From Verrucomicrobiia bacterium (GTDB taxonomy: Bacteria; Verrucomicrobiota; Verrucomicrobiia; Verrucomicrobiales; DEV007): a DNA stretch of 64,000 nt. The DNA lies in NCBI GenBank assembly GCA_030425385.1, contig JAUIAH010000005.1, positions 186,001 to 250,000 on the forward strand, in the 5' to 3' direction. Positions 1-64,000 of this stretch are shown piece after piece. Position numbers and translations under genes: made by a program. Position 1 is the stretch's first letter. Each line of letters begins with the position of its first letter. Below the pieces are notes generated by a model. That model worked only from the letters and a program-made list of their open reading frames with translations. It searched no databases and had not been told where the DNA came from.

Positions 1-1492
1 ACGTGTATTGCGCCTTATCCAGCGGATGCCTCCCCGTCAATTGCTGCGGATCAATCTTGGCCGCAATGGCTTCAATAGGGTCATAGTCACGAAGTTCTTG
101 CTGCAAGTCTTGCGAAATAAGGGGGCGCGCCAAGTCTAGGGTGGCCATCCAGGGCTGGATCCAACTGGGCGTGAATCCACACAAATGATTCCAAGCAGGG
201 TGCGTCGCTTGTTCTTCGGCAAGAATCGCTCCCTTGAATAGTTGATTGGAGCGATCCAAGGCCGCCTGCAATTCAGCACGCACTTCGGGCGATTCTTCAT
301 GCAATCCATGGAGAAACATATCGCGTTTCAGAGCTGGATAACCGGCGAAGAGTTCGTCCGCACCTTCACCCGTGATCACTGTTTTATAGCCACACTCATG
401 AACGCGTTGACTCATCAGATACTTCGCCACGCCAAGCGTGTTGTAGAAGCTCCGCTCCGCATGCCAGACTGTCTTTACAAAGTTTTCTCCATAAAGATCT
501 TCCGCTTTAAGATGAATGACTTCCTGATCGGCGTCCATGCTCTCCGCCATCTCGCGGGCAATGGACGCCTCATCATAGGCATCATCGTCGAAACTAATCG
601 TGAACGCTTTGACGGGACTCTGCATGGCCCCCGTGGCGAGGCCGAGAATACAACAACTGTCAATGCCTCCCGATAAATAACAGCCCACGGGAACGTCGGC
701 TTCCAAGCGAAAGACAATGGCACGAATCAATTCATCCCGAATCCGTTCAATGTGGTCGCGTGCATCCACCTGAGCTGGCCGCTCTTCCAAAGTAGGGAAA
801 TCCAAATCCCAATAGCGGTGCGCATGCACATGAAGCTTCCCGTTCCGCCGTTGCACCCGCACCAGGTGCCCAGGCTCGACCTGTTGCACCCCTCGGAAAC
901 AACTCGTCCCCGGCACAATCGTTTGCATCAATTGGTGGAGAACGCTTTGATGATCCAATTGCGGCTCCACCTTGGGATGGGCGAGCACCGCCTTCACCTC
1001 AGAACCCCAGATCAAGGTGTCATCGTTCTGAATCGAGAAGAAGAGCGGCCGCACTCCAAAGCGATCACGCACCAAGATCAGTTCATCTTTGGCGACGTCA
1101 TAAAGCACGAAAGCAAACTCACCACGCAAGGCTTCGGTAAACTCAAGGCCAAGTTTGCGATACAATCCGAGCGCAATCTCACTGTCCGATTTCGTCGTGA
1201 GACGTTGTCCCTCTGCCATCAGCGTGGAGCGATGCCGCTTAAAGTCATAAAACTCACCATTAACCGTGAGCACCAATTGCTTGTCATCGCTATAGAGCGG
1301 CTGACACCCACCTGCCAAGTCATTGATTGACAGTCGCGTGTGCCCCATGGCGAGACCGCGTTTGGCATCGATATGCGCATCGCGCGCGTCCGGGCCGCGA
1401 TGGTGCAACGTATCCAGCATCCCATCGAGCACAGCGGACGTGCTGTCGGGATCGATTTCACTAGCGGAGAAATAACCTGCTATACCACACAT
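1..1492 (-). CDS. asnB: asparagine synthase (glutamine-hydrolysing), 3' end outside window
   Basis: Converts aspartate, glutamine and ATP to asparagine in the cytosol. The start ATG at 1490-1492 is fixed by the mature N-terminus Met-Cys-Gly-Ile-Ala-Gly: Cys2 is the nucleophile of the class II glutamine amidotransferase domain. An HHRGPDA motif follows at about residues 33-39, then GHTRLSI and NGEFYDF segments typical of the family. The PP-loop motif SGGIDS of the synthetase domain lies at residues 274-279. About 497 residues are visible; family members are usually 550-650 residues, so the C-terminus lies beyond position 1. The gene starts 17 bases after pyrB ends, so the two aspartate-consuming enzymes are probably co-transcribed. 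Identification is secure. The exact subfamily (asparagine versus other amidation) is inferred. Confidence 0.93.
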   Translation of the reverse strand, partial: MCGIAGYFSASEIDPDSTSAVLDGMLDTLHHRGPDARDAHIDAKRGLAMGHTRLSINDLAGGCQPLYSDDKQLVLTVNGEFYDFKRHRSTLMAEGQRLTTKSDSEIALGLYRKLGLEFTEALRGEFAFVLYDVAKDELILVRDRFGVRPLFFSIQNDDTLIWGSEVKAVLAHPKVEPQLDHQSVLHQLMQTIVPGTSCFRGVQQVEPGHLVRVQRRNGKLHVHAHRYWDLDFPTLEERPAQVDARDHIERIRDELIRAIVFRLEADVPVGCYLSGGIDSCCILGLATGAMQSPVKAFTISFDDDAYDEASIAREMAESMDADQEVIHLKAEDLYGENFVKTVWHAERSFYNTLGVAKYLMSQRVHECGYKTVITGEGADELFAGYPALKRDMFLHGLHEESPEVRAELQAALDRSNQLFKGAILAEEQATHPAWNHLCGFTPSWIQPWMATLDLARPLISQDLQQELRDYDPIEAIAAKIDPQQLTGRHPLDKAQYT

Positions 1493-1509
1493 AAAAAGAA
1501 GAAAGAGAA

Positions 1510-2604
1510 TCAGCCGATGGTCGGGACTTGGCCGGGCAAGCGATCAAGCCGGTTAAAAACAGACATCAGGAGCGCTTGCCGCACAAACACCGCGCCATGC
1601 GCCTGAGAGAAATAGAGATTATGAGACGTCCGATCCAATGACTTATCCAACTCATCCTGACGAGCCAGGGGATGCAACACGACCGCACTTTCTTTCAGGG
1701 CGCTCTCGGAGTCCAGTTTGTAACGCGTGTCCAGGGTCTTATAACTGTCACCCAGGAACGCGATGGAATTCATATAGACGATATCGAGCTGAGGAAGAAT
1801 TTCCTGAATATCATTAGTCACTTCGTAATCGATATGGGCCGCTTTCAGGTGATCAATCACATCTGCTCCAAACGGATCGGCCATTTCCGAGATCACGGTC
1901 ACGCGCTTGATGTGCTGCGAGAAATACAACGACATCAGCAAGAAACTCTTTACCGCCCGCATGCTCCCCGGCGTCCCGAGAATACCAAGCTCGAGTTTCT
2001 CGTTGTCCTTGCTCGGCTTCGTCGAACTCAACTCCGGTCGCCACTTCAACAACGCATACCAATCAGCCAATGCCTGAGTGGGGTGCTCTCCGCTTCCATT
2101 GCCGGCATTGATCAACGGAACGCGCAGGGTTTGACGCAATTGATCCACGGCATCGGTATCCGTATGGCGCATGATCACCAGGTCACAGTAAGCATTAAAC
2201 ATCTCACCGATGTCATAGAGTGACTCACCTTTCGCCACGCCTGTTAGCTTGCCATCCGCAATGCTGATGATCTTGCCATCCAATCGTAACATCGAACTCT
2301 CAAATGAGAGTCGTGTCCGCGTGCTCGCTTCAAAGAATGCCGTGACGGCAACCTTGCCATCCAGTGGATGATACGGGGCAATCTCAATCTTCTCCAAGAC
2401 GGCCGCCAATTTGCATAATTCAATGATCTCGGACCGCGAGAGATCCGCCACATTGATGATGGACTTGCCAGAAAGCTCTCGCAGACATCGCCGATCAATG
2501 GGGTTGTCTTTAAAGAGGTCACCCGCTTCTGGGTGAAGTGTATCGGCATCCTCGGGAGGCACGAGGACGGGTTGCATGGTATTGGGGGGTAGTTCGGGAT
2601 TCAT
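1510..2604 (-). CDS. pyrB: aspartate carbamoyltransferase catalytic chain
   Basis: Second step of de novo pyrimidine synthesis: carbamoyl phosphate plus aspartate gives carbamoyl aspartate, in the cytosol. The chosen ATG at 2602-2604 gives 364 residues, longer than the usual 305-330 because of an N-terminal extension of about 45 residues. The carbamoyl-phosphate-binding motif STRTR is at residues 94-98 and the HPTQALAD motif at 174-181. A C-terminal segment VVLHPLAR...SQAHGAVFVRQALL closes the fold as in the family. An upstream in-frame start would add 20 residues, but the sequence there does not look coding. No regulatory chain (pyrI) or dihydroorotase gene is adjacent. It lies 43 bases after the small membrane peptide and 17 bases before asnB, suggesting one transcript. 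Confidence 0.95.
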   Translation of the reverse strand: MNPELPPNTMQPVLVPPEDADTLHPEAGDLFKDNPIDRRCLRELSGKSIINVADLSRSEIIELCKLAAVLEKIEIAPYHPLDGKVAVTAFFEASTRTRLSFESSMLRLDGKIISIADGKLTGVAKGESLYDIGEMFNAYCDLVIMRHTDTDAVDQLRQTLRVPLINAGNGSGEHPTQALADWYALLKWRPELSSTKPSKDNEKLELGILGTPGSMRAVKSFLLMSLYFSQHIKRVTVISEMADPFGADVIDHLKAAHIDYEVTNDIQEILPQLDIVYMNSIAFLGDSYKTLDTRYKLDSESALKESAVVLHPLARQDELDKSLDRTSHNLYFSQAHGAVFVRQALLMSVFNRLDRLPGQVPTIG

Positions 2605-2647
2605 GACAGGGGGTCGTGAATAAGGGAATCGAAAGGGAAACGACAAC

Positions 2648-2767
2648 TCACCACAACTCACCACGAATGATATCGCGGATCAGCAAGGCAATCAGAAGCA
2701 CCGCACCGAGAGCCGTCCAGACCAGGGCGGCCACGATGAGAAAGGAGAGAAATCCAGATGAGAACAT
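2648..2767 (-). CDS. 39-residue single-pass membrane peptide, probable symporter accessory subunit
   Basis: A short reading frame of 39 residues lies 14 bases after the symporter stop codon and 43 bases before pyrB. It begins MFSSGFLSFLIVAALVW, is almost entirely one hydrophobic helix (about residues 6-30), and ends in a short basic then acidic tail (RDIIRGELW). Small one-helix peptides encoded directly next to sodium symporters are known (the MetS-type NSS subunit and the 'symporter small accessory protein' families). Position and shape fit that role here (inference). No clear Shine-Dalgarno is visible, so translation may depend on coupling to the symporter. It could still be a chance frame, but the composition is strikingly membrane-like. 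Confidence 0.6.
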   Translation of the reverse strand: MFSSGFLSFLIVAALVWTALGAVLLIALLIRDIIRGELW

Positions 2768-2781
2768 GAGCGATAATTGTC

Positions 2782-4200
2782 TCAATCAGCGTGAGCGAAG
2801 GGTGTCGGCGCAATATAACGAGCAGCAATAGTGAACACCATGGACACGGCCCCACCGACGAGGGCACCGATATACGGCTCAATATAAAAGTATCCAAAGA
2901 GGCCGCAGGCGCAACCGGCAATCATGCCCACAATCACCAATAGCCGATTGCAGGCCGACCAGAACAATCCCGCGATGACGGGCCATATCAAACTGGCGAC
3001 CAGGGGACCCGCACTGAAGAGGACGAGGGCAATATTCCATCCCGTCAATGCCAGTGCCCAGGCGATCACGCCCACGGTGAGGATGGTCACGCCCACCACA
3101 GTGCGAAAGTGCCTATCAGAGAGTTCTTTCCCAAAGAGTCCCCCATAGATGTCCTTGACTAACAAGTCCGAGGTCGCTGCCAGCAACGAATCCACCGAAG
3201 AAGCGATTGAACAGAACAGCACGATTAGGATGATGATTCCAGCAGCAGAACCCAATCCCGCTCCGCTCAACACGTGTTCCGCCACCATGGGACCCACCTT
3301 GCTCGCATCCGGCACATTCAATCCCAAGGGGCCCGCAGCCAAGGCGATGAATCCCGCCGCGATGGGAATGGGAAACCATAGAAGTCCCGAAAGGAAGAAT
3401 GCCTTGGGAGCAACAGTCTCTCGCATGGCATAAGCACGGCTCCACCACACATTGTTGTGAAACACTTCTCCAAAGCCAAAGATCATATTATTGAAGAAGG
3501 CGAGGAGTGCTGCGGGCATGAGCACATCGAGAAGCGCTGGCTGATGGGTGGAAAGGTGCTCATAAGTTTGCTCCACACCTACTTGCCCCAAGACCAAGAC
3601 ACCGACGAAGACCACGCCAATCAGAATGATCACACTCTGAATAAAGTCCGTTCCAATGACCGCATAGAGCCCGCCAAAGAGCGTATAGAGCACGCACACG
3701 ATGAGGATTAAGCTCATTCCCTGCGCGTAGGGAATATTGCCGAGCGCTTCTAACAATTTCCCACCTGCAATGGCCATGGTGACCAGCCACGTGATGGAGT
3801 AAACCAGTGTGATCACCAAGAACACGGCCCAACCCAGGCGCCCGAAACGGAGGCGAAAGAAATCACCACTGGTGAATCCGTGAGGGAGAATGGCCTTGAT
3901 GCGCTTGGCCATGGGCGCAAAGAGCAACAGCCCAAAGCTCGCGGTCGCGTAAGCCAACATTCCCCACACACCCTTTTCCAGAGCGAGCACGGGCGCGACC
4001 ATCATCGTGTTCGAGGTCACCCAGGTCGCCATGGCGGTGGCAGATCCTAACGAAAGCCCCACATTCCGACCCGCAAGCATGAATTGCTCACTCGTTTGCG
4101 CCTTGCGTCCCCAATAGACGCCCAGGAACACCCAAAGGACCCCTAACGTGATCACGATGGCCCAACTAGTCACAGGACTGATCGAGGCGGCGACCATCAT
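2782..4200 (-). CDS. sodium:solute symporter (SSS family)
   Basis: Polytopic inner-membrane protein of 472 residues with about 12-13 hydrophobic helices, predicted to couple solute uptake to sodium entry. Family landmarks are the segment GGLYAVIGTDFIQS in the middle and SIASSVDSLLAATSDLLVKDIY near residue 335-355, which carries the Ser/Asp residues of the sodium site in SSS proteins. The substrate cannot be read from sequence. Resemblance to urea/solute (DUR3-like) branches is only an impression. It starts ATG-ATG at 4200/4197 and overlaps the stop of the upstream gene, so it is translationally coupled to it. pyrB and asnB downstream hint at a nitrogenous substrate (inference). Confidence 0.88.
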   Translation of the reverse strand: MMVAASISPVTSWAIVITLGVLWVFLGVYWGRKAQTSEQFMLAGRNVGLSLGSATAMATWVTSNTMMVAPVLALEKGVWGMLAYATASFGLLLFAPMAKRIKAILPHGFTSGDFFRLRFGRLGWAVFLVITLVYSITWLVTMAIAGGKLLEALGNIPYAQGMSLILIVCVLYTLFGGLYAVIGTDFIQSVIILIGVVFVGVLVLGQVGVEQTYEHLSTHQPALLDVLMPAALLAFFNNMIFGFGEVFHNNVWWSRAYAMRETVAPKAFFLSGLLWFPIPIAAGFIALAAGPLGLNVPDASKVGPMVAEHVLSGAGLGSAAGIIILIVLFCSIASSVDSLLAATSDLLVKDIYGGLFGKELSDRHFRTVVGVTILTVGVIAWALALTGWNIALVLFSAGPLVASLIWPVIAGLFWSACNRLLVIVGMIAGCACGLFGYFYIEPYIGALVGGAVSMVFTIAARYIAPTPFAHAD

Positions 4201-4664
4201 GCTGGAACGGCCCCTCCAGACCTTCGCTGTCCGATCAGAATCGCTCCCGCGGTGAGCAGCACGACGACCAGCCCCGTTCCCAACAAGGTGAACAACGGTC
4301 CCCGCGCCATGAACGTCACCTCGACATGGAGGACATCGGACCAGACCGGCTCTCCTTTCGTATCCGCATAGGCAATTCGGTAATAGTAGTCTCCCTCGGC
4401 CAACCCCGTCACCACAGTGGCAGGATCCGTACCCTGATAGCGCTGCCGAGCATCCGCAAAGCTAGGATCACGTGCCTCCTGCAGAAGAATGGTCCTTCCT
4501 TCCGGACGATCATAGGCCAGCTCGACCTTCCCATCTGGGACATGCACTCGGGAGACCTGCTCATTGCCCGTGAGCACGGGCGCTACCTGCTGCCCCGCAA
4601 CCGGGCTCGTGCCGATGACAAAGAGGAGACCGATCGTCAGAAGGATTCCATTGAAGGGATTCAA
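4197..4664 (-). CDS. exported Fn3-like protein with C-terminal membrane helix
   Basis: 155-residue protein starting at TTG 4662-4664. It has a signal peptide (hydrophobic residues about 6-22, ending in VAG-QQ), one beta-sandwich domain resembling fibronectin type III (the segment GLAEGDYYYRIAYAD with Trp-Ser after it is typical of an Fn3 C-terminal half), and a C-terminal transmembrane helix at about residues 122-146 followed by a basic tail. It is therefore a membrane-tethered periplasmic domain. The stop overlaps the symporter start. A role as periplasmic partner of the symporter is inference from context; no enzyme motif is visible. Confidence 0.7.
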   Translation of the reverse strand: MNPFNGILLTIGLLFVIGTSPVAGQQVAPVLTGNEQVSRVHVPDGKVELAYDRPEGRTILLQEARDPSFADARQRYQGTDPATVVTGLAEGDYYYRIAYADTKGEPVWSDVLHVEVTFMARGPLFTLLGTGLVVVLLTAGAILIGQRRSGGAVPA

Positions 4665-4698
4665 GACAAGGACTGCTTAACATCGCATTGCCTTTGAG

Positions 4699-4726
4699 CA
4701 CAAATGATTTGTGTGCGAATCATTTG
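4699..4726. promoter_or_regulatory. candidate operator between the MarR gene and the symporter operon
   Basis: Two overlapping palindromes. One is a perfect 7-1-7 palindrome, CACAAATGATTTGTG, at 4699-4713. The other is a 9-bp inverted repeat, CAAATGATT and AATCATTTG, at 4701-4709 and 4718-4726. The site sits 35-62 bases upstream of the start at 4664 and about 60-85 bases upstream of the divergent MarR-type start. Autoregulatory MarR operators are commonly placed like this. The AAATGATT core also resembles Fur-family sites, so the cognate regulator is uncertain. Confidence 0.55.
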
Positions 4727-4784
4727 CCATCGAAAGGCTGGGCCTCAAATGAACGTGACGATCCAGCAAGCAATGGCATAGTTG

Positions 4785-5339
4785 ATGCTACCCACCATGA
4801 ACGAACGCTCGCATCGCTCCGTTGACGAAACGGCCGATTCTCCAGATATCCCCCAGAATCGGCACGACCTTCGCGTGTTGTCGGGAATCCGGCGCATCAT
4901 CCGGGCGGCAGATCTCTTCTCACGGAGGCTTGCGGCCCAGCATGGGATCACCGTTCCCCAACTGCTCTGCCTCAACCACGTCGTCCACTCCGGCGGCGTC
5001 TCGATCAAGGCGCTCGCTGCCGAGATCTATCTCAGTCCGAGCACGATCGTGGGCATCATCGATCGCCTTGAGACCCGGGGCTTGGTGGAACGCCACCGCT
5101 CGAAACCAGACAAGCGCCTTGTGAAAGTGGTGCCCACCGAGGATGGCCGTCGCCTGGTGGAAACCTCGCCCTCAGCCCTCCACGAGGACCTCGTCGCGGG
5201 TCTCCGCGAACTGTCTTCCACCGATCAGCAACGCATCGCCGATGCAGTGGAACAGCTCGTCACCGTGATGGAGATCGAGCAGGTCGAGGCCGCTCCCATT
5301 CTTGAGACCAAGCCCGAGCTTGATCAGCCACTCGCCTGA
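4785..5339 (+). CDS. MarR-family transcriptional regulator
   Basis: 184-residue DNA-binding protein from ATG 4785 (ATG 4797 is an alternative). The central winged helix-turn-helix is clear: VPQLLCLNHVV, then GGVSIKALAAEIYLSPSTIVGIIDRLETRGLVER (recognition helix about residues 80-95), then a wing with RSKPDKRLVKVVPTEDGR. The Asp-Lys-Arg of the wing is the usual MarR signature. It is divergent from the symporter operon, with a palindromic site in the shared promoter region, so it likely controls that operon and itself. It converges on the TonB receptor gene, 20 bases away. The ligand is unknown. Confidence 0.9.
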   Translation: MLPTMNERSHRSVDETADSPDIPQNRHDLRVLSGIRRIIRAADLFSRRLAAQHGITVPQLLCLNHVVHSGGVSIKALAAEIYLSPSTIVGIIDRLETRGLVERHRSKPDKRLVKVVPTEDGRRLVETSPSALHEDLVAGLRELSSTDQQRIADAVEQLVTVMEIEQVEAAPILETKPELDQPLA

Positions 5340-5359
5340 GGACCACTTGGTAAGTCAAT

Positions 5360-7612
5360 TTAATAGTCTACTTCGGCACCAATCCAGAAAGCACGCCCTT
5401 GATTGGTTCGAGGTCCGCGAGCCAATCGAGAAATCACCTCCCGCTCATCAGTGAGATTGGTCACGCCACCAATCAATTTCCACTGATCATTCAATTGATA
5501 CGATGCCGAGAGATCGACCAATAAGAGATCATCGATCTTGCCCTGACGCGCGTGATCACGGGGCTCGTCCAAATTCAATCCTGTTCCGAAGGTCTCTGAT
5601 TGATACGTCACGTCTAATTGAAGCCCCCATCGCTCAGTCTCCAGGCCGATTCCAGCAGCCAACTGCCACTCGGGAATATACGGAATCTCAGAGCCATCCC
5701 GAGCACCTGCATAGATATCATCACCTCCACCAGCGGCCAAGTCCGAGGCAAACTCGGCACTCGTCCAGGTCGCACTCAAATAAAGGGGCAAGGACCAGTC
5801 GGAACCACTTGCCATGAGCGGATCATATCGCAGGGCTCCCTCGAATCCCCATACCTTGGCTTCCCCTGCATTCGTCTCAGCATTGTTCTGCCCGAAACCT
5901 GCGTCCGTTCCAATCAAGTTGTCGAAATCAGTGTAGAACCAGACAAACTCTCCAAAGAGGCCATTGTCTCTATCGGTACGATACCCTAACTCATAGCCAA
6001 TCGATTCTTCCAAATCCACCCCACTACGAACCACTGATCGTGGCCCCGGCACGGAGATCCCTCGAAAGACACCTCCAAAGAGCTGATCCGATTCTGAAAG
6101 ATCCCATTGGAAACTCACTCCAGGCACGAAATAATCCAGAGTCTCACTCTCGCCACCCGTCCGTGTGTGGGATGAATCACTCGCATAATCGACATAGCGT
6201 TGATCAATGGTTTCGTAGCGTATCCCTGGCGTGATGGAAAAGGCGCCTAGTGAGATCGTATCCTGCAGCCAGAGGGCAATCGCCGTGGTTTCCTGGGCGC
6301 GATTCCCCCCACTGCCCTCTTCTCCGCGGATGAAGTCCACCACTTGACCTGTGTCATCCTGCACGAACTGATCATCCCGCTGATAGCGTCGAATCTCATC
6401 CTGATGAATGCGCCCACCGAAATGCAATTGGTGCTCCACACTTCCAGTAGAGAATTCGTAGTCACCCGCCAACTGAATTCCATAGAGCTTATAGTCACGG
6501 CTATTCGCCCGCACACGGCCCGTTCCGGCTCCACGGCCCTGTAGAAATGCCAATCCAGCAGGATCCAAGAGCGCGCTCCGCACATTGCCAAAGGTGTCCC
6601 CCGTGGCGCCATCCAATTTATACCAGTTTCTTGAGAACTCATTATAGTAGGCCGATGCTTCCAATCGAACCTGATCAGTCGGCTCAATGACATATTTCAA
6701 ATAGGTACGGTGATGCTCCGTCTTCATATTGTCGAAACGCGTCGCTGCGTAGCGCCAATCTGGATGTCGCCGCACATCGCTTTCTGACAACCCGGTGTAG
6801 GATTCATCCGCATCAAAGTCTGTATACCCGTACTTAAACTCAAATCGTTGACGAACGGCCGTGTTTGGTTCCCAGGACAACTTGACCATGGGCTCCATCA
6901 GGGTGAACCCAGTCTCATCCGATCCTCCATAGCCCGTGCCAGGTTGAATACCGCGAAAACCATCCGTGGACTGAGCAAAGATTTCAAACAAATAGCCGAA
7001 ACGGCCCGCATCAGTATCCACCGTGTTACCATGATAGAAATGCCCCAGATGGGTATTGTCCGTTCCGAAGGTGTAGCGTCCATAAACACGCGATTCGTCT
7101 GGGATAGGTGTCGACAAGTAATTGATCACACCACCGGTGGTATGCGGGCCGTATTTCACCTGGCTCGACCCTTTCAAAACCTCAATGCCGCTCATCCGCC
7201 CTGCTCGTGGCGAGTAGTAGGCACCTGGCGCCGAGTACGTCGCGGGAGCGGAGAGTATGCCATCTTCCATGATCGTCGCCTTCTCGGAACGGGTCCCATC
7301 CGCGCCGCGTAACGAGATATTCGGAAAGTTGCCGTAGCCATCCTCCTCACGCACATACACCCCTGGGACGCGGGACAGGATACGATTCACATTGCCATCA
7401 GGGCGGGCGCGGATCTCTTCGGAATCCACGAAGTACCCCGAGCCCTCCAACGCCACCACCTCATCCTTGCTTCCAATGACCGTCATGGTTGACAGCAAGG
7501 GCTGGTTGGGATCCTCAAGAAGGAGAGGCTCCTCCGACCCTTGCCCCCACGAGGGCAGCGCCAGGAGCACGAGGGTTGACGGGACAGTGAACAGAGATTG
7601 GAAGCGCTTCAT
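5360..7612 (-). CDS. TonB-dependent receptor, FecA-like
   Basis: Outer-membrane gated channel for ferric chelates (inference from family and the Fur box). The ATG at 7612 gives 750 residues beginning MKRFQSLF, with a signal peptide ending near residue 24 (SWG-QG). A TonB-box-like stretch LSTMTVIGSKDE follows, then the plug domain (about 45-165: NRILSRVPGVYVREEDGYG, NISLRGADGTRSEKATIMEDG, EVLKGSSQVKYGPHTTGGVIN). The rest is a 22-strand-type barrel ending in a terminal aromatic residue (WIGAEVDY). A longer in-frame start adds 19 residues without signal-peptide character. A/T content looks higher than in the flanking genes. The proteobacterial-style Fur site upstream suggests acquisition by transfer, but this is not proven. 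Confidence 0.93.
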   Translation of the reverse strand: MKRFQSLFTVPSTLVLLALPSWGQGSEEPLLLEDPNQPLLSTMTVIGSKDEVVALEGSGYFVDSEEIRARPDGNVNRILSRVPGVYVREEDGYGNFPNISLRGADGTRSEKATIMEDGILSAPATYSAPGAYYSPRAGRMSGIEVLKGSSQVKYGPHTTGGVINYLSTPIPDESRVYGRYTFGTDNTHLGHFYHGNTVDTDAGRFGYLFEIFAQSTDGFRGIQPGTGYGGSDETGFTLMEPMVKLSWEPNTAVRQRFEFKYGYTDFDADESYTGLSESDVRRHPDWRYAATRFDNMKTEHHRTYLKYVIEPTDQVRLEASAYYNEFSRNWYKLDGATGDTFGNVRSALLDPAGLAFLQGRGAGTGRVRANSRDYKLYGIQLAGDYEFSTGSVEHQLHFGGRIHQDEIRRYQRDDQFVQDDTGQVVDFIRGEEGSGGNRAQETTAIALWLQDTISLGAFSITPGIRYETIDQRYVDYASDSSHTRTGGESETLDYFVPGVSFQWDLSESDQLFGGVFRGISVPGPRSVVRSGVDLEESIGYELGYRTDRDNGLFGEFVWFYTDFDNLIGTDAGFGQNNAETNAGEAKVWGFEGALRYDPLMASGSDWSLPLYLSATWTSAEFASDLAAGGGDDIYAGARDGSEIPYIPEWQLAAGIGLETERWGLQLDVTYQSETFGTGLNLDEPRDHARQGKIDDLLLVDLSASYQLNDQWKLIGGVTNLTDEREVISRLARGPRTNQGRAFWIGAEVDY

Positions 7613-7649
7613 AAGGACAGACACACTGGTCGCGCCGTGTTTAATGCTA

Positions 7650-7666
7650 TTGAGACTCAGTCGCAA
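7650..7666 (-). promoter_or_regulatory. Fur box upstream of the TonB-dependent receptor
   Basis: The sequence TTGAGACTCAGTCGCAA is a 17-bp palindrome with one mismatched pair, in the 7-1-7 geometry of Fur sites. It lies 38-54 bases upstream of the receptor ATG and matches the TGCGAAT/ATTCTCA style of proteobacterial Fur boxes. It implies repression by iron-loaded Fur. No fur gene is in the window. Confidence 0.65.
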
Positions 7667-7710
7667 CAAGAATCTCGGCCACCTTCGCGTTGGCTTGTCG
7701 AGGACGGTAC

Positions 7711-7997
7711 TGATGCCTCACGAACCATTCTCGCGACCTGTCAGGCCGCTTTCGCCGACGGACCCGGCCACCCCCAAGGCTTAAGCCTTGGGCTGGGCTC
7801 TTGCGACCTTTCAGGCCACGCCCCCTTTCTGTTCTTTCGGGCGAGCCACTCATAGAGGGCGGCCCCTCCAGATGCGGGGCTGAAGGCCCCTGTGAGCAGA
7901 GCCCAAGGCTTAAGCCTTGGGAATTCGTTCCCGTTCTCCCCGGCGCCCTGAAGGGGCGCGAGAGGTCTGATGCCTCACGACTCATTCTCTCGCGACC
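7711..7997. repeat. REP-like inverted and direct repeats in a 550-bp non-coding gap
   Basis: The gap 7613-8160 has no convincing gene. A perfect 20-bp palindrome CCCAAGGCTTAAGCCTTGGG occurs twice, at 7773-7792 and 7902-7921. The copies are flanked by partly matching inverted sequence (CTTTCAGGCC on one side, GGGGCTGAAGGCCCC on the other), so 7773-7921 can fold as a large imperfect hairpin. An outer direct repeat (TGATGCCTCACGA followed by CATTCTC and a CGCGACC) is at 7711-7738 and 7968-7997. This is the look of a REP/BIME-type or non-autonomous element. No transposase is nearby. Confidence 0.7.
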
Positions 7998-8160
7998 CGG
8001 GCAAGCCGCCCGCGCATATTTCTGCGAGGGTCTTCGGAGCCGATATCCAACGAATCGAGACACCGGTCAATTCCCTGATGGAGCCCACCATCGATCACCC
8101 CATCACAAGGCGTCCTGAACCCCAAGGGCAGTGCACGGGGACACCATCCCCTTTCCACTC

Positions 8161-9543
8161 CTACGAGGAGAGCGCAATCAAGGTATCGCCTGGTTTGAGG
8201 GCGTTCGTCGCCAATTCCTGCACGCGCTCGGCGGTGACAGGTTTCGTCAAATAGTCATCGGCACCACGTTTCATCGCTTCCACCCCGGCCCGCACATCGT
8301 CGTCCGAGGATACCATATAGATCTTCGCATGCGGGCATTGCTTCTTCAGCCGGGGGATCAAGGCAAGCCCATTGACTTTGGGCATTTGAATGTCGAGAAA
8401 GATTGCCGATACGGCATCATCCGAGATGGCACTGGCTTGGGCTCCGTCTTCCGCCAGCACCGTTTCCCAATCATCCTCAGTCAACGCCTTGGCGATCAAT
8501 CGACGCATGATCGGACAATCATCCACCACGAGTGCTTTCTTCTCCTTTGCCGTCACTTCTCCACGTTGCCGAGCGGTTGAGAGACGCATGATCTTCTCAG
8601 AAGAGCCTGGAGCAATGCGCTCAATCGCTTCCACCACCGGATGTTCCTGAGCACCTTTCATCTCATGGTGCACCTTTAATTCTGCTAGGAAACCTATCAT
8701 GAGAATGCATAGAGCCGTGCCAATGAAGACACAGCCTGCGACGATGAATGATGAGGCGAGGAGATTGAGCAATGCGAGGCCCACCATGCTCGCCCCGAGG
8801 GCGCCTACCGCGATGGCGATCCCACCCATGAAATGCTGGGGACGCTCGCGGAAATTCTTGAGGAAATAGACAGACCACATGTCCATAAATCCCCTGAGAA
8901 AGCGCTTCACGCCGTACTTGCTCACGCCGTGTTGGCGCGCGTGGTGTTCCACTGGAATCTCTGCTGTCTTAAATCCTTGAATACTCCCTAGCGAAGGCAC
9001 CATGCGATGCATTTCACCATACATCGGGAGAGCCTTGACGACGTCGCGGCGGTAACATTTGAATCCACAGTTGTGATCATGCAAATGCACGCCGTTGAGC
9101 TTGCTGAGCATCTTGTTAAAGACTCTGCTAGGGAGCACTTTATGCCAGGGATCGTGCCGCTTCTGTTTCCAGCCACTGACAATGTCAAATCCCTCGGCTA
9201 GTTTCTCCAGGAATCGAGGTATCTCCTTGGGATCGTCCTGCAGGTCAGCGTCGAGGGTGAAGACGATTTCGCCTTCCGCTTTCTCGTATCCCGCGTTGAG
9301 CGCAGCCGCTTTGCCCTGGTTGGTGCGAAACTTGATCGCCTCCACGTGTTCCGGATGCTCCTCAGCCAACGCTTGCACCACAGACCAACTGCTATCGGTG
9401 CTGCCATCATCGATAAAGATGATCTCCCACTCTCGGCTGACGACGTCTGCTTGCTCCTTGATGCGATCAAAGAGTTCACGGAGAGTCGCCTCCTCGTTCA
9501 TGAGAGGGATGAGGAAGGAAAGAAAGGGCAAGTCCGCACGCAT
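8161..9543 (-). CDS. GT2 glycosyltransferase (polyprenyl-phosphate sugar synthase type) fused to a receiver domain
   Basis: 460 residues. The N-terminal GT2 domain (about 6-230) has IIFIDDGSTDSS at 41-52 and TLDADLQDD at 96-104, the nucleotide-sugar and metal motifs of DPM1/ArnC-like synthases. Two membrane helices follow at about 236-260 and 264-288, as in ArnC-type enzymes. A linker leads to a complete receiver domain at about 336-450 with acidic pair D341-D342, phospho-acceptor D384 (FLDIQMPKVNG), the Ser at 412-413 and Lys434 (LTKPV). It probably transfers a sugar from a nucleotide to undecaprenyl phosphate, with activity or partner binding set by phosphorylation (inference). The linked kinase is unknown. 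It lies downstream of the efflux lipoprotein gene, after a 71-base A/T-rich spacer that may hold its own promoter. Confidence 0.9.
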   Translation of the reverse strand: MRADLPFLSFLIPLMNEEATLRELFDRIKEQADVVSREWEIIFIDDGSTDSSWSVVQALAEEHPEHVEAIKFRTNQGKAAALNAGYEKAEGEIVFTLDADLQDDPKEIPRFLEKLAEGFDIVSGWKQKRHDPWHKVLPSRVFNKMLSKLNGVHLHDHNCGFKCYRRDVVKALPMYGEMHRMVPSLGSIQGFKTAEIPVEHHARQHGVSKYGVKRFLRGFMDMWSVYFLKNFRERPQHFMGGIAIAVGALGASMVGLALLNLLASSFIVAGCVFIGTALCILMIGFLAELKVHHEMKGAQEHPVVEAIERIAPGSSEKIMRLSTARQRGEVTAKEKKALVVDDCPIMRRLIAKALTEDDWETVLAEDGAQASAISDDAVSAIFLDIQMPKVNGLALIPRLKKQCPHAKIYMVSSDDDVRAGVEAMKRGADDYLTKPVTAERVQELATNALKPGDTLIALSS

Positions 9544-9600
9544 CTTGTAATTAATATAATTTCAATTAATTTAATAATACAATGCCTGGAAATTGCAACC
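9544..9600 (-). promoter_or_regulatory. A/T-rich promoter region of the GT2-receiver gene
   Basis: The spacer between the efflux lipoprotein stop and the GT2 start is almost pure A/T for about 35 bases (9546-9580), in sharp contrast to both genes. Several TATAAT-like hexamers are possible, so no single -10 can be chosen. The composition suggests a separate promoter for the GT2-receiver gene. Confidence 0.4.
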
Positions 9601-9614
9601 ACATTTGTGTGTCC

Positions 9615-11381
9615 TCAGTCTCCCTGAGGGAAATAGGCCCTGGCGAAGGGGTATGCTTTCGATTTCTGGAGCGGCTGCCGCCGGAAGTTGGGCAGGGTAG
9701 GGGCGCGCTCGACTCCATGAAGCAATTCGCGGGTCTCGGTGGCGCGTTTCCTCGCGGCCAGCATCCGCCGCCGATGCAGGGTCCATTTCTCGTCTGCCCC
9801 TAAAGAGAAAAGCACGGAGAGAGGGCGATAATCTCCCGGCACCTCGGTGGCCACCAGGTTGATGGGCGTTTCTTTCGGCGGCAGTGGAAGTTGCCCACCA
9901 CCCGTCGCCTTGTAGAGCCGCACACTGGCTTTGGCCAAGAGATTGCGGGCGAAGAGGTGTTCCGTCTGAATCTCAAAGTCCTCCTCCACCACTCGAAGGA
10001 GCTTGCTGATGTCGACCAAGCCACTTCTGTAAGCGTCGCGCACCCGACGGCTAGCGTTGGCGCTCGAAAGCACCGCGTCATCGAGCGATTCCCGACGCTG
10101 ATACCCATAGTGGAGGTCGGCGAGAGCGTCGTTCACTTCATTCATCGCCTGATACACCGCGGACTCATACTGGCGAATGGTCTGTTGCAATAAGGCGTCC
10201 TGCTCGGCCACTCGTGCCTTGTCAGCCCCTGCATGGAAGATGCGTTTCGTCAGACCGGCCCCGCCGCCGATCGTCCGCCGCACGAAGGAAGTGACATCGC
10301 CTGTGGCGAGGGATTCGAAAGTGATGGCGCCGGAAAGTCGGAGCTTCGGGTAGAGCTGAGCCGTGGCTTCGCCCACCCGCGCCACCTGTGCCGCGATCCG
10401 GTCTTCCGCCGCCCGGATGTCTGCCCGCGCACGCATGACTTCAGCGGGAATCCCGGCATAGATCGTAGGAGGTGGCGTCGGGACGGGACCGCTCCGTGTG
10501 AGATATTTGGACAAGCCTCGACTCGAGGTGGCGAGAAGCCGCGCGAGCTGGTGGCGGGCTTGCGCCGCCAAACGCTCATACTCCGGAATGAACGCTTCCT
10601 GTCGCCGCAAACGCGCTTCCGACTCCTCCACCTCAAGACGACTCGCCGCGCCGCGCTCCTCTTTCAGCGCGGTGATGCGAGCAACGTCGCGATACGCTTC
10701 GGCGAATTCCACCGCGAGCCGTGCTCGCTCCTCATTGACCCGCATCTCGATGTAGTAGAGACCAATTTCTCCGATAAGGAACACAAGCGTGTCCCGCCAC
10801 GACTCAATCGTCGCCTGAGCCTGCCGATCGGAAGCCTCCACCTTGCGTGCGTGCTCGCCAAAGAGATCCAATTCCCAACCAGCGTCCAATTGCCAGAACT
10901 CCTCCTTCGAGCGCGGCCGCGACGCGCGCACGCGTCCCCGGCTGTCGAATTCCCCAAAGCCACGATCCGTCCGCGCATTGAAATCGGCGTGAGGCCAGTG
11001 CGCGGCCGTGTGCGTGCGCCGTTGTGCGAGGGCCTCATCGATCCGAGCACGGGCCCGATGCAAATCGGGATTGGCCGCGATGAGCCGCGCGATGAGCCGC
11101 TTCATGTCTCCATCACAAAACGCCTCCCACCACACCTGAGTATTCTCCGGCAGGGAGCCATCATGGGCGGGATCATCCACCACTTGAATCTTGTTCTTGC
11201 CCATCGCCAGCTCTACCAGTCTCGAACGCTGCGATTCAGGCAAATGCTCCCAGCTCTCGGGAAGCGCGATCTCTGGGCGTACATACTCAGGACCCACGCT
11301 GCACCCCCCCACGAGGCAAGCCAGGAGGAACGGCAACGTGAGGGCCAAGGATCGCTGCCTTCTAAACTCGTGGCTCGTCAA
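9615..11381 (-). CDS. outer-membrane efflux lipoprotein, TolC/NodT-like
   Basis: 588-residue outer-membrane factor that would form the exit duct of a tripartite exporter. It starts at TTG 11379-11381 and has a lipoprotein signal peptide with lipobox LVGGC at about residues 24-28, followed by SVGPEYVRPE as in NodT-type lipoproteins. Two alpha-hairpin repeats are visible: HRARARIDEALAQRR / DARNARV-like and the second repeat with ARADIRAAEDRIAAQVARVGEATAQLYPKLRLSGAITFES, a family hallmark. The C-terminal 90 residues beyond the efflux domain are not recognised. It is divergent from the membrane fusion protein gene, with which it should pair. The expected RND, ABC or MFS pump is missing. Confidence 0.88.
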   Translation of the reverse strand: MTSHEFRRQRSLALTLPFLLACLVGGCSVGPEYVRPEIALPESWEHLPESQRSRLVELAMGKNKIQVVDDPAHDGSLPENTQVWWEAFCDGDMKRLIARLIAANPDLHRARARIDEALAQRRTHTAAHWPHADFNARTDRGFGEFDSRGRVRASRPRSKEEFWQLDAGWELDLFGEHARKVEASDRQAQATIESWRDTLVFLIGEIGLYYIEMRVNEERARLAVEFAEAYRDVARITALKEERGAASRLEVEESEARLRRQEAFIPEYERLAAQARHQLARLLATSSRGLSKYLTRSGPVPTPPPTIYAGIPAEVMRARADIRAAEDRIAAQVARVGEATAQLYPKLRLSGAITFESLATGDVTSFVRRTIGGGAGLTKRIFHAGADKARVAEQDALLQQTIRQYESAVYQAMNEVNDALADLHYGYQRRESLDDAVLSSANASRRVRDAYRSGLVDISKLLRVVEEDFEIQTEHLFARNLLAKASVRLYKATGGGQLPLPPKETPINLVATEVPGDYRPLSVLFSLGADEKWTLHRRRMLAARKRATETRELLHGVERAPTLPNFRRQPLQKSKAYPFARAYFPQGD

Positions 11382-11448
11382 CTTCCAAATAGATATTGAT
11401 ACTATACCTATTATAATTATCCTGCCTCATCAAAGACTATTTCAAGAA
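11382..11448. promoter_or_regulatory. divergent A/T-rich promoter region
   Basis: This A/T-rich spacer lies between the efflux lipoprotein and the membrane fusion protein. TATAAT occurs at 11412-11417 on the plus strand and, overlapping it on the minus strand, at 11410-11415. It could serve both directions. No convincing -35 element was found. Confidence 0.4.
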
Positions 11449-11512
11449 ATGCTGGAGCATCGCGGTTAGGGAGCTCTGGGCGCACAGGGGGTATGCCATC
11501 GCGGCACTCCTT

Positions 11513-12835
11513 GTGAGCCTCTTTGGGCTCGCCTTGCTCGTGACCGTGCTGATTCCAGGGTATCGCGATTCCTCCAGCCGGATGTACACGTCTGGGCTCG
11601 GTTACGCGGCGGTGAAACGCAAACTGGGCACGCCATTTGATGTCGAGGCCGTGCAGGCGCGGCAGCAGAAGGTGCAGATCCCCTACCTCGGCGAAGGCAT
11701 CGTGGCCGGCGAGCCTCTCCGCGTTCCGGTGGTGCCCATGGCCATGATCAAGGAGGTGCGCGTGACGGAGGGTGATACCGTGAAGAAGGGCGATGTCTTA
11801 GTCATCCTCGATGATACTGAGGCGCAGCGAAACCTTGCTTCTGCCGAGCTGGCAATGGAAACGGCCACTGCTGAACTGGAACGCGTCAAGATCGGCTCTG
11901 CCTACGTGCTCGCCCAGGAACGTCCTGAACACGACAGCATCGAGCTGGAAGGCGCGGCCGAGAATGCCCGGCTACTGGAGGAGAAATTGGCCGCCAATCA
12001 AGACATGTATGCCCGAGGCCTCATCGCGCGAGAACGCGTGTTGGAGGTCGAGCGCCTTCTCCTGGAAGCCCGCACCAAGCTCAAGGAAGCCGAGTATTTC
12101 GCCAAGATGTCGTCCGAAGGCTTCTCTCAGAGCCAGCAGATCGCGATCAACGCGCTCAGAGATGCGCAGCAGGCACTCGCATTTCGTAAGACCCAGGTGG
12201 AGCACCACACCATCCGGGCGCCGGCTGATGGCTTGGTGAGTCTCGTCCTCGTGCGTGAGGGAGAGTACAACCAAGACACCGGCAAACCCGCGCTACTCCT
12301 CACCACGGGCACCTGGTTCGAAGGCTACTTCGACCAAGCCGTGCTCTCGCGGCTCAACGTGGGACAAGCCGCCGAGGTCTTCCTGGAGGCCTTCCCGGGA
12401 AAACGCTGGCAAGCTCAGGTCAGCCGCGTGATTCCGGAAGTCACCTTCGCAGAAGGCGGCCCCGAAATCTCACGGCCACTCCGTCCACGGGGGACCGGTT
12501 CTCCCGAATGGGCCGCCACCTTTCGCGTTCGCTTTGAGATCACTGATGAAGACCGCTCAGGCATCGCTCTTGGTATGACGGGCAATGTTAGGGTGCTGAC
12601 CGGTGGCGATGCCGTGACCGTTCCTCGCGGATCCGTCCTTTCCATCGCTGCCGGCCGCGGCCTTGTCATGGTTCCTAGCGGAGAGTCCTGGGCTGTCCGC
12701 CCCGTGGGCGTTGGGTATGTTGGCGAGACGTGGATTGAAGTCTTTGACTTGGAGGCAGGGACAAAGGTGCTTTCGCGAGGGCATCGTATCCTCAAGGAAG
12801 GAGATAAGATCCGTGTGGAAGACAAGGATTGGTAA
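11513..12835 (+). CDS. membrane fusion protein, HlyD/RND-adaptor family
   Basis: Periplasmic adaptor of a tripartite exporter, about 440 residues from GTG 11513. Recognisable parts are an N-terminal membrane anchor, a first biotinyl-lipoyl half (MIKEVRVTEGDTVKKGDVLVILDD), a long coiled-coil hairpin (about residues 100-225), and the second lipoyl half (HHTIRAPADGLVSLVLVREGEY). A beta-barrel segment follows, with GQAAEVFLEAFPGKRWQAQV, then a membrane-proximal domain. The start is doubtful: coding-like sequence in the same frame continues upstream (SIAVRELWAHRGYAIAALL) without any ATG, GTG or TTG before a TAA at 11408-11410, and no Shine-Dalgarno precedes the GTG. See findings. The 3' end overlaps the next gene. 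Confidence 0.88.
   Translation: MSLFGLALLVTVLIPGYRDSSSRMYTSGLGYAAVKRKLGTPFDVEAVQARQQKVQIPYLGEGIVAGEPLRVPVVPMAMIKEVRVTEGDTVKKGDVLVILDDTEAQRNLASAELAMETATAELERVKIGSAYVLAQERPEHDSIELEGAAENARLLEEKLAANQDMYARGLIARERVLEVERLLLEARTKLKEAEYFAKMSSEGFSQSQQIAINALRDAQQALAFRKTQVEHHTIRAPADGLVSLVLVREGEYNQDTGKPALLLTTGTWFEGYFDQAVLSRLNVGQAAEVFLEAFPGKRWQAQVSRVIPEVTFAEGGPEISRPLRPRGTGSPEWAATFRVRFEITDEDRSGIALGMTGNVRVLTGGDAVTVPRGSVLSIAAGRGLVMVPSGESWAVRPVGVGYVGETWIEVFDLEAGTKVLSRGHRILKEGDKIRVEDKDW
12798..12803 (+). promoter_or_regulatory. ribosome-binding site AAGGAG for the TPR membrane protein
   Basis: AAGGAG lies inside the end of the membrane fusion gene, nine bases before GTG 12813. It selects this start over the much longer in-frame extension to 12663 and shows translational coupling of the two genes. 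Confidence 0.6.
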
Positions 12836-14225
12836 AGTGAATGGACGCCTAAGTCAGCTTGGGCGCTGGCTATGGGGATGGATCCAAGCGCCGAATCTTC
12901 CAGTGCTCGCTGGGGCAGGCATCCTCACACTAGGCCTATTAATGGTCTTACTGAGTCTCAAAGCCCCCTGGTATCGCGTCCCCGCCGACATTGATGCCGC
13001 AGGCGAGTTGGTTTACGCGACCGCTGTTTCCGAAAAGCCTTTGAAAGCGATCTTCGCGCTGGGACTTCTTACGGGAATCGGCATCGCCCTCTATCATTGG
13101 TTCAAACCCATCCGTCGTGGGCAGTCACTATTCTCGATTGGAGTGCTCGGGTTTCTTATCGGCCTGATCTTTGCCCATCTAGTCGTGGTCGATGAAGCAG
13201 CCCTTTCCCATCAGGCGGCCTGGGTCGTGTCCCAACACGATGGCCTGACATGGCTCGGAGGTGACATCTACACCGCTCGGGAATATGAACCCGCTGGAGG
13301 AGGCTTGGATCTGATGATCAAGGACCCTCCCCAGATTCTCGGTGTCGTCCCTCTCCCGCATCGGTCCGCGGACTTGGCTATCCTCCACGATTGGTTCGAA
13401 TGGATGGGCTTGGGCTCCCCGTTCACGACCTTCAAAGTCAAGGGTTGGGGATTTCTCATGGTAGGTAGCATCTTTGTCATGGTCGGCGCGATGGCGACAC
13501 GCCGTTCTCAGAGTGACGACCAACTGTCTCCGGCACTCGTGAGCTTCGGGCTCCGTGCCGCTGGCCTCCCTGTGCTGCTCTTTCTCAGCTTTGTCGGCAC
13601 CCGCGCCTGGCTAGCGGCCGGAGCCCTGCAAGATGCCCGCGCACTCGGCGACAATGCCCGTTACGCGGAAGCCGCCCAACGCATTGAGCGTGCCATGAAG
13701 CACCTGCCCTGCATTGGATACGATACTGGCTTACTCCTTCAGTTAGGCCTTTATCACTATCAAAGCCGCCAGATCACGCCCGCCGCCCGCTACTTCCGAG
13801 CGGTGCGCCTGGAGAGCGCCAACCTCAAAACCCAAGCGGAGGCCATCTACGCTTCTCTCACTAACGCCTCCCACGAAGCCATCCGGCGTGAAGCCCATCG
13901 CGCCCTCTTTCGTCTAGGGATCATCGATTTCAATTCAGGTCAGGAAACGGAAGCGTTGCGCCTGACAGAAGCCTTCATCCAGGCATTTCCCGCTCTCCCC
14001 AAGGCACGTTACGTTCGTTTCCTCCTCGCCGTGCGTCTCGGCGAAGTCGACGTGGCCTATCAATGTCACCGTGACCTTTACACCATAGCGAAAGGAATCG
14101 GTCTGGGCGAGAAGCGCGCCTATCTCTCGTCGGGACACCAGCACTTGGGAGAACTCGCCTTTTCCCAAGGCGATTACCATGAGGCCTGGCAGCAATTCGT
14201 CTACCGCATCCAATTGGAGAAATGA
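12813..14225 (+). CDS. polytopic inner-membrane protein with periplasmic TPR-like domain
   Basis: 470-residue protein of unrecognised family. Hydrophobic helices occur near the N-terminus (LPVLAGAGILTLGLLMVLLS), then IFALGLLTGIGIALYHW, SIGVLGFLIGLIFAHLVVV, WGFLMVGSIFVMVGAMA and LRAAGLPVLLFLSFVG, so about five. The C-terminal 190 residues are helical repeats of TPR type (DNARYAEAAQRIERAMKHLP, QITPAARYFRAVRLES, SGQETEALRLTEAFIQAFP, AFSQGDYHEAWQQFVYRI). It sits between the adaptor and the GT39-like enzyme, overlapping both (23 bases and ATGA). The context suggests a scaffold or the inner-membrane component of the export machinery (inference). Confidence 0.75.
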   Translation: MWKTRIGKVNGRLSQLGRWLWGWIQAPNLPVLAGAGILTLGLLMVLLSLKAPWYRVPADIDAAGELVYATAVSEKPLKAIFALGLLTGIGIALYHWFKPIRRGQSLFSIGVLGFLIGLIFAHLVVVDEAALSHQAAWVVSQHDGLTWLGGDIYTAREYEPAGGGLDLMIKDPPQILGVVPLPHRSADLAILHDWFEWMGLGSPFTTFKVKGWGFLMVGSIFVMVGAMATRRSQSDDQLSPALVSFGLRAAGLPVLLFLSFVGTRAWLAAGALQDARALGDNARYAEAAQRIERAMKHLPCIGYDTGLLLQLGLYHYQSRQITPAARYFRAVRLESANLKTQAEAIYASLTNASHEAIRREAHRALFRLGIIDFNSGQETEALRLTEAFIQAFPALPKARYVRFLLAVRLGEVDVAYQCHRDLYTIAKGIGLGEKRAYLSSGHQHLGELAFSQGDYHEAWQQFVYRIQLEK

Positions 14226-17200
14226 GACGTTGGCCCCTCCCCCTGGTCCTGGCCTGCGGGGCCATCGCATGGCTCACCGTCACCTGGCTCTTCCCAAATC
14301 CTACCGAACAGCATCCCTTTCACTTTCCTCAAGAAGCCTCGTGGATCACCGCCGCCAAGGATGGCGAAGAACCCCAAGCCTCAGCAGGCTTTCGACTGGA
14401 TTTCCAAGTGCCTCCCATCGCGATCGAGCGTGCGTGGATCGCGGTGGCGGCCGACTCCGGCGTGGAAGTGATCGTCAATGGCAACCCCGTGGTCCGCTGG
14501 GACCTCTATCGGCCTACGCGCCCGTTTCAAGCAGGCCATTCCCGCTACGGCCAGAAACTGCGCTATGCCCCCTCCGCCCTTTCCCTCAACTACCCTCGTG
14601 AATTCCAATGGTCCGACAATGCGAACTGGAAGCTCCCCCTCTTCGTCGATATCACGAGCCAACTCATCACCGGCCATCGCAACGCTCTTTGCGTCATCGC
14701 TCACGCTCGCCACGAAGAACCCGCTTTCCGTCTCACGGGCGAGATCCTCCTAAGCAGTGGGCGGCGCATTCCCCTGCACAGCAATCCCACGTGGCGATCT
14801 ATCAAAACACCCGAAACTCTCTTCGATCGCGAATGGCAGAACCAGCGGTATCTCGCAGATTCCTGGCCCTTTGCTAGACTATCGAAGCCACGCCCCGGAC
14901 AAGCATGGCGCTTCCCGCCTCCGGGTGTCTTCGAACTGCCCTTCGCCGGACAATGGCTGCAAGTGCCTATGGATGGGTCTCGGCACACCTTTGCCACCTC
15001 TTGGACACTTGATCAACCTTGCGATAAGGCTTTTGTCAGGGTAGCGAGCGATGCCGATTATCTCCTCAAAGTGAATGGCACTGTTCTCCGACCGCTCGGC
15101 GGTGCCAAGCGGCATCCGGCGGAAGGCGAATGGATCGCTCGCCCACTGAGCCGGCGCATTCTCTCCGTGCCCCCAGAACTTCTCGATCCCGGAGAAGGCG
15201 CGCAGAACTATCTTGGCGAAGAGTTTCTTTCTCCGAGGCACGGAGACCCCACAGAGAATGAGTATGCCGGGGGAAGGGATCCACTCGATCTCTCGCAAGA
15301 TAGTTTCACGAGTGAGCAACGCGGCAATCTCCTCACGAAAGCAGGCGAATCGAAACCTGCACGCCCCACCGAGAACGATGGGACGGGCGAAGCGATCCGA
15401 GGGCGAAGTCCTGTGCAAACGGCGCACGCGCGAGGAGCGCCCAGCGTGACGGGATTCGAAGTCACGCATTGGTTGAAACGTGGGGAGAATCAGATTGAGA
15501 TCATCACCCTCCCCCCCGTCGAAGGCTTACTCTACCAGCGTGCGCGGCGCATGCGATTGGCGCTCGATGCGGGCGTCGTCTCGCACGGCGCCCCGCAACT
15601 AGCCTTGAGCGAGGGCACCTCCTGGACCCGTGATGGGCAACCCGCGGCTACCAGTCGAGCTGCGGTGCCTGGCGTGATGAAACATGAGTTTCGCCGGATC
15701 GCTCAGCCTGAAGCTCCAGGGAGGTGGTTCCCCATGGCCATCATGCTCCTGGCCCTCTTCACCGGCCACCGCTGGCCCCGAGAACTCGCCACGCTTATCC
15801 TTGTGTTAGGAGTAGTCAGCGGGTGCGGGCTCTTGCTCGAGGTGACCATGCGGGAGCGTTCCGAAGAGTTGTGGATGACAGGATTCCCAGCCTGGCGCGG
15901 CGCAGTGCTTGTGCTAGGTGCGCTCACCGCTTTCGCTGTTTCCCAGATCAAGAAAGGGAACACACAGGCAGATGGACGCGGGTCCGCCTGGTATCGCGTG
16001 GTTTTGTTAGGTGTTCTGGTGCTTGCATTCGTCGCCCGCGCCTACGAACTGGATATCCAAGCCTTGGATGATGACGAATACGCCTCCGTACAAGCCACCC
16101 TGTCCATCGCGAAGAAGGGCGTACCAGAGATCGCTCCGGGCATCTACTACACACGCGGTCCATTCTATCACTATGCCGCTTCGCTTTTCGTCATCCTGTT
16201 TGGCGAGAACATTTGGGCCCTTCGTCTTCCCGCGATCCTCGCTGGGGTTCTGAGCGTGTTCTTCACCTATTTGCTAGGTTCTCGCCTTCTGGAAAGCCGC
16301 GCCATGGGCATCGCTGCATCCCTTCTTGTGGCTCTCAATCCCTTCTGCATCTTCACCTCGCACATCGCTCGCTTCTACCAGCAACAACAGACCCTCACCG
16401 TAGCAACGGTCTATTTCTTCATCAGCGGCTTTGTCCAACACGGCAAGCCCTGGCATCGCGCAGCCGCGGTGATCTGCGCAGGTCTCGCCGTGCTCAGTCA
16501 AGAGATCAGCCTCCTCATCGCCGTTCCTTTCGGCTTCTGTTATGCCCTCATGGCACGCCCCGCTCCGCTCCGCAATGAGATCAAGCTGGCTCTCGTCGTG
16601 TGTCTGACGGGTGGCGTTGTCTTTCTCAATCTCCTTGTCTTCAAAGTCGTGTGCCTCACGCGCCTGGACGGGATCTCCCCCAACGTGGAGTCCACCTTGA
16701 AGCCGCATTTCTACGAGCCGCTCAATTTCCTTTCAATGTGGCTGGGCTATTCTCGCCTGCACGTCTTCCTCGGCGTGTTCTCATTGATCGGAATGTTAGC
16801 AGGCTTCCGCAAACGCGAGCCCGGCATGATCGCCGTCACCTTCTTCCTCGTGATTGGCATCGTTGGCACGGTCTTGTTAGTCACCGCCACCGGTTTCCGC
16901 TACCAGTATTCAGTGCTGCCCCTGTGGGTGGTGACCGCGGCCTATGGGATCCGCGTGGTTTCCGCGCAAGCTTGTGGTGCCCACGCGCGCCCCGCCCTCG
17001 TTACCTTAGGCTGCACCATCATCGGTTTTGGGATTCTCAGCTATAGCCCTTGGCGGATCCCCCCATCCTATCACTTGCGCATCCTCGGCGATTCCTCAGG
17101 TGCCACCAGCTATGTGCGCGCCCATCTGCGAGAGGGCGATGCGGTGGCCATCACGGAACCGCATCCACACGCGGCTTTGTTAGAAACGGGTCGAGCCGAC

Positions 17201-17539
17201 TACGACATCGCCGTCCCCATCCTCTATGACTTTGTCTACCGCGACGCTCAAGGTCGTCTCATCGATCGCAACGGAGGTGCCGAGTCCATGGGCCGACTGG
17301 GCACCCTGCAACGCGCCATGGCGCAGCATGATCGCATCTGGATCCTCCTCAATCGCGAGAAATTTCGCACGCGCGGGCGCAATCTTCGGTGGGAGTATCC
17401 GGGCGCTCGGTTTGACCTCTTTGTGAGGAACAATTGTCGCCTCACCTACCGAGCCTACCTCTGGGACGTCTACCTCTGGGATCGGGCGACCGGGAAACTC
17501 GACGGGTTCCGCGCCGAACCAGAAGGCTGGAACGATTAG
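14222..17539 (+). CDS. large GT39/ArnT-like membrane glycosyltransferase with N-terminal beta-sandwich region
   Basis: 1105 residues. A signal-anchor helix (about 5-24) is followed by roughly 480 residues predicted to face the periplasm, with two sugar-binding-like beta-sandwich units (VEVIVNGNPVVRWDLY and YLLKVNGTVLRPL resemble carbohydrate-binding lobes). From about residue 500 onward there are about 12 membrane helices with the GT-C features of the PMT/ArnT group: ALDDDEYAS with D616-E619 in the first luminal loop, the YTRGPFYHY loop, and SHIARFYQQQQT. Such enzymes transfer sugar from polyprenyl phosphate donors to lipid or protein acceptors on the periplasmic side. The GT2 enzyme in the same locus could make that donor. 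Residues about 325-411 look like an inserted repeat (see findings). ATGA overlap with the preceding gene. Confidence 0.85.
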   Translation: MRRWPLPLVLACGAIAWLTVTWLFPNPTEQHPFHFPQEASWITAAKDGEEPQASAGFRLDFQVPPIAIERAWIAVAADSGVEVIVNGNPVVRWDLYRPTRPFQAGHSRYGQKLRYAPSALSLNYPREFQWSDNANWKLPLFVDITSQLITGHRNALCVIAHARHEEPAFRLTGEILLSSGRRIPLHSNPTWRSIKTPETLFDREWQNQRYLADSWPFARLSKPRPGQAWRFPPPGVFELPFAGQWLQVPMDGSRHTFATSWTLDQPCDKAFVRVASDADYLLKVNGTVLRPLGGAKRHPAEGEWIARPLSRRILSVPPELLDPGEGAQNYLGEEFLSPRHGDPTENEYAGGRDPLDLSQDSFTSEQRGNLLTKAGESKPARPTENDGTGEAIRGRSPVQTAHARGAPSVTGFEVTHWLKRGENQIEIITLPPVEGLLYQRARRMRLALDAGVVSHGAPQLALSEGTSWTRDGQPAATSRAAVPGVMKHEFRRIAQPEAPGRWFPMAIMLLALFTGHRWPRELATLILVLGVVSGCGLLLEVTMRERSEELWMTGFPAWRGAVLVLGALTAFAVSQIKKGNTQADGRGSAWYRVVLLGVLVLAFVARAYELDIQALDDDEYASVQATLSIAKKGVPEIAPGIYYTRGPFYHYAASLFVILFGENIWALRLPAILAGVLSVFFTYLLGSRLLESRAMGIAASLLVALNPFCIFTSHIARFYQQQQTLTVATVYFFISGFVQHGKPWHRAAAVICAGLAVLSQEISLLIAVPFGFCYALMARPAPLRNEIKLALVVCLTGGVVFLNLLVFKVVCLTRLDGISPNVESTLKPHFYEPLNFLSMWLGYSRLHVFLGVFSLIGMLAGFRKREPGMIAVTFFLVIGIVGTVLLVTATGFRYQYSVLPLWVVTAAYGIRVVSAQACGAHARPALVTLGCTIIGFGILSYSPWRIPPSYHLRILGDSSGATSYVRAHLREGDAVAITEPHPHAALLETGRADYDIAVPILYDFVYRDAQGRLIDRNGGAESMGRLGTLQRAMAQHDRIWILLNREKFRTRGRNLRWEYPGARFDLFVRNNCRLTYRAYLWDVYLWDRATGKLDGFRAEPEGWND

Positions 17540-17555
17540 AACATTGCTCAGAGAA

Positions 17556-18521
17556 TCAAGAGACCTGAGTAACCGGGTCGGAAATGTCCGCTGGCTCCTC
17601 CGATCCCCCCAATCGCCTCCCCAGGGCAACCGTAGCGCCCAGCACGAGACACTCCACCATCATCTGCACCGCGCGGAAGAGTAGCGCCGCCGCTGCCGCC
17701 GTTTCGCCAAGCCCAAAGGGCTGGAACATCACGTAGCACGCCCCTTCCCGCACCCCCAAACCCGCTGGGACACCAATGGCTAGCATACCTGCGAACCACG
17801 CCACCGCGTTGACTCCCGTCGCGGCAAAGAAGCCAGGGGCTGCCTCACCTGCCAGCCCCCGAAAGGTGAGGTAGAAACCCAGGCCAAAGAAGAAGTTAAG
17901 CGCCGTGTATTCGAACAACGCGCGGGCAGCAATGGCGGGTCGAAGTTGCCCCTGGAAGAGCGCCCGAACCTTGTCGCCGAATCGCCACCACATCACGGCG
18001 ATCCCAAGCAATCCTAACAGAACACCACCGACGATCCAGAACACTTGCGTCCCTGGCAGCCACTTTTCCACGAGATCGAGGCCCACACCAGAAATCACCA
18101 GTCCTGTAAGGGCCACGGTGCCCCAGGCAAGCGCTGTGATTGCCAACTCCACTGTCAGACTCAGCGCGGCCAAGCTCTTACCCACCCCAAGGCGCCGCGC
18201 TTCGACCACTCGCGAGGCGTAACCCCAGATGCCCCCTGGCAGATACCGCATGGCCTCACAGCGAATCCAGATCGCTGCGCTTTGGGAACGCGAGAGGGCG
18301 CCATCCGCGCCCAGTGACCGGAGAACCAGCCCCCAAACCGAGGCATTGAACGGCAAATAGAGAAAAGCCACCACACCTGCTGCCACGACATAACGCCAGT
18401 CCGCCTCGGCTAGCAGGCGCACCAATTCATGGCGCATCTGATAGATGGCCAAGACCATGGTGATGAGAACGACCGCCAAGGCGAGCCGTTTCAACCAGGG
18501 ACCGATGGATGCCCCTTTCAC
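17556..18521 (-). CDS. lysylphosphatidylglycerol synthase TM region / flippase-like membrane protein
   Basis: 321-residue polytopic protein of the UPF0104/AglD-like family with about 8 helices. The start GTG 18519-18521 overlaps the stop of the upstream glycosyltransferase as GTGA. A longer frame to 18632 would run deep into that gene and is rejected. Family marks are SVWGLVLRSLG, RYLPGGIWGYASRVVEARRLG (the conserved P-GG-W segment) and VPAGLGVREGA near the C-terminus. Proteins of this group are associated with lipid or glycolipid modification or flipping. No catalytic transferase domain is attached. It converges with the GT39-like gene and is co-transcribed with the GT4 gene. Confidence 0.85.
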   Translation of the reverse strand: MKGASIGPWLKRLALAVVLITMVLAIYQMRHELVRLLAEADWRYVVAAGVVAFLYLPFNASVWGLVLRSLGADGALSRSQSAAIWIRCEAMRYLPGGIWGYASRVVEARRLGVGKSLAALSLTVELAITALAWGTVALTGLVISGVGLDLVEKWLPGTQVFWIVGGVLLGLLGIAVMWWRFGDKVRALFQGQLRPAIAARALFEYTALNFFFGLGFYLTFRGLAGEAAPGFFAATGVNAVAWFAGMLAIGVPAGLGVREGACYVMFQPFGLGETAAAAALLFRAVQMMVECLVLGATVALGRRLGGSEEPADISDPVTQVS

Positions 18522-19771
18522 GCCGCTTGGGTCGAGGGCGAGGGTTTCGCGGCGCCCACTTTCTCGCCTAACAAAAGCTCTTCTTTCCCGGCGGCAAAGA
18601 CTTTCACTAATGCCAAGATGATCCGGTCCCAATCGAAATGGCTCCTCGCAAACGCATACCCTGCTTCCGCCAAGCGCCGCCGTTCCTCTGGGTCGGCGAG
18701 AAGCCGATTCACAGCCTCCGCTAGGGCGGCTGCATTCTTCTCCTCAACGAGCACTCCAGTCTCCCCATCCTTGATCACGTCCACGATACCACCGACGCCG
18801 CACGCCACGACGGGACGCTTGTTTGCCAAGGCCTCCACGAGCACGACCCCAAGGCCTTCTGTATCGCCGCGACGATCATGGATGCTTGGATGCACATAGA
18901 GGTCCGCTGTCCGATAAAGCTCACCCAGACGTTCATTGGAGACAAAACCCGCAAACTCGACGTGCTCCTCCAACCCTTTCTCCGCGACCAACCGCTGCAC
19001 CGCCGCTTTCTGATCGCCTTCTCCAGTGATCACCAGCTTCACTGGCTGTTCTGATAGGATCTTTGGCAAGGCATCAACCAAGTAGGGCAATCCCTTCCGC
19101 TCAATGATCCGACCACACGTTAAGAGCAGCTTGGGCCCCTCCTCAGAGACCAGGGTGCTGGGACGCGCCTCATACGCCGGCACCGTCGATCCATAGGGCA
19201 GCACGTGGATATCAAGATCCTCACCCGCGAGATCCGTGATCTGCTTGCGCGTGTGCGAGCTGTTGCACGTGATCTCGTCGGTATGTCGCAAGAGCCAACG
19301 CAGCACTGCTGAAAGCGGCTTACTCCCTCGCACAATAGCCAACTCAGCCCCATGACAGGTCGACACGATCTTCGTTCCCGTGAGACGGGCGGGAAACCAC
19401 GCCATCAATCCATGGGGAAACGGCCAATGCACGTTGATGACATCTGGGCGTTCTTTGAGTAAATGCCAGAAAGTCGCAAGCAACCCCGAAAGGATATAGG
19501 GAATGGTCAAGAGCTTAAGCCACTTGGATTGTGAAACCTTGTTAGGCGCACCCGAATCATGGGTGAGCATCTCCCAAGAGGCAGGGGCATAGCGGAACCG
19601 CTTCACCGGCACGCCATCAATACGGTGGCTCTTCCGACCACGAAACGCAGGAGCCAAGACGGTCACCTCATGCCCGAAGCCACGAAGCCGCTTCGCCGTC
19701 TCGCGCAACCACGGGACCTGAGCGTCATCGTCATGGAGTGGGAAGGTGGAACCAAGAATCACGACTTTCAT
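18518..19771 (-). CDS. GT4-family glycosyltransferase
   Basis: 417-residue GT-B fold transferase of the cytosolic membrane face. The N-terminal Rossmann half opens MKVVILGSTFPLHDDDAQVP, typical of GT4 enzymes with a flexible glycine-poor loop. The C-terminal half has LLTCGRIIERKGLPYLVDALP, KLVITGEGDQ, VEFAGFVSNERLGELYRTADLYVHPS, and the donor-binding EGLGVVLVEALA with its E-x7-E pair. It probably extends a lipid-linked oligosaccharide or glycolipid. Coupled by GTGA to the flippase-like gene. Donor and acceptor are unknown. Confidence 0.92.
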   Translation of the reverse strand: MKVVILGSTFPLHDDDAQVPWLRETAKRLRGFGHEVTVLAPAFRGRKSHRIDGVPVKRFRYAPASWEMLTHDSGAPNKVSQSKWLKLLTIPYILSGLLATFWHLLKERPDVINVHWPFPHGLMAWFPARLTGTKIVSTCHGAELAIVRGSKPLSAVLRWLLRHTDEITCNSSHTRKQITDLAGEDLDIHVLPYGSTVPAYEARPSTLVSEEGPKLLLTCGRIIERKGLPYLVDALPKILSEQPVKLVITGEGDQKAAVQRLVAEKGLEEHVEFAGFVSNERLGELYRTADLYVHPSIHDRRGDTEGLGVVLVEALANKRPVVACGVGGIVDVIKDGETGVLVEEKNAAALAEAVNRLLADPEERRRLAEAGYAFARSHFDWDRIILALVKVFAAGKEELLLGEKVGAAKPSPSTQAA

Positions 19772-19896
19772 GACAACACCCTCGTGTATATTTCAGATAA
19801 TTTCCATGTCTTCTAGAATGAATGCCACGAGAAACCATAGCAACACCCCATTTCCTCATCGTTGCCAGTCACCCAAGCGAGTCTTTCGCAACTCAC

Positions 19897-22749
19897 TCAC
19901 CGCCGCACCACGCGGTAGTATCGCTCAGAGCCCATCGATGTTAATGAGAATCCCTCTGGTGCGGTCATCGTGGCAGCAGTCGCCTCCAGCAGAGGAGTGA
20001 TCGGCAACCACCTCCGAAGGTCTAAACTCTCTTCAAGAAGATAGAGTGCTCCCGGTTCCCCGTCCCATTGGAGAAAGACTCCCGAAAAGCGATCACGCCC
20101 CACCCTCAGTTGCGGCCGTGGACCATTACCCACCTCCGAAAGCCCTTCATCAGCGTCCACATGCTCCAGCCCAACAAGATCACGCAAGGGCCTAAGATCC
20201 TGCACCGGATTGTCCCTGATCGAAAGCCACCGGAGCCCATGCGCATTCTCCAAACCTCGCAGATCCACAATTCCTTGCCCAGCCAGATCGAGCCTCTCCA
20301 CCACCGCCAAGTTCCCGAGCGTCACGGGGGCATTCCCCAAGCCCAACTGCCGCTGAAGCGCGGCCTCCAATTGCCCATCGGCAAAGACAACGGGCACCTC
20401 CTCAACGGGACGATAACGCACCAACGCTCCTCTTCCGGAATAGAAAGGATCTGAGAAACGCCCAACTAACATCCCATCTAAATGAGGCATCGCATCAGTG
20501 GTGTACCTTTCCTGACTCACCCCAAAAGGAAAGAACCGATCCCAATCTCCGGCAGGAGTCAATCGCAGCCAGGCATCACGAAACCGAGAAACATACACCC
20601 GCCCCTGCAAATCCATCGTAGCCGAAACAAATCCAATCGCACTATCAAAGGCAAAAGAATGATCCCAGTTCCCCTCTCCATCCATCAGGCGAATCGACGT
20701 CCCATCCGAAACGAGAATCCGCTCTCCAACCGCCACCGATTGCAGGAAATACCCAGAGAAAACGCCTATATCCTCGAAAGACATATCGACCGAACCATCC
20801 GGATCAATCCGTAAAAGGTGATTACTCATTGAGCCACCATTCACGGCTCCCCACCTGCCACCCAGAAGGACCTTACCATTCGCAAACGACGTCAAGAAAT
20901 TGACGGAAACCAAAGAATCCCCAGTCATCGGATCCAAAACCAACTCAGGAAAAGCCGGATCCACGCCCCCATCAGAAAGGAAGCGGAAGAGAACCGCCCC
21001 CCTCGGCGATGCCAACGAACGTAAGACTCGCAGGAAGCGCCCATCTGACAACACCGCAGGCATTGCATTCACCTCTTCATATCCCTTCGGCGTGTCTAGC
21101 ATTTCCACTCTCCCATCTGCAAATCGCCGCCCAAAGCCAGCGCCCAGAGTTCCATACAAGGTACCATCCGCACTCGCGACAGGATAATCAAAGAACTCCG
21201 TCATCTCCACAACCGCATAGCTCTCATCCAAACGTCCATCCGCATGCAGCCGCACATAGGTCTCCCGCGCCTTCTCGCCGATCCCCACGACAGCTCTTAA
21301 CAGAATCCTACCGTCGGGAAGCATCGCCACTACCGACTGAGGCGTCACTCGCTCATCTAACATAAACCCTTTATCGCGCGCATCCACCGTTCCACTCACC
21401 GTCACGCGCGCCTCTCGCGACCACCGTTCGCCCACGGCATTTGTGACTCGCAACTGATAACGACCCGCATCCTCAAACTGCACCTCCGACAAGAATAGCA
21501 CCGATTCCTCTGCCCCTTTGATCGCCTCTCCATCCATAAACCATTGATAGAGCAGCTCCCCATCCAAACTCTCTTCCAATTCACCCTCCAGACGCACCTC
21601 CTCGCCGCGCAGAACCTCCACATCGGACACCTGCCGCCGAAATCGCGGTCCCCCCAAACGCGTCGTATCGGCCTCCAAGCGCACCATCGTCGTCAAATAC
21701 TCCGCACTCCCGCGCGCTTTCAAATATCCTACCACATACAACTTCCGATTCTCCGCATCGAAAGCCAAACGCTGGATCGATCCCTCCACGCCCGCATGAT
21801 CCGTGAAGAAAGCACTCCGCCGCCCCTCACGATCAATGAAATGCAACGATGCTAGCGAGCGCTCTTCCCGAACAATATTCCACCGCTCAATCCCCACAAA
21901 AACACCACCACTCACAGGATCGTACGCCATCGCACCCACCACATGCCCATACGTATCAACATCCATCGCAGCCGCCTCAAACGTGGGATCTATCTCGCCA
22001 TCCGGCAAGAGTCGCCAAATGTAAGAGAGCCCAAAGGGATGCCCATTCGTCGCCACATAACACGCCCCTTTCTCCGCAGCCACCACGGTCGAGAAAGACT
22101 CAAAGCGCGGCCCGAAAGATTCGTCCAAGGAGCCCTCTGGTGTCAATCTCCGCACACGATGATTCACCTGATCATCCGTTCCCATCACCAACCAAGCACC
22201 ATCAGAACCCACCACAAAGCGGCGCACCCCAGCCAACGCCCCCATCCATGTCTCCCCCAATGGATGGGGTGTGATATCCGCCCCGGTCGGAGCCAGAAGA
22301 ATCCACGGGCGTTCTCGCAAGACCACCGACCCATCGTCTAGAACCGCCCCGTCGCTCACCCTGGACAGATCCGCACCCGGAGGCAACAACGGCCAACTCA
22401 GTCCACGACTAGGAAAGAGAAGCCGCGGGGGATCCATCGCCAATACCCTCCCATCAGGCAACGCATGAAATCCGCGATACGAAAACGGGCGCAGCGGAGG
22501 AGCCAAAGAATACACATCATTCCCTGGAGAAACAGGCACCGACCGATCCACGCGCCCAGACTTCAACAGCACCGCGACCGATCCATCCCCCCGCTGCACC
22601 ACCAACTGCCCATCCGCCGAAATCACCGCCGCCGAAACATCGTCAAAAGCCGGCTGGAACGTCCTATCCAACGCACCAGGATTCGCCCAGAGCGACTTCA
22701 ATAGCACCAATCCAGCGAACACAGCATGCTGAAACAATCGTAACGGCAT
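19897..22749 (-). CDS. secreted delta-60 repeat protein with Ig-like and leucine-rich repeats
   Basis: 950 residues with signal peptide (MPLRLFQHAVFAGLVLLKSLWA). The first 370 residues and a central block are delta-60-type beta-propeller repeats (GALDRTFQPAFDDVSAAVISADGQ and similar GSLDESFG, GSVDMSFED, GGVDPAF). An Ig-like domain lies between about residues 378 and 465 (QWFMDGEAIKGAEES, EDAGRYQLRVTNAVG). Near the C-terminus two leucine-rich units (VERLDLAGQGIVDLRGLENAHGL) resemble internalin repeats. The last 60 residues are the shared ESLDLRRW...YYRV module seen in other exported proteins here. Probably cell-surface or secreted; ligand unknown. It stands alone, without an obvious operon. 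Confidence 0.85.
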   Translation of the reverse strand: MPLRLFQHAVFAGLVLLKSLWANPGALDRTFQPAFDDVSAAVISADGQLVVQRGDGSVAVLLKSGRVDRSVPVSPGNDVYSLAPPLRPFSYRGFHALPDGRVLAMDPPRLLFPSRGLSWPLLPPGADLSRVSDGAVLDDGSVVLRERPWILLAPTGADITPHPLGETWMGALAGVRRFVVGSDGAWLVMGTDDQVNHRVRRLTPEGSLDESFGPRFESFSTVVAAEKGACYVATNGHPFGLSYIWRLLPDGEIDPTFEAAAMDVDTYGHVVGAMAYDPVSGGVFVGIERWNIVREERSLASLHFIDREGRRSAFFTDHAGVEGSIQRLAFDAENRKLYVVGYLKARGSAEYLTTMVRLEADTTRLGGPRFRRQVSDVEVLRGEEVRLEGELEESLDGELLYQWFMDGEAIKGAEESVLFLSEVQFEDAGRYQLRVTNAVGERWSREARVTVSGTVDARDKGFMLDERVTPQSVVAMLPDGRILLRAVVGIGEKARETYVRLHADGRLDESYAVVEMTEFFDYPVASADGTLYGTLGAGFGRRFADGRVEMLDTPKGYEEVNAMPAVLSDGRFLRVLRSLASPRGAVLFRFLSDGGVDPAFPELVLDPMTGDSLVSVNFLTSFANGKVLLGGRWGAVNGGSMSNHLLRIDPDGSVDMSFEDIGVFSGYFLQSVAVGERILVSDGTSIRLMDGEGNWDHSFAFDSAIGFVSATMDLQGRVYVSRFRDAWLRLTPAGDWDRFFPFGVSQERYTTDAMPHLDGMLVGRFSDPFYSGRGALVRYRPVEEVPVVFADGQLEAALQRQLGLGNAPVTLGNLAVVERLDLAGQGIVDLRGLENAHGLRWLSIRDNPVQDLRPLRDLVGLEHVDADEGLSEVGNGPRPQLRVGRDRFSGVFLQWDGEPGALYLLEESLDLRRWLPITPLLEATAATMTAPEGFSLTSMGSERYYRVVRR

Positions 22750-22939
22750 CAGTCAACAAATCTCGACACAAAGGCACAGTAACTGCTTTGTAATGACATG
22801 AAAAGGCAAATCCAACCAATCACCACTCGTGCACCGGCTATTCGCTGACAAGAGATCAAACAAAGGGCATTCGTGGACGTGATCCTTCAGGCCTGAACCA
22901 GGGTTGTGAGACAAGCTACGCCAACCCTCAATCCTAAGC

Positions 22940-23356
22940 ATGCCATCCTTACTTCATATTCGGACCGAGAAGTTTCCGATTCTTGACGGGGAAGAAGATG
23001 AAATCTTGCATGCGGGAGTCTTTGGCAAAGCGTTCTCTCAGTTCATTGAATCCTCTCTTAAGAATGCTGGATACGAGATCCCCTTCATCGCGTGTGAGGA
23101 CTGGGGATGGTGGGTAGAGGTGAAACTTCCTAGCACTTCTATAGGAATCACTTGCTATCGTGAACACGATAGCAACACCGAATGTCAGTTCGTGTGTTCA
23201 GCCAGCCCAGAGAAGGACAAGGTCTGGAGTTGGGCGAAACTTCGCCGCATTGACATCGGCCCCGATCTTACCGCCATCAGAAACACCCTGACTCGCGCAT
23301 TCGAAGAGGATCCCATGATTGAGTTCCTCGGTGAACTCGACGAAATGCCCTTTTAG
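22940..23356 (+). CDS. small protein of unknown function
   Basis: 138 residues, no signal peptide or membrane helix, acidic overall, rich in Trp near the middle (EDWGWWVEVKLPST). The pattern of an alpha/beta domain with a central 'WGWWV' and 'GITCYREH' strand pair is reminiscent of small orphan or immunity-type proteins, but I recognise no family. It has lower G+C than its neighbours and lies alone between two minus-strand genes, which suggests a recent arrival. The 190 bases before it (22750-22939) hold only a short palindrome TTCAGGCCTGAA at 22886-22897. Confidence 0.6.
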   Translation: MPSLLHIRTEKFPILDGEEDEILHAGVFGKAFSQFIESSLKNAGYEIPFIACEDWGWWVEVKLPSTSIGITCYREHDSNTECQFVCSASPEKDKVWSWAKLRRIDIGPDLTAIRNTLTRAFEEDPMIEFLGELDEMPF

Positions 23357-23380
23357 AGCTCCGACATGGCTGCTCATCAT

Positions 23381-25147
23381 TCACTCTTGGGAAGCCGCAG
23401 CCGGGTTTCCGGTTGCGGGCGGGGCCTGATCTTCCGGTGTTGGTGGGCCGAGGATCTCGGTGAGATGGGGTTTCAACGCAGCAGCCCAGATATCATAGGC
23501 GGGGGCTTCCAAATGCAATCCGTCCGATGACATGCCCGGCAAGAGCCGCCCGTCCTCGTCTCCAATCTGCGCATTAATATTGATGTAGCGAATCCGTTCC
23601 CCATCGGAGAGTTTGGAAATCCTTTCATTGATCTCGTTGATTGCAGGGGCTAATGCCAGGTTCTGCGTCCGTGGGAAGAGACCAGTGAGGAGAATGATAG
23701 CCTCCGGCGTCTGCCTTCGGAAAGTTGCCATGATGGCTTCCAGTCCATGACAGACCTCGTCTATCGCTGTCTCATTGGCAGACCCGTTCCAAGGCAAGTT
23801 ATTAGTGCCAGCTTGTAGGACCACCACTTTCGGCGCGACTCCTTCCAATTCACCATGCTGCATGCGCCAGAGAATGTTCCACGTGGCGTCGCCGCCCCAT
23901 GCAAAGTTTGCCGCGTTCCAACCATGGAAATGCGTGTTCCAATGAGCCAATAGCTCAGGATAATCAGTCGCTCCCCATCGACGTGTGATTGAGTCCCCTT
24001 GAAAGTAGACATCGATCGTGCCTTGCTTGGCTTTCTCTAGCAGTTGCTCATGCGCTTTCTTCGAGTTCGCATCACCTCGTGGCATGGCGCGATGCGGGCG
24101 GGGCGGCCGATCGCCCGAGCGCAGAAAGCTCTGCACCGCATGGAAACAGGGCTTGGGTTGGCGTTCGCGATCAAAGAGCAATGGATGATTGGTCCGCTTC
24201 CATGGAAAGGAATTCAACCAGCTGTGACCGTCGTGAAGGTTCCAGAAGGAGACACGCTCGATGATATCGCTATATTCGACAAAGAGATGAAAGAGGGCCA
24301 CATATTCCCAACTCAATTGGCGCTGCAACTCGTCATAAAGTCCCGTTGCGTATGGATCATAATTGGTCAGAAAGGGGCGGTGACGGCCTCCATCAGCCCA
24401 CCAGCGGCCACGCGTCACTACGTCGATATCCAATTCGGAGACGACGACTTTCAATCCTAAGACCCGGAGGGCATCGAATGTCTCACGCAATTGTGCCAGG
24501 GAATCGTCTCCTAATTCGAAATGTCCCTGCATGCCGTAGGCGTCGACGGGTGCACCACGTTCTTTCAATTGCTGCAAGAAGGCGAGGAGCTTCTTCCGTT
24601 TCTCGGGCTTGTGTCCGTTGTAATCGTTATAGATAAGGAGCGCGTCAGGATCTTGGGCACGTGCCGCTTGGAATGCGGTCACCATGAAATCCATGCCCGT
24701 CGTCCGTGAATAGACCGAGTCACGCAACAAGGTCTCGCCATCCCCATCGCTCACCGCTTCGTTGACCACATCCCACATGGTCACCGCATCCGCATAGCGT
24801 CCGACCACGGTATCGACGTGCGTTTGGATCCGTCCTAACAACGTCTCTTTCGAGACCGGCACCCCATCCTCCTCCATCATCCACGGGTCCGTGCGATCGT
24901 CCTTGGCCCAGACCAGGCAATGCCCCACAGCCTTGAGATCGTGTTCGCGCACAAACTCCATGAAGCGGTCAGTGGCCTCAAAGGCCCACGCACCCTCCGC
25001 AGGCTGAATGCCCTGCGGTTTCATGCAATTCTCCGGCGTGAGGATCTCGAAGTGTTTCTGGATCAGCGCGGCGTCCTCACTGTTCTCGAGCACCCAGTGG
25101 CCCACGCCCACCCCCAACTGAAAGCGATCGCCCACCGCTTCTTTCAA
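23381..25147 (-). CDS. GH10 endo-1,4-beta-xylanase fused to an SGNH hydrolase, cut off from its signal peptide
   Basis: 588 residues from TTG 25147. GH10 domain at about 5-345: acid/base Glu130 in WDVVNEA, nucleophile Glu239 in VVVSELDID, and substrate-binding HCLVW and QGHFE segments, all in family order. The second domain (about 375-570) is an SGNH/GDSL hydrolase with block I Ser386 (GDSIT), the Gly of block II (WGGDAT), Asn of block III (AGTNN) and the block V DGLH. Xylan backbone cleavage plus removal of acetyl or similar esters in one polypeptide is the likely role. The protein should be secreted, but its signal peptide is separated by an in-frame TAG (25163-25165), so as written the product would be cytosolic or absent. 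It is divergent from an oxidoreductase gene. Confidence 0.88.
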   Translation of the reverse strand: MKEAVGDRFQLGVGVGHWVLENSEDAALIQKHFEILTPENCMKPQGIQPAEGAWAFEATDRFMEFVREHDLKAVGHCLVWAKDDRTDPWMMEEDGVPVSKETLLGRIQTHVDTVVGRYADAVTMWDVVNEAVSDGDGETLLRDSVYSRTTGMDFMVTAFQAARAQDPDALLIYNDYNGHKPEKRKKLLAFLQQLKERGAPVDAYGMQGHFELGDDSLAQLRETFDALRVLGLKVVVSELDIDVVTRGRWWADGGRHRPFLTNYDPYATGLYDELQRQLSWEYVALFHLFVEYSDIIERVSFWNLHDGHSWLNSFPWKRTNHPLLFDRERQPKPCFHAVQSFLRSGDRPPRPHRAMPRGDANSKKAHEQLLEKAKQGTIDVYFQGDSITRRWGATDYPELLAHWNTHFHGWNAANFAWGGDATWNILWRMQHGELEGVAPKVVVLQAGTNNLPWNGSANETAIDEVCHGLEAIMATFRRQTPEAIILLTGLFPRTQNLALAPAINEINERISKLSDGERIRYININAQIGDEDGRLLPGMSSDGLHLEAPAYDIWAAALKPHLTEILGPPTPEDQAPPATGNPAAASQE

Positions 25148-25162
25148 GGAAAGGACTTCGTC

Positions 25163-25216
25163 CTAGGCGCTGGCGACGGTGACGAGAGCAAGACTAACGA
25201 ATGTGAGGGCTTTCAT
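25163..25216 (-). pseudogene. orphaned signal peptide of the GH10-SGNH gene, ended by an amber codon
   Basis: The ATG at 25214-25216 opens 17 codons reading MKALTFVSLALVTVASA, a textbook signal peptide with an Ala-Ser-Ala cleavage site. The next codon is TAG, and the same frame continues DEVLSL into the GH10 domain. One C-to-T change of CAG (Gln) explains it. Confidence 0.75.
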
Positions 25217-25344
25217 AGCATTGGGTTTCGCTTTCCGGCGGACACTAGTGGACCGTGCATGGGACAACAATGGGAATCGTCATCCACGGCGGGCGGCCCC
25301 AGGCGGGTTGACAGTTTCCATCGATCTGAAGATGATGCCCGCCT

Positions 25345-26712
25345 ATGAAACGACGTGACTTTCTCCAAACGGGAGCCGCCGCGAGCGTGGCCCTCTCTTC
25401 CTCCAAGTTCGCCGGCTACGCAGAAGGTGAATTGGATGCCAAACCCAAGCGCGTGGGATTGATCGGCTCCGGCTGGTACGGCAAGGTGGATCTTCTCCGC
25501 TTGATCCAGGTGTCCCCCGTCGAGGTCGTTTCCCTCTGTGACGTGGATCGCAAGATGCTGAAGGAAGCGGGCGAGATCGTTGCCTCTCGCCAACGCTCCA
25601 AGAAGACGCCGCGACTCTATCATGATTACCGTGAGATGCTCAAGGAGAAGGATCTCGACATCGTGTTAGTGGCGACTCCCGATCATTGGCACGCTTTACC
25701 GATGATCGCCGCGGTGGAAGCAGGTGCCGATGTCTATGTGCAGAAGCCCACCGGGGTGGACGTGGTGGAGAGTCAAGCCATGCTAGCCGCCGCGCGGAAA
25801 CATGGCCGCGTCGTCCAGGTGGGCACGCAACGCCGTAGCACCCCGCATCTCATCGAAGCTCTCAACGAGGTCGTGAAGTCGGGGAAACTTGGCAAGATCG
25901 CGCATGCGGACATTTGCTGTTACTATCACATGCGCAGCCGGAAGAACCCCGCCGATAGCACGCCACCCGAGCACTTCGACTACGATTTCTGGACGGGCCC
26001 CGCTCCGCTCCGCCCTTACAATGAACTCGTCCATCCCCGCAGTTGGCGCGCGTTCATGGAATACTCGAACGGCATCGTTGGCGACATGTGCGTGCACATG
26101 CTTGACACTGTTCGATGGATGTTAGATCTGGGTTGGCCCAAGAGAATCAGTTCCAACGGGGGTATCCTGGTGGAGAAAGAAAGCAAGGCCAATACCAGCG
26201 ACACCCAATCGGCGACTTTTGACTTTGGCCACATGCATGTGAATTGGACCCACCGCTCCTGGGGACACGCTCCGGATCCCGAGTATCCCTGGGCCCTCTT
26301 CATCTACGGGGAGAAGGGCACCTTGAAAGCCAGTGTGAATAAATACGAGTTCATCCCGCGTGCGCGTGGGATGAAGCCGATGAAAGGCGAGCCTCTCTTC
26401 GAGTATGACAAGTATCCAGAGGACAAGACGGAGAAAGACCTGGAACAGCACGTGGCCTCTGCCGTCCGCGGGCATATGGTCGATTTCCTCGCAAGGGTGG
26501 CGGATCGCGGCCGTCCTGTGGCCGATATCGAACAAGGACACATTTCCTCAGCCTCCTGTTTCTTGGCGAACATTGCCATGGATTTGGGGCGGACGTTAGA
26601 ATGGGATGCGGAGAATGGACGCGTCATAGGCGATCCAGGAGCCAACGAGCGCCTCGCCCGCCCTTATCGTGCCCCTTGGAAGCATCCGCACCCGAAGGAT
26701 CACCAGGCGTAG
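25345..26712 (+). CDS. Gfo/Idh/MocA-family oxidoreductase with Tat signal
   Basis: 455 residues. The N-terminal Tat-type signal has RRDF (MKRRDFLQTGAAASVALSSS). The NAD(P)-binding Rossmann domain begins KRVGLIGSGWYGKVD (G-x-G-x-x-G at about 41-46), with CDVD after strand 2, ATPDHWHALP, and the catalytic-region lysine in VQKPTG in place of the usual EKP. The C-terminal domain contains GDMCVHMLDTVRWML and is of Gfo/Idh/MocA type. Exported members are very abundant in Verrucomicrobiota and Planctomycetota and act on sugars or cyclitols. The substrate is unknown. Its neighbour, the xylanase fusion, fits a carbohydrate role. Confidence 0.92.
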   Translation: MKRRDFLQTGAAASVALSSSKFAGYAEGELDAKPKRVGLIGSGWYGKVDLLRLIQVSPVEVVSLCDVDRKMLKEAGEIVASRQRSKKTPRLYHDYREMLKEKDLDIVLVATPDHWHALPMIAAVEAGADVYVQKPTGVDVVESQAMLAAARKHGRVVQVGTQRRSTPHLIEALNEVVKSGKLGKIAHADICCYYHMRSRKNPADSTPPEHFDYDFWTGPAPLRPYNELVHPRSWRAFMEYSNGIVGDMCVHMLDTVRWMLDLGWPKRISSNGGILVEKESKANTSDTQSATFDFGHMHVNWTHRSWGHAPDPEYPWALFIYGEKGTLKASVNKYEFIPRARGMKPMKGEPLFEYDKYPEDKTEKDLEQHVASAVRGHMVDFLARVADRGRPVADIEQGHISSASCFLANIAMDLGRTLEWDAENGRVIGDPGANERLARPYRAPWKHPHPKDHQA

Positions 26713-26717
26713 CCACG

Positions 26718-27746
26718 CTAGGGTGACACCTGGCGAAAGATTTCGCCAGAATGACAGGAGAATCCTGCTCCGAACGCTGCCAACCAACTATCAGAAGCCT
26801 CTTCGTTCTCCAAGTGACGCTCCAGCGCCACGAGGACGGAGGGGCTGGATAGATTTCCATAGTCTCGCAGCACCCGTTCGGACTCGGTGAGGGGCGCTTG
26901 AGGCAAGCGATGCCGAATCGCCCTGAGCACCTCGCGGCCACCCGTATGGGTGATCACGTGAGGCGAAGAACGCCCACGTTGTGCATAGAGATTCTCCACA
27001 GCTTCAGCCGCCAACTCCGGCACCGCGCGCGAGAGTTGATTGCGCAAGTGCCCACGCGCATTGACGAAGCGTATCTCTTCACGGTGCTCCGGCAGATGCA
27101 GGGATTGAAATCTTCCCGCCTGCCACGATGACGGCCGGTGACTCCACACGGACGCACTCGCACCATCACCAAAGAGACAGAGACTGATGAGCACGCCAGG
27201 ATCGTCATCGATGTAGAATGCGGCCGAACAAATCTCCACGGCCACGACCGCAACGGTGGCCTCGGGATGAGCCGCGAGGTAACAGGACGCTTGCCGCAAG
27301 GTGGGCAAGGCTGCACCGCACCCTAACCCGACCACATCATGCAAACAGGCATCGCTCCGCATCCCCACCGTCTCCGCCACATGGCTCGACACGCCCGGAC
27401 ACAAGTACCCCGTGCAGGTGCAAACAAAGAGGGCATCGATCTCATCCATGGCATGGCTCGCCTTCGCCACCGCTTTGGTCAAGGCGCGCGCCGCCAGTGC
27501 GGGTGCATGACGCTCGAAGGCACGATTCTGCGCTTCTGGTGCTTTTGAGAGGATGGATTCCATCGGCTCAATCGCCAAGTGACGCTTGGCGATCCCAGAC
27601 TCCCCGCCTAACAACACCTTTTCTAACAACCTTGCGGACGCAGGTCGCAACTGCCCGAACCCGTCCGCTCGACGCAAGAGTTCCCAACAGTCATTCTGAG
27701 AACAGGTTTGTGAAGGAAAGGCAGAGGCGATCGATTGGAGGAACAT
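26718..27746 (-). CDS. type III polyketide synthase (chalcone synthase-like)
   Basis: 342-residue cytosolic thiolase-fold enzyme that condenses malonyl-CoA onto an acyl starter. The catalytic triad is complete: Cys143 in GLGCGAALPT, His267 in VITHTGG and Asn298 in DYGNLSSPS. The CLFGDGASA loop and the early CTCTGYLCPG segment also fit the family. It is the last gene of a minus-strand operon with a methyltransferase and a flavoprotein, the same set of activities as the SrsA/B/C phenolic-lipid pathway of Streptomyces (established for that organism). By analogy the product may be an alkylresorcinol or pyrone, then O-methylated and oxidised. It starts 10 bases after the flavoprotein stop. Confidence 0.93.
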   Translation of the reverse strand: MFLQSIASAFPSQTCSQNDCWELLRRADGFGQLRPASARLLEKVLLGGESGIAKRHLAIEPMESILSKAPEAQNRAFERHAPALAARALTKAVAKASHAMDEIDALFVCTCTGYLCPGVSSHVAETVGMRSDACLHDVVGLGCGAALPTLRQASCYLAAHPEATVAVVAVEICSAAFYIDDDPGVLISLCLFGDGASASVWSHRPSSWQAGRFQSLHLPEHREEIRFVNARGHLRNQLSRAVPELAAEAVENLYAQRGRSSPHVITHTGGREVLRAIRHRLPQAPLTESERVLRDYGNLSSPSVLVALERHLENEEASDSWLAAFGAGFSCHSGEIFRQVSP

Positions 27747-27756
27747 GGTGAATTCG

Positions 27757-28779
27757 TTAGCGCAAACTGCGCCAGAGCAGTTGAAAGGGGAGCACGCGAG
27801 CCTTCATGAGCCGCACGAGCAGTTGATGCCGTCGATGACTCGAGAATAGGAACGGCTGCAGCCAAAGGGAACGCCGCACACGCCCCCGGTGACCGCGTTC
27901 CAAGCACCCATCCACGGCCCGAAGAGTAGGTTCCCAGCCCGCACGCCCTTCGGCATACCGTGAGAGGATCGGGGCACTCCAAGCCGCGCTCTCCATCGCC
28001 ATGGTCATGCCATTGCCAGTGAAAGGACAAATGACGGTGCGTTGGTCGCCCAGCTGTATCTTTCCGCTAGGGGCTTGTTGTTTCCCTAAATGAATGTTAG
28101 CCACACTCTTGAAAGAACCCGGCCGCCACTCAGCATCTTCCAATCGCGTACGAAGCGCTGTGAGTCCGTGCTGATCCAGCTGATCGAGGAGAAGATCCCC
28201 GCGTTTCCCTCGGAGCGGGCGCGCCGCGGTGTCAAACAACCCACACACATTGACAAAACCATCTTCCACCCGCGACATACCGATATACGCCCGTGCTCCT
28301 AGATGCATCTCTAAATCCGCCTCCATTGGGAAGGAAGTCACATGACATTTCAGCCCCACCCATGTCGACGCTTTGTCAGGACATCGCCCCGTCGAGTAGA
28401 CCCACCCTTCGGCTTTCTCTCCAGGAGACGCGTTGCCGTGGCGCCACTCGCCACCCAACGATTGGAAGCGCCTGAGCAACCACGCATCCATAGTATAACG
28501 CGAGAGTCCCATCGCCGGTTGCGCCAAGCGAACCGTCGCGAACGGCGTCTCTCCCAGATACCAAGCGACCGACCGGTTCTCCACCCCAAGCGTCAGCAAC
28601 TCGCTGATCCCGAGGATACGCGCGAGATCGCTCGTGAGGCCATTGAGAAACTCGCCACAAACACGGTGTCGCGGATACGTCCCCGTTTCATAGAGCGTCA
28701 CGGGAATCCCACGCCGACGAAGAGCGACCCCAAGCGTCAATCCAGCCACCCCGCCTCCAATGATCGCGATCTCCTTCAT
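27757..28779 (-). CDS. FAD-dependent oxidoreductase (geranylgeranyl-reductase/monooxygenase-like)
   Basis: 340 residues from ATG 28779, which overlaps the methyltransferase stop as ATGA. A longer frame reading 22 residues further upstream is rejected. The FAD-binding motif IIGGGVAGLTLGVALRRRG is at about residues 6-24, and the RHRVCGEFLNGL segment is typical of geranylgeranyl reductase-like flavoproteins. A second FAD motif, GDQRTVICPFTGNGMTMAMESA, occupies about 250-272. In the pathway it may hydroxylate or reduce the polyketide ring or chain (inference). Confidence 0.88.
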   Translation of the reverse strand: MKEIAIIGGGVAGLTLGVALRRRGIPVTLYETGTYPRHRVCGEFLNGLTSDLARILGISELLTLGVENRSVAWYLGETPFATVRLAQPAMGLSRYTMDAWLLRRFQSLGGEWRHGNASPGEKAEGWVYSTGRCPDKASTWVGLKCHVTSFPMEADLEMHLGARAYIGMSRVEDGFVNVCGLFDTAARPLRGKRGDLLLDQLDQHGLTALRTRLEDAEWRPGSFKSVANIHLGKQQAPSGKIQLGDQRTVICPFTGNGMTMAMESAAWSAPILSRYAEGRAGWEPTLRAVDGCLERGHRGRVRRSLWLQPFLFSSHRRHQLLVRLMKARVLPFQLLWRSLR

Positions 28780-29498
28780 GACTTTCGCCGAGTGGCTATC
28801 AGGCGGTAGGCGCCCAGGAAGCTGTGGTGTATTTGCCAGTCCCACACCGAGGGCGAAAGCCCCATGGCCTCAGGCAACTCGTTACCCAAGAAGCCGGCGC
28901 GAATGCTCACATCCATGTCGTGCCGCGTGACCGCATGCAATCCCGTCAGGTGCAAGAGCTTGCCCTGACAAAGATGCCGCGTGCGACGAGCGGGCTCGTT
29001 CACTAGGAGATAGCGACAAGGAGACTCCTCAAGCCGCTGGCCTAACAAGTACAGTTGGGCAGGCGCGAGGTGGTGAAGGAAGAGATTCACCAGCACCACC
29101 GACGCCTCGCTTTCGGGAAGAAACTGGAAGAGATCTCCTTGGTGCCACTGCCAGGACGATGGCCAATCAGCCGGACGTGGCAAGAGATCCACCCCAGTGT
29201 ACGCCCACCGTTCGGGATCGCTCAACGAGAGCCCGAAGCGCCCATCGCCGGCACCAAGTTCAAGCACCTTCCCATCCGCTGCTCCCACCGCTTCCAGTTG
29301 GCTCCGCAGCCAGCGGAAATTGCCCATCAACGCATTGATCACCCGCAGATCACGACGGCTCCGCTTCGCCGCCGGATCGTCGGCGGGAAGCGAATCCAGG
29401 ATCTCAGCCGCCAAGACGCGGCCTGATTGACTGATACGCATGGCCCACCATGCCACGACACGCGCGCGTGGCCAGAGAAGCTCCACCGGACCTTCCAT
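28776..29498 (-). CDS. class I SAM-dependent methyltransferase
   Basis: 240 residues from ATG 29498; ATG 29441 (MRISQSGR) is a reasonable alternative start. Motif I is GKVLELGAGDGRFGLSL, followed by TGVDLLPRP (motif post I), then GDLFQFLP and VVLVNLFLHHL. First gene of the operon with the flavoprotein and the type III PKS, so a polyketide O- or C-methyltransferase is likely. It is divergent from the DABB protein gene, whose start at 29552 leaves a promoter region of 53 bases or a little more. Confidence 0.88.
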   Translation of the reverse strand: MEGPVELLWPRARVVAWWAMRISQSGRVLAAEILDSLPADDPAAKRSRRDLRVINALMGNFRWLRSQLEAVGAADGKVLELGAGDGRFGLSLSDPERWAYTGVDLLPRPADWPSSWQWHQGDLFQFLPESEASVVLVNLFLHHLAPAQLYLLGQRLEESPCRYLLVNEPARRTRHLCQGKLLHLTGLHAVTRHDMDVSIRAGFLGNELPEAMGLSPSVWDWQIHHSFLGAYRLIATRRKS

Positions 29499-29551
29499 TT
29501 CCTCACATCCAAAGCTTGCCTCTCCACGATGCCTTCATTCAAGTTCACGGC

Positions 29552-29947
29552 ATGCGTATACTCGCCTCTATCCTCAGCATCATTGCCCTCCTCATGATTG
29601 TGACCCCTTCCGCCATGGCTGCCGATGGCCCCTATCGCCACGTGGTGCTCTTTAAGTTCAAAGATTCCTCCAGCACGGAAGACGTTCAGAAAGTGGAGAA
29701 AGCCTTCGCCGCTCTGAAGGACGTGAAAGCATTGAACATCCAAGATTATGAATGGGGAAAGAATGAAAGCCCAGAAGGCTTGGACGATGGCTTCACCCAT
29801 TGCTTCTTCGTCACGTTTAAGAACAAAGCCGACCTGGAAGCATATCTCCCCCACAAAGCTCACCAAGACTTTGTCGCCATTCTCAAACCGCACCTCGACA
29901 AGGTGCTCGTAGTTGACTACGTCGCCAAATCGACGGCCGCGGAATAG
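29552..29947 (+). CDS. exported DABB (stress-responsive alpha/beta barrel) domain protein
   Basis: 131 residues from ATG 29552 with a clear signal peptide (MRILASILSIIALLMIVTPS, cleavage after AMA). One DABB domain follows: H30 in RHVVLFKFKD, WGKNESPEGLDDGFTHCFFVTF with H83, and AYLPHKAH with Y98, H101 and H104, ending VLVVDYV. Plant olivetolic acid cyclase is a DABB protein working with a type III PKS, and its active-site Tyr/His pattern is the same. However, this pattern is widespread in the family, and the protein here is predicted periplasmic. Divergent from the type III PKS operon. Confidence 0.88.
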   Translation: MRILASILSIIALLMIVTPSAMAADGPYRHVVLFKFKDSSSTEDVQKVEKAFAALKDVKALNIQDYEWGKNESPEGLDDGFTHCFFVTFKNKADLEAYLPHKAHQDFVAILKPHLDKVLVVDYVAKSTAAE

Positions 29948-30014
29948 AGAAGGGAACCAATCCCTCAAAGGACAGGGCGCTCGCCGACCCTCACTGGGTT
30001 CACAGGGGAGAAAG

Positions 30015-30455
30015 TTGACCCTAACAGATAAACTGATGTCTCCTGAAGAGCTGGTTGCCTTGGCGAAAGATATCGCCACGAACGCCCACGCGGGTCAATT
30101 TCGTCGGGATAGCACGGTTCCCTATATTGAGCACCCGAGAGCAGTGGTCGCGAGAGTTGGAAAGGATCCAAACGCCCAAGTGGTCGCCTGGCTGCATGAC
30201 GTGCTCGAAGATTCCGATCATACGGCTGCCTCATTGGAAGACGCGGGCATTCCAGCCTCTCTGGTATCTGATGTTGCCCTCCTAACCAAGACTCAAGGGA
30301 CCAACTACGAGGACTACCTAGAGCGGGTCGCGTCGTCACGAATTGCCACAAAGGTGAAGATTGCCGACATGCTCTCGAACCTTGCAGATAACCCCACGAA
30401 GAAACAAATACGCAAATACGCCCACGGCCTCCTAAGGCTCACACACGAGGATTGA
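30015..30455 (+). CDS. HD-domain phosphohydrolase-like protein
   Basis: About 146 residues from TTG 30015, chosen because GGGGAGAA lies just upstream; ATG 30036 is an alternative. The domain resembles the HD hydrolase half of SpoT/MESH1-type proteins: NAHAGQFRRDSTVPYIEHPRAVV, VVAWLHDVLEDSD (metal-binding His-Asp and the Glu-Asp pair), then KVKIADMLSNLAD with the second Asp. The (p)ppGpp-hydrolase-like arrangement is evident, but short single-domain members also act on other nucleotides. It follows the DABB gene by 67 bases and may be independent. Confidence 0.8.
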   Translation: MTLTDKLMSPEELVALAKDIATNAHAGQFRRDSTVPYIEHPRAVVARVGKDPNAQVVAWLHDVLEDSDHTAASLEDAGIPASLVSDVALLTKTQGTNYEDYLERVASSRIATKVKIADMLSNLADNPTKKQIRKYAHGLLRLTHED

Positions 30456-30501
30456 ACAGCAGCACGCCGCTGCCTCCCTCGTGTGTTATAGGGACACCGT
30501 G

Positions 30502-30720
30502 ATGACCGAGAGCTATCATGATGCAGTGGCCCAGCACTATGCGGCCTTCAGGCCTCCCCTTCATCGCTTGATTCTGGAACGGGTGTTTCCCAACCAGCCC
30601 ACCTTCCGATCTAAATTGGATCTCGGTTACGCTCTTTGTGCGACCCTCTACTTCGCACATTATCGCCTGAGCCAAAGCCTAGCTTCCCAACTCCTCTCGC
30701 GATCTCTCGACTTTCGTTAG
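30502..30720 (+). pseudogene. 5' fragment of a SAM-dependent methyltransferase gene
   Basis: From ATG 30502 the first 40 codons read MTESYHDAVAQHYAAFRPP...FRSKLDLG, matching the N-terminus and start of motif I of small class I methyltransferases. The expected continuation (a C/A-G-T-G glycine loop) is absent, and the rest of the frame (YALCATLYFAHYRLSQ) is unlike the family, ending at 30720. I read this as a truncated remnant abutting the barrel gene. A short functional peptide cannot be excluded. Confidence 0.45.
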
Positions 30721-31571
30721 AATGCGAAGCGCATTCCCAGGAAGGCCATGTAGGATTGGTTGAATTTGACTTCGGCTTCCGTGAGGCCAGTGTCCATGTC
30801 GAAGCTGGTGAGGTACTGATAGCGCAGGCCCGCATAAAGTCCCCAGCTTCGGGTGATGTCATATCCCAGGGTGAGATCAAGGTAGCCGCCAAAGAGAAAC
30901 TCTTGTTCGTCGTTGAGGTCATCTTCGAAATTAAAGGGGCCGCTGGTGCGCACTTCAGCGTCCATGTAGGCAAGGGTAAGGCCACCACCCACTTTGGCGT
31001 AGAAGCGATCCGTAAGATGGCTTTCCTTGAAGAGACCAATATCGGCACGCCAGAGATCGGCTTCCATTTCTTGGGAGATGAGCCCAGAGCCGAGGAAATT
31101 CCCACCGCCGTCAAAGCCATCGACCACCGATTTGTCGCGGAATCGAAGTTCGTTATAGCCGATCCCGAAGTGGAGACCCCAGGTTTCATTGACGCCTTCC
31201 GATGCAAAGTCTGATTCGCCCAGGACCAACTCATAAAAGAGGTCAGCCCCGAGAGCCCCTTCTTCTTTATCGCTTCCACGGACGCGGTCCACATTGACCT
31301 CGATCTCTGGACCGACAGCGGGATCCACCGTGATGTTGGTGCCAGTGAATGCTTTGGTTAGAAATTTGGCCTTCACACCAAAGAGAACGCCACCGTGGGC
31401 ACCGAACCGGTGCTTGGGATTCCGCCCAAGGATTTCAGGAACTTCATAGGCCTCCTCGGGGATGAGGGTGGGTTCTGAATCCCAGGGATTACCCGCAAAG
31501 ATCGGAGCGGCAAGGATTGTGACGAGGCCCAAAGTGACCGTGAACGGGCGATGAAAGAGAGCGTCAACCAT
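30717..31571 (-). CDS. outer-membrane beta-barrel protein
   Basis: 284 residues from ATG 31571. The signal peptide MVDALFHRPFTVTLGLVTILAAPIFAG is followed by alternating amphipathic strands (FGAHGGVLFGVKAKFL, GLHFGIGYNELRFRD, YAKVGGGLTLAYMDAEV, LTLGYDITRSWGLYAGLRYQYL). It ends in a canonical C-terminal aromatic signature, YMAFLGMRFAF with terminal Phe, for BAM recognition. About 10-12 strands, OmpW/OmpA-barrel size. Function unknown. An A/T-rich region (31605-31660) upstream is the probable promoter. Confidence 0.8.
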   Translation of the reverse strand: MVDALFHRPFTVTLGLVTILAAPIFAGNPWDSEPTLIPEEAYEVPEILGRNPKHRFGAHGGVLFGVKAKFLTKAFTGTNITVDPAVGPEIEVNVDRVRGSDKEEGALGADLFYELVLGESDFASEGVNETWGLHFGIGYNELRFRDKSVVDGFDGGGNFLGSGLISQEMEADLWRADIGLFKESHLTDRFYAKVGGGLTLAYMDAEVRTSGPFNFEDDLNDEQEFLFGGYLDLTLGYDITRSWGLYAGLRYQYLTSFDMDTGLTEAEVKFNQSYMAFLGMRFAF

Positions 31572-31677
31572 AAGTAGGAGCGTGTTGTGCGACCAAAGAA
31601 ACAATGTTTTTCATAATTATCAAGTATTTGAGAGGAGAAATATTTCAGTGACTGGAAGCGTTGGCACGGCACGCAAA

Positions 31678-31704
31678 CGGGCGTCCTCTCGATGAGGACG
31701 CCCG
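31678..31704 (-). terminator. hairpin downstream of the C25 peptidase gene
   Basis: An 11-bp perfect stem, CGGGCGTCCTC with GAGGACGCCCG, loop TCGAT, lies 54 bases after the peptidase stop. Only a weak T run follows on the minus strand, so termination may be partial or Rho-assisted. Confidence 0.55.
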
Positions 31705-31757
31705 CGCTGGAGCCATTGGGGATCTGGTGGAGGTGCGGTGTGGCCCTTTGCCTTCCT

Positions 31758-34280
31758 TCAATTGTCGGACGCGATCCGGAAGAATTCCTGATCAGCGCTG
31801 GGCTCAAGCACCCAGGTGATGGCTTCCCCGGCATCCTCCCACTCTTGGAGATCGGCAGAACGCTGAAGCTGAAGACTGAGCTCAAACTGCCCGTCCGCAT
31901 CGCGGCGAATGGTCAAACCAGCGTTGGCATCGAGGCTTGGCAGGTCTTGTGGGGTGAGGCCGAACTGCTCAGGATGGTTGAGAACTTGCTGTTTCCCAGC
32001 CTCCAACGCTTGGGCCAAGGCGACTTCCATGGCGCTGTCGTCCACGACGGGCGCACTCTTCACCGTCTCGCCTGCCTGCTGAGCCGCCACTTTCACGGAT
32101 ACAGCTGGATCCAACCCAAAGATCGCAGGATCAAGAGCCATGGCCGGCTTGACCGTGGAGACATCGGCCTGAGCGATGAGACCACTGAGAGGTCCCTTCA
32201 CCAAGCGGAGGGTGTCGGGCGTGAGAGTGAAGCGTGGCATGACGCGCTGATGACGGATGGTCAATTCGGGATCGCCTAACAAGAGGTAGCAGAACGTATT
32301 GTTGTCCCAGGCATTGGTGCTGCCGATCGTGTTGAAGCTGAGGCGCTCAGCCTCGGCAAGAGCGGGCGCAAGACGAGAGATGTGACTTTCATAGAGCGCG
32401 CGGAAGACTCCCTTGGCTCGCTCGTGATTCTCAGTCGTGTAGCTGTTCACCGTGGCGCTCCAGTGCGCGACAGCACCGTGCGGCTGGCTCATCCAGCGCT
32501 CGCCCATGCAGTCGTCGGTCACTACGCGGTTGTTCACGCAAGCGATGGAATACATGATAGGGAATGCGCTATTGGTCACATCGGGAACATCATTCGTCTT
32601 GTCGAAGCTATTGCCATTCGTAGAGGAACCATCCCAACCGGCGACCCAGGCGTTGTCGCTACCGTGGCCGCGGTAGAGCACGTGCCCCACCCCTGCATCA
32701 ATCGCATCGATCACGTCCTGGTTCGTCGCCCGCGTCATGGAGGCGCTGGAGGCACCGGCATGCAAGACTTCAAAAGCAGGCGGATTGGTGTAACTGCTAT
32801 AGCCAGCGATTTCGTTCACAGCTCCCGCATACTTGGAAGGCCATGAGGCGCTCACCCCCCGCGTGCCATCATCATTCTCGCTGTTGGCAGCCAAGACAGC
32901 CTTGAGCGGCCAATCTCCGGGAGCCGGGGCCCGTTCGTATGAGAGAATCTTGTCTAACTGAGTGGTCAATTCGTCTTCATCGTTCACCGAAAGGCGACCG
33001 ACATAGACGCTGGGGAACTGATCGTTGCCAATCACTTCGTAGACGTGATCCGAATCCCCGTTGGCAAAGTCGGGACCCGCATTGATCCGAGTGGTACGAC
33101 CACTAGGCACCACGTCCACATCACCCACGATGAGCACATAAACGGCACGCCGTTGGTGAGTGTGATAGTAATCCTCGATATAGTCATCGATCTCATCCCG
33201 ATCCGCTGGCACATTGGCGAAGATCCCATTTCCCACGAAGGCAAAGTCAACCGCGAGCCCCTTGGCTCGCTTCCACTGCGCAAACGCATCGAGTTCATCG
33301 CGATACGTGCGCGGAGTGACGATCAGGTAACGCGCCCGGCGGCTTCCAAGCACGTGAATCCCGTGCAAGCGGAACGCCTCGATCACGGCGTGGCCATTGA
33401 GGAACGGCTGTTTGAACATCCACGAATCCCAAGACACATCGCTATCCACATCAGAAGCCCCACGGCGATGATGAATCGTCACGGTGAAATCGGTGTAGAA
33501 TGAGACCCAGTTCTGCAGACGAAACTCTAACAGTGGCATGCTAATCGGACAGACAGTGAATGGACCTGATCGGCTAACGGCACCCACCATCTTCTCCGCC
33601 CCTTTGTAGAGCGTACGGTTCGTGCGATAGAAGGTCGTGTCGACAATCTGCGGTCCCGCGTAGCTGCGCTCGCCCGCGTCGATACCCGCATAGCCCGCAG
33701 GGAGCAATGGCTGGGGGAGCTTCACCGTCCGGCGGCTGACGCGATTGAATTGCACCATGATGTCTTTGTCAGGCTGGGATTGCCCATCGACACTGATGAG
33801 GCCTCGCAGATGGGGCACCCCAGGACGCGCCCCGCTGGCATCCACGCCGGCACGCAGCAACTGTGTGAGGGTCTTTGGATTGCTCAGAGCGGCTCTTTCA
33901 GAAATGTCCGCCTGGCGCACGCCCGTCTCCATGGAACGCAAATAGCGGTCTCCTGGGACAAGCGGCTGCTTGGCTTCCTGCGGGAAATCCCACCAACCAC
34001 GCTCGTCCATTTCACGTGGGAAACCCTTTCCCATCATGAAGGTCGGTGGATACGTGAGCGCGGTGTATTTCCCGGCCCCGTAGTCCACATCGCGGGCCCA
34101 AACTCCGGAGACGTGCACATTGAGAACTGTCCGATCGTTGGTTGAGGATTGTACATTCACCAAGACAGGATCGCCCGGTTGGGCTTTCCCATCGATGGCG
34201 ATCCATTTGCCGCGCTCATCTGCCTGGGCAGCAGTGGCAAACGCGGCGATGATGGCGAGAAGATATCGTGTTCGTTTCAT
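31758..34280 (-). CDS. secreted C25-family (gingipain-type) cysteine peptidase
   Basis: 840 residues. Signal peptide 1-20 (MKRTRYLLAIIAAFATAAQA), a propeptide-like beta-rich region to about 310, then the clan CD peptidase: a YVLIVGDVDVVPSGRTT strand, VYVGRLSVNDEDEL, catalytic His539 in VLYRGHGSDNAW and Cys581 in YSIACVNNR. DNNTFCYLLLGDPELTIRH follows, the usual end of the C25 domain. The last 60 residues are a variant of the shared ...SADLQEW...FFR module. Probably exported and acting outside the cell; substrate specificity is not deducible. No T9SS genes are visible in the window, unlike Porphyromonas gingipains. Hairpin terminator downstream. Confidence 0.9.
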   Translation of the reverse strand: MKRTRYLLAIIAAFATAAQADERGKWIAIDGKAQPGDPVLVNVQSSTNDRTVLNVHVSGVWARDVDYGAGKYTALTYPPTFMMGKGFPREMDERGWWDFPQEAKQPLVPGDRYLRSMETGVRQADISERAALSNPKTLTQLLRAGVDASGARPGVPHLRGLISVDGQSQPDKDIMVQFNRVSRRTVKLPQPLLPAGYAGIDAGERSYAGPQIVDTTFYRTNRTLYKGAEKMVGAVSRSGPFTVCPISMPLLEFRLQNWVSFYTDFTVTIHHRRGASDVDSDVSWDSWMFKQPFLNGHAVIEAFRLHGIHVLGSRRARYLIVTPRTYRDELDAFAQWKRAKGLAVDFAFVGNGIFANVPADRDEIDDYIEDYYHTHQRRAVYVLIVGDVDVVPSGRTTRINAGPDFANGDSDHVYEVIGNDQFPSVYVGRLSVNDEDELTTQLDKILSYERAPAPGDWPLKAVLAANSENDDGTRGVSASWPSKYAGAVNEIAGYSSYTNPPAFEVLHAGASSASMTRATNQDVIDAIDAGVGHVLYRGHGSDNAWVAGWDGSSTNGNSFDKTNDVPDVTNSAFPIMYSIACVNNRVVTDDCMGERWMSQPHGAVAHWSATVNSYTTENHERAKGVFRALYESHISRLAPALAEAERLSFNTIGSTNAWDNNTFCYLLLGDPELTIRHQRVMPRFTLTPDTLRLVKGPLSGLIAQADVSTVKPAMALDPAIFGLDPAVSVKVAAQQAGETVKSAPVVDDSAMEVALAQALEAGKQQVLNHPEQFGLTPQDLPSLDANAGLTIRRDADGQFELSLQLQRSADLQEWEDAGEAITWVLEPSADQEFFRIASDN

Positions 34281-34371
34281 AAAGAAGTGGTGTTGAGGTT
34301 CACCGCCTTCCTTCAGAAATGGCTCACCAAGGTGACGCGAAACGTTTCAGAAATTTGCACCTGCGCGCAGA

Positions 34372-34383
34372 GGAGACGTCTCC
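34372..34383. repeat. 12-bp perfect palindrome upstream of the SNF2 gene
   Basis: GGAGACGTCTCC ends 11 bases before the ATG at 34395, in the region shared with the divergent peptidase gene. It may be an operator or chance. Confidence 0.3.
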
Positions 34384-34394
34384 ATAGTGGGCCC

Positions 34395-36998
<2,604 letters not shown>

Positions 36999-37154
36999 AG
37001 TCGATCAGCCTTTGTGTCTTCCTGCTCAGAAAGCGCCCTCTTGCAGACGGCCAGGTGCCGTCCCCTTGGAGATAACCTACCCATGTAGAGTAAAGAGTAA
37101 GCGTATCGAGGCTCGACAGACTCAGGGAGATCACGAAGGTCAAGGAGCCTTCTC

Positions 37155-38051
37155 ATGCATACGGACAAACAGGTATACCAACTCTTCAAATACTGCCCTG
37201 AGAAGGCCTTCGAGCTCGCTGGCATCCAAGCGCGGGGGCCGTATCATTTGGAATCCGTCGCCGTCAAAGCGCTTGAACGCACGACGGATGGCCTCTTGCG
37301 TTCAGAGAGTCCGGATGAACCGCTGACGCTGATGGAGGTGCAATTCCAACGCGATGCCTCCATCTACAATCGCCTGGTCCTGACCATGGCGCAGATCCAG
37401 CAAGAGCATGATTTCAGGTCTGTGCGCGGGATCATCTTCTTTGCAACGCGACCTTTGGACCCACAAACGCAACCTTGGGCAGAGACGATCCGTGTCGTCT
37501 ACCTGGATGAAGTGCTGCGGGAACGCGAGGCTCGGATGCCTCAAGATCCCATCGTGGCAGTCTTCAAGCCCGTGCTTGAGGATGACGCCAAAACGCTTGA
37601 AAGCGAAGCCGCCAAGCACTATCGTTGCATTCAAACGAGCGGACTGGCAGAAAGACAGATCGACGCCTTGTCGGAAGTGTTTGTCAGTTGGCTCCTTGAA
37701 CGCTTTCAAAACAAGAACGCCCAAGACCTCGCCATGATCCTCGATCTTCCCAGCATCAAAGACACCCGTGCCGGCAGGGAAATTTACGAAGAAGGCATTG
37801 GCAGAGGGCGCGAAGTTGGCCGTGAGGAAGGGCGCGAAGTTGGCCGGGAAGAAGGCCATGACGAGGGATTGGAGGAAGCCGTGATCACCGTGTTAGAATC
37901 GCGCATCGGCGGAGCGCTGGAGACAGAGTTGGTGACTGCGATCAAAGCGCTTCCCTTGGCGGAGCTTCGTGTGTTGTTGCGCGAAAGCCTCACGATGACT
38001 TCCTCGGCTGAAGCGGCTGCCCGTGTGCGGGCGCTCGGTGGAAAGAAATAG
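37155..38051 (+). CDS. PD-(D/E)XK nuclease-type protein, DUF2887/DUF4351-like
   Basis: 298 residues, preceded by AAGGAG. The first 130 residues form the nuclease-like core of the Rpn/transposase-associated group: FKYCPEKAFELAG, TTDGLL, TLMEVQFQRDASIYNRL with the E-x-Q active-site element. A middle helical region ends in a charged repeat (GREVGREEG repeated, residues about 217-238) and the C-terminus has the DUF4351-like AIKALPLAELRVLLRESL helix. Such genes are multicopy in many genomes and are thought to be recombination-promoting nucleases or mobile passengers. The 17-base string GCCCAAGACCTCGCCAT occurs inside the gene near 37720 and again just after it near 38067. Confidence 0.8.
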   Translation: MHTDKQVYQLFKYCPEKAFELAGIQARGPYHLESVAVKALERTTDGLLRSESPDEPLTLMEVQFQRDASIYNRLVLTMAQIQQEHDFRSVRGIIFFATRPLDPQTQPWAETIRVVYLDEVLREREARMPQDPIVAVFKPVLEDDAKTLESEAAKHYRCIQTSGLAERQIDALSEVFVSWLLERFQNKNAQDLAMILDLPSIKDTRAGREIYEEGIGRGREVGREEGREVGREEGHDEGLEEAVITVLESRIGGALETELVTAIKALPLAELRVLLRESLTMTSSAEAAARVRALGGKK

Positions 38052-38170
38052 GCTATCCGATCCCGGCAAGCCCAAGACCTCGCCATCCCAAAGCTGGGGT
38101 GTGCGATGGGCAAGACGGCTCTTTCGGTTTGGCTCGTGGGCAAATCAATTCGTCCAGTACCTTCAGCGAT

Positions 38171-39313
38171 CTATGCTCTGCTTCTCATCACTCTGACAGC
38201 GAACGCAACCAGTCCGAGCAACGCGATGACCACGCCCAACCAAAGCCGACGCCCACTCCCTTGCCCCTGCCTTTTAACGCTCTCCGGTAAAGCACCGGTC
38301 GGAGAAGCCTCGGGCTCTCCCTCCTCCGCGCCGACTCCTGGCGGATCGGCTCCGTCTTCTGGTTGGAAAGAGGCAGCCTTCAACTCGGGATCGCTGCCGT
38401 CCCATTTGAGTTTGAGGGCCTGCTCCACCGTAAGGCCACTCTCCTTGTAAAATCCGCCCGGAATCCCAGCCATCTCATGCATCGAGCGATCCGTCAGGCT
38501 GCGCCACAGATGAAGATGCGGCACGGTTCGTTCGGAGCCGCTCTGTGGAAACAACTGCCGCACATCGATACGAACGGGCTCCTCGTCCACCCCATCGAAT
38601 TCAATGACTAAGGTCTCCTTCTCGTCTTCGGTGCGAAACCGCGGCGTCGCCCCACCTGGGACACGCGCAAGCCGAAAACGTCTGTTGAAGAGCCACCTTT
38701 CTCCATCGATTTCAATCTCGGAAAGGCTTATCATGTGCCCACCGACTCGTTCAACTTCAGCAATCACTGGATAGTTTCCAGGATAGCTTCCGACGCGAGC
38801 AGCCTCGGCGATGACCAAGCGTTGAGGCTCTGAAAAAGCATAACGGTCCTGCCCTATCCGGAGTGCTAACTGAAAACTCTCCAAATGAGTGTTTGGCATC
38901 TCATAGTGGTGCCAGAGTCCGCGCAGTGAGAGATCTCCCAACACTTCGCTCTGGCCCGGCCTCAAGGCTCGGCTAGTATCTCTCTCAAATTCATACAATG
39001 ACACCGTCCAATCCTGTTTTGCCTTCCAGGGCTCAGCCGTTTGAGGCAGATGGTGCGAGTGAAGAAGCCCTCCATGCACATGTTGCATCCCTTCTTTCCA
39101 CTTTGGGACCAAACGCGTCTGCTCGATCACTGCGTTCCAACTATGTCCCGCCAATGGAATCACCTCTTCTCCTACATTCGTGACCTTAACGAACGCTCGA
39201 AACCGTTCGCCCTCAATCCAAGAGGGAAAGGCCTGATGAATCTCCCAGGCAAGGGGTGAACCTTGAAGCGAGGCAAGGGAAGCGAACAGTGCCAATAGTA
39301 GGTTCCGATTCAT
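38171..39313 (-). CDS. exported protein of unknown function with C-terminal membrane anchor
   Basis: 380 residues from ATG 39313 (MNRNLLLALFASLASLQG signal peptide). A longer frame adds 26 residues without signal character. The body is beta-rich with a bacterial Ig-like look (RFRAFVKVTNVGEEVIPLAGHSWN), then a Pro/Glu-rich linker (about 320-350) and one membrane helix near the C-terminus (LWLGVVIALLGLVAFAVRV) with basic tail. The result is a periplasmic domain tethered to the inner membrane. No family recognised. Confidence 0.65.
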   Translation of the reverse strand: MNRNLLLALFASLASLQGSPLAWEIHQAFPSWIEGERFRAFVKVTNVGEEVIPLAGHSWNAVIEQTRLVPKWKEGMQHVHGGLLHSHHLPQTAEPWKAKQDWTVSLYEFERDTSRALRPGQSEVLGDLSLRGLWHHYEMPNTHLESFQLALRIGQDRYAFSEPQRLVIAEAARVGSYPGNYPVIAEVERVGGHMISLSEIEIDGERWLFNRRFRLARVPGGATPRFRTEDEKETLVIEFDGVDEEPVRIDVRQLFPQSGSERTVPHLHLWRSLTDRSMHEMAGIPGGFYKESGLTVEQALKLKWDGSDPELKAASFQPEDGADPPGVGAEEGEPEASPTGALPESVKRQGQGSGRRLWLGVVIALLGLVAFAVRVMRSRA

Positions 39314-39579
39314 ACTAGTTCTAGGACAATTGACAGCGTTAGAGATTATCGGACCTCCTGTTTCTAAAAATCGTCGTTTCGATGCTTTCACCCTGTCCCC
39401 ATTCCAGATCGGCGAGATTCATAGGGATGCCGTTGGTTACCGGAAGAAGGTCTCCCATAAGTCTCCCAGCAGAGTTTTCTGGAAGCTCGTGCCCTCCAGG
39501 TCGGTCCATATCGGGCGCAATGAGATGCCCCACCTCAAGAGCAACGACATATTCAAGCAGTTGCAAGAACTGGCCTCCA

Positions 39580-41061
39580 CTAGCGGGTCCACACGTAGTC
39601 GCCCATATCGGGGTGGCCGCGTTCTGCTGGGATGCCTCCATCGTCGCTGAGGTTCCACCCTACCGAATAGAGGGTGTAGGTGTCACGCTGGGAGGTGGGG
39701 CGATATTGCCAAGGCTGACCCATGGGATCTTCGGGGAGGACATCGATGGCGTTTGGCACCAGTGCTTCCAAAGTCTCGGGGTAACGTTGATGGGCGAGGA
39801 AGTGACGCTCCAAGGCGATGGCGATGCGAGCTTGGCGGACAAGCGTGGTGGCGACTGCCGCCGAGACCATCCATCTGCGGACCATGTCAGGATTGTCGAG
39901 CCCTTGCATAAGCGATGAGCGCTCGTTCTGATATTCGTGATCGAGCGCTTCCATGAGTGGCTTGGCTAGACTGAAGTTTGCGACTTCCAAGGCTTTCTGC
40001 ATGCGCGTGAAGCGCTCGATTCCCTTGGCTTTCTCCTGATCCAAACGTCCTTTGGGCATGAGGGCGAGCTGCATGCGCGCGAACAAACTGGGCTGGGGGC
40101 CGAGAGCTTCACTCAAGGAGAGCTCTTTAAAATGCTCTAAACTAGTCATCATGAAAGCGGTTTCGGTGCGGAGGCTATATCGGAATCTTTGGTAGGGCTG
40201 GAGCTGGGCCAGCTCACGCTCCCATTCCTGCAGTTCGGCATCGTCCCAAAGACGGCGATGGAGGGACATCCAAAGTTGATGGATGAGCATGGCTCTCATT
40301 GAATAGCTGGCAATTTGATTGATGAGCATAGGCTCATTCTCCATCCCTTGAATGAGCCGCAGGATTCCTGTTAGGCTCACTTTGGCGGTCTCTGTGTCGC
40401 CACAGCCAATGGCCGCCTGAGCGCGATAACTCAACCAGAGAGCGGCCGAGCGAACAGCGCTTAAATATGGTAGCGCTAGTGTCCAGGGCTGCGAGCGATC
40501 GAAATGGTCACGGATGAGTGGGAGAATCTGCGCGCGGGGCCGCGTGGCGGCTTGATCGACCTGATGGAACCAATCAATCGATTCTTCGATGCCTGTGAGG
40601 ATGGCCCGAGCGTCATTGGGTTCGTCCTCTGGCATGGGGAGGCCATTCTCGAGGGCAATGTGACGCCAGACCGCATAGTCGAGGGGCCGGCCAAACGCGA
40701 ATCCGCCGAGGGCTTCTTTCTCGGCTGGCTCCCGAGCGCTGAGACGGATCTTGGAAGCTGTCAGTCGCTGCCGCCGGATGTCAGCTTCGTCGTTATGGGG
40801 CAGGCCGAGATCTTGAAACAATGGGATGGCAAAGAAGTTCTGAGCCTCAGGAACTTTCTTGGAGGGCAGGAGTCCCTCCCAATCGAGGGTCTCGCCAGCG
40901 GCTTCATAGGCGGCTTTTGCCTTCTGCCAGGCTTTGGCTCCGCGCCAGTTTACGACCGCGTAGTAGAGTGGCACGAGGGTGCCAAGAAGGAGTGCCGCCC
41001 AAAGCAATCGCCGTGTCCACCGTTTGCCTGCCGATGGCCGTTTAAAGGGGGCGTTAGTCAT
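39580..41061 (-). CDS. large membrane-anchored periplasmic protein of unknown function
   Basis: 493 residues from ATG 41061. Basic N-terminus, then a single signal-anchor helix (LLWAALLLGTLVPLYYAVV). The remainder is mostly helical (Trp-rich segments WRHIALENGLPMPEDEPNDARA, then long helices) with a C-terminal pilin-like piece (RYPETLEALVPNAIDVLPEDPMGQPWQYR...YSVGWNLSDDGG). That piece resembles the end of type II pseudopilin-like proteins common in Verrucomicrobiota. The start overlaps the end of the preceding small gene by 8 bases. It belongs to the ECF sigma operon. The 266 bases between this gene and 39313 contain no convincing gene. Confidence 0.7.
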   Translation of the reverse strand: MTNAPFKRPSAGKRWTRRLLWAALLLGTLVPLYYAVVNWRGAKAWQKAKAAYEAAGETLDWEGLLPSKKVPEAQNFFAIPLFQDLGLPHNDEADIRRQRLTASKIRLSAREPAEKEALGGFAFGRPLDYAVWRHIALENGLPMPEDEPNDARAILTGIEESIDWFHQVDQAATRPRAQILPLIRDHFDRSQPWTLALPYLSAVRSAALWLSYRAQAAIGCGDTETAKVSLTGILRLIQGMENEPMLINQIASYSMRAMLIHQLWMSLHRRLWDDAELQEWERELAQLQPYQRFRYSLRTETAFMMTSLEHFKELSLSEALGPQPSLFARMQLALMPKGRLDQEKAKGIERFTRMQKALEVANFSLAKPLMEALDHEYQNERSSLMQGLDNPDMVRRWMVSAAVATTLVRQARIAIALERHFLAHQRYPETLEALVPNAIDVLPEDPMGQPWQYRPTSQRDTYTLYSVGWNLSDDGGIPAERGHPDMGDYVWTR

Positions 41062-41374
41062 AGGGTAAGAGGAGGTTTGAGAGCTGTTCGAAGTCGTGCG
41101 GATTGCTAGCCAGCCACACACTTGGCGGTGTAGAAGGTCGTTGGGTGATGATCTCACGAGCATGAGGATCACGAGGAATCGATAAGTGTAACGTTAGCGT
41201 GATGGTCCACACCACAGCGATGCCTAAGCGTAGCCACCTTGGAAAGAGCCAGGCGATGGCTCCCGATGGATCCTGTTTGGGCGTGACGGCTGCATTTGTG
41301 AGGATCTCGGCTTTCCATTCGCGGGGAAGCGGTCGCCGTTCCTGGGACTTTATTTGATCTTCAAGCGTCTTCAT
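41054..41374 (-). CDS. small membrane protein, possible anti-sigma partner
   Basis: 106 residues with one central helix (LRLGIAVVWTITLTLHLSI). The N-terminal 45 residues are cytosolic and charged (MKTLEDQIKSQERRPLPREWKAEIL); the C-terminal 40 would be periplasmic. It starts 14 bases before the end of the ECF sigma frame, so it is translationally coupled to it. Size, topology and position suggest an anti-sigma-like partner, but no zinc-binding or ASD motif is evident. Confidence 0.65.
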   Translation of the reverse strand: MKTLEDQIKSQERRPLPREWKAEILTNAAVTPKQDPSGAIAWLFPRWLRLGIAVVWTITLTLHLSIPRDPHAREIITQRPSTPPSVWLASNPHDFEQLSNLLLPYD

Positions 41375-41879
41375 TGAGTTCGTCGTAGAGGGGTTGGAGG
41401 GCGCAGCGGAGTTTGGCCATGCCGTAGCGGTAACGGCTGGCGGCGGTATTGACGGGGATGGAGAGGAGATTGGCGATGGCGTCGAAGGTCATCTCTTCAA
41501 AGAGCTTGAGGCAGACAGCCTCACATTGTTCTTAAGGAAGGTCTGCAAGAGCTGTCGCCATGGACTGGCGCCAGATCTGGAGATCGGGATCGGTGGCCGG
41601 GGCGAAGATGGGGAGGGGTTCAGCACCGAGGCGCTCGTATTTCTCATGCTGCCGGGTGCGACGTCGGAAGGCATCCACGGCAAGATTGTGAGCGAGCCGG
41701 AAGAGGTAGGCTCTCACCTCCGTGACATCCTTGAGACATCCAGGATTTCGGGCGATCTTGAGGAAGAGTTCTTGGAGGCGATCTTTCGCTTCCGCCTCAC
41801 ACCGGACCAAGACACAAAGGTAGCGGAAGAGGGGTTCCGCTTGGGTGTCGTAGAGTTCTTCGAGGGCGTCAGGATTCAT
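41361..41879 (-). pseudogene. ECF-type sigma factor gene interrupted by an in-frame TAA
   Basis: From ATG 41879 the frame encodes 172 codons of an ECF sigma factor. Region 2 is RYLCVLVRCEAEAKDRLQEL...VRAYLFRLAHNLAVDAFRRR. Codon 116 is TAA (41532-41534), after ATALADLP. The same frame then reads EQCEAVCLKLFEEMTFDAIA and on through a normal region 4 helix-turn-helix (AIANLLSIPVNTAASRYRYGMAKLR), ending at TGA 41361-41363. A Glu codon (GAA) is expected at the stop. As written the product lacks region 4 and could not bind a -35 element. Either a recent nonsense mutation or a base error. Confidence 0.85.
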
Positions 41880-41962
41880 CCGTTGATGAACAGACGACTG
41901 GGACGGCGAGGATTTGTCTAAGAATTCTTCGAAATATCGTAGCCTCCTGGCAGGACAGAGGC

Positions 41963-42799
41963 CTAGCAGACACCCGTCTGTGCGAGCACGAGGGTCACCC
42001 AGGGACCACGTGTCGATGTTTCGTTGACCGTCCATCCTGCCGCGGTGGCTGCATGGCGAATGCGCTCTTCGAAGCGTGTGAGAATTCCGGAAAGCACGAG
42101 GATTCCTTCATGTCCGATAAGGCGATTGAAATCGCCGATGTGCGTTTCTAGCAAGGCGCTAAAGAGATTGGCGACGACGAGATCGTAGGGGCGTACGGCT
42201 TCCCATTCTCCTAGCGAAGCCACATGCCAGGCGGTGCATGTCGATTGCGTCTCGCGTGCATTGGCCTCTGCCGCCGCAATGGCTGTTGCGTCTGGATCCA
42301 CGCCGTCCACCCAGGCAGCCCCAAGCTGCGCCATGGCGATTCCTAACCAACCTGCTCCACATCCCATGTCGAGACAGCGCGTGCGGCTTGAAAGCAGACC
42401 GCGATCAGCCAGGGCCACCAGGACGCGGAGACAGGTGAGCGTCGTCGGGTGGGCATGCCCGGCAAAGACACCCTCTGGGCAGTGACGCAGTTGGAGGACT
42501 GCGTGCGGCGAGCCAGGTGGCTGCGCCGCCTCGGGAGCCACTACGAGAAAGCGATCCCCAATCACTGCCGGCAAGGGCTCCCAGCCGTCGTCGCCGTCAC
42601 TGGCATCCAGGGGACGCAGGGATCCTCCAAAGGCCATCTGAAAGATATGCGCGTGGCTTTCCTCTATGAAATAGGCCTCCAATGCCAAGCGATCCTTCCC
42701 CATAGCCGTCCAGACGACGCTGGCGGGCGCGGCGGCGTCCAAGCGGGTTTCCCAAAGGGTGCGCTCTGTGGATGGCAACTGACAGGAATAAACAAACAT
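41963..42799 (-). CDS. PrmA-like methyltransferase (ribosomal protein L11 methyltransferase family)
   Basis: 278 residues. The C-terminal half is a class I methyltransferase close to PrmA: FAGHAHPTTLTCLRVLVAL (the family's 'GtH.TT..cL' segment), motif I CLDMGCGAGWLGIAMAQLGA, VDPDATAIAAAEANA, and LVVANLFSALLETH, where PrmA has NILA. The N-terminal half would be the substrate-recognition domain (WETRLDAAAPASVVW...). Probably methylates L11 or another protein in the cytosol. It lies upstream of the sigma gene by 83 bases and is divergent from the PQQ propeller gene. Confidence 0.8.
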   Translation of the reverse strand: MFVYSCQLPSTERTLWETRLDAAAPASVVWTAMGKDRLALEAYFIEESHAHIFQMAFGGSLRPLDASDGDDGWEPLPAVIGDRFLVVAPEAAQPPGSPHAVLQLRHCPEGVFAGHAHPTTLTCLRVLVALADRGLLSSRTRCLDMGCGAGWLGIAMAQLGAAWVDGVDPDATAIAAAEANARETQSTCTAWHVASLGEWEAVRPYDLVVANLFSALLETHIGDFNRLIGHEGILVLSGILTRFEERIRHAATAAGWTVNETSTRGPWVTLVLAQTGVC

Positions 42800-42855
42800 T
42801 TCTCTTGGAGTTCCAAATGGGACGCGACCATTTTATCAACCATTCCCATTTGCCA

Positions 42856-44088
42856 ATGAAATCCCTCCCCACCCTTCTTCTGATTCTCCTCGGTAATGCC
42901 GCCATGGCTCATCTGACAGACTGGCCCCAATGGCGTGGCCAAGCCCGCGATGGCCTGACGACAGGCGAGGCCTTTCCCGAATCTCTCGACGATGCCCATT
43001 TGCAGAGCCTGTGGAACGTCCCGTTGGACCCGAGCTACTCTGGCCCTGTGGTTCGGGATGGCTTGGTGTATGTGACAGAAACTGCTAACAAAGAGCGCGA
43101 GGTGGTGCGCGCCTTTGATCTGGCAACGGGGGCCGAGCGTTGGAAGATCTCCTGGGAAGGCGTCATGCGCGTCCCTTTCTTCGCCCGGAGCAATGGCTCC
43201 TGGATCCGATCCACCCCCGCCACCGATGGGGAGCGCCTCTATGTTGCAGGCATGCGCGATGTGCTCGTGTGTTTGGAGGCCAAGACGGGGAACGAGATCT
43301 GGCGCGTCGATTTCATGGACCGCTTTGGCACCGAACTTCCTGCCTTCGGATTTGTGAGTTCGCCGCTTCTCACCGATCAGACGGTCATCGTCCAGGCGGG
43401 GGCCTCTGTCGTTTCGTTAGACAAACGCAACGGGGAAACCGTGTGGCGGAGCTTGGAAGATGGCGGCGGCATGAACGGGAGCGCGTTCTCGTCTCCGATC
43501 ATCCGCAACGTGCACGGCGCAGAGCAGTTGCTCGTGCAGACGCGCACCGAACTCTGCGGAATGGACCCCAAGCTTGGGACGGTGCTTTGGCGTCAGGAGA
43601 TCCCCGCTTTTCGAGGCATGAATATTCTCACACCTAGCGTTCATCGAGACACCGTGTTCACAGCCACCTATGGTGGCAAAGCCATTGGACTGACACTATC
43701 CCAAGATGCGGAACAGCAATGGAACCCCTCGGTGGCTTGGGAAGCCAAGATGCAGGGCTACATGACGTCTCCGGTGGTCATCGATGGGCACGCCTACCTC
43801 CTCTTGCGCAATCAACGCGTGGCTTGCGTGAATCTTGAAACGGGAGCCATCGCCTGGGAAACGAAAGCGAAATTTGGAAAGTACTGGAGCCTCATCGCGC
43901 GGGGTGATCGGATCCTTGCCCTGGATGAACGCGGCGAGCTCTTGTTAGTCGCTGCCGATCCTAAAGCGTTTCAGATCCTCTCAAGGCGTTCCCTGGAAAC
44001 GAAAGACTGCTGGGCGCACCTGGCCATCTCGGGGGATCGCTTACTGGTGCGCTCTCTCAATCGCTTGGAAGTCTTTCAGTGGAAATGA
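42856..44088 (+). CDS. exported PQQ-type beta-propeller protein
   Basis: 410 residues from ATG 42856 with a signal peptide (MKSLPTLLLILLGNAAMA). It then has the DWPQWRGQARDGLT opening so typical of exported PQQ-propeller proteins in Verrucomicrobiota and Planctomycetota. Repeated blades carry the [AW]-x-[DE]-x-x-T-G-x-x-x-W pattern: AFDLATGAERWKISW, CLEAKTGNEIWRVDF, SLDKRNGETVWRS, GMDPKLGTVLWRQ, CVNLETGAIAWETK. No dehydrogenase-specific residues are seen, so it may be a BamB-like scaffold or carbohydrate-associated protein. 28 bases before the photolyase gene. Confidence 0.88.
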   Translation: MKSLPTLLLILLGNAAMAHLTDWPQWRGQARDGLTTGEAFPESLDDAHLQSLWNVPLDPSYSGPVVRDGLVYVTETANKEREVVRAFDLATGAERWKISWEGVMRVPFFARSNGSWIRSTPATDGERLYVAGMRDVLVCLEAKTGNEIWRVDFMDRFGTELPAFGFVSSPLLTDQTVIVQAGASVVSLDKRNGETVWRSLEDGGGMNGSAFSSPIIRNVHGAEQLLVQTRTELCGMDPKLGTVLWRQEIPAFRGMNILTPSVHRDTVFTATYGGKAIGLTLSQDAEQQWNPSVAWEAKMQGYMTSPVVIDGHAYLLLRNQRVACVNLETGAIAWETKAKFGKYWSLIARGDRILALDERGELLLVAADPKAFQILSRRSLETKDCWAHLAISGDRLLVRSLNRLEVFQWK

Positions 44089-44116
44089 TTCGAACCCAAT
44101 ACCTGAAATTGATTCG

Positions 44117-45571
44117 ATGAGCAAAGCTCTCTTATGGTTCCGTCAGGACCTCCGCCTGGACGACAACGCTGCCCTCGCCCAGGCGGTCACAGCTGGACAC
44201 GAGATCGTGCCCGTCTACATCTGGGCTCCACACGAAGATGGCTCTTGGGCACCCGGCGGCGCCTCTCGTTGGTGGCTGCATCACGCCTTGGAGGATCTCG
44301 ATGCGCAGTTGCAAGAACGCGGCGCTTCGCGCTTGATCCTCCGACGCGCCCAGCCCGACGACAGTTCGGAGAGCATCCTCCGCGACCTCGCCAAGACCAC
44401 TGGTGCCGACGCCATCTACTGGAACCGGCGCTACGAGCCAGCAGCCATCGCCCGCGATAAAGCGATCAAAGCGGCCTTGCGAGAAGACGGATTCGAGGTC
44501 GAGAGCGCCAACAGCAGCATGCTCTTTGAACCGCATGAGATCGCCAATCGGTCAGGGAAGCCATTCAAAGTCTTCACGCCGATGTGGAAACACTATCAGT
44601 CGCTCACAGTGCCTCCCGTGGTATCGCTGCCCGCCGACGATCTCCGTTTCCCTAGCAGACTCCCCACCGGCGATCCACTTGAGTCCCTTGACCTCCTACC
44701 CTCCATTCCCTGGGACACCGGCTTTCATCGCTTCTGGGAATCGCCCACGCGGGACCACATGCTCAACCGTCTCGACAGCTTCATTGAGGACCGTGCGGAA
44801 GCCTATCCTGATGCACGAGACCTCCCAGCTGAAGACGGCACCACACGCCTCTCGCCGTTCCTACACTTTGGTCAACTTGGGCCACGTGAAGTATGGGCAC
44901 GCTTCGCCCAGGCATCCAACCACAGTGCCCGCTTTGACGAAGGCATCATGCGGCAGATCATCTGGCGCGAATTTGCCCACCACCTCCTTTATCATTTCTC
45001 CGAGACGCCCGAGAAGCCGCTGCAAGATGGCTATGAAATGTTTCCGTGGAAGTCGTCCAAAGCTTTCGTCAACGCCTGGCAGAAAGGCGAAACGGGTTAT
45101 CCCATTGTCGATGCAGGCATGCGCCAACTCTGGCAAACGGGGTGGATGCACAATCGCGTGCGCATGATTGTGGGATCACTCCTGGTCAAGCACCTGCTCC
45201 AACATTGGCACGAAGGCGCGCGCTGGTTCTGGGACACCCTCGTGGACGCTGACCTGGCTAACAATACCCTTGGCTGGCAATGGATCGGCGGCTGTGGTGC
45301 CGACGCCGCTCCCTATTTCCGAATCTTCAATCCGATGACTCAGGGCGAACGCTTCGATGCCGATGGCGCTTATGTGAGGAAGTATGTGCCTGAGCTGGCT
45401 AAAGTTCCAAAGAAATTCATCCACCGCCCGTGGGAAATGGGAGAACTCGCCCTCTCCGGTTGTGATGTGGTCTTGGGCCGCGATTACCCGGAGCCCATCA
45501 TCTCCCACGAAGACGGCCGGAAGCGTGCGCTCGACGCTTTCCAGGAGATGAAGGATCGCCGTGATGGATAA
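44117..45571 (+). CDS. phr: deoxyribodipyrimidine photolyase (class I CPD type)
   Basis: 484 residues. Repairs UV-induced cyclobutane pyrimidine dimers using light and FADH. The N-terminal antenna domain starts KALLWFRQDLRLDDNAAL. The FAD-binding domain has RLSPFLHFGQLGPREVW, IIWREFAHHLLYHF, the electron-transfer tryptophan region, TGYPIVDAGMRQLWQTGWMHNRVRM, and DADLANNTLGWQWIGGCGADAAPYFRIFNP, all diagnostic. Length is normal (450-500). Likely co-transcribed with the propeller gene. Confidence 0.96.
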   Translation: MSKALLWFRQDLRLDDNAALAQAVTAGHEIVPVYIWAPHEDGSWAPGGASRWWLHHALEDLDAQLQERGASRLILRRAQPDDSSESILRDLAKTTGADAIYWNRRYEPAAIARDKAIKAALREDGFEVESANSSMLFEPHEIANRSGKPFKVFTPMWKHYQSLTVPPVVSLPADDLRFPSRLPTGDPLESLDLLPSIPWDTGFHRFWESPTRDHMLNRLDSFIEDRAEAYPDARDLPAEDGTTRLSPFLHFGQLGPREVWARFAQASNHSARFDEGIMRQIIWREFAHHLLYHFSETPEKPLQDGYEMFPWKSSKAFVNAWQKGETGYPIVDAGMRQLWQTGWMHNRVRMIVGSLLVKHLLQHWHEGARWFWDTLVDADLANNTLGWQWIGGCGADAAPYFRIFNPMTQGERFDADGAYVRKYVPELAKVPKKFIHRPWEMGELALSGCDVVLGRDYPEPIISHEDGRKRALDAFQEMKDRRDG

Positions 45572-45608
45572 GCTGGCTCACCCAATGCGTGTCGTTATCG
45601 CACCGAAG

Positions 45609-46253
45609 TCATCGACGCCATCGTTTGATAGCCTGCCACCAGGATTTCAAACGCCCAGAACGAGCCTTGGTGTCTTCCAGGGGTGCGGACGCCAAGGCTC
45701 GGCCGGGTTTCAGATTCTTCAATAGGAGCCGATGATTGCGCCGGAGCACCCTGCGAAGATCGTCGAGCAGCTTTTCCAGGCCCTCACAGAGATCTCCCGC
45801 CGCGATGTATGGACTAGTGTCATGCAGAAGCTCACGCAGATCATTCTCACTGACATATTGCTCAGCTCGGTAGCCTGCGTTCATCGTCATGCTCTGACTG
45901 GTGAGATCGATGATGAAGAGGAAGACGTTCTCACTGTTGCGCAGCTCATCGAGCACAGAGACGCGCGCGTGGTTGAGCATCCAGGCGGCGAACTCCGTGA
46001 GCTTGGTGCCTTCTGGCAATTCCGCTAGATAGAAGGCCGGATAGAACTGCGGAAATTGCCTTTCGAAATCGTCGATCGCATCCAACAAGCGATCCTTATC
46101 AGAGGTCCGGAGGAAGTGGGTCGTATCCGTGATCTGCTCCATGGCGACCTCGTCTCGCCCGAATCGCGCTTGCAGGATGCCCATGTGGAAGCCACAGAGA
46201 TCGCAACGGTCAATGCCGGGTTCGAGACGGTGATCACAGGAAGGGCAATACAT
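45609..46253 (-). CDS. zinc-ribbon plus TPM-domain protein
   Basis: 214 residues. A zinc ribbon (CPSC at 3-6 and CDLC at about 17-20) is followed by a TPM/YgcG-type domain (ELPEGTKLTEFAAWMLNHA, NVFLFIIDLTSQSMTMNAGYRAEQYVS, LRELLHDTSPYIAAGDLCEGLEKLL). It ends in a strongly basic tail. No signal peptide, so it is probably cytosolic or membrane-peripheral. TPM domains occur in proteins linked to photosystem assembly and cell-surface processes; the function here is unknown. 16 bases after the FG-GAP gene. Confidence 0.75.
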   Translation of the reverse strand: MYCPSCDHRLEPGIDRCDLCGFHMGILQARFGRDEVAMEQITDTTHFLRTSDKDRLLDAIDDFERQFPQFYPAFYLAELPEGTKLTEFAAWMLNHARVSVLDELRNSENVFLFIIDLTSQSMTMNAGYRAEQYVSENDLRELLHDTSPYIAAGDLCEGLEKLLDDLRRVLRRNHRLLLKNLKPGRALASAPLEDTKARSGRLKSWWQAIKRWRR

Positions 46254-46269
46254 AGGCGCGCGTGCGTTC

Positions 46270-48210
46270 CTAATCTGCGGACTCGCTCATCAACCGGTAG
46301 AAATTGGTTCCTCCCACGGGATCCGTGTCCTGAAACTCTAACGGTTGCCCTAATCCTTCGAAGGGCGCACTCACACGCTCCCACGAAAGCAAGTCGGTGC
46401 TCCGCTCCACCTCGTATCGAAGTCCCCAGCGCCCCTCCCACCGCAACGTGGGCACCCCGGCGGCCGTCACCCACTCATAGCTTCCTAACGGGATCTCATT
46501 GATGGGCGGAAAGAGCGCCCGCCCATGAAACACGATGAGATTGCCCACATCGAGCTGACGCGCGCCGTTTCCTTGCATCTCATTGGTGATGATGTCAGAA
46601 ACACCATCCCCATTGGCATCCACCACCGCGAGGCTGTAGCCCAGCGTGTCTCCTTTGTCGACAAGCGTGTTGCCGCGCGCGCCAATGACGTGACTGATGC
46701 GGACGTCCTCGGGCAAAGCATTGGCCGCCAAATTGATCTCCTCCGGCCACCCAGCTGTCTGCCCGTAAAGGACGTGCAGGCTCCCGGCGCTGATCCGATT
46801 CAACGGATTCTGATGAGGATTCCCTAACACAAGATCATCGATCCCGTCGCCATCGAGATCGCCATACCCCGCAGCATCAGCTCCGAGCGCCCCTGGAGCC
46901 ACTCCCTGGATCACCGTGTAACGGACATCCCCTGGGATCTGATCCACATTAAGCCCGCGACTACGAATCTGAGCCGCATCAAAGAAGACGTAACCGAGAC
47001 CCGAAGCCGCGCCATTGACACCGGACCCTTTCAAGTCCCCCACAAAGAGGTCGCCTTTCCCATCGCCATCGAAATCACCGCCCGCGAGCAGTTCCTCACC
47101 AAAGCGCAAATTCCGCCCACCGCCTGACACTAAGGTCACGCCGACATCGACCCCGCTGAGCAGCACCTCGGCGCCAGATTCCCAGCGTTCCGGTGCGAAC
47201 CAGTTGTCCCAAAGGACGAAGGCCATTCCCCGTCCCAATCCGCCAGATCCTGCACCAGTGCCATTCGGGGCATTGCCAAGATTCAAGCCCGCACCCGAGC
47301 GATCCAAGGTCGCAGCAATGGCTACCTCGGCACGCCCATTCCCATCCAAATCCCCCACGTGCACGGTGGCTCCGAAGTGGGCACCAGCCGATAAGGGCGG
47401 CGGCTGTACTCGCATGACGTGCTCGGGAAGATTCGCGGGAGGATACTCTACCAGATCCACATAAGGAACCTCACGAAGATGCGAACCGCCTCGGATGAGA
47501 AAGACTTCTCCGCGATTGGCCTCGCGATCCTTGTCGACCTCATCCGCGCCCACCGCGATGTCAGCGATGCCATCCCCGTCAAGATCACCCGTCCGCATCC
47601 AGATGCCCAGGCGATCGTAGGCACGCCCTCCGATCACGTGCATGTGAGGCAAGTTCTCGGGCGGATCCCGCAGATCGATCACACCATTTGGCGAGAGTTC
47701 ACGAAGGATTGGCCCGCCAAAGATGATGGTGAGCGCACCAGCACCTCGCCGCGCCAGAGTAGGGATGAAATTCTGTCGACCAATGAGAAGATCCCCGAGG
47801 CCATCGCCATCGACGTCGTCCATCCAGATTTCTGCACCACAAACCTCAAGGGCATTGGCGCCCGCAATATGCAAAAGATCCTCGGCCACCCGTTCGGTGT
47901 TGATCGTCTGCCCGAAGGGCTCTTCACGTCCCCATAGCAGGGTCACATTGCCAGCGGCAGTCCGTCCTGCTGGACTGCCAGAGGGTGCCGAAAGCGCCAG
48001 GTCGAGCAGTCCATCCCCATCACAATCATGCCCGCCACAGACCGGCACGCCGAAGCGGCCATTTCCGAAGGCTCCGAGATAACGCGAATAGGTGTCTCCG
48101 CTAGGGGAGTCACGCAGATCGACACGATGCGCGGTTTGCCCCCATGACAGATGGGCAAAGGCGAGCATGCCGAGGACGAGACGCGGCCAGCATCTGAGAG
48201 GATTTCTCAT
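46270..48210 (-). CDS. exported FG-GAP repeat protein (integrin-alpha-like propeller)
   Basis: 646 residues from ATG 48210; signal peptide ends ...HLSWG-QT. Seven or so FG-GAP/VCBS repeats with calcium-binding loops of type DxDxDGxxD (GGHDCDGDGLLDLALSAP, WMDDVDGDGLGDLLIG, TGDLDGDGIADIAVGA, VGDLDGNGRAEVAIAA, GGDFDGDGKGDLFVG, YGDLDGDGIDDLVLGNP, VVDANGDGVSDIIT) form a beta-propeller. The last 60 residues carry the shared RYEVERSTDLLSW...FYRL module. Cell-surface or secreted; possible adhesion. Starts 5 bases after the isomerase-like gene. Confidence 0.88.
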   Translation of the reverse strand: MRNPLRCWPRLVLGMLAFAHLSWGQTAHRVDLRDSPSGDTYSRYLGAFGNGRFGVPVCGGHDCDGDGLLDLALSAPSGSPAGRTAAGNVTLLWGREEPFGQTINTERVAEDLLHIAGANALEVCGAEIWMDDVDGDGLGDLLIGRQNFIPTLARRGAGALTIIFGGPILRELSPNGVIDLRDPPENLPHMHVIGGRAYDRLGIWMRTGDLDGDGIADIAVGADEVDKDREANRGEVFLIRGGSHLREVPYVDLVEYPPANLPEHVMRVQPPPLSAGAHFGATVHVGDLDGNGRAEVAIAATLDRSGAGLNLGNAPNGTGAGSGGLGRGMAFVLWDNWFAPERWESGAEVLLSGVDVGVTLVSGGGRNLRFGEELLAGGDFDGDGKGDLFVGDLKGSGVNGAASGLGYVFFDAAQIRSRGLNVDQIPGDVRYTVIQGVAPGALGADAAGYGDLDGDGIDDLVLGNPHQNPLNRISAGSLHVLYGQTAGWPEEINLAANALPEDVRISHVIGARGNTLVDKGDTLGYSLAVVDANGDGVSDIITNEMQGNGARQLDVGNLIVFHGRALFPPINEIPLGSYEWVTAAGVPTLRWEGRWGLRYEVERSTDLLSWERVSAPFEGLGQPLEFQDTDPVGGTNFYRLMSESAD

Positions 48211-48215
48211 CCCGA

Positions 48216-49160
48216 TTAGAAATGTTCCCGCAACAATGCGAGACTCTTGGGAATCGCTTCTAACAAAGGCGCCTCCCCTTCGTACTCCAATGAGACGTAC
48301 CCGCGGTAGTTCGCCTTCTTCATGATGCTCGCGATCCGCGCGTAGTCGAGGTCCAAGGTATACCAAGTCCCACCGCCATAGTAAGTCTTGGCCTGCAAGA
48401 GGACCGTGTGCGGAGCCAATTGCTCCAGACGTTCATAGGGATTCTCAAGGAAGTTTCCTGTGTCGAGGGTGACCTTGAGCCAAGGAGAATCGATCGCCTC
48501 TACCACGCGCATCACCCCCTCGGGAGTGAGTCCCAGGCCCCAGTGATTCTCTAAGCCCAACGTGACTCCACATGCCGCAGCTTTGGGAATGAGCTTGGCG
48601 ACCGACTCGATGACCCAATCAAATCCTTGATCCTCCGTGTAGCCTTCTAAACGGGGCTCGATACCCCTCGCTTCCATGAGATCATCAAAGGACTTGATCG
48701 TGCCCCAGCGTCCGGTGTTGAGACGAAGGGTCGGAATGCCTAACTGATACGCTTGCTCGATCGTGTCCAACGTATGATCGATATTCTTCTGCCGTGAATC
48801 TTTGTCAGGGGAAACAAAGTCCTGGTGCGTGGAGAATCCCATGAGGTCGAGGCCTAACAAGAATGCGTGCCGTTTGATCTTCTGTAAGGCAGCGTTGCTC
48901 GTGTCCGGCATTTGCTTCTGCAAGATCTCTACACCATCGAATCCCATGCGCGCGGCATGATCCAAGCAGGGCTCGATCGGTCGGTAGTCGGCATTGCGAA
49001 AGCGCCAGAAAGAATAGGTAGACACGCCGATGCGGTTTGGCGGCAGTGGCACGCTGGCATCGCTTGCGGCATCCGCAGCAAACGCAGTCCCAAGGTGGTT
49101 CGCCATGAGGCCCCCGAGGGAAGCGGCCGTGGCGGAGCGGAGGAGGTGACGTCGGTTCAT
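48216..49160 (-). CDS. Tat-exported sugar phosphate isomerase/epimerase-like TIM barrel
   Basis: 314 residues from ATG 49160, with a Tat signal NRRHLLRSATAASLGGL. The AP-endonuclease-2-like TIM barrel has RIGVSTYSFWRF, MGFDGVEILQKQM, FSTHQDFVSPDK, GVTLGLENHWGLGLTPEGVMRV (metal-binding Glu), LKVTLDTGNFLENPYERLEQLAPHTVLLQAKTYYGGG and GYVSLEYEGEAPLLEAI. Exported members are common in Verrucomicrobiota sugar metabolism. A longer frame adds 41 residues with no sense and is rejected. It heads an operon with the FG-GAP and TPM genes. Confidence 0.88.
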   Translation of the reverse strand: MNRRHLLRSATAASLGGLMANHLGTAFAADAASDASVPLPPNRIGVSTYSFWRFRNADYRPIEPCLDHAARMGFDGVEILQKQMPDTSNAALQKIKRHAFLLGLDLMGFSTHQDFVSPDKDSRQKNIDHTLDTIEQAYQLGIPTLRLNTGRWGTIKSFDDLMEARGIEPRLEGYTEDQGFDWVIESVAKLIPKAAACGVTLGLENHWGLGLTPEGVMRVVEAIDSPWLKVTLDTGNFLENPYERLEQLAPHTVLLQAKTYYGGGTWYTLDLDYARIASIMKKANYRGYVSLEYEGEAPLLEAIPKSLALLREHF

Positions 49161-49334
49161 GGCGGCATCATGACATGAACGCCGCACCCTGTCGAATGCC
49201 GCCGCGCCCTGAAGAGAGCGGATAACGCATGCGAGAAAGCCTCCCCTCCTCTCAGATATGAGGCAGAAACGCGCTCTCGGCACCCTTCACTTGCGCGAAG
49301 CCACCGTGACTTAGAGATTGGTCCATCACCCTCT

Positions 49335-50390
49335 ATGAACGTCGCCAACGTCCTCAAGCTCATCGGGGCAGGGATCACCATCCTCGCCGGAACCAGCGCC
49401 CTTTCAGCGGCCACCATCACGGTTAATAACAACGTCGGCGCCGTCGCCGATCACAGCAACATGGCAGATGCCATTGCGGCCGCGTCCGCAGGGGACACCC
49501 TCTTGGTCGCCGGATCGGCCACCAGCTACGGGACCGCGACGTTGGACAAGCCCCTCAAGATCGTGGGGCCCGGCTATTTCCTGGCAGAGAATAATCTCCC
49601 CAGCGTGACTCCCGGCGTCGGTGATCAGCCAGCGACCATGGCGTTGAGTTTTGTCCACACCACCGTGTCTGGTTCCCGCTTTGTCGGCCTGACGATCACG
49701 AGTATCAATTACGGACCCGTTGTCTCAGATCTCCACTGGGATCGCTGCCGCTTCCTCCAGCACATTTCGTGGAGTGGGGGCATCGACCTCCGCATCACGC
49801 GCTGTTACCTCGATGGCAATTTCACGATCGCCTCCAGCACCAACTGCTCCGCGATCGGCTGCAACATCAACCGTATCTCTCTGAATCATGGAGCCGTGGC
49901 CTCACACTGCACCATTCGCGGGACGGGCAGTGCCTCTTGGTTGGTCGTGGACGGCGCGTCTGCCCTCACCAATTCGATTCTCATCCGGTGGTCGAACAAT
50001 GGCTGGGGACACCAGATCACCGGGAGTGTCACCCACTGCGTCGCCATCAATGTCGATTTGCCATCCACGGGCTCCAGCACCCCTGGCACCCCCGATATCA
50101 ACGGCAACTATGCCAACATCCCGTTCGCCGACTTGGGTACCGTCATTCAGGCACCCGCGCAGCCCTACGCGAACGACTTCTATTACACGCTAAATACGAG
50201 CAATGCCGCCAACCCTGCGTTGGGAAATGCCTCCGATGGGACAAACATCGGCTTCACGGGTGGCCCCGTGCCTTATCGCCTCGCAGGCCAACCGAGCATT
50301 CCCAAGATTTCCAATCTGGTCGTTCCTGGACTCGCCTCGCCCACCAGTGGTCTGAATGTGAAGGTCACTGTGAGCGAACCCAATCCGTGA
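49335..50390 (+). CDS. secreted right-handed beta-helix-like protein
   Basis: 351 residues with a signal peptide (MNVANVLKLIGAGITILAGTSALSA). The body opens ATITVNNNVGAVADHSNMADAIAAASAGDTLLVAGS, like the start of many parallel beta-helix/'anchor Q' proteins, and goes on with short strand-turn repeats (FVGLTITSINYGPVVSDLHWDRCRFLQHISW, SIRITRCYLDG-type). No catalytic residues recognised. It ends in a proline-containing tail ten bases before the next gene, so the pair is one transcription unit. Confidence 0.75.
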   Translation: MNVANVLKLIGAGITILAGTSALSAATITVNNNVGAVADHSNMADAIAAASAGDTLLVAGSATSYGTATLDKPLKIVGPGYFLAENNLPSVTPGVGDQPATMALSFVHTTVSGSRFVGLTITSINYGPVVSDLHWDRCRFLQHISWSGGIDLRITRCYLDGNFTIASSTNCSAIGCNINRISLNHGAVASHCTIRGTGSASWLVVDGASALTNSILIRWSNNGWGHQITGSVTHCVAINVDLPSTGSSTPGTPDINGNYANIPFADLGTVIQAPAQPYANDFYYTLNTSNAANPALGNASDGTNIGFTGGPVPYRLAGQPSIPKISNLVVPGLASPTSGLNVKVTVSEPNP

Positions 50391-50400
50391 TCGGCCGTTC

Positions 50401-52317
50401 ATGAACCGCATCCTCGCTGTTCTCGCCCTGCTTCTGGTCACCTTGACTCCAGGCGCAGCCAAGGTCATCCGGGCAGAGTATTTCTTCAATACCGATCCCG
50501 GTGTTGGAAACGGGACGCCCATCGACCTCGATCCCGATGACCCGGGATTCACCGGCTTCGATCTGAGCATCCCGCCAGAGGACATCGCCGCGCTAGGTCC
50601 CGGCACGCATCAAGTCGTCGTACGGTATCAAGATGACACGCCTGACGAAACCCTCACATCCTTAGAAAGCTTCACGGTGACGACCGATCCCGTCACGTCC
50701 GCAGTGACTATCAGCCTGACCACCGAAGACGAGGTATCCTCGGGATCCGATTGGTCCATCGCCGCTGCTCGCACGTTTCACGTGATCCCCGCGACGGACC
50801 TCCCAGGAGCGGCTGCCACCGTGGCCAGTGGTGAATACCTCATCCTCCCTCACGAAAACACCACGCCCCCGGCATTGGGTTCAGGAACGCCCATCCCGCT
50901 GGGTGAGGCGAACGATGGCACCCATGAGATCGCTTTCCAGGTTCCCTCTAGCACCATCGCCACACTCGTCCCGGGTGAGCTCTACACGCTCTCCCTCCGT
51001 TTCCAAGACAGCCTCGGCGCGTGGTCGGTGACCCAGCAGCGCCTCTTCATGCGCGCGCCCATTCCCGAGGCGGATGGCGATGCCATTGTGAAAGGCGAGT
51101 ACACGATCGCAGCCATGGATGGCACCCTGCTCCCAGCAGGCTTGGGATCAGGAGACATGCTCCTGTTGCCGGACCCTGTTAGCGGAGAGCTGATGCTCAT
51201 GGCCACCCTCCCGCCAGAAGACATCGCCGCACTCGATCCTGGCACGTATACAATCACCATGCGTTTCCAAGATGATCAAGGGGACTGGTCCATCCCGCAG
51301 ACGCGCACCTTTGCCGTCCCAGATCTCAATGGGGCGATGGATGAAGGGACCACCATTGTTGCGGGTGAATATTTCATTCTTCCTGACGGAGACCCGCTTA
51401 CCCCGCCCGCCTTGGGCAGCGGCACCCCGATTGCCCTACCTGCCGCGATCGACGGAACACTCACCGTGGCGGCTGCCATTCCCGGGTCCGCCTTTCCACC
51501 GGATGCCGCAGGCGTCCACCATCTCGGTGTGCGCTTTCAGGATGAGGCCGGTCGGTGGTCCATGACACACACGCGCACCACCCTGATTCCCGAACCTCAG
51601 CTCACCGCGGCTCTGATGGCGCGGCTTCGCTACAACATCTATGATCCCCAGGATCAATTGGTGGAAGAGGGCCAGCTATTTGGTCAGGACGCCGTCATTC
51701 CCTTCCCCTCGGATGTAGAGGACATCGCGGAAACACACCACCTCATGGTCGATCCCGATCCTTATCGGTTGGAAATGTATTTGTTAGACAACGAGGGTCA
51801 GGAACGCCACCACATCGAAGACACGTTTACCGTGGTCACTCACCGTGATCTCTGGGACGCCCTCTACTTCACGGATCCTGCTGACCGTGCGGATCCGCTC
51901 ATCAGTGGCCCCCTCGCCGATCCCAACCATGATGGCGTGCCCAATCTCTTAGCCTTCGTGCTTGGATTGGATCCCCTCCTGGACAGCTGCGTTCTCGAGT
52001 TTATCCAGCTCGAGGGCGAACCTCATCTAACCCCACTCTCACAGATACCCACGATCATGCCCCCCGGCGTCACGCTACAGCTCGGAGGGCACGACGCGGT
52101 TCCAGTCGCCGACATCGTCTGGACTTATGAGACCGCCACGGATCTGATCCCGCAGCTGGTGAATACCGAGGACTTCAGCCTCCTCAGCCCAGTGGAAGCA
52201 AGCCGCTCGGATCGGCTCAACATCCATGCCGTGTTAGGGCCTGAAACCCGTCTACGCCACTTCTTCGATCTCTGCGCCGAACTCACCGGGACCTGGCCCT
52301 TCACGTATGTGCCGTAG
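50401..52317 (+). CDS. secreted protein with four tandem beta-sandwich repeats
   Basis: 638 residues, signal peptide 1-20 (MNRILAVLALLLVTLTPGAA). Four repeats of about 80-100 residues start at roughly residues 24, 140, 234 and 323. They share the pattern GEYF...PALGSGTPI (first copy AEYFFNTDPGVGNGTPI), then IPPEDIAALxPGxH, VRFQD and a W-S-x-T-x-TRTF tail. A region PNHDGVPNLLAFVLGLDP follows, the usual Verrucomicrobiota hinge, and then a C-terminal piece with ETATDL and HFFDLC that may be a diverged form of the shared end module. Likely a surface structural or adhesive protein working with its upstream partner. Confidence 0.8.
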   Translation: MNRILAVLALLLVTLTPGAAKVIRAEYFFNTDPGVGNGTPIDLDPDDPGFTGFDLSIPPEDIAALGPGTHQVVVRYQDDTPDETLTSLESFTVTTDPVTSAVTISLTTEDEVSSGSDWSIAAARTFHVIPATDLPGAAATVASGEYLILPHENTTPPALGSGTPIPLGEANDGTHEIAFQVPSSTIATLVPGELYTLSLRFQDSLGAWSVTQQRLFMRAPIPEADGDAIVKGEYTIAAMDGTLLPAGLGSGDMLLLPDPVSGELMLMATLPPEDIAALDPGTYTITMRFQDDQGDWSIPQTRTFAVPDLNGAMDEGTTIVAGEYFILPDGDPLTPPALGSGTPIALPAAIDGTLTVAAAIPGSAFPPDAAGVHHLGVRFQDEAGRWSMTHTRTTLIPEPQLTAALMARLRYNIYDPQDQLVEEGQLFGQDAVIPFPSDVEDIAETHHLMVDPDPYRLEMYLLDNEGQERHHIEDTFTVVTHRDLWDALYFTDPADRADPLISGPLADPNHDGVPNLLAFVLGLDPLLDSCVLEFIQLEGEPHLTPLSQIPTIMPPGVTLQLGGHDAVPVADIVWTYETATDLIPQLVNTEDFSLLSPVEASRSDRLNIHAVLGPETRLRHFFDLCAELTGTWPFTYVP

Positions 52318-52780
52318 ATTGATTGAATGTGAACAGCAGATCAAATCCTGGCCATCTCCAAAATCGTGGCACGTCTCATTTCAAGGCGAAGTGGGCACTG
52401 GCCTAGTGTAGCCGGTCTCCAAACCTTCAACGAACGGCTCAGCTGGAGCGATGATGGAGCCCGATGAGCAAGACAGCATTCTACCTTCGACGACTTCGAG
52501 TGGGTCAACCTGGTGCCCAGCCAAGGGAGTGCCATCAATTCCATTGATCAGAGGATTGCCCAGCACGCATGCATGGGCTCAGGACAAGAAGCACTAAGCC
52601 CCTCGCCGAACTACGCTCCAATATTGTTCATGTGAACAGTCATCCTGCTGATTTGCAAGCTGAAAGACCGTTCTGAGAAATCTTCATCTTTCCCCGTCAC
52701 CTTCCCCTCCTGGTTCTGAATGAAGGGGTGCAGGCAAACAACCAAACGCCTGACCTCACCTTCAACACATCCTCAGAACC
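52318..52780. other. 463-bp gap without a convincing gene
   Basis: Short stretches read as broken coding sequence on the plus strand between about 52428 and 52570 (for example FDDFEWVNLVPSQGSAINSI), interrupted by stops. A 10-base string ATGTGAACAG occurs near 52327 and again near 52630. This may be a decayed gene. The last 100 bases would hold the promoter and leader of the next gene. Confidence 0.35.
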
Positions 52781-54082
52781 ATGAAAAGCACATCCACCCT
52801 CGCCAGCATCCTGAAAGTCAGCCTCGCCTCTGCCACGCTCCTCGCTTCCGCCGCCTTGAGCCAAGCAGCCACCGATCGCACCCTCATTCTCCTCCAGGAG
52901 AACACCGGAAACACCGGCCTCAACGACTACATCGATGGTCCGCTAGAGGACGCCGTCGTCGACTTCATCGACAATCTCGCCGAGGGATTCGAAACCTCTC
53001 AGTTTCAGTCCTTGGTCGCGGGCAAATACCAGCGCTTCGTCAATTTGAGCGATACGCGTTGCACCCGGAACAACCTCCTCAACGAACTCATCCGCCAGAC
53101 ACGCGATGGCTATGACATCGATCTCGTCATCCTCGGGCACGGAACGCGGGAGAAACTCATTCTACACGAACCACCAAGCCTGCAAATCAACAGCCGCTTC
53201 AGCAGCCGTTTCACCTTTCCCTCGATCCGACGCCTTCCCTTCGTCGCAGACAGTGGTGAACTCACCGGCGGCACTCGCGGCAACATCCGCTCTCTCCGCC
53301 GTGACGCTAGCACACTCACCAACGGCGAGATCACCGCATTCAACTTACGCCTCGTCTACATGTGCAACTGCTGGGGTAGCACGCTGAACGATGACTGGAT
53401 CGCCGCTGGTGCCAAAGTGTCCGTGGGTTCTCGTTTCAACAACTTCATGCCAGAGCCCATGATCAACCTCTTCTTCAACGGCTTCATCCACGGTGACAAG
53501 CGCGTGTCCGAGGCAGCCCATGATTCCTTCACCTACTCCCGTGCCCTGTGGACGCCCATCTATGGCGACAGCCTGGCCGATGAAGCGCACTGCCTCGGCG
53601 ATCCCACCTGCGAAGCCATGACCATGATCGAACAATCGCGCCCCGTTGTTCTCGGCCAGCGTCACCTGATCTTCGATGATGAGAAACAGCTCGATGTCGG
53701 TGAGTCCAAAGTCATCCGCGTCTATGCCAATCAGGCTAACAAGTTGGGGCACGTGCACCTCGTCGCCGGACAGCGCTATCGCTTCCAAGCCACCGGCAAT
53801 TGGCGCAAAGCCCCCTGGGCAAGCTATGTCTCCGCCAACGGCACCTTGCCCACCTTCTGGGAGAAGAATCGCCACGCCGCCTACAACACGATGGCCCTCG
53901 TAGGAGAATACTTTAACAAGAACAACATCCTCACCTACAGCGGTCGCGCCTTCCGCATCGGCACCTCTCGCACCATCACCGCCTCTCGGCACGGCTTCCT
54001 CAACCTCTTGGCCAACGAGAACTTCTTCGCCTACGGCGACAACGCCGGTTCCGTCCGCGTCACCATCACCCGGACCCAGTAA
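52781..54082 (+). CDS. secreted protein with clan-CD-like His/Cys pattern, possible cysteine peptidase
   Basis: 433 residues with signal peptide (MKSTSTLASILKVSLASATLLASAALSQA). The centre has two hydrophobic strands ending in candidate catalytic residues: IDLVILGHGT with His120 and NLRLVYMCNCWGST with Cys195 or Cys197. A VSVGSRF strand follows. In clan CD peptidases (caspases, gingipains, separase, CHAT) the dyad is exactly a His-Gly after one strand and a Cys after the next. The C-terminal 140 residues are beta-rich (KVIRVYANQANKLGHVHLVAGQRYRFQATG, like a pre-peptidase C-terminal domain). No known family assigned. The peptidase idea is inference. Confidence 0.7.
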   Translation: MKSTSTLASILKVSLASATLLASAALSQAATDRTLILLQENTGNTGLNDYIDGPLEDAVVDFIDNLAEGFETSQFQSLVAGKYQRFVNLSDTRCTRNNLLNELIRQTRDGYDIDLVILGHGTREKLILHEPPSLQINSRFSSRFTFPSIRRLPFVADSGELTGGTRGNIRSLRRDASTLTNGEITAFNLRLVYMCNCWGSTLNDDWIAAGAKVSVGSRFNNFMPEPMINLFFNGFIHGDKRVSEAAHDSFTYSRALWTPIYGDSLADEAHCLGDPTCEAMTMIEQSRPVVLGQRHLIFDDEKQLDVGESKVIRVYANQANKLGHVHLVAGQRYRFQATGNWRKAPWASYVSANGTLPTFWEKNRHAAYNTMALVGEYFNKNNILTYSGRAFRIGTSRTITASRHGFLNLLANENFFAYGDNAGSVRVTITRTQ

Positions 54083-54117
54083 GGAAGCCTCACACTACTC
54101 CAACCTTCATCTCACCC

Positions 54118-54150
54118 GAGCGGCGCGTTTCTCACCGGAACGCGCCGCTC
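54118..54150 (+). terminator. strong hairpin after the clan-CD-like gene
   Basis: A 12-bp perfect stem GAGCGGCGCGTT/AACGCGCCGCTC with nine-base loop lies 35 bases after the stop. There is no T run, so it may be a Rho-independent variant or an mRNA 3'-end stabiliser. It sits between two same-strand genes and could let partial read-through reach 54169. Confidence 0.6.
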
Positions 54151-54168
54151 TCACACCCTCCTCAATTC

Positions 54169-54930
54169 ATGAAAGCCTTACACTGTTTCCTCTGGACCGG
54201 CCTTGCTGTCAGCAGCCTCGGAATCGGTTACCTCTTGTTAGACTCTCCCGCAGAAGCACCCGCCTCTTCACCCCAACTCACCCTTCCTCCACAAGCATTC
54301 TCCTTCTTTCCCGAAGCCACCGCGCCAACCGCTACCACCCCCCTTCCCACCGACCCAATCACCACCGAATGGAATGCCGAAGAAGCCGAGGCCATCCAGA
54401 AATGGACCGCTCGGTTTGATCACATTCTGAAGACCACCAAGACAAGAGAGGAAGCAGAGGCCAAGCTCATCGCCGCGCTCGATGCCGAATACTTCCCTTG
54501 GGTTCGAGCAGAAATCCATACCCTCACAGAATTGCCTCTACCAGAACGCTACGACGCGCTCGACACTCTTGAACTAGCTCTTACCGAGGGATCCAGTGCC
54601 TTGTTGGACGCGCTCGGGCTAGAGACCCGCCTCCACGGCGCTGGCATCTCACAGGCGCTCGACCTCCTCGCCGCGGAACGTCAGTATGCCCAAGTCGCCC
54701 CCACTCCGGACACGCGCCTGGGTCTACTTCAATTGGATCGCGAGCGGGAAGCTCGCCATCTTGCCCTGATAGAGCAGGGCCTTGAGGCAGATGCGCTCGC
54801 CACGGCCGTCGATCTGGAACTTGAGAACTGGTATCAAGAAGCGCGCGGCAAGCTCTTGGAGATCCAGCCTGAAGACGAGCAACCCATCGAGACGACAGCC
54901 ACAGAGGCGATGGAAGCCCCCGCCGCCTAA
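54169..54930 (+). CDS. membrane-anchored helical protein of unknown function
   Basis: 253 residues. The N-terminal signal or anchor (MKALHCFLWTGLAVSSLGIGYLLL) is followed by a Pro/Ala/Thr-rich spacer (about 28-65) and a Glu/Ala-rich helical region (70-240: EWNAEEAEAIQKWTARFDHILK, REEAEAKLIAALDAE, LDREREARHLALIEQGLEADAL) likely to form helical hairpins. No family recognised. The 190 bases after it (54931-55121) hold a weak hairpin around GCGCCCCTTCAGGAGCGC and no gene. Confidence 0.65.
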   Translation: MKALHCFLWTGLAVSSLGIGYLLLDSPAEAPASSPQLTLPPQAFSFFPEATAPTATTPLPTDPITTEWNAEEAEAIQKWTARFDHILKTTKTREEAEAKLIAALDAEYFPWVRAEIHTLTELPLPERYDALDTLELALTEGSSALLDALGLETRLHGAGISQALDLLAAERQYAQVAPTPDTRLGLLQLDREREARHLALIEQGLEADALATAVDLELENWYQEARGKLLEIQPEDEQPIETTATEAMEAPAA

Positions 54931-55121
54931 TCCCCCAACGCCCGGCCAACGGTAGTGTGACCTTAGAAAAGCGGACGGAGCGTCTTGAAGCGGGATCGAG
55001 CCTATCACAACTTTTGCGACCTTGGCTGTCTGAACGCGCCCCTTCAGGAGCGCACAAAACCCAGGGGCATGTTAGGACAAGAGGGACTGGCAGAATCCTT
55101 CACCGCTTAGTCAAATCTCGC

Positions 55122-55769
55122 TCATTGGGCAGGGATCACGAGAGTGTTGCCAGCAATAATGCGGTCCGAGGTGAGGCCATTGGCTCGCATGATGGACGCC
55201 TGGGACACACCGAAACGCACAGAGATCTCGGAAAGGGTATCGCCTCGTTGAATGACATGGTGCCGTGCGACGTTCGTCGTGGCCTGCGGGACTACCGCAC
55301 TCGGACCGGAATAGTACGGTGCTGTCTGCCACGAAGACGCGGGGGTCGACGGCGTCGCCATGGGGGCGGCGACTTGGGGTGGCGCCGGTTGCACTGTTGT
55401 CAACGGCTGCCCATTGGGCGTGAAGCGCTGTCCCGGCTGGGCTACCGTTGCCGAAGGCATGGGCGTCGGGTAGGGAGAGGCCCCGGCGTTTGGCGCATAA
55501 CCTCCGTAGCCGGCAGGCGGCATCGTTGTGACCCGCTGCGCGGTTCCCGGAGAGACCATCGGCTGCTGTGGAACCATCGGTTGTTGGGTAGTCGCCCAGC
55601 CCGTCTGGTAGCGTGGTGTCTGCGGCAGCGCCCCTCCTTGCCGATGGAAAGCTGCCGGGTCATACGTGCAACTGGCCGCGACCAGTGCCACGGCAGCTGC
55701 TAGCCAGCGGCCATAAACACCATGGTTTACAGGCTCACAACGAGGTTGTGGAGGAGTTGAAGAGGCCAT
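55122..55769 (-). CDS. LysM-domain lipoprotein
   Basis: 215 residues from ATG 55769. Lipoprotein signal with lipobox LVAASC (about residues 28-33), a long low-complexity Pro/Gln/Thr-rich region (about 40-160), and a C-terminal LysM domain (HHVIQRGDTLSEISVRFGVSQASIMRANGL...IIAGNTLVIPAQ). LysM binds peptidoglycan, so the protein links an outer or inner membrane lipid anchor to the wall. A/T-rich DNA at 55770-55815, with TCAAAT/ATTTGA arms, is the likely promoter. Confidence 0.88.
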   Translation of the reverse strand: MASSTPPQPRCEPVNHGVYGRWLAAAVALVAASCTYDPAAFHRQGGALPQTPRYQTGWATTQQPMVPQQPMVSPGTAQRVTTMPPAGYGGYAPNAGASPYPTPMPSATVAQPGQRFTPNGQPLTTVQPAPPQVAAPMATPSTPASSWQTAPYYSGPSAVVPQATTNVARHHVIQRGDTLSEISVRFGVSQASIMRANGLTSDRIIAGNTLVIPAQ

Positions 55770-55881
55770 GATTATCAAATTTTAATAAGATTTGAGAGAA
55801 ATTCAACAAAACTTATTGATTAATTGGCCTTGGACACTTGGATCGCCGAACTATTCGGAGAATCGGCGCTCTTTCGAGTCT

Positions 55882-57054
55882 TTATTCCTGCCGAAGCCGG
55901 TAAAACAGGCGAATCCCACTTGGCGAGGTGTCATCGGCATGAAGTGTCGCCTCATTTGCCTCCAGCCACGTACCCAACGGTGTCCACTGAGAGAGGTCGC
56001 GACTGGATTCGACTTGGTAACGGGCCCCGGGAACGGCGTCCCACTGGAGGCGCCGCGCCCCGTCTGGCAAGACGTCTAGATTCAGAACGGGGAGGTCTCG
56101 CGTGGGAGCGCTGCCCATTTCAATGTCCCAGCCCACATCCTGCAACGCGGCGACATCGAGTTCGGTGAAGACCCGGAGTCGCGTGCCTGTCGCACAACTA
56201 CTCGGGTCCATGCGGGCAATCTGCTCGACCCCTGCTGGCACGCCGAACTGCTCCAAGGTGAGACTGAGGACGTTGCGCCCATTGTCCGGGTCATGCCCCA
56301 AGGGATACACACAGGCACCATCATCCTGCCAGTGACTCGGATACGTGCTGGGCTGCATCGGCACGGGACCACCAAAGGAAGCCACGGCATGTGGTCCCCG
56401 AAAGACGGGCGCGGCAGGATCGCTCGTATCCGTGTGGGTCTGCCATGAATCCGAGGAGGACCCCAGACCTAGCAGGTGCCCTAATTCATGCAGTGCTGTC
56501 GGGACAAAGTCCGAACCCCATGAGCCATCCTCACGCCGTTCCGTGAGAGAGAAATTCCACGTTCGCTCCGTATCAAAGGTGATCTGGCCACCCCACGGAC
56601 CGAAATCGAGAGCGCCCTCTCCGTGAGCAGGGCTACCATCGGGGTTCGTCTCCCCACGCGCTTGGATGTGATCGAACCACGCTTGGTTCCCGCTCGCTCG
56701 GAACCCACCCGCGCCGCCACGGCCAGCGGAGGCCAAGGGTTGCCCACCCGCATAAACGATGAGCGTGTCTCGCGGGACCACCAAATTGGGAATCTCATAC
56801 GAGGCACCAGTCCCTGGATGCGAAATCCGCGCCGACCAACTGACATTGCCCACAAACGCTTCCGCATCGATAGGCTCCAGGTCATCTTGGAGGATCGATT
56901 CATAGAAATCGGCCACTGCTCGAAGTGCCGCCCGCTCTTGGGACCCCGTTTCTCCGAAGAAACCGTAAGTGTCCAGCGAGTAGTCGAGTTCAATCTCCAG
57001 CCCACGCAGCGACACGATCCCTAACAAATATATCAATACAGCGAATCTCATCAT
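55882..57054 (-). CDS. secreted zinc metalloprotease-like protein (HExxH)
   Basis: 390 residues with signal peptide (MMRFAVLIYLLGIVSLRG). The metal motif HELGHLLGLGSSS has His189, Glu190 and His193. The third-ligand position of metzincins (HExxHxxGxxH) is Ser199, so the third ligand must come from elsewhere. A downstream ELDVAALQDVGW segment is common in this type of protein. The last 65 residues are the shared LQWDAVPGARYQVESSRDLSQW...FYRL module. It overlaps the end of the ceramidase gene by ATGA, so the two are co-transcribed. Confidence 0.83.
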   Translation of the reverse strand: MMRFAVLIYLLGIVSLRGLEIELDYSLDTYGFFGETGSQERAALRAVADFYESILQDDLEPIDAEAFVGNVSWSARISHPGTGASYEIPNLVVPRDTLIVYAGGQPLASAGRGGAGGFRASGNQAWFDHIQARGETNPDGSPAHGEGALDFGPWGGQITFDTERTWNFSLTERREDGSWGSDFVPTALHELGHLLGLGSSSDSWQTHTDTSDPAAPVFRGPHAVASFGGPVPMQPSTYPSHWQDDGACVYPLGHDPDNGRNVLSLTLEQFGVPAGVEQIARMDPSSCATGTRLRVFTELDVAALQDVGWDIEMGSAPTRDLPVLNLDVLPDGARRLQWDAVPGARYQVESSRDLSQWTPLGTWLEANEATLHADDTSPSGIRLFYRLRQE

Positions 57055-58457
57055 TTCGAATCATTTCCCAAAGCGACATAACACGCATGCAAGAGCGCAT
57101 GCGCCTCCTCAACGAGGCGTTCTCCTGATCCCGCGGCCACGCGTGAGCTCACCACTTCATAAGCTCCTTGCCGGAATCCTTTGCGCGTGGGGACGTAGCC
57201 AATGCTCCCGTTCGACAGCTCCGTGATGATGGTTTGGCCGAAGGGTGAGGCTGCTTTCAAATCCAAGCCTAACTCCACAAAGATCTCTCCCGGCAACGCC
57301 ACCCAACACAGCGCGTCCCCCACCGTGATGACTTGCACCTCCACCTCAAATGGGCGTCCCTCACGTTGGACCACGTCCATGACTTTGTGCGCGAAGACCA
57401 GCTGCATGAAGCTCCCTCGATTACGATCAGTCGTCTCCCCTTCAAGAATCGCCTTCGCCTTGACCGCAGCATCCTCGCTCAACTTGGGCAAATCCAATGC
57501 CACCCGTGTCGACCGCACTTGCAGTTTCCCCACAACTGGCTCGAGATGGCGCCAGGTCTTCAACACCTCACCGGCAAGGATCGTGCCCATCCGAGCCGCA
57601 TTCTCCGGCCCTTTCTGCCGCGCGTTCCACGTCACATCCACGTGATTCAGGTCGCCGCACGCTCCGCTCGTGTAGAGAGTCACCAAGTCCGCATCGATCG
57701 CCGCGCGGAGATTCTCTGTGAGTGTGAAGGGCAAATCCGCCGAAATGATAGGGCCGCCCACGTTATCCAAATGCACGGCGTGATTGACATAGGCACCGAG
57801 GAAGCGTCCCGCCTCGGACCGCTCTCTCCAAGCGACCACGGGAACTGCCGGGTCAATGGGTCCCACTGGCTTGATAATGTTAGGGTTCATCTTGCCGGGA
57901 TTCCACCCCACCGTGCCATCACGCATGTGAAAGCGCCGATGAAAGGCGATGCTATCCTCCTCACCTTCTGCCGCCAGGAGTTCAATCGGCACGCGCTTCT
58001 GAGAGGCTTCCGACACCGCTTGCGCAATCTTCGCTGGCAGCGCCTCACTGAATGCCTGGGCCAAGGGTTCATTCGCGCCCTGACGATCATACAAAGCATT
58101 CCCCGCCAACACTGGTCCCGTATGGGCGTGCGTTGCACTGATCATCACGTGGGCGGCGGGAATCCCCGTCTGCGCTTCCACCAAGGCACGCGCCTCTTCC
58201 ACAAACGCCCGCCGCGTGCTGATCAAATCCAAGGCCACCATCGCCACCGTCGTCTCCGCCTGCTCCAGGACCCATGCCCGCGCGTAGAGATCATCATGCA
58301 CCCCTTCCGAACCACGTCGGTGATAATACCCGGCTAACGGAGTCCCTAACGGCGGCGTGATCGCCACCATCGCTGAGCCCGCCTTCCACGAAATTTCTTC
58401 GCCTCGTGCAGCGACCGTCAACACCAACATCAGAAATGAAATCAACCAGCGTCTCAT
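57051..58457 (-). CDS. secreted neutral/alkaline ceramidase-like protein
   Basis: 468 residues, signal peptide 1-19 (MRRWLISFLMLVLTVAARG). The N-terminal domain of neutral/alkaline non-lysosomal ceramidases is clear: WKAGSAMVAITPPLGTPLAGY, DLYARAWVLE, ALDLISTRR, ISATHAHTGP (zinc-ligand His pair), GAYVNHAVHLDNVGGPIISADLP and SGACGDLNHVD. In characterised members this domain cleaves the N-acyl bond of ceramide. Many bacterial homologues lack the C-terminal domain, as here, and their substrates are unknown. First gene of the pair with the metalloprotease. Confidence 0.88.
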   Translation of the reverse strand: MRRWLISFLMLVLTVAARGEEISWKAGSAMVAITPPLGTPLAGYYHRRGSEGVHDDLYARAWVLEQAETTVAMVALDLISTRRAFVEEARALVEAQTGIPAAHVMISATHAHTGPVLAGNALYDRQGANEPLAQAFSEALPAKIAQAVSEASQKRVPIELLAAEGEEDSIAFHRRFHMRDGTVGWNPGKMNPNIIKPVGPIDPAVPVVAWRERSEAGRFLGAYVNHAVHLDNVGGPIISADLPFTLTENLRAAIDADLVTLYTSGACGDLNHVDVTWNARQKGPENAARMGTILAGEVLKTWRHLEPVVGKLQVRSTRVALDLPKLSEDAAVKAKAILEGETTDRNRGSFMQLVFAHKVMDVVQREGRPFEVEVQVITVGDALCWVALPGEIFVELGLDLKAASPFGQTIITELSNGSIGYVPTRKGFRQGAYEVVSSRVAAGSGERLVEEAHALLHACYVALGNDSK

Positions 58458-58600
58458 AAGGCCAGCCTACTCCAATCTAATCTCAAAAGGAAGGCATGAT
58501 CGCGGCCCTATCCCTCAAGCCCCTGGATAGATTCGTTCATTTCCATCCCACTGCAGCCTGCCCTCCCGACAAGAGCAGTCGTTCGCTCACCTTGAAGGGA

Positions 58601-61600
58601 TCAATCATCCCCTGCGACACGATCTTCGACGTCTTCACTCGGGACGGGGCCGACGCGAACTTCGTAGAAGCTGCGGGTGCGCTCGTTGGCATCAAGGGTG
58701 ATGGAACTGATAGGGCCCGTGGCGAGCGTAGTGGAATCGGGGATGGGATCCCAGTCCCTGAGGTTGTCCGATTCCCAAATGCTGTAGACGATGTCTGGGA
58801 CTGATTCCCATTCTAACATCATAGTGTCTGCTGTGAGGGTGGAGTTGGAGGTGAACTCCAATTTGGAATGAGGATCAAGCGGATCAGTACCGGCATCCGA
58901 TTCTTGGGCGTTGGTGAGGCCGTCGCCGTCGCTGTCGAGCAGGGCATTGGCTTGGATATCGGCAGCGAAGCCGTAGAATTCAGCCCAGGCTTCGGTCACG
59001 TTGAGCGCGTTGACGGTGAGGCCGGTCTTGAGATTGCCTTCGTTGTGTTCGTGGGCGCCGATGTCGATGCGGTTCCCGGCGATACGGAGGCTGCCGCGTT
59101 GATCTGTGAGCGGAGCCGTGGTGATGTTAGGGTCTCCAGCATCGAGCGCGGGGCTCTGCGATTGCAGGGCGTGGGTTTCGGTCGGACCACCATTGCGAGC
59201 GAGTGGGCTGAGGTGGGCTTGGCCGAAGCGGTCCTCAGGAGCAATCCAGCCGGCGCTGTGCAAAGTATTCTCCACCAGGTTGTAGCGGAGGGAAACGACG
59301 TTGCCGAAGACATTGGGCCCCTGAATATCGGCGGCGTTGTTGGCGATGATGGTATGGCCGATATTCGCCGTGGCGCCGCTGGCATTGTAGAGTCCACCAC
59401 CGTAGTCCGCCTCGTTAAAGGCAAGGGTGCTATGTCGCAATGTTAACGTCCCGGTGTTGTGAATGGCTCCGCCTTCCCCAAGATCACCATCCATCGTGAG
59501 GGAACGATTCGCGGAGAAGGTGCAGTTCTCCACGAGGGCGGTGCCGTGATTGAGAAGCCCGGCTCCGTCTTTCTTGAACATCACATTGTTGCGAACGGTG
59601 CAATTTCGAAGGGTGAAGACCCCGTAGTTGACCAAGGCAGGTGCTTGGCTATTGCGCAAGGTGAGGCCCTTCAAGGTCAGATCTGCGTTAGGGCCAATCT
59701 CAAAGAGGCCTAGTGCAGCGGTTTGCCCATCAAGGGTGAGGCCATCTGTGAGGGACGACGCATCAATCGTCAGTTGGTGATCCACAATAATGGCGTGTTT
59801 GCTAGGATTGATACGTAGTGTAGCACCATCCATCGTCAGGGGATCAAAGACGATGAGGTCCGCTGGCTCAAGGGCTTCCACGGCCGAGCGCAGCTCGCCA
59901 CTGCCGAGGCGATCGGGATCCCAAGTGGTGACGGCACCATCGATATCGGAATCGACGACATAAGTCTGCAGTTCGTAGGCGCCAATGTCGGCCAGCTTGG
60001 TGCGGTTGCCGTCGCCATCGGCGATGCGGGTGCGTTCCCGTTGATCGCGGGCAGGGATGTTGAGCAGGGCGATCTCGCCTAACTGAAGCACGGAAGTCTG
60101 AGAGGGATCGGCGGTTGAGGGAAATGATAGACGAAAATGGCGATAGGCGCCTGGGGAATCAAATTCCAAGACCTGGCTGCTCCCGCGTCCTGGGAAAGCC
60201 GGTATGGTGCCTTCGGAAATGAGCGTGTAGCGGGTGCCATCCACGCTTCCTTCGATACGATAAGCCGCCGGATCCGCCGCGGGCAGCGTGGGCGCGGAAG
60301 TAAGCTCCATTCCATTCACGGTCCCAAGGCCAATGCTTGGCGAGACGATGAACTCCGCTCCCGCGGAAGCGACCCCTTCATTGAAGAGTGTGGTGATCTG
60401 GGACTTGGTGAGAGCGACCCCAAAGAGCGCAAGGTCGTCATAGCTGCCTTCGGCAAATCCGAAAAGGAGCGTCGTGAAGTCATCCAGCAGGGGAGCCGCT
60501 CCCGTATCGGACCCAACAAGCTCGCCATCGAGCCAGATCTGCCGTTGGAACCCATTCTTCACGACGACGAGATGATGCCATGCCGTCCAATCAACATTTC
60601 CCGGAGTGGCCACATCGAGTCCTGAGTCTCCCCCAGTCGTGCTCGTGATGAAACTGATCTCCGTTTCCGACTTGATCCCGGGTGCCCCCGCAACCAATCC
60701 CCATCCTTCAGCGCTTCCCGGGGAAATCAACGCGAGCGCTCCATTGGCTTCACTAGCATTCGCCCGTTTCTGCCACCAACTGACGGTGACCGTATCACGC
60801 AGAGCCACTTCATTGACGAACGTTCCCGATGCCGTCATGCCTTGTTCGGACTCCGCCAGGTAGAGGGCACGGTCACCCGCTTCACCGCTCCGGCCCTGAC
60901 CATCTGCTGAAATGCTAGTCTCCGATTCCAACGTGCCGGTGATGCCGCGCACCCGATCGGTCGGATCCCCGGTCTCATTGAAGTCCCAGAAGGCAAGCAA
61001 ATGCGTATCGTATGATTGATAGACTGTCGCCGAATCATTGTCGAAGGCCATCTCGGGTCCTGCAGCGGGCGGGCTGTTATTCGGACCACTCGCGGCCACG
61101 GGATCGCCAGGACGCACAATGTCCCTTCGGAGAACATCATCCTCGACATCAATGGCAGGGCTCCCTGCGCCCAAGGCGTGGGTGAGGGTCACTCCCCCGT
61201 TGTCTCGCAATGCCGTCGCGAGTTCCGCCTGCAGCCCCAACCTATCCGTCCCACTCTCGCCGGTGATGGTCGCGCCAGACGCATCCTCCAAGAGATTATG
61301 GCCCAAGGACATCAGCTCGCCCGTGTAATCAGGCCCCTCGTGATTGGCGAAGAGGCTGAAGCCTGACTGAACGGCACCGGCATTGTTGTGCATGCCGTCT
61401 CCGGTAATGCCAGCACTATTGTTCGCGAAGGTACAGTGATAGAGTTCGGAAATGTCTCCGTGATTGTAGACGCCGCCACCCGAACCGGAGGCCGTGTTGC
61501 CACTGATTGTCGTATGGTTGAGCACCAGGATCGTGTTCGAGAAATTATCGATACCGCCGCCATTGCCTGCCAGGGCGTGGTTGTTGGAAACGGTGCTGTG

Positions 61601-64000
61601 ATTTAAGGTCAAACGGCCACCAAAGACGTTATCGATGCCGCCGCCCCAGGCGCCCGTGGCGGTGTTGTCATAGACGGAGCAGCGATTGAGAATGGCCGTC
61701 CCTTCATTGCGCATGCCGCCCCCACCGCCGGAGGAGACGTTGCCGTAGAGCTGGCAATCGTTCATGGTGAGGATGGCCGAGCTACTGACAGAAATGCCAT
61801 GCGAATTGCCACCGGTGATCTTGAGGTTCTCAAACGTCGCGTTGGTCGTGCCACTGAGTGCGAAGACGCGGCTGGTGTCGTTTGCATCGATCACGATACC
61901 GTCGAGTGGAGCCAAGTTCATGAGTTGCTGCACCTCGGCAGTGCTCGCGCCGGTGTCATAAAGCATGACATCATCGATGAGGCCATCGAACTGATTTCCC
62001 ACCAGGGGATTGCTACCGATATGAAGAGCGTGCGCGGCCGAGGGATCGTAGACGATGTTTCCGGATACTGCCTTCGTGGTCTGTAAGAGTCCGTTGAGAT
62101 AGAGACGCATTTCATGACCATCGTAGGTGCCTACGACGAAGACCCATTGATCCGCAGGCGTCCCACCAAGACTCAAGATGGACTGGACGCCATCGCTGGT
62201 CTTGATGCTCCAAAGGAAGTAGCCCCCGAACCAACCGGATAGCGCGAAGGCAGCGTCATTGCTCACGATAGCCCGAACGTCGGAATAACTGCTAGGGCGC
62301 ACCCAAGCCGCGACGGTGACTTGTTCCTCTGGGGTGAATCGGTTAGGCAAGATGTCGGCCGCGTGGCCGCTGTTGGCGGTGTCGAGCGCGTCCCCAAAGC
62401 TGGGCCGCGCGTTAGTCGAGCTGCGCGTGGCGCTGCCACTGATGACGACGGCTCCATCGCGGGCGACGTCATTGGGCACCTCGCCACCTTGATCGTCATC
62501 AAATCGCCAGAAGCCAAGGAGTTCGCCATTGGCAAGTTGGGCCGAGGCGCCGCCCGCGATGGTGAGGGTGTTGCCGCCGTTGAGATTGATGCTGCCATTG
62601 GCCAGGGTGCAGGTCTGCGTGCCCATGGCGTTGGTGTCAAAGCCGATGCGGTTGCCGATGCCACTGTTGGTGAGGGCGACGGCTTCGCGCAATGATAGGA
62701 GGTCGTCATTCGCATCCACGACGTCTTGCCCGGTCGTCACGACAATGGCTGGGATGTCAGCTTCAAAGGCGCCCATGTCGGGTCCGGCCACCCCATCGAG
62801 GTTGCCATCGCGGCCACGGGGGCGTCCCCGTTGATCGAAGCCAGAGTTGGCTGTGCCACCGGCATCAATGGCAGGGCTGCCCTGCTGCAAGCCATGCGTT
62901 TGCGTGGGGCCACCATTGCGCGCAAGCGGCAAGAGCAAGGGATCGGCATGGATATCGGTAGCGGCCAGGGTGGTGCCGTGCGTGATCCTCACCATGTTAT
63001 AGCCATCGCTAGAAGGATCGCCATCGATGTCTTCATGGAAAGAACCCACTGCAGCGTTATTAGCCACAATGTTATTGTAGAAGAACCCGGGTCCGGGATT
63101 GGCCAAGAAGATGCCGCCGCCACTTGAGAACTGTCCGCTGGAGAAATTATCAGCGATGGTGCATTGGATGATATTGAAACGATCGACGTTCTCCAAATAG
63201 ATGGCCCCGCCGCTGTCACCGGATTCGTTGTCCGAGAACGTGCAATTGATCATGTGGATCAAGGGCGAGAGCGAGAAGACACTGCTGTCGTATTTGCAGT
63301 AGAGAGCACCGCCTTTGCCGGTCGCTTCGCAGTTGCGGATGGTGACGTTCTCTAAGAAGAGGGCGCCGTAGTTCTCCAGAGCACCGCCGTCACCATCGAC
63401 ATACGAATCGGCAATGGTGAGATTCTTCAAGGTCATGCCAAAGCCAGAGAAGAACCTCACGGGCCGAATGGTCCCCCCGCCGCTGATGGTGAGTCCGGGC
63501 GCATCGCGTCCATCCCAAATGCGGCTGGACATGGTCACAGGGGTGCCCGTGATGAGGATCGTCTTGTCCGTCAAGGAGGGATCGAATCGAATGATGTTTC
63601 CGGCAGAATAGTGCGCGACTTCGCGGAGCGAATCGCCAGCACCGAGGCCGAGATCGCCATCGTCTTCATCGAGATGGGTCGTGACGATGACCTCGACCGG
63701 AGTCGTGATGGGTGTGGGAGCCGGTGCCTTGATGAGGATGGCGTGCTCAGCATCGGTGGGAATGCTTCCGGCGGTGTTGCAAGCGATGCTCACGCCTTGA
63801 TCAGCCCCATCGCTTTGCACTCCAATGCTAGCACTCTCGCCACCTGGGTTGCCGGGCAAGTATTGGTAAATGATGTCGCCGCTTTCAAAGAGGATGACTT
63901 GGAAACTGAACGTCGCCGTTCCATTGAATGGACGCACGTTGTTCCATTGATAAATGCTGATCCAACCGCGGCCTCCGGAGGGAATGGGCGGGCGATACGG
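58601..64000 (-). CDS. giant exported repeat protein (beta-helix 'anchor Q' and LamG domains), 5' end outside window
   Basis: 1799 residues visible; the frame continues past the right edge (GWISIYQWNNVRPFNGT), so N-terminus and signal are missing. At least three blocks of parallel beta-helix/polymorphic repeats (LENVTIRNCEATGKGGALY, FNIIQCTIADNFSSG, LNHSTVSNNHALAGNGGGIDN, LRNCTVRNNVMFKKDGAGLLNHG) end in 'LARNGGPTxTHALQxxSPAIDAG', the choice-of-anchor Q signature. Two LamG-like domains are inserted (ELLGFWRFDDDQGG... and LAFWDFNETGDPTD...). Near the C-terminus are a thrombospondin type 3-like DSDGDGLTNAQESDAGTDP and the shared SDNLRDW...FYEV module. A cell-surface adhesin or structural protein is likely. 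Confidence 0.87.
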   Translation of the reverse strand, partial: PYRPPIPSGGRGWISIYQWNNVRPFNGTATFSFQVILFESGDIIYQYLPGNPGGESASIGVQSDGADQGVSIACNTAGSIPTDAEHAILIKAPAPTPITTPVEVIVTTHLDEDDGDLGLGAGDSLREVAHYSAGNIIRFDPSLTDKTILITGTPVTMSSRIWDGRDAPGLTISGGGTIRPVRFFSGFGMTLKNLTIADSYVDGDGGALENYGALFLENVTIRNCEATGKGGALYCKYDSSVFSLSPLIHMINCTFSDNESGDSGGAIYLENVDRFNIIQCTIADNFSSGQFSSGGGIFLANPGPGFFYNNIVANNAAVGSFHEDIDGDPSSDGYNMVRITHGTTLAATDIHADPLLLPLARNGGPTQTHGLQQGSPAIDAGGTANSGFDQRGRPRGRDGNLDGVAGPDMGAFEADIPAIVVTTGQDVVDANDDLLSLREAVALTNSGIGNRIGFDTNAMGTQTCTLANGSINLNGGNTLTIAGGASAQLANGELLGFWRFDDDQGGEVPNDVARDGAVVISGSATRSSTNARPSFGDALDTANSGHAADILPNRFTPEEQVTVAAWVRPSSYSDVRAIVSNDAAFALSGWFGGYFLWSIKTSDGVQSILSLGGTPADQWVFVVGTYDGHEMRLYLNGLLQTTKAVSGNIVYDPSAAHALHIGSNPLVGNQFDGLIDDVMLYDTGASTAEVQQLMNLAPLDGIVIDANDTSRVFALSGTTNATFENLKITGGNSHGISVSSSAILTMNDCQLYGNVSSGGGGGMRNEGTAILNRCSVYDNTATGAWGGGIDNVFGGRLTLNHSTVSNNHALAGNGGGIDNFSNTILVLNHTTISGNTASGSGGGVYNHGDISELYHCTFANNSAGITGDGMHNNAGAVQSGFSLFANHEGPDYTGELMSLGHNLLEDASGATITGESGTDRLGLQAELATALRDNGGVTLTHALGAGSPAIDVEDDVLRRDIVRPGDPVAASGPNNSPPAAGPEMAFDNDSATVYQSYDTHLLAFWDFNETGDPTDRVRGITGTLESETSISADGQGRSGEAGDRALYLAESEQGMTASGTFVNEVALRDTVTVSWWQKRANASEANGALALISPGSAEGWGLVAGAPGIKSETEISFITSTTGGDSGLDVATPGNVDWTAWHHLVVVKNGFQRQIWLDGELVGSDTGAAPLLDDFTTLLFGFAEGSYDDLALFGVALTKSQITTLFNEGVASAGAEFIVSPSIGLGTVNGMELTSAPTLPAADPAAYRIEGSVDGTRYTLISEGTIPAFPGRGSSQVLEFDSPGAYRHFRLSFPSTADPSQTSVLQLGEIALLNIPARDQRERTRIADGDGNRTKLADIGAYELQTYVVDSDIDGAVTTWDPDRLGSGELRSAVEALEPADLIVFDPLTMDGATLRINPSKHAIIVDHQLTIDASSLTDGLTLDGQTAALGLFEIGPNADLTLKGLTLRNSQAPALVNYGVFTLRNCTVRNNVMFKKDGAGLLNHGTALVENCTFSANRSLTMDGDLGEGGAIHNTGTLTLRHSTLAFNEADYGGGLYNASGATANIGHTIIANNAADIQGPNVFGNVVSLRYNLVENTLHSAGWIAPEDRFGQAHLSPLARNGGPTETHALQSQSPALDAGDPNITTAPLTDQRGSLRIAGNRIDIGAHEHNEGNLKTGLTVNALNVTEAWAEFYGFAADIQANALLDSDGDGLTNAQESDAGTDPLDPHSKLEFTSNSTLTADTMMLEWESVPDIVYSIWESDNLRDWDPIPDSTTLATGPISSITLDANERTRSFYEVRVGPVPSEDVEDRVAGDD

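Follow-up and report, generated by a model that had tools for sequence, protein, structure and literature searches.

What would a bacterium do with a gene cluster in which putative enzymes for making and transferring an activated sugar lie beside an adaptor and an outer-membrane duct, with no pump between them? The question is raised by a locus in a 64,000-nucleotide stretch of DNA (the window) from a Verrucomicrobiia bacterium with an 8.0 Mb genome, a member of the order that includes Rubritalea, Haloferula and Roseibacillus. A sequence-only reading of the window had proposed that five of its genes form a glycan transfer and export system under phosphorylation control. All five genes were found to be open at the coordinates claimed, and the families to which they had been assigned were backed by Pfam and NCBIfam profiles (Glycos_transf_2 and Response_reg, OEP/NodT, HlyD_D23/HlyD_3, a weak TPR match, and PMT_2). 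Two lie on the reverse strand: a GT2 polyprenyl-phosphate-sugar synthase of the ArnC/GtrB class with a C-terminal receiver domain (8161..9543) and a NodT/TolC-type outer-membrane efflux lipoprotein (OEP; 9615..11381). On the forward strand are an HlyD-type membrane fusion protein (MFP; 11513..12835), a five-helix inner-membrane protein with a C-terminal TPR domain (12813..14225) and a GT39-like GT-C glycosyltransferase of 1105 aa (14222..17539). The ATGA overlap described for the last two genes is present at 14222-14225. The 23-base overlap described for the MFP and TPR genes stands if the GTG at 12813 is the start, but the in-frame GTG at 12837 would leave a 1-base gap in its place. Directly downstream, on the reverse strand, are two genes that had gone unmentioned, one for an LPG_synthase_TM/UPF0104 flippase-like membrane protein (LPG_TM; 17556..18632; PF03706, 3e-13) and one for a GT4 glycosyltransferase (18518..19771; PF00534, 6e-45). 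Their linkage in relatives makes them part of the conserved unit, which thus comprises about seven genes and is conserved in Verrucomicrobiota and Planctomycetota. A TonB-dependent siderophore-type receptor gene (5360-7669, reverse strand) and a MarR-type regulator gene (4782-5339, forward strand) also adjoin the cluster in the window; no conserved linkage of this pair was noted in relatives.

The core of the unit is an obligatory trio of MFP, TPR and GT39 genes. Within the order, the TPR protein was detected in 21 of 387 genomes and the MFP in 22, the two sets being identical except for one MFP at a contig edge (genome G490). The proteins therefore co-occur in 21 of 22 genomes (Fisher p=9e-34), and all three genes are adjacent wherever the contig permits. 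Using a GT39 alignment as the query over 84,980 species genomes, 36 loci were recovered, and all of those with a group named in the record are from Verrucomicrobiota or Planctomycetota. Cultured species among the carriers include Roseibacillus persicicus, Haloferula rosea and Rubritalea profundi. The trio was complete in 31/31 of the loci with a contig of sufficient reach; the others are L051, where the contig ends before the MFP gene, and L070, L076, L078 and L084, which are cut within the GT39 gene. Conservation across two phyla is far beyond chance. The sequence-only reading had named separation of these three genes as grounds for giving it up, and since they proved inseparable both in the order and in Planctomycetota, those grounds fall away. 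Its broader expectation, that the trio is linked to the GT2-receiver and efflux genes, was borne out in part. The genes are linked in relatives, many of which (L052, L056, L058 and L077 among them) carry GT2-GT4-LPG_TM-MFP-TPR-GT39 on a single strand and the OEP gene in divergent orientation, but no OEP gene was adjacent to the trio in the Planctomycetota loci examined, and the receiver fusion is found only in some members (L049, L067, L072, L075, L083 and a second GT2 copy in the window genome). A literature search for the gene set returned nothing relevant.

The two enzymes at the ends of the five-gene stretch make a plausible donor-transferase pair. In the GT2 protein (PF00535, 8e-34; PF00072, 6e-23), the catalytic acidic motifs DDG and DAD are kept, and its closest match among solved structures is ArnC (9bhc; E 6e-44 over residues 6-284). 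Hydropathy places a transmembrane segment at 266-284, with a second one falling under the threshold used. The score against the ArnC equivalog NF007986 is 174 bits, below the 529-bit cut-off, and judged by these comparisons the enzyme is of the same class as ArnC rather than ArnC itself. Its receiver domain retains D341/D342, the phospho-acceptor D384, S412/S413 and K434. At the other end, the GT39-like protein (PF13231, 4.5e-14, 53 bits against a cut-off of 26) is laid out as a first transmembrane segment, a tandem beta-sandwich carbohydrate-binding-like region at about 31-490 and a core at about 580-1096. The acidic catalytic motif expected of such an enzyme is represented by DDDE at 616-619; it lies in the core's first periplasmic loop and is invariant in the alignments. 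Foldseek matched the protein to ArnT (2.7e-9) and a rhamnosidase (1.3e-9). In structural superpositions the core resembled ArnT (VIA Z 24.5, rmsd 4.3-4.7 over 441-458 residues), oligosaccharyltransferase (VIA Z 26.3) and also PMT, and the N-terminal 460-480 or so residues resembled beta-sandwich domains from alpha-L-rhamnosidases and a lectin whose structure was determined with rhamnose. Because the rmsd over the whole N-terminal span is high (14-16 A) and residues 292-405 are modelled with low confidence, this fold match holds for the domains and not for their arrangement. By its predicted structure, then, the protein combines a GT-C core of the ArnT/oligosaccharyltransferase kind with an N-terminal region that resembles rhamnosidases and lectins. 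Given that the GT2 resembles ArnC and the GT39 core resembles ArnT, the earlier proposal of donor synthesis followed by periplasmic transfer is a sound one.

The five helices attributed to the TPR protein were recovered as five predicted transmembrane segments, both by hydropathy and in an AF2 model with a pLDDT of 89.5. An invariant loop containing WLGGD and the C-terminal TPR domain are both placed in the periplasm by the predicted topology. Foldseek searches with the model returned only generic TPR matches above E 1e-3 and no homologue of the membrane part, an absence that is not proof of a new fold. A search of PDB sequences with the TPR profile gave weak matches only, which were taken as chance, and no relative of the protein was detected in viral contigs.

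The MFP gene belongs to a cluster-specific family that carries the motifs GSAYVLAQERPE and GGPEISRPLRPRGTGSPEWAATF. PF16576 and PF13437 score above their cut-offs, and TIGR01730 scores 88.9 bits, just under its cut-off of 94.9. Homology in the alignments extends some 23 codons beyond the listed GTG on its 5' side, with the match beginning at window position 11444, and the true start probably lies near there, judging from this conservation. No ATG, GTG or TTG start codon was found in the MFP frame between 11414 and 11513; this upstream homology could reflect a rare start codon or an error in the sequence. The OEP has a lipobox (LVGGC) and scores 252 bits against TIGR01845 (cut-off 210). It is one of 13 NodT-type matches in the window genome, the cluster OEP and 12 others, and no close paralogue of the MFP family was found in that genome. 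Of the components of a tripartite efflux system, the locus thus supplies an HlyD-type adaptor and a TolC/NodT-type outer-membrane protein but no co-encoded inner-membrane pump, and no RND, ABC or MFS pump gene was found in any of the conserved runs covered by the analysis. The sequence-only reading had put forward the TPR protein or the GT39 enzyme as a putative stand-in for the pump.

The missing pump can be read in ways that do not invoke glycan export. One is that the MFP and TPR proteins serve the GT39 enzyme as a scaffold in the periplasm and nothing leaves the cell, with envelope lipids, LPS or proteins being glycosylated in place in the manner of ArnT or PMT. The likeness of the GT39 core to ArnT, PMT and oligosaccharyltransferase fits such a role, as does the planctomycetal trio with no OEP gene beside it. 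However, the OEP gene is divergent from, or adjoins, the operon in most Verrucomicrobiales loci, which points to an outer-membrane duct, and we consider the scaffold role unlikely. Another is that adaptor and OEP form an ordinary efflux pair for a small glycosylated compound and borrow an RND, ABC or MFS pump whose gene lies elsewhere, with the glycan genes serving to modify either the compound or the envelope. Pumps are part of the well-studied MFP-TolC systems, and the many NodT-type proteins in the genome make sharing possible. Nevertheless, the MFP family is cluster-specific and occurs apart from the TPR and GT39 genes only at contig edges, and the conserved runs hold no pump gene; a borrowed pump, which the sequence-only reading had named as its second ground for being given up, therefore seems to us quite unlikely.

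Regulatory genes found in this analysis beside the cluster in relatives give the fused receiver a context. The flanks encode an H-NOX protein, a PAS-HisKA-HATPase-receiver hybrid kinase, a small Hpt protein and an NtrC-type sigma-54 activator. An H-NOX gene is present in 20/21 cluster genomes compared with 64/366 others of the order (p=1.3e-13, an optimistic value in that related genomes were counted as independent). By coordinates, it lies within about 10 kb of the cluster on the same contig in 13 cluster genomes, and in five of the remaining ones it is on another contig of a fragmented assembly. In the planctomycetal loci L059, L064, L066 and L068 the H-NOX, kinase, NtrC and Hpt genes are adjacent to the cluster, the order in the last three being H-NOX, kinase, REC-HD, NtrC, Hpt, MFP, TPR, GT39. 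REC-HD and REC-HDOD proteins are also encoded beside the relay in planctomycetal clusters (L066:3986-4963, L053:127-1221), and the REC-HD protein recalls the HnoD-type degenerate HD-GYP regulators of Vibrio and Shewanella. For the flanking kinase and NtrC genes, a PEP-CTERM/exosortase regulator pair (PrsK/PrsR) was also considered, an assignment that was dropped once the H-NOX and Hpt genes were identified. In the H-NOX proteins of the window genome and its relatives, the heme His and the YxSxR motif are kept (HNOB profile PF07700, 7e-39 for the window genome's protein). The distal-pocket Tyr is absent, with V, A or L at position R+5, which we take to correspond to position 140 of the Tt protein (Tt-Y140). 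This Tyr marks O2-binding H-NOX proteins, those lacking it being of the NO type (PMC8738867). By the distal-Tyr rule the proteins at hand would thus match the NO rather than the O2 type. Among the publications on Planctomycetes and Verrucomicrobia retrieved by our search, none dealt with H-NOX.

For the organism of the window itself, the link to nitric oxide comes from genome content and a paralogous gene set rather than from adjacency, and it is invisible from the window. The genome has a single H-NOX gene, located on contig C22 and not on the contig of the window cluster. Beside it are genes for a hybrid kinase, a REC-Hpt protein, a second GT2-receiver, a GT4, an LPG_TM and an NtrC-type protein. 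The GT4 gene there (L086:16509-17758) is split into two ORFs of 88 and 328 aa in different frames with a 4-base overlap, which may reflect a frameshift or a sequencing error. Phosphorylation of the receiver, as proposed in the sequence-only reading, gains context because such a relay adjoins the cluster in relatives and, in the window genome, accompanies the second GT2-receiver gene. Upstream of that second gene is a perfect sigma-54 site, TGGCACGACCGTTGCA, and no sigma-54 promoter was found upstream of the window cluster's own genes, including GT2-receiver. Across loci, sigma-54-like sites precede GT2 in 9/19 cases compared with 21/328 for other genes (p=4e-6, likewise optimistic because related loci were treated as independent and gene starts are approximate). 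Strong sigma-54-like sites (11/12) were also observed at L072:10772 and L072:13662, ahead of two uncharacterised genes (901 and 393 aa) that closely follow the cluster; these are possible further regulon members. At other verrucomicrobial loci (L131, L132 and L137), H-NOX, hybrid kinase and NtrC genes lie beside unrelated genes. Since such modules exist without the glycan cluster they are portable, which suggests an NO-to-sigma-54 unit with several targets. That the module and the glycan cluster are mere neighbours and nitric-oxide control is coincidental is nonetheless improbable, for although the same module stands beside other genes in the order, H-NOX accompanies nearly every cluster genome, often at close range, in varied gene orders and in two phyla, and sigma-54 sites are enriched before GT2.

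The reading we favour, to which we give an even chance, is that the locus encodes a conserved system for assembling a glycan in the periplasm and exporting it, and that a nitric-oxide phosphorelay sets its output. In this scheme, the GT2 enzyme would make a polyprenyl-phosphate sugar, and the GT4 enzyme a lipid-linked acceptor or second building block. LPG_TM, the flippase candidate, would help the lipid-linked sugar cross the inner membrane. The GT39 enzyme would then add sugars on the periplasmic face while holding its glycan with the lectin-like N-terminal region. The TPR protein may dock this enzyme to the HlyD adaptor, which would hand the product to the TolC-like duct formed by the OEP. 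Since the glycan would be completed on the far side of the inner membrane, a classical pump would not be needed, and this would explain the missing gene. On the regulatory side, H-NOX would sense NO and modulate the hybrid kinase, with phosphate passing via Hpt to the NtrC-type activator, which in relatives would switch on the GT2 operon through sigma-54. Where receiver and GT2 are fused, the relay might also phosphorylate the GT2 receiver itself as a second output. What we infer are the nature of the product, its transport with no pump and receiver phosphorylation. More tentatively, the cluster could represent a new class of glycan secretion, in which a GT-C enzyme with a lectin-like arm is TPR-docked to an HlyD adaptor feeding a pump-free TolC-type duct, and a receiver-GT2 fusion puts sugar supply under direct, post-translational control of the H-NOX relay; we think this possible, though rather doubtful.

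Should the favoured export reading be correct, the cluster would provide a further exit route for glycans from the diderm cell beside the Wzx/Wzy, ABC and synthase routes, and a candidate function for a gene set shared by Planctomycetota and Verrucomicrobiota, two phyla with poorly understood surface glycans. Co-location with an NO sensor indicates that cells may tune surface-sugar production to nitric oxide, which would tie the two together outside Proteobacteria. Through the receiver-GT2 fusion, a two-component system would act directly on an enzyme of glycan biosynthesis, which would be unusual.

Parts of the proposed machinery have counterparts in known systems. The ArnC-ArnT pathway for lipid A aminoarabinose and GtrB-type three-component glycosylation likewise combine an ArnC-like GT2 donor synthase with an ArnT-like GT-C enzyme that uses a polyprenyl-phosphate sugar, as the GT39 enzyme would. 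The present cluster adds the adaptor, TPR protein, OEP, GT4 and LPG_TM; moreover, its GT-C enzyme has a lectin-like extension and its GT2 can carry a receiver. The mycobacterial Emb/Aft arabinosyltransferases, structural matches at VIA Z 16-21, are GT-C enzymes with sugar-binding domains as well and use a polyprenyl-phosphate sugar, as is predicted here, but they work without an adaptor or outer-membrane duct, their sugar-binding folds are placed differently and sequence identity is about 11%. For control, the closest parallel is in Vibrio fischeri, where HnoX inhibits the hybrid kinase HahK and the signal travels via an Hpt step (SypF/LuxU) to SypG, the activator of syp polysaccharide production (PMC12369376). 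There, as would be the case here, an H-NOX, a hybrid kinase, an Hpt step and a direct transcriptional activator serve a polysaccharide cluster, and it is by this analogy that NO would modulate a relay with GT2 outputs. In some of the species studied here, unlike in syp control, a receiver is part of the enzyme that would make the donor. The syp structural genes also form a cluster of another kind. For export, an HlyD/TolC route for a glycosyltransferase has been modelled in cyanobacterial cellulose export by XcsA, the HlyD-like XcsB and TolC, and is unproven according to its authors (PMC12430437). That model likewise couples an HlyD adaptor and a TolC-like duct to a glycosyltransferase without a classical pump, but XcsA is a processive GT2 that extrudes its chain through the inner membrane, whereas the candidate here is a periplasm-facing GT-C enzyme. 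Finally, in alginate secretion by Alg44, AlgK and AlgE, an HlyD-like protein, a TPR protein and an outer-membrane duct serve a glycan. In the alginate system the synthase is a processive GT2 and the duct a beta-barrel porin, while the cluster described here would use a GT-C enzyme and a TolC-type duct.
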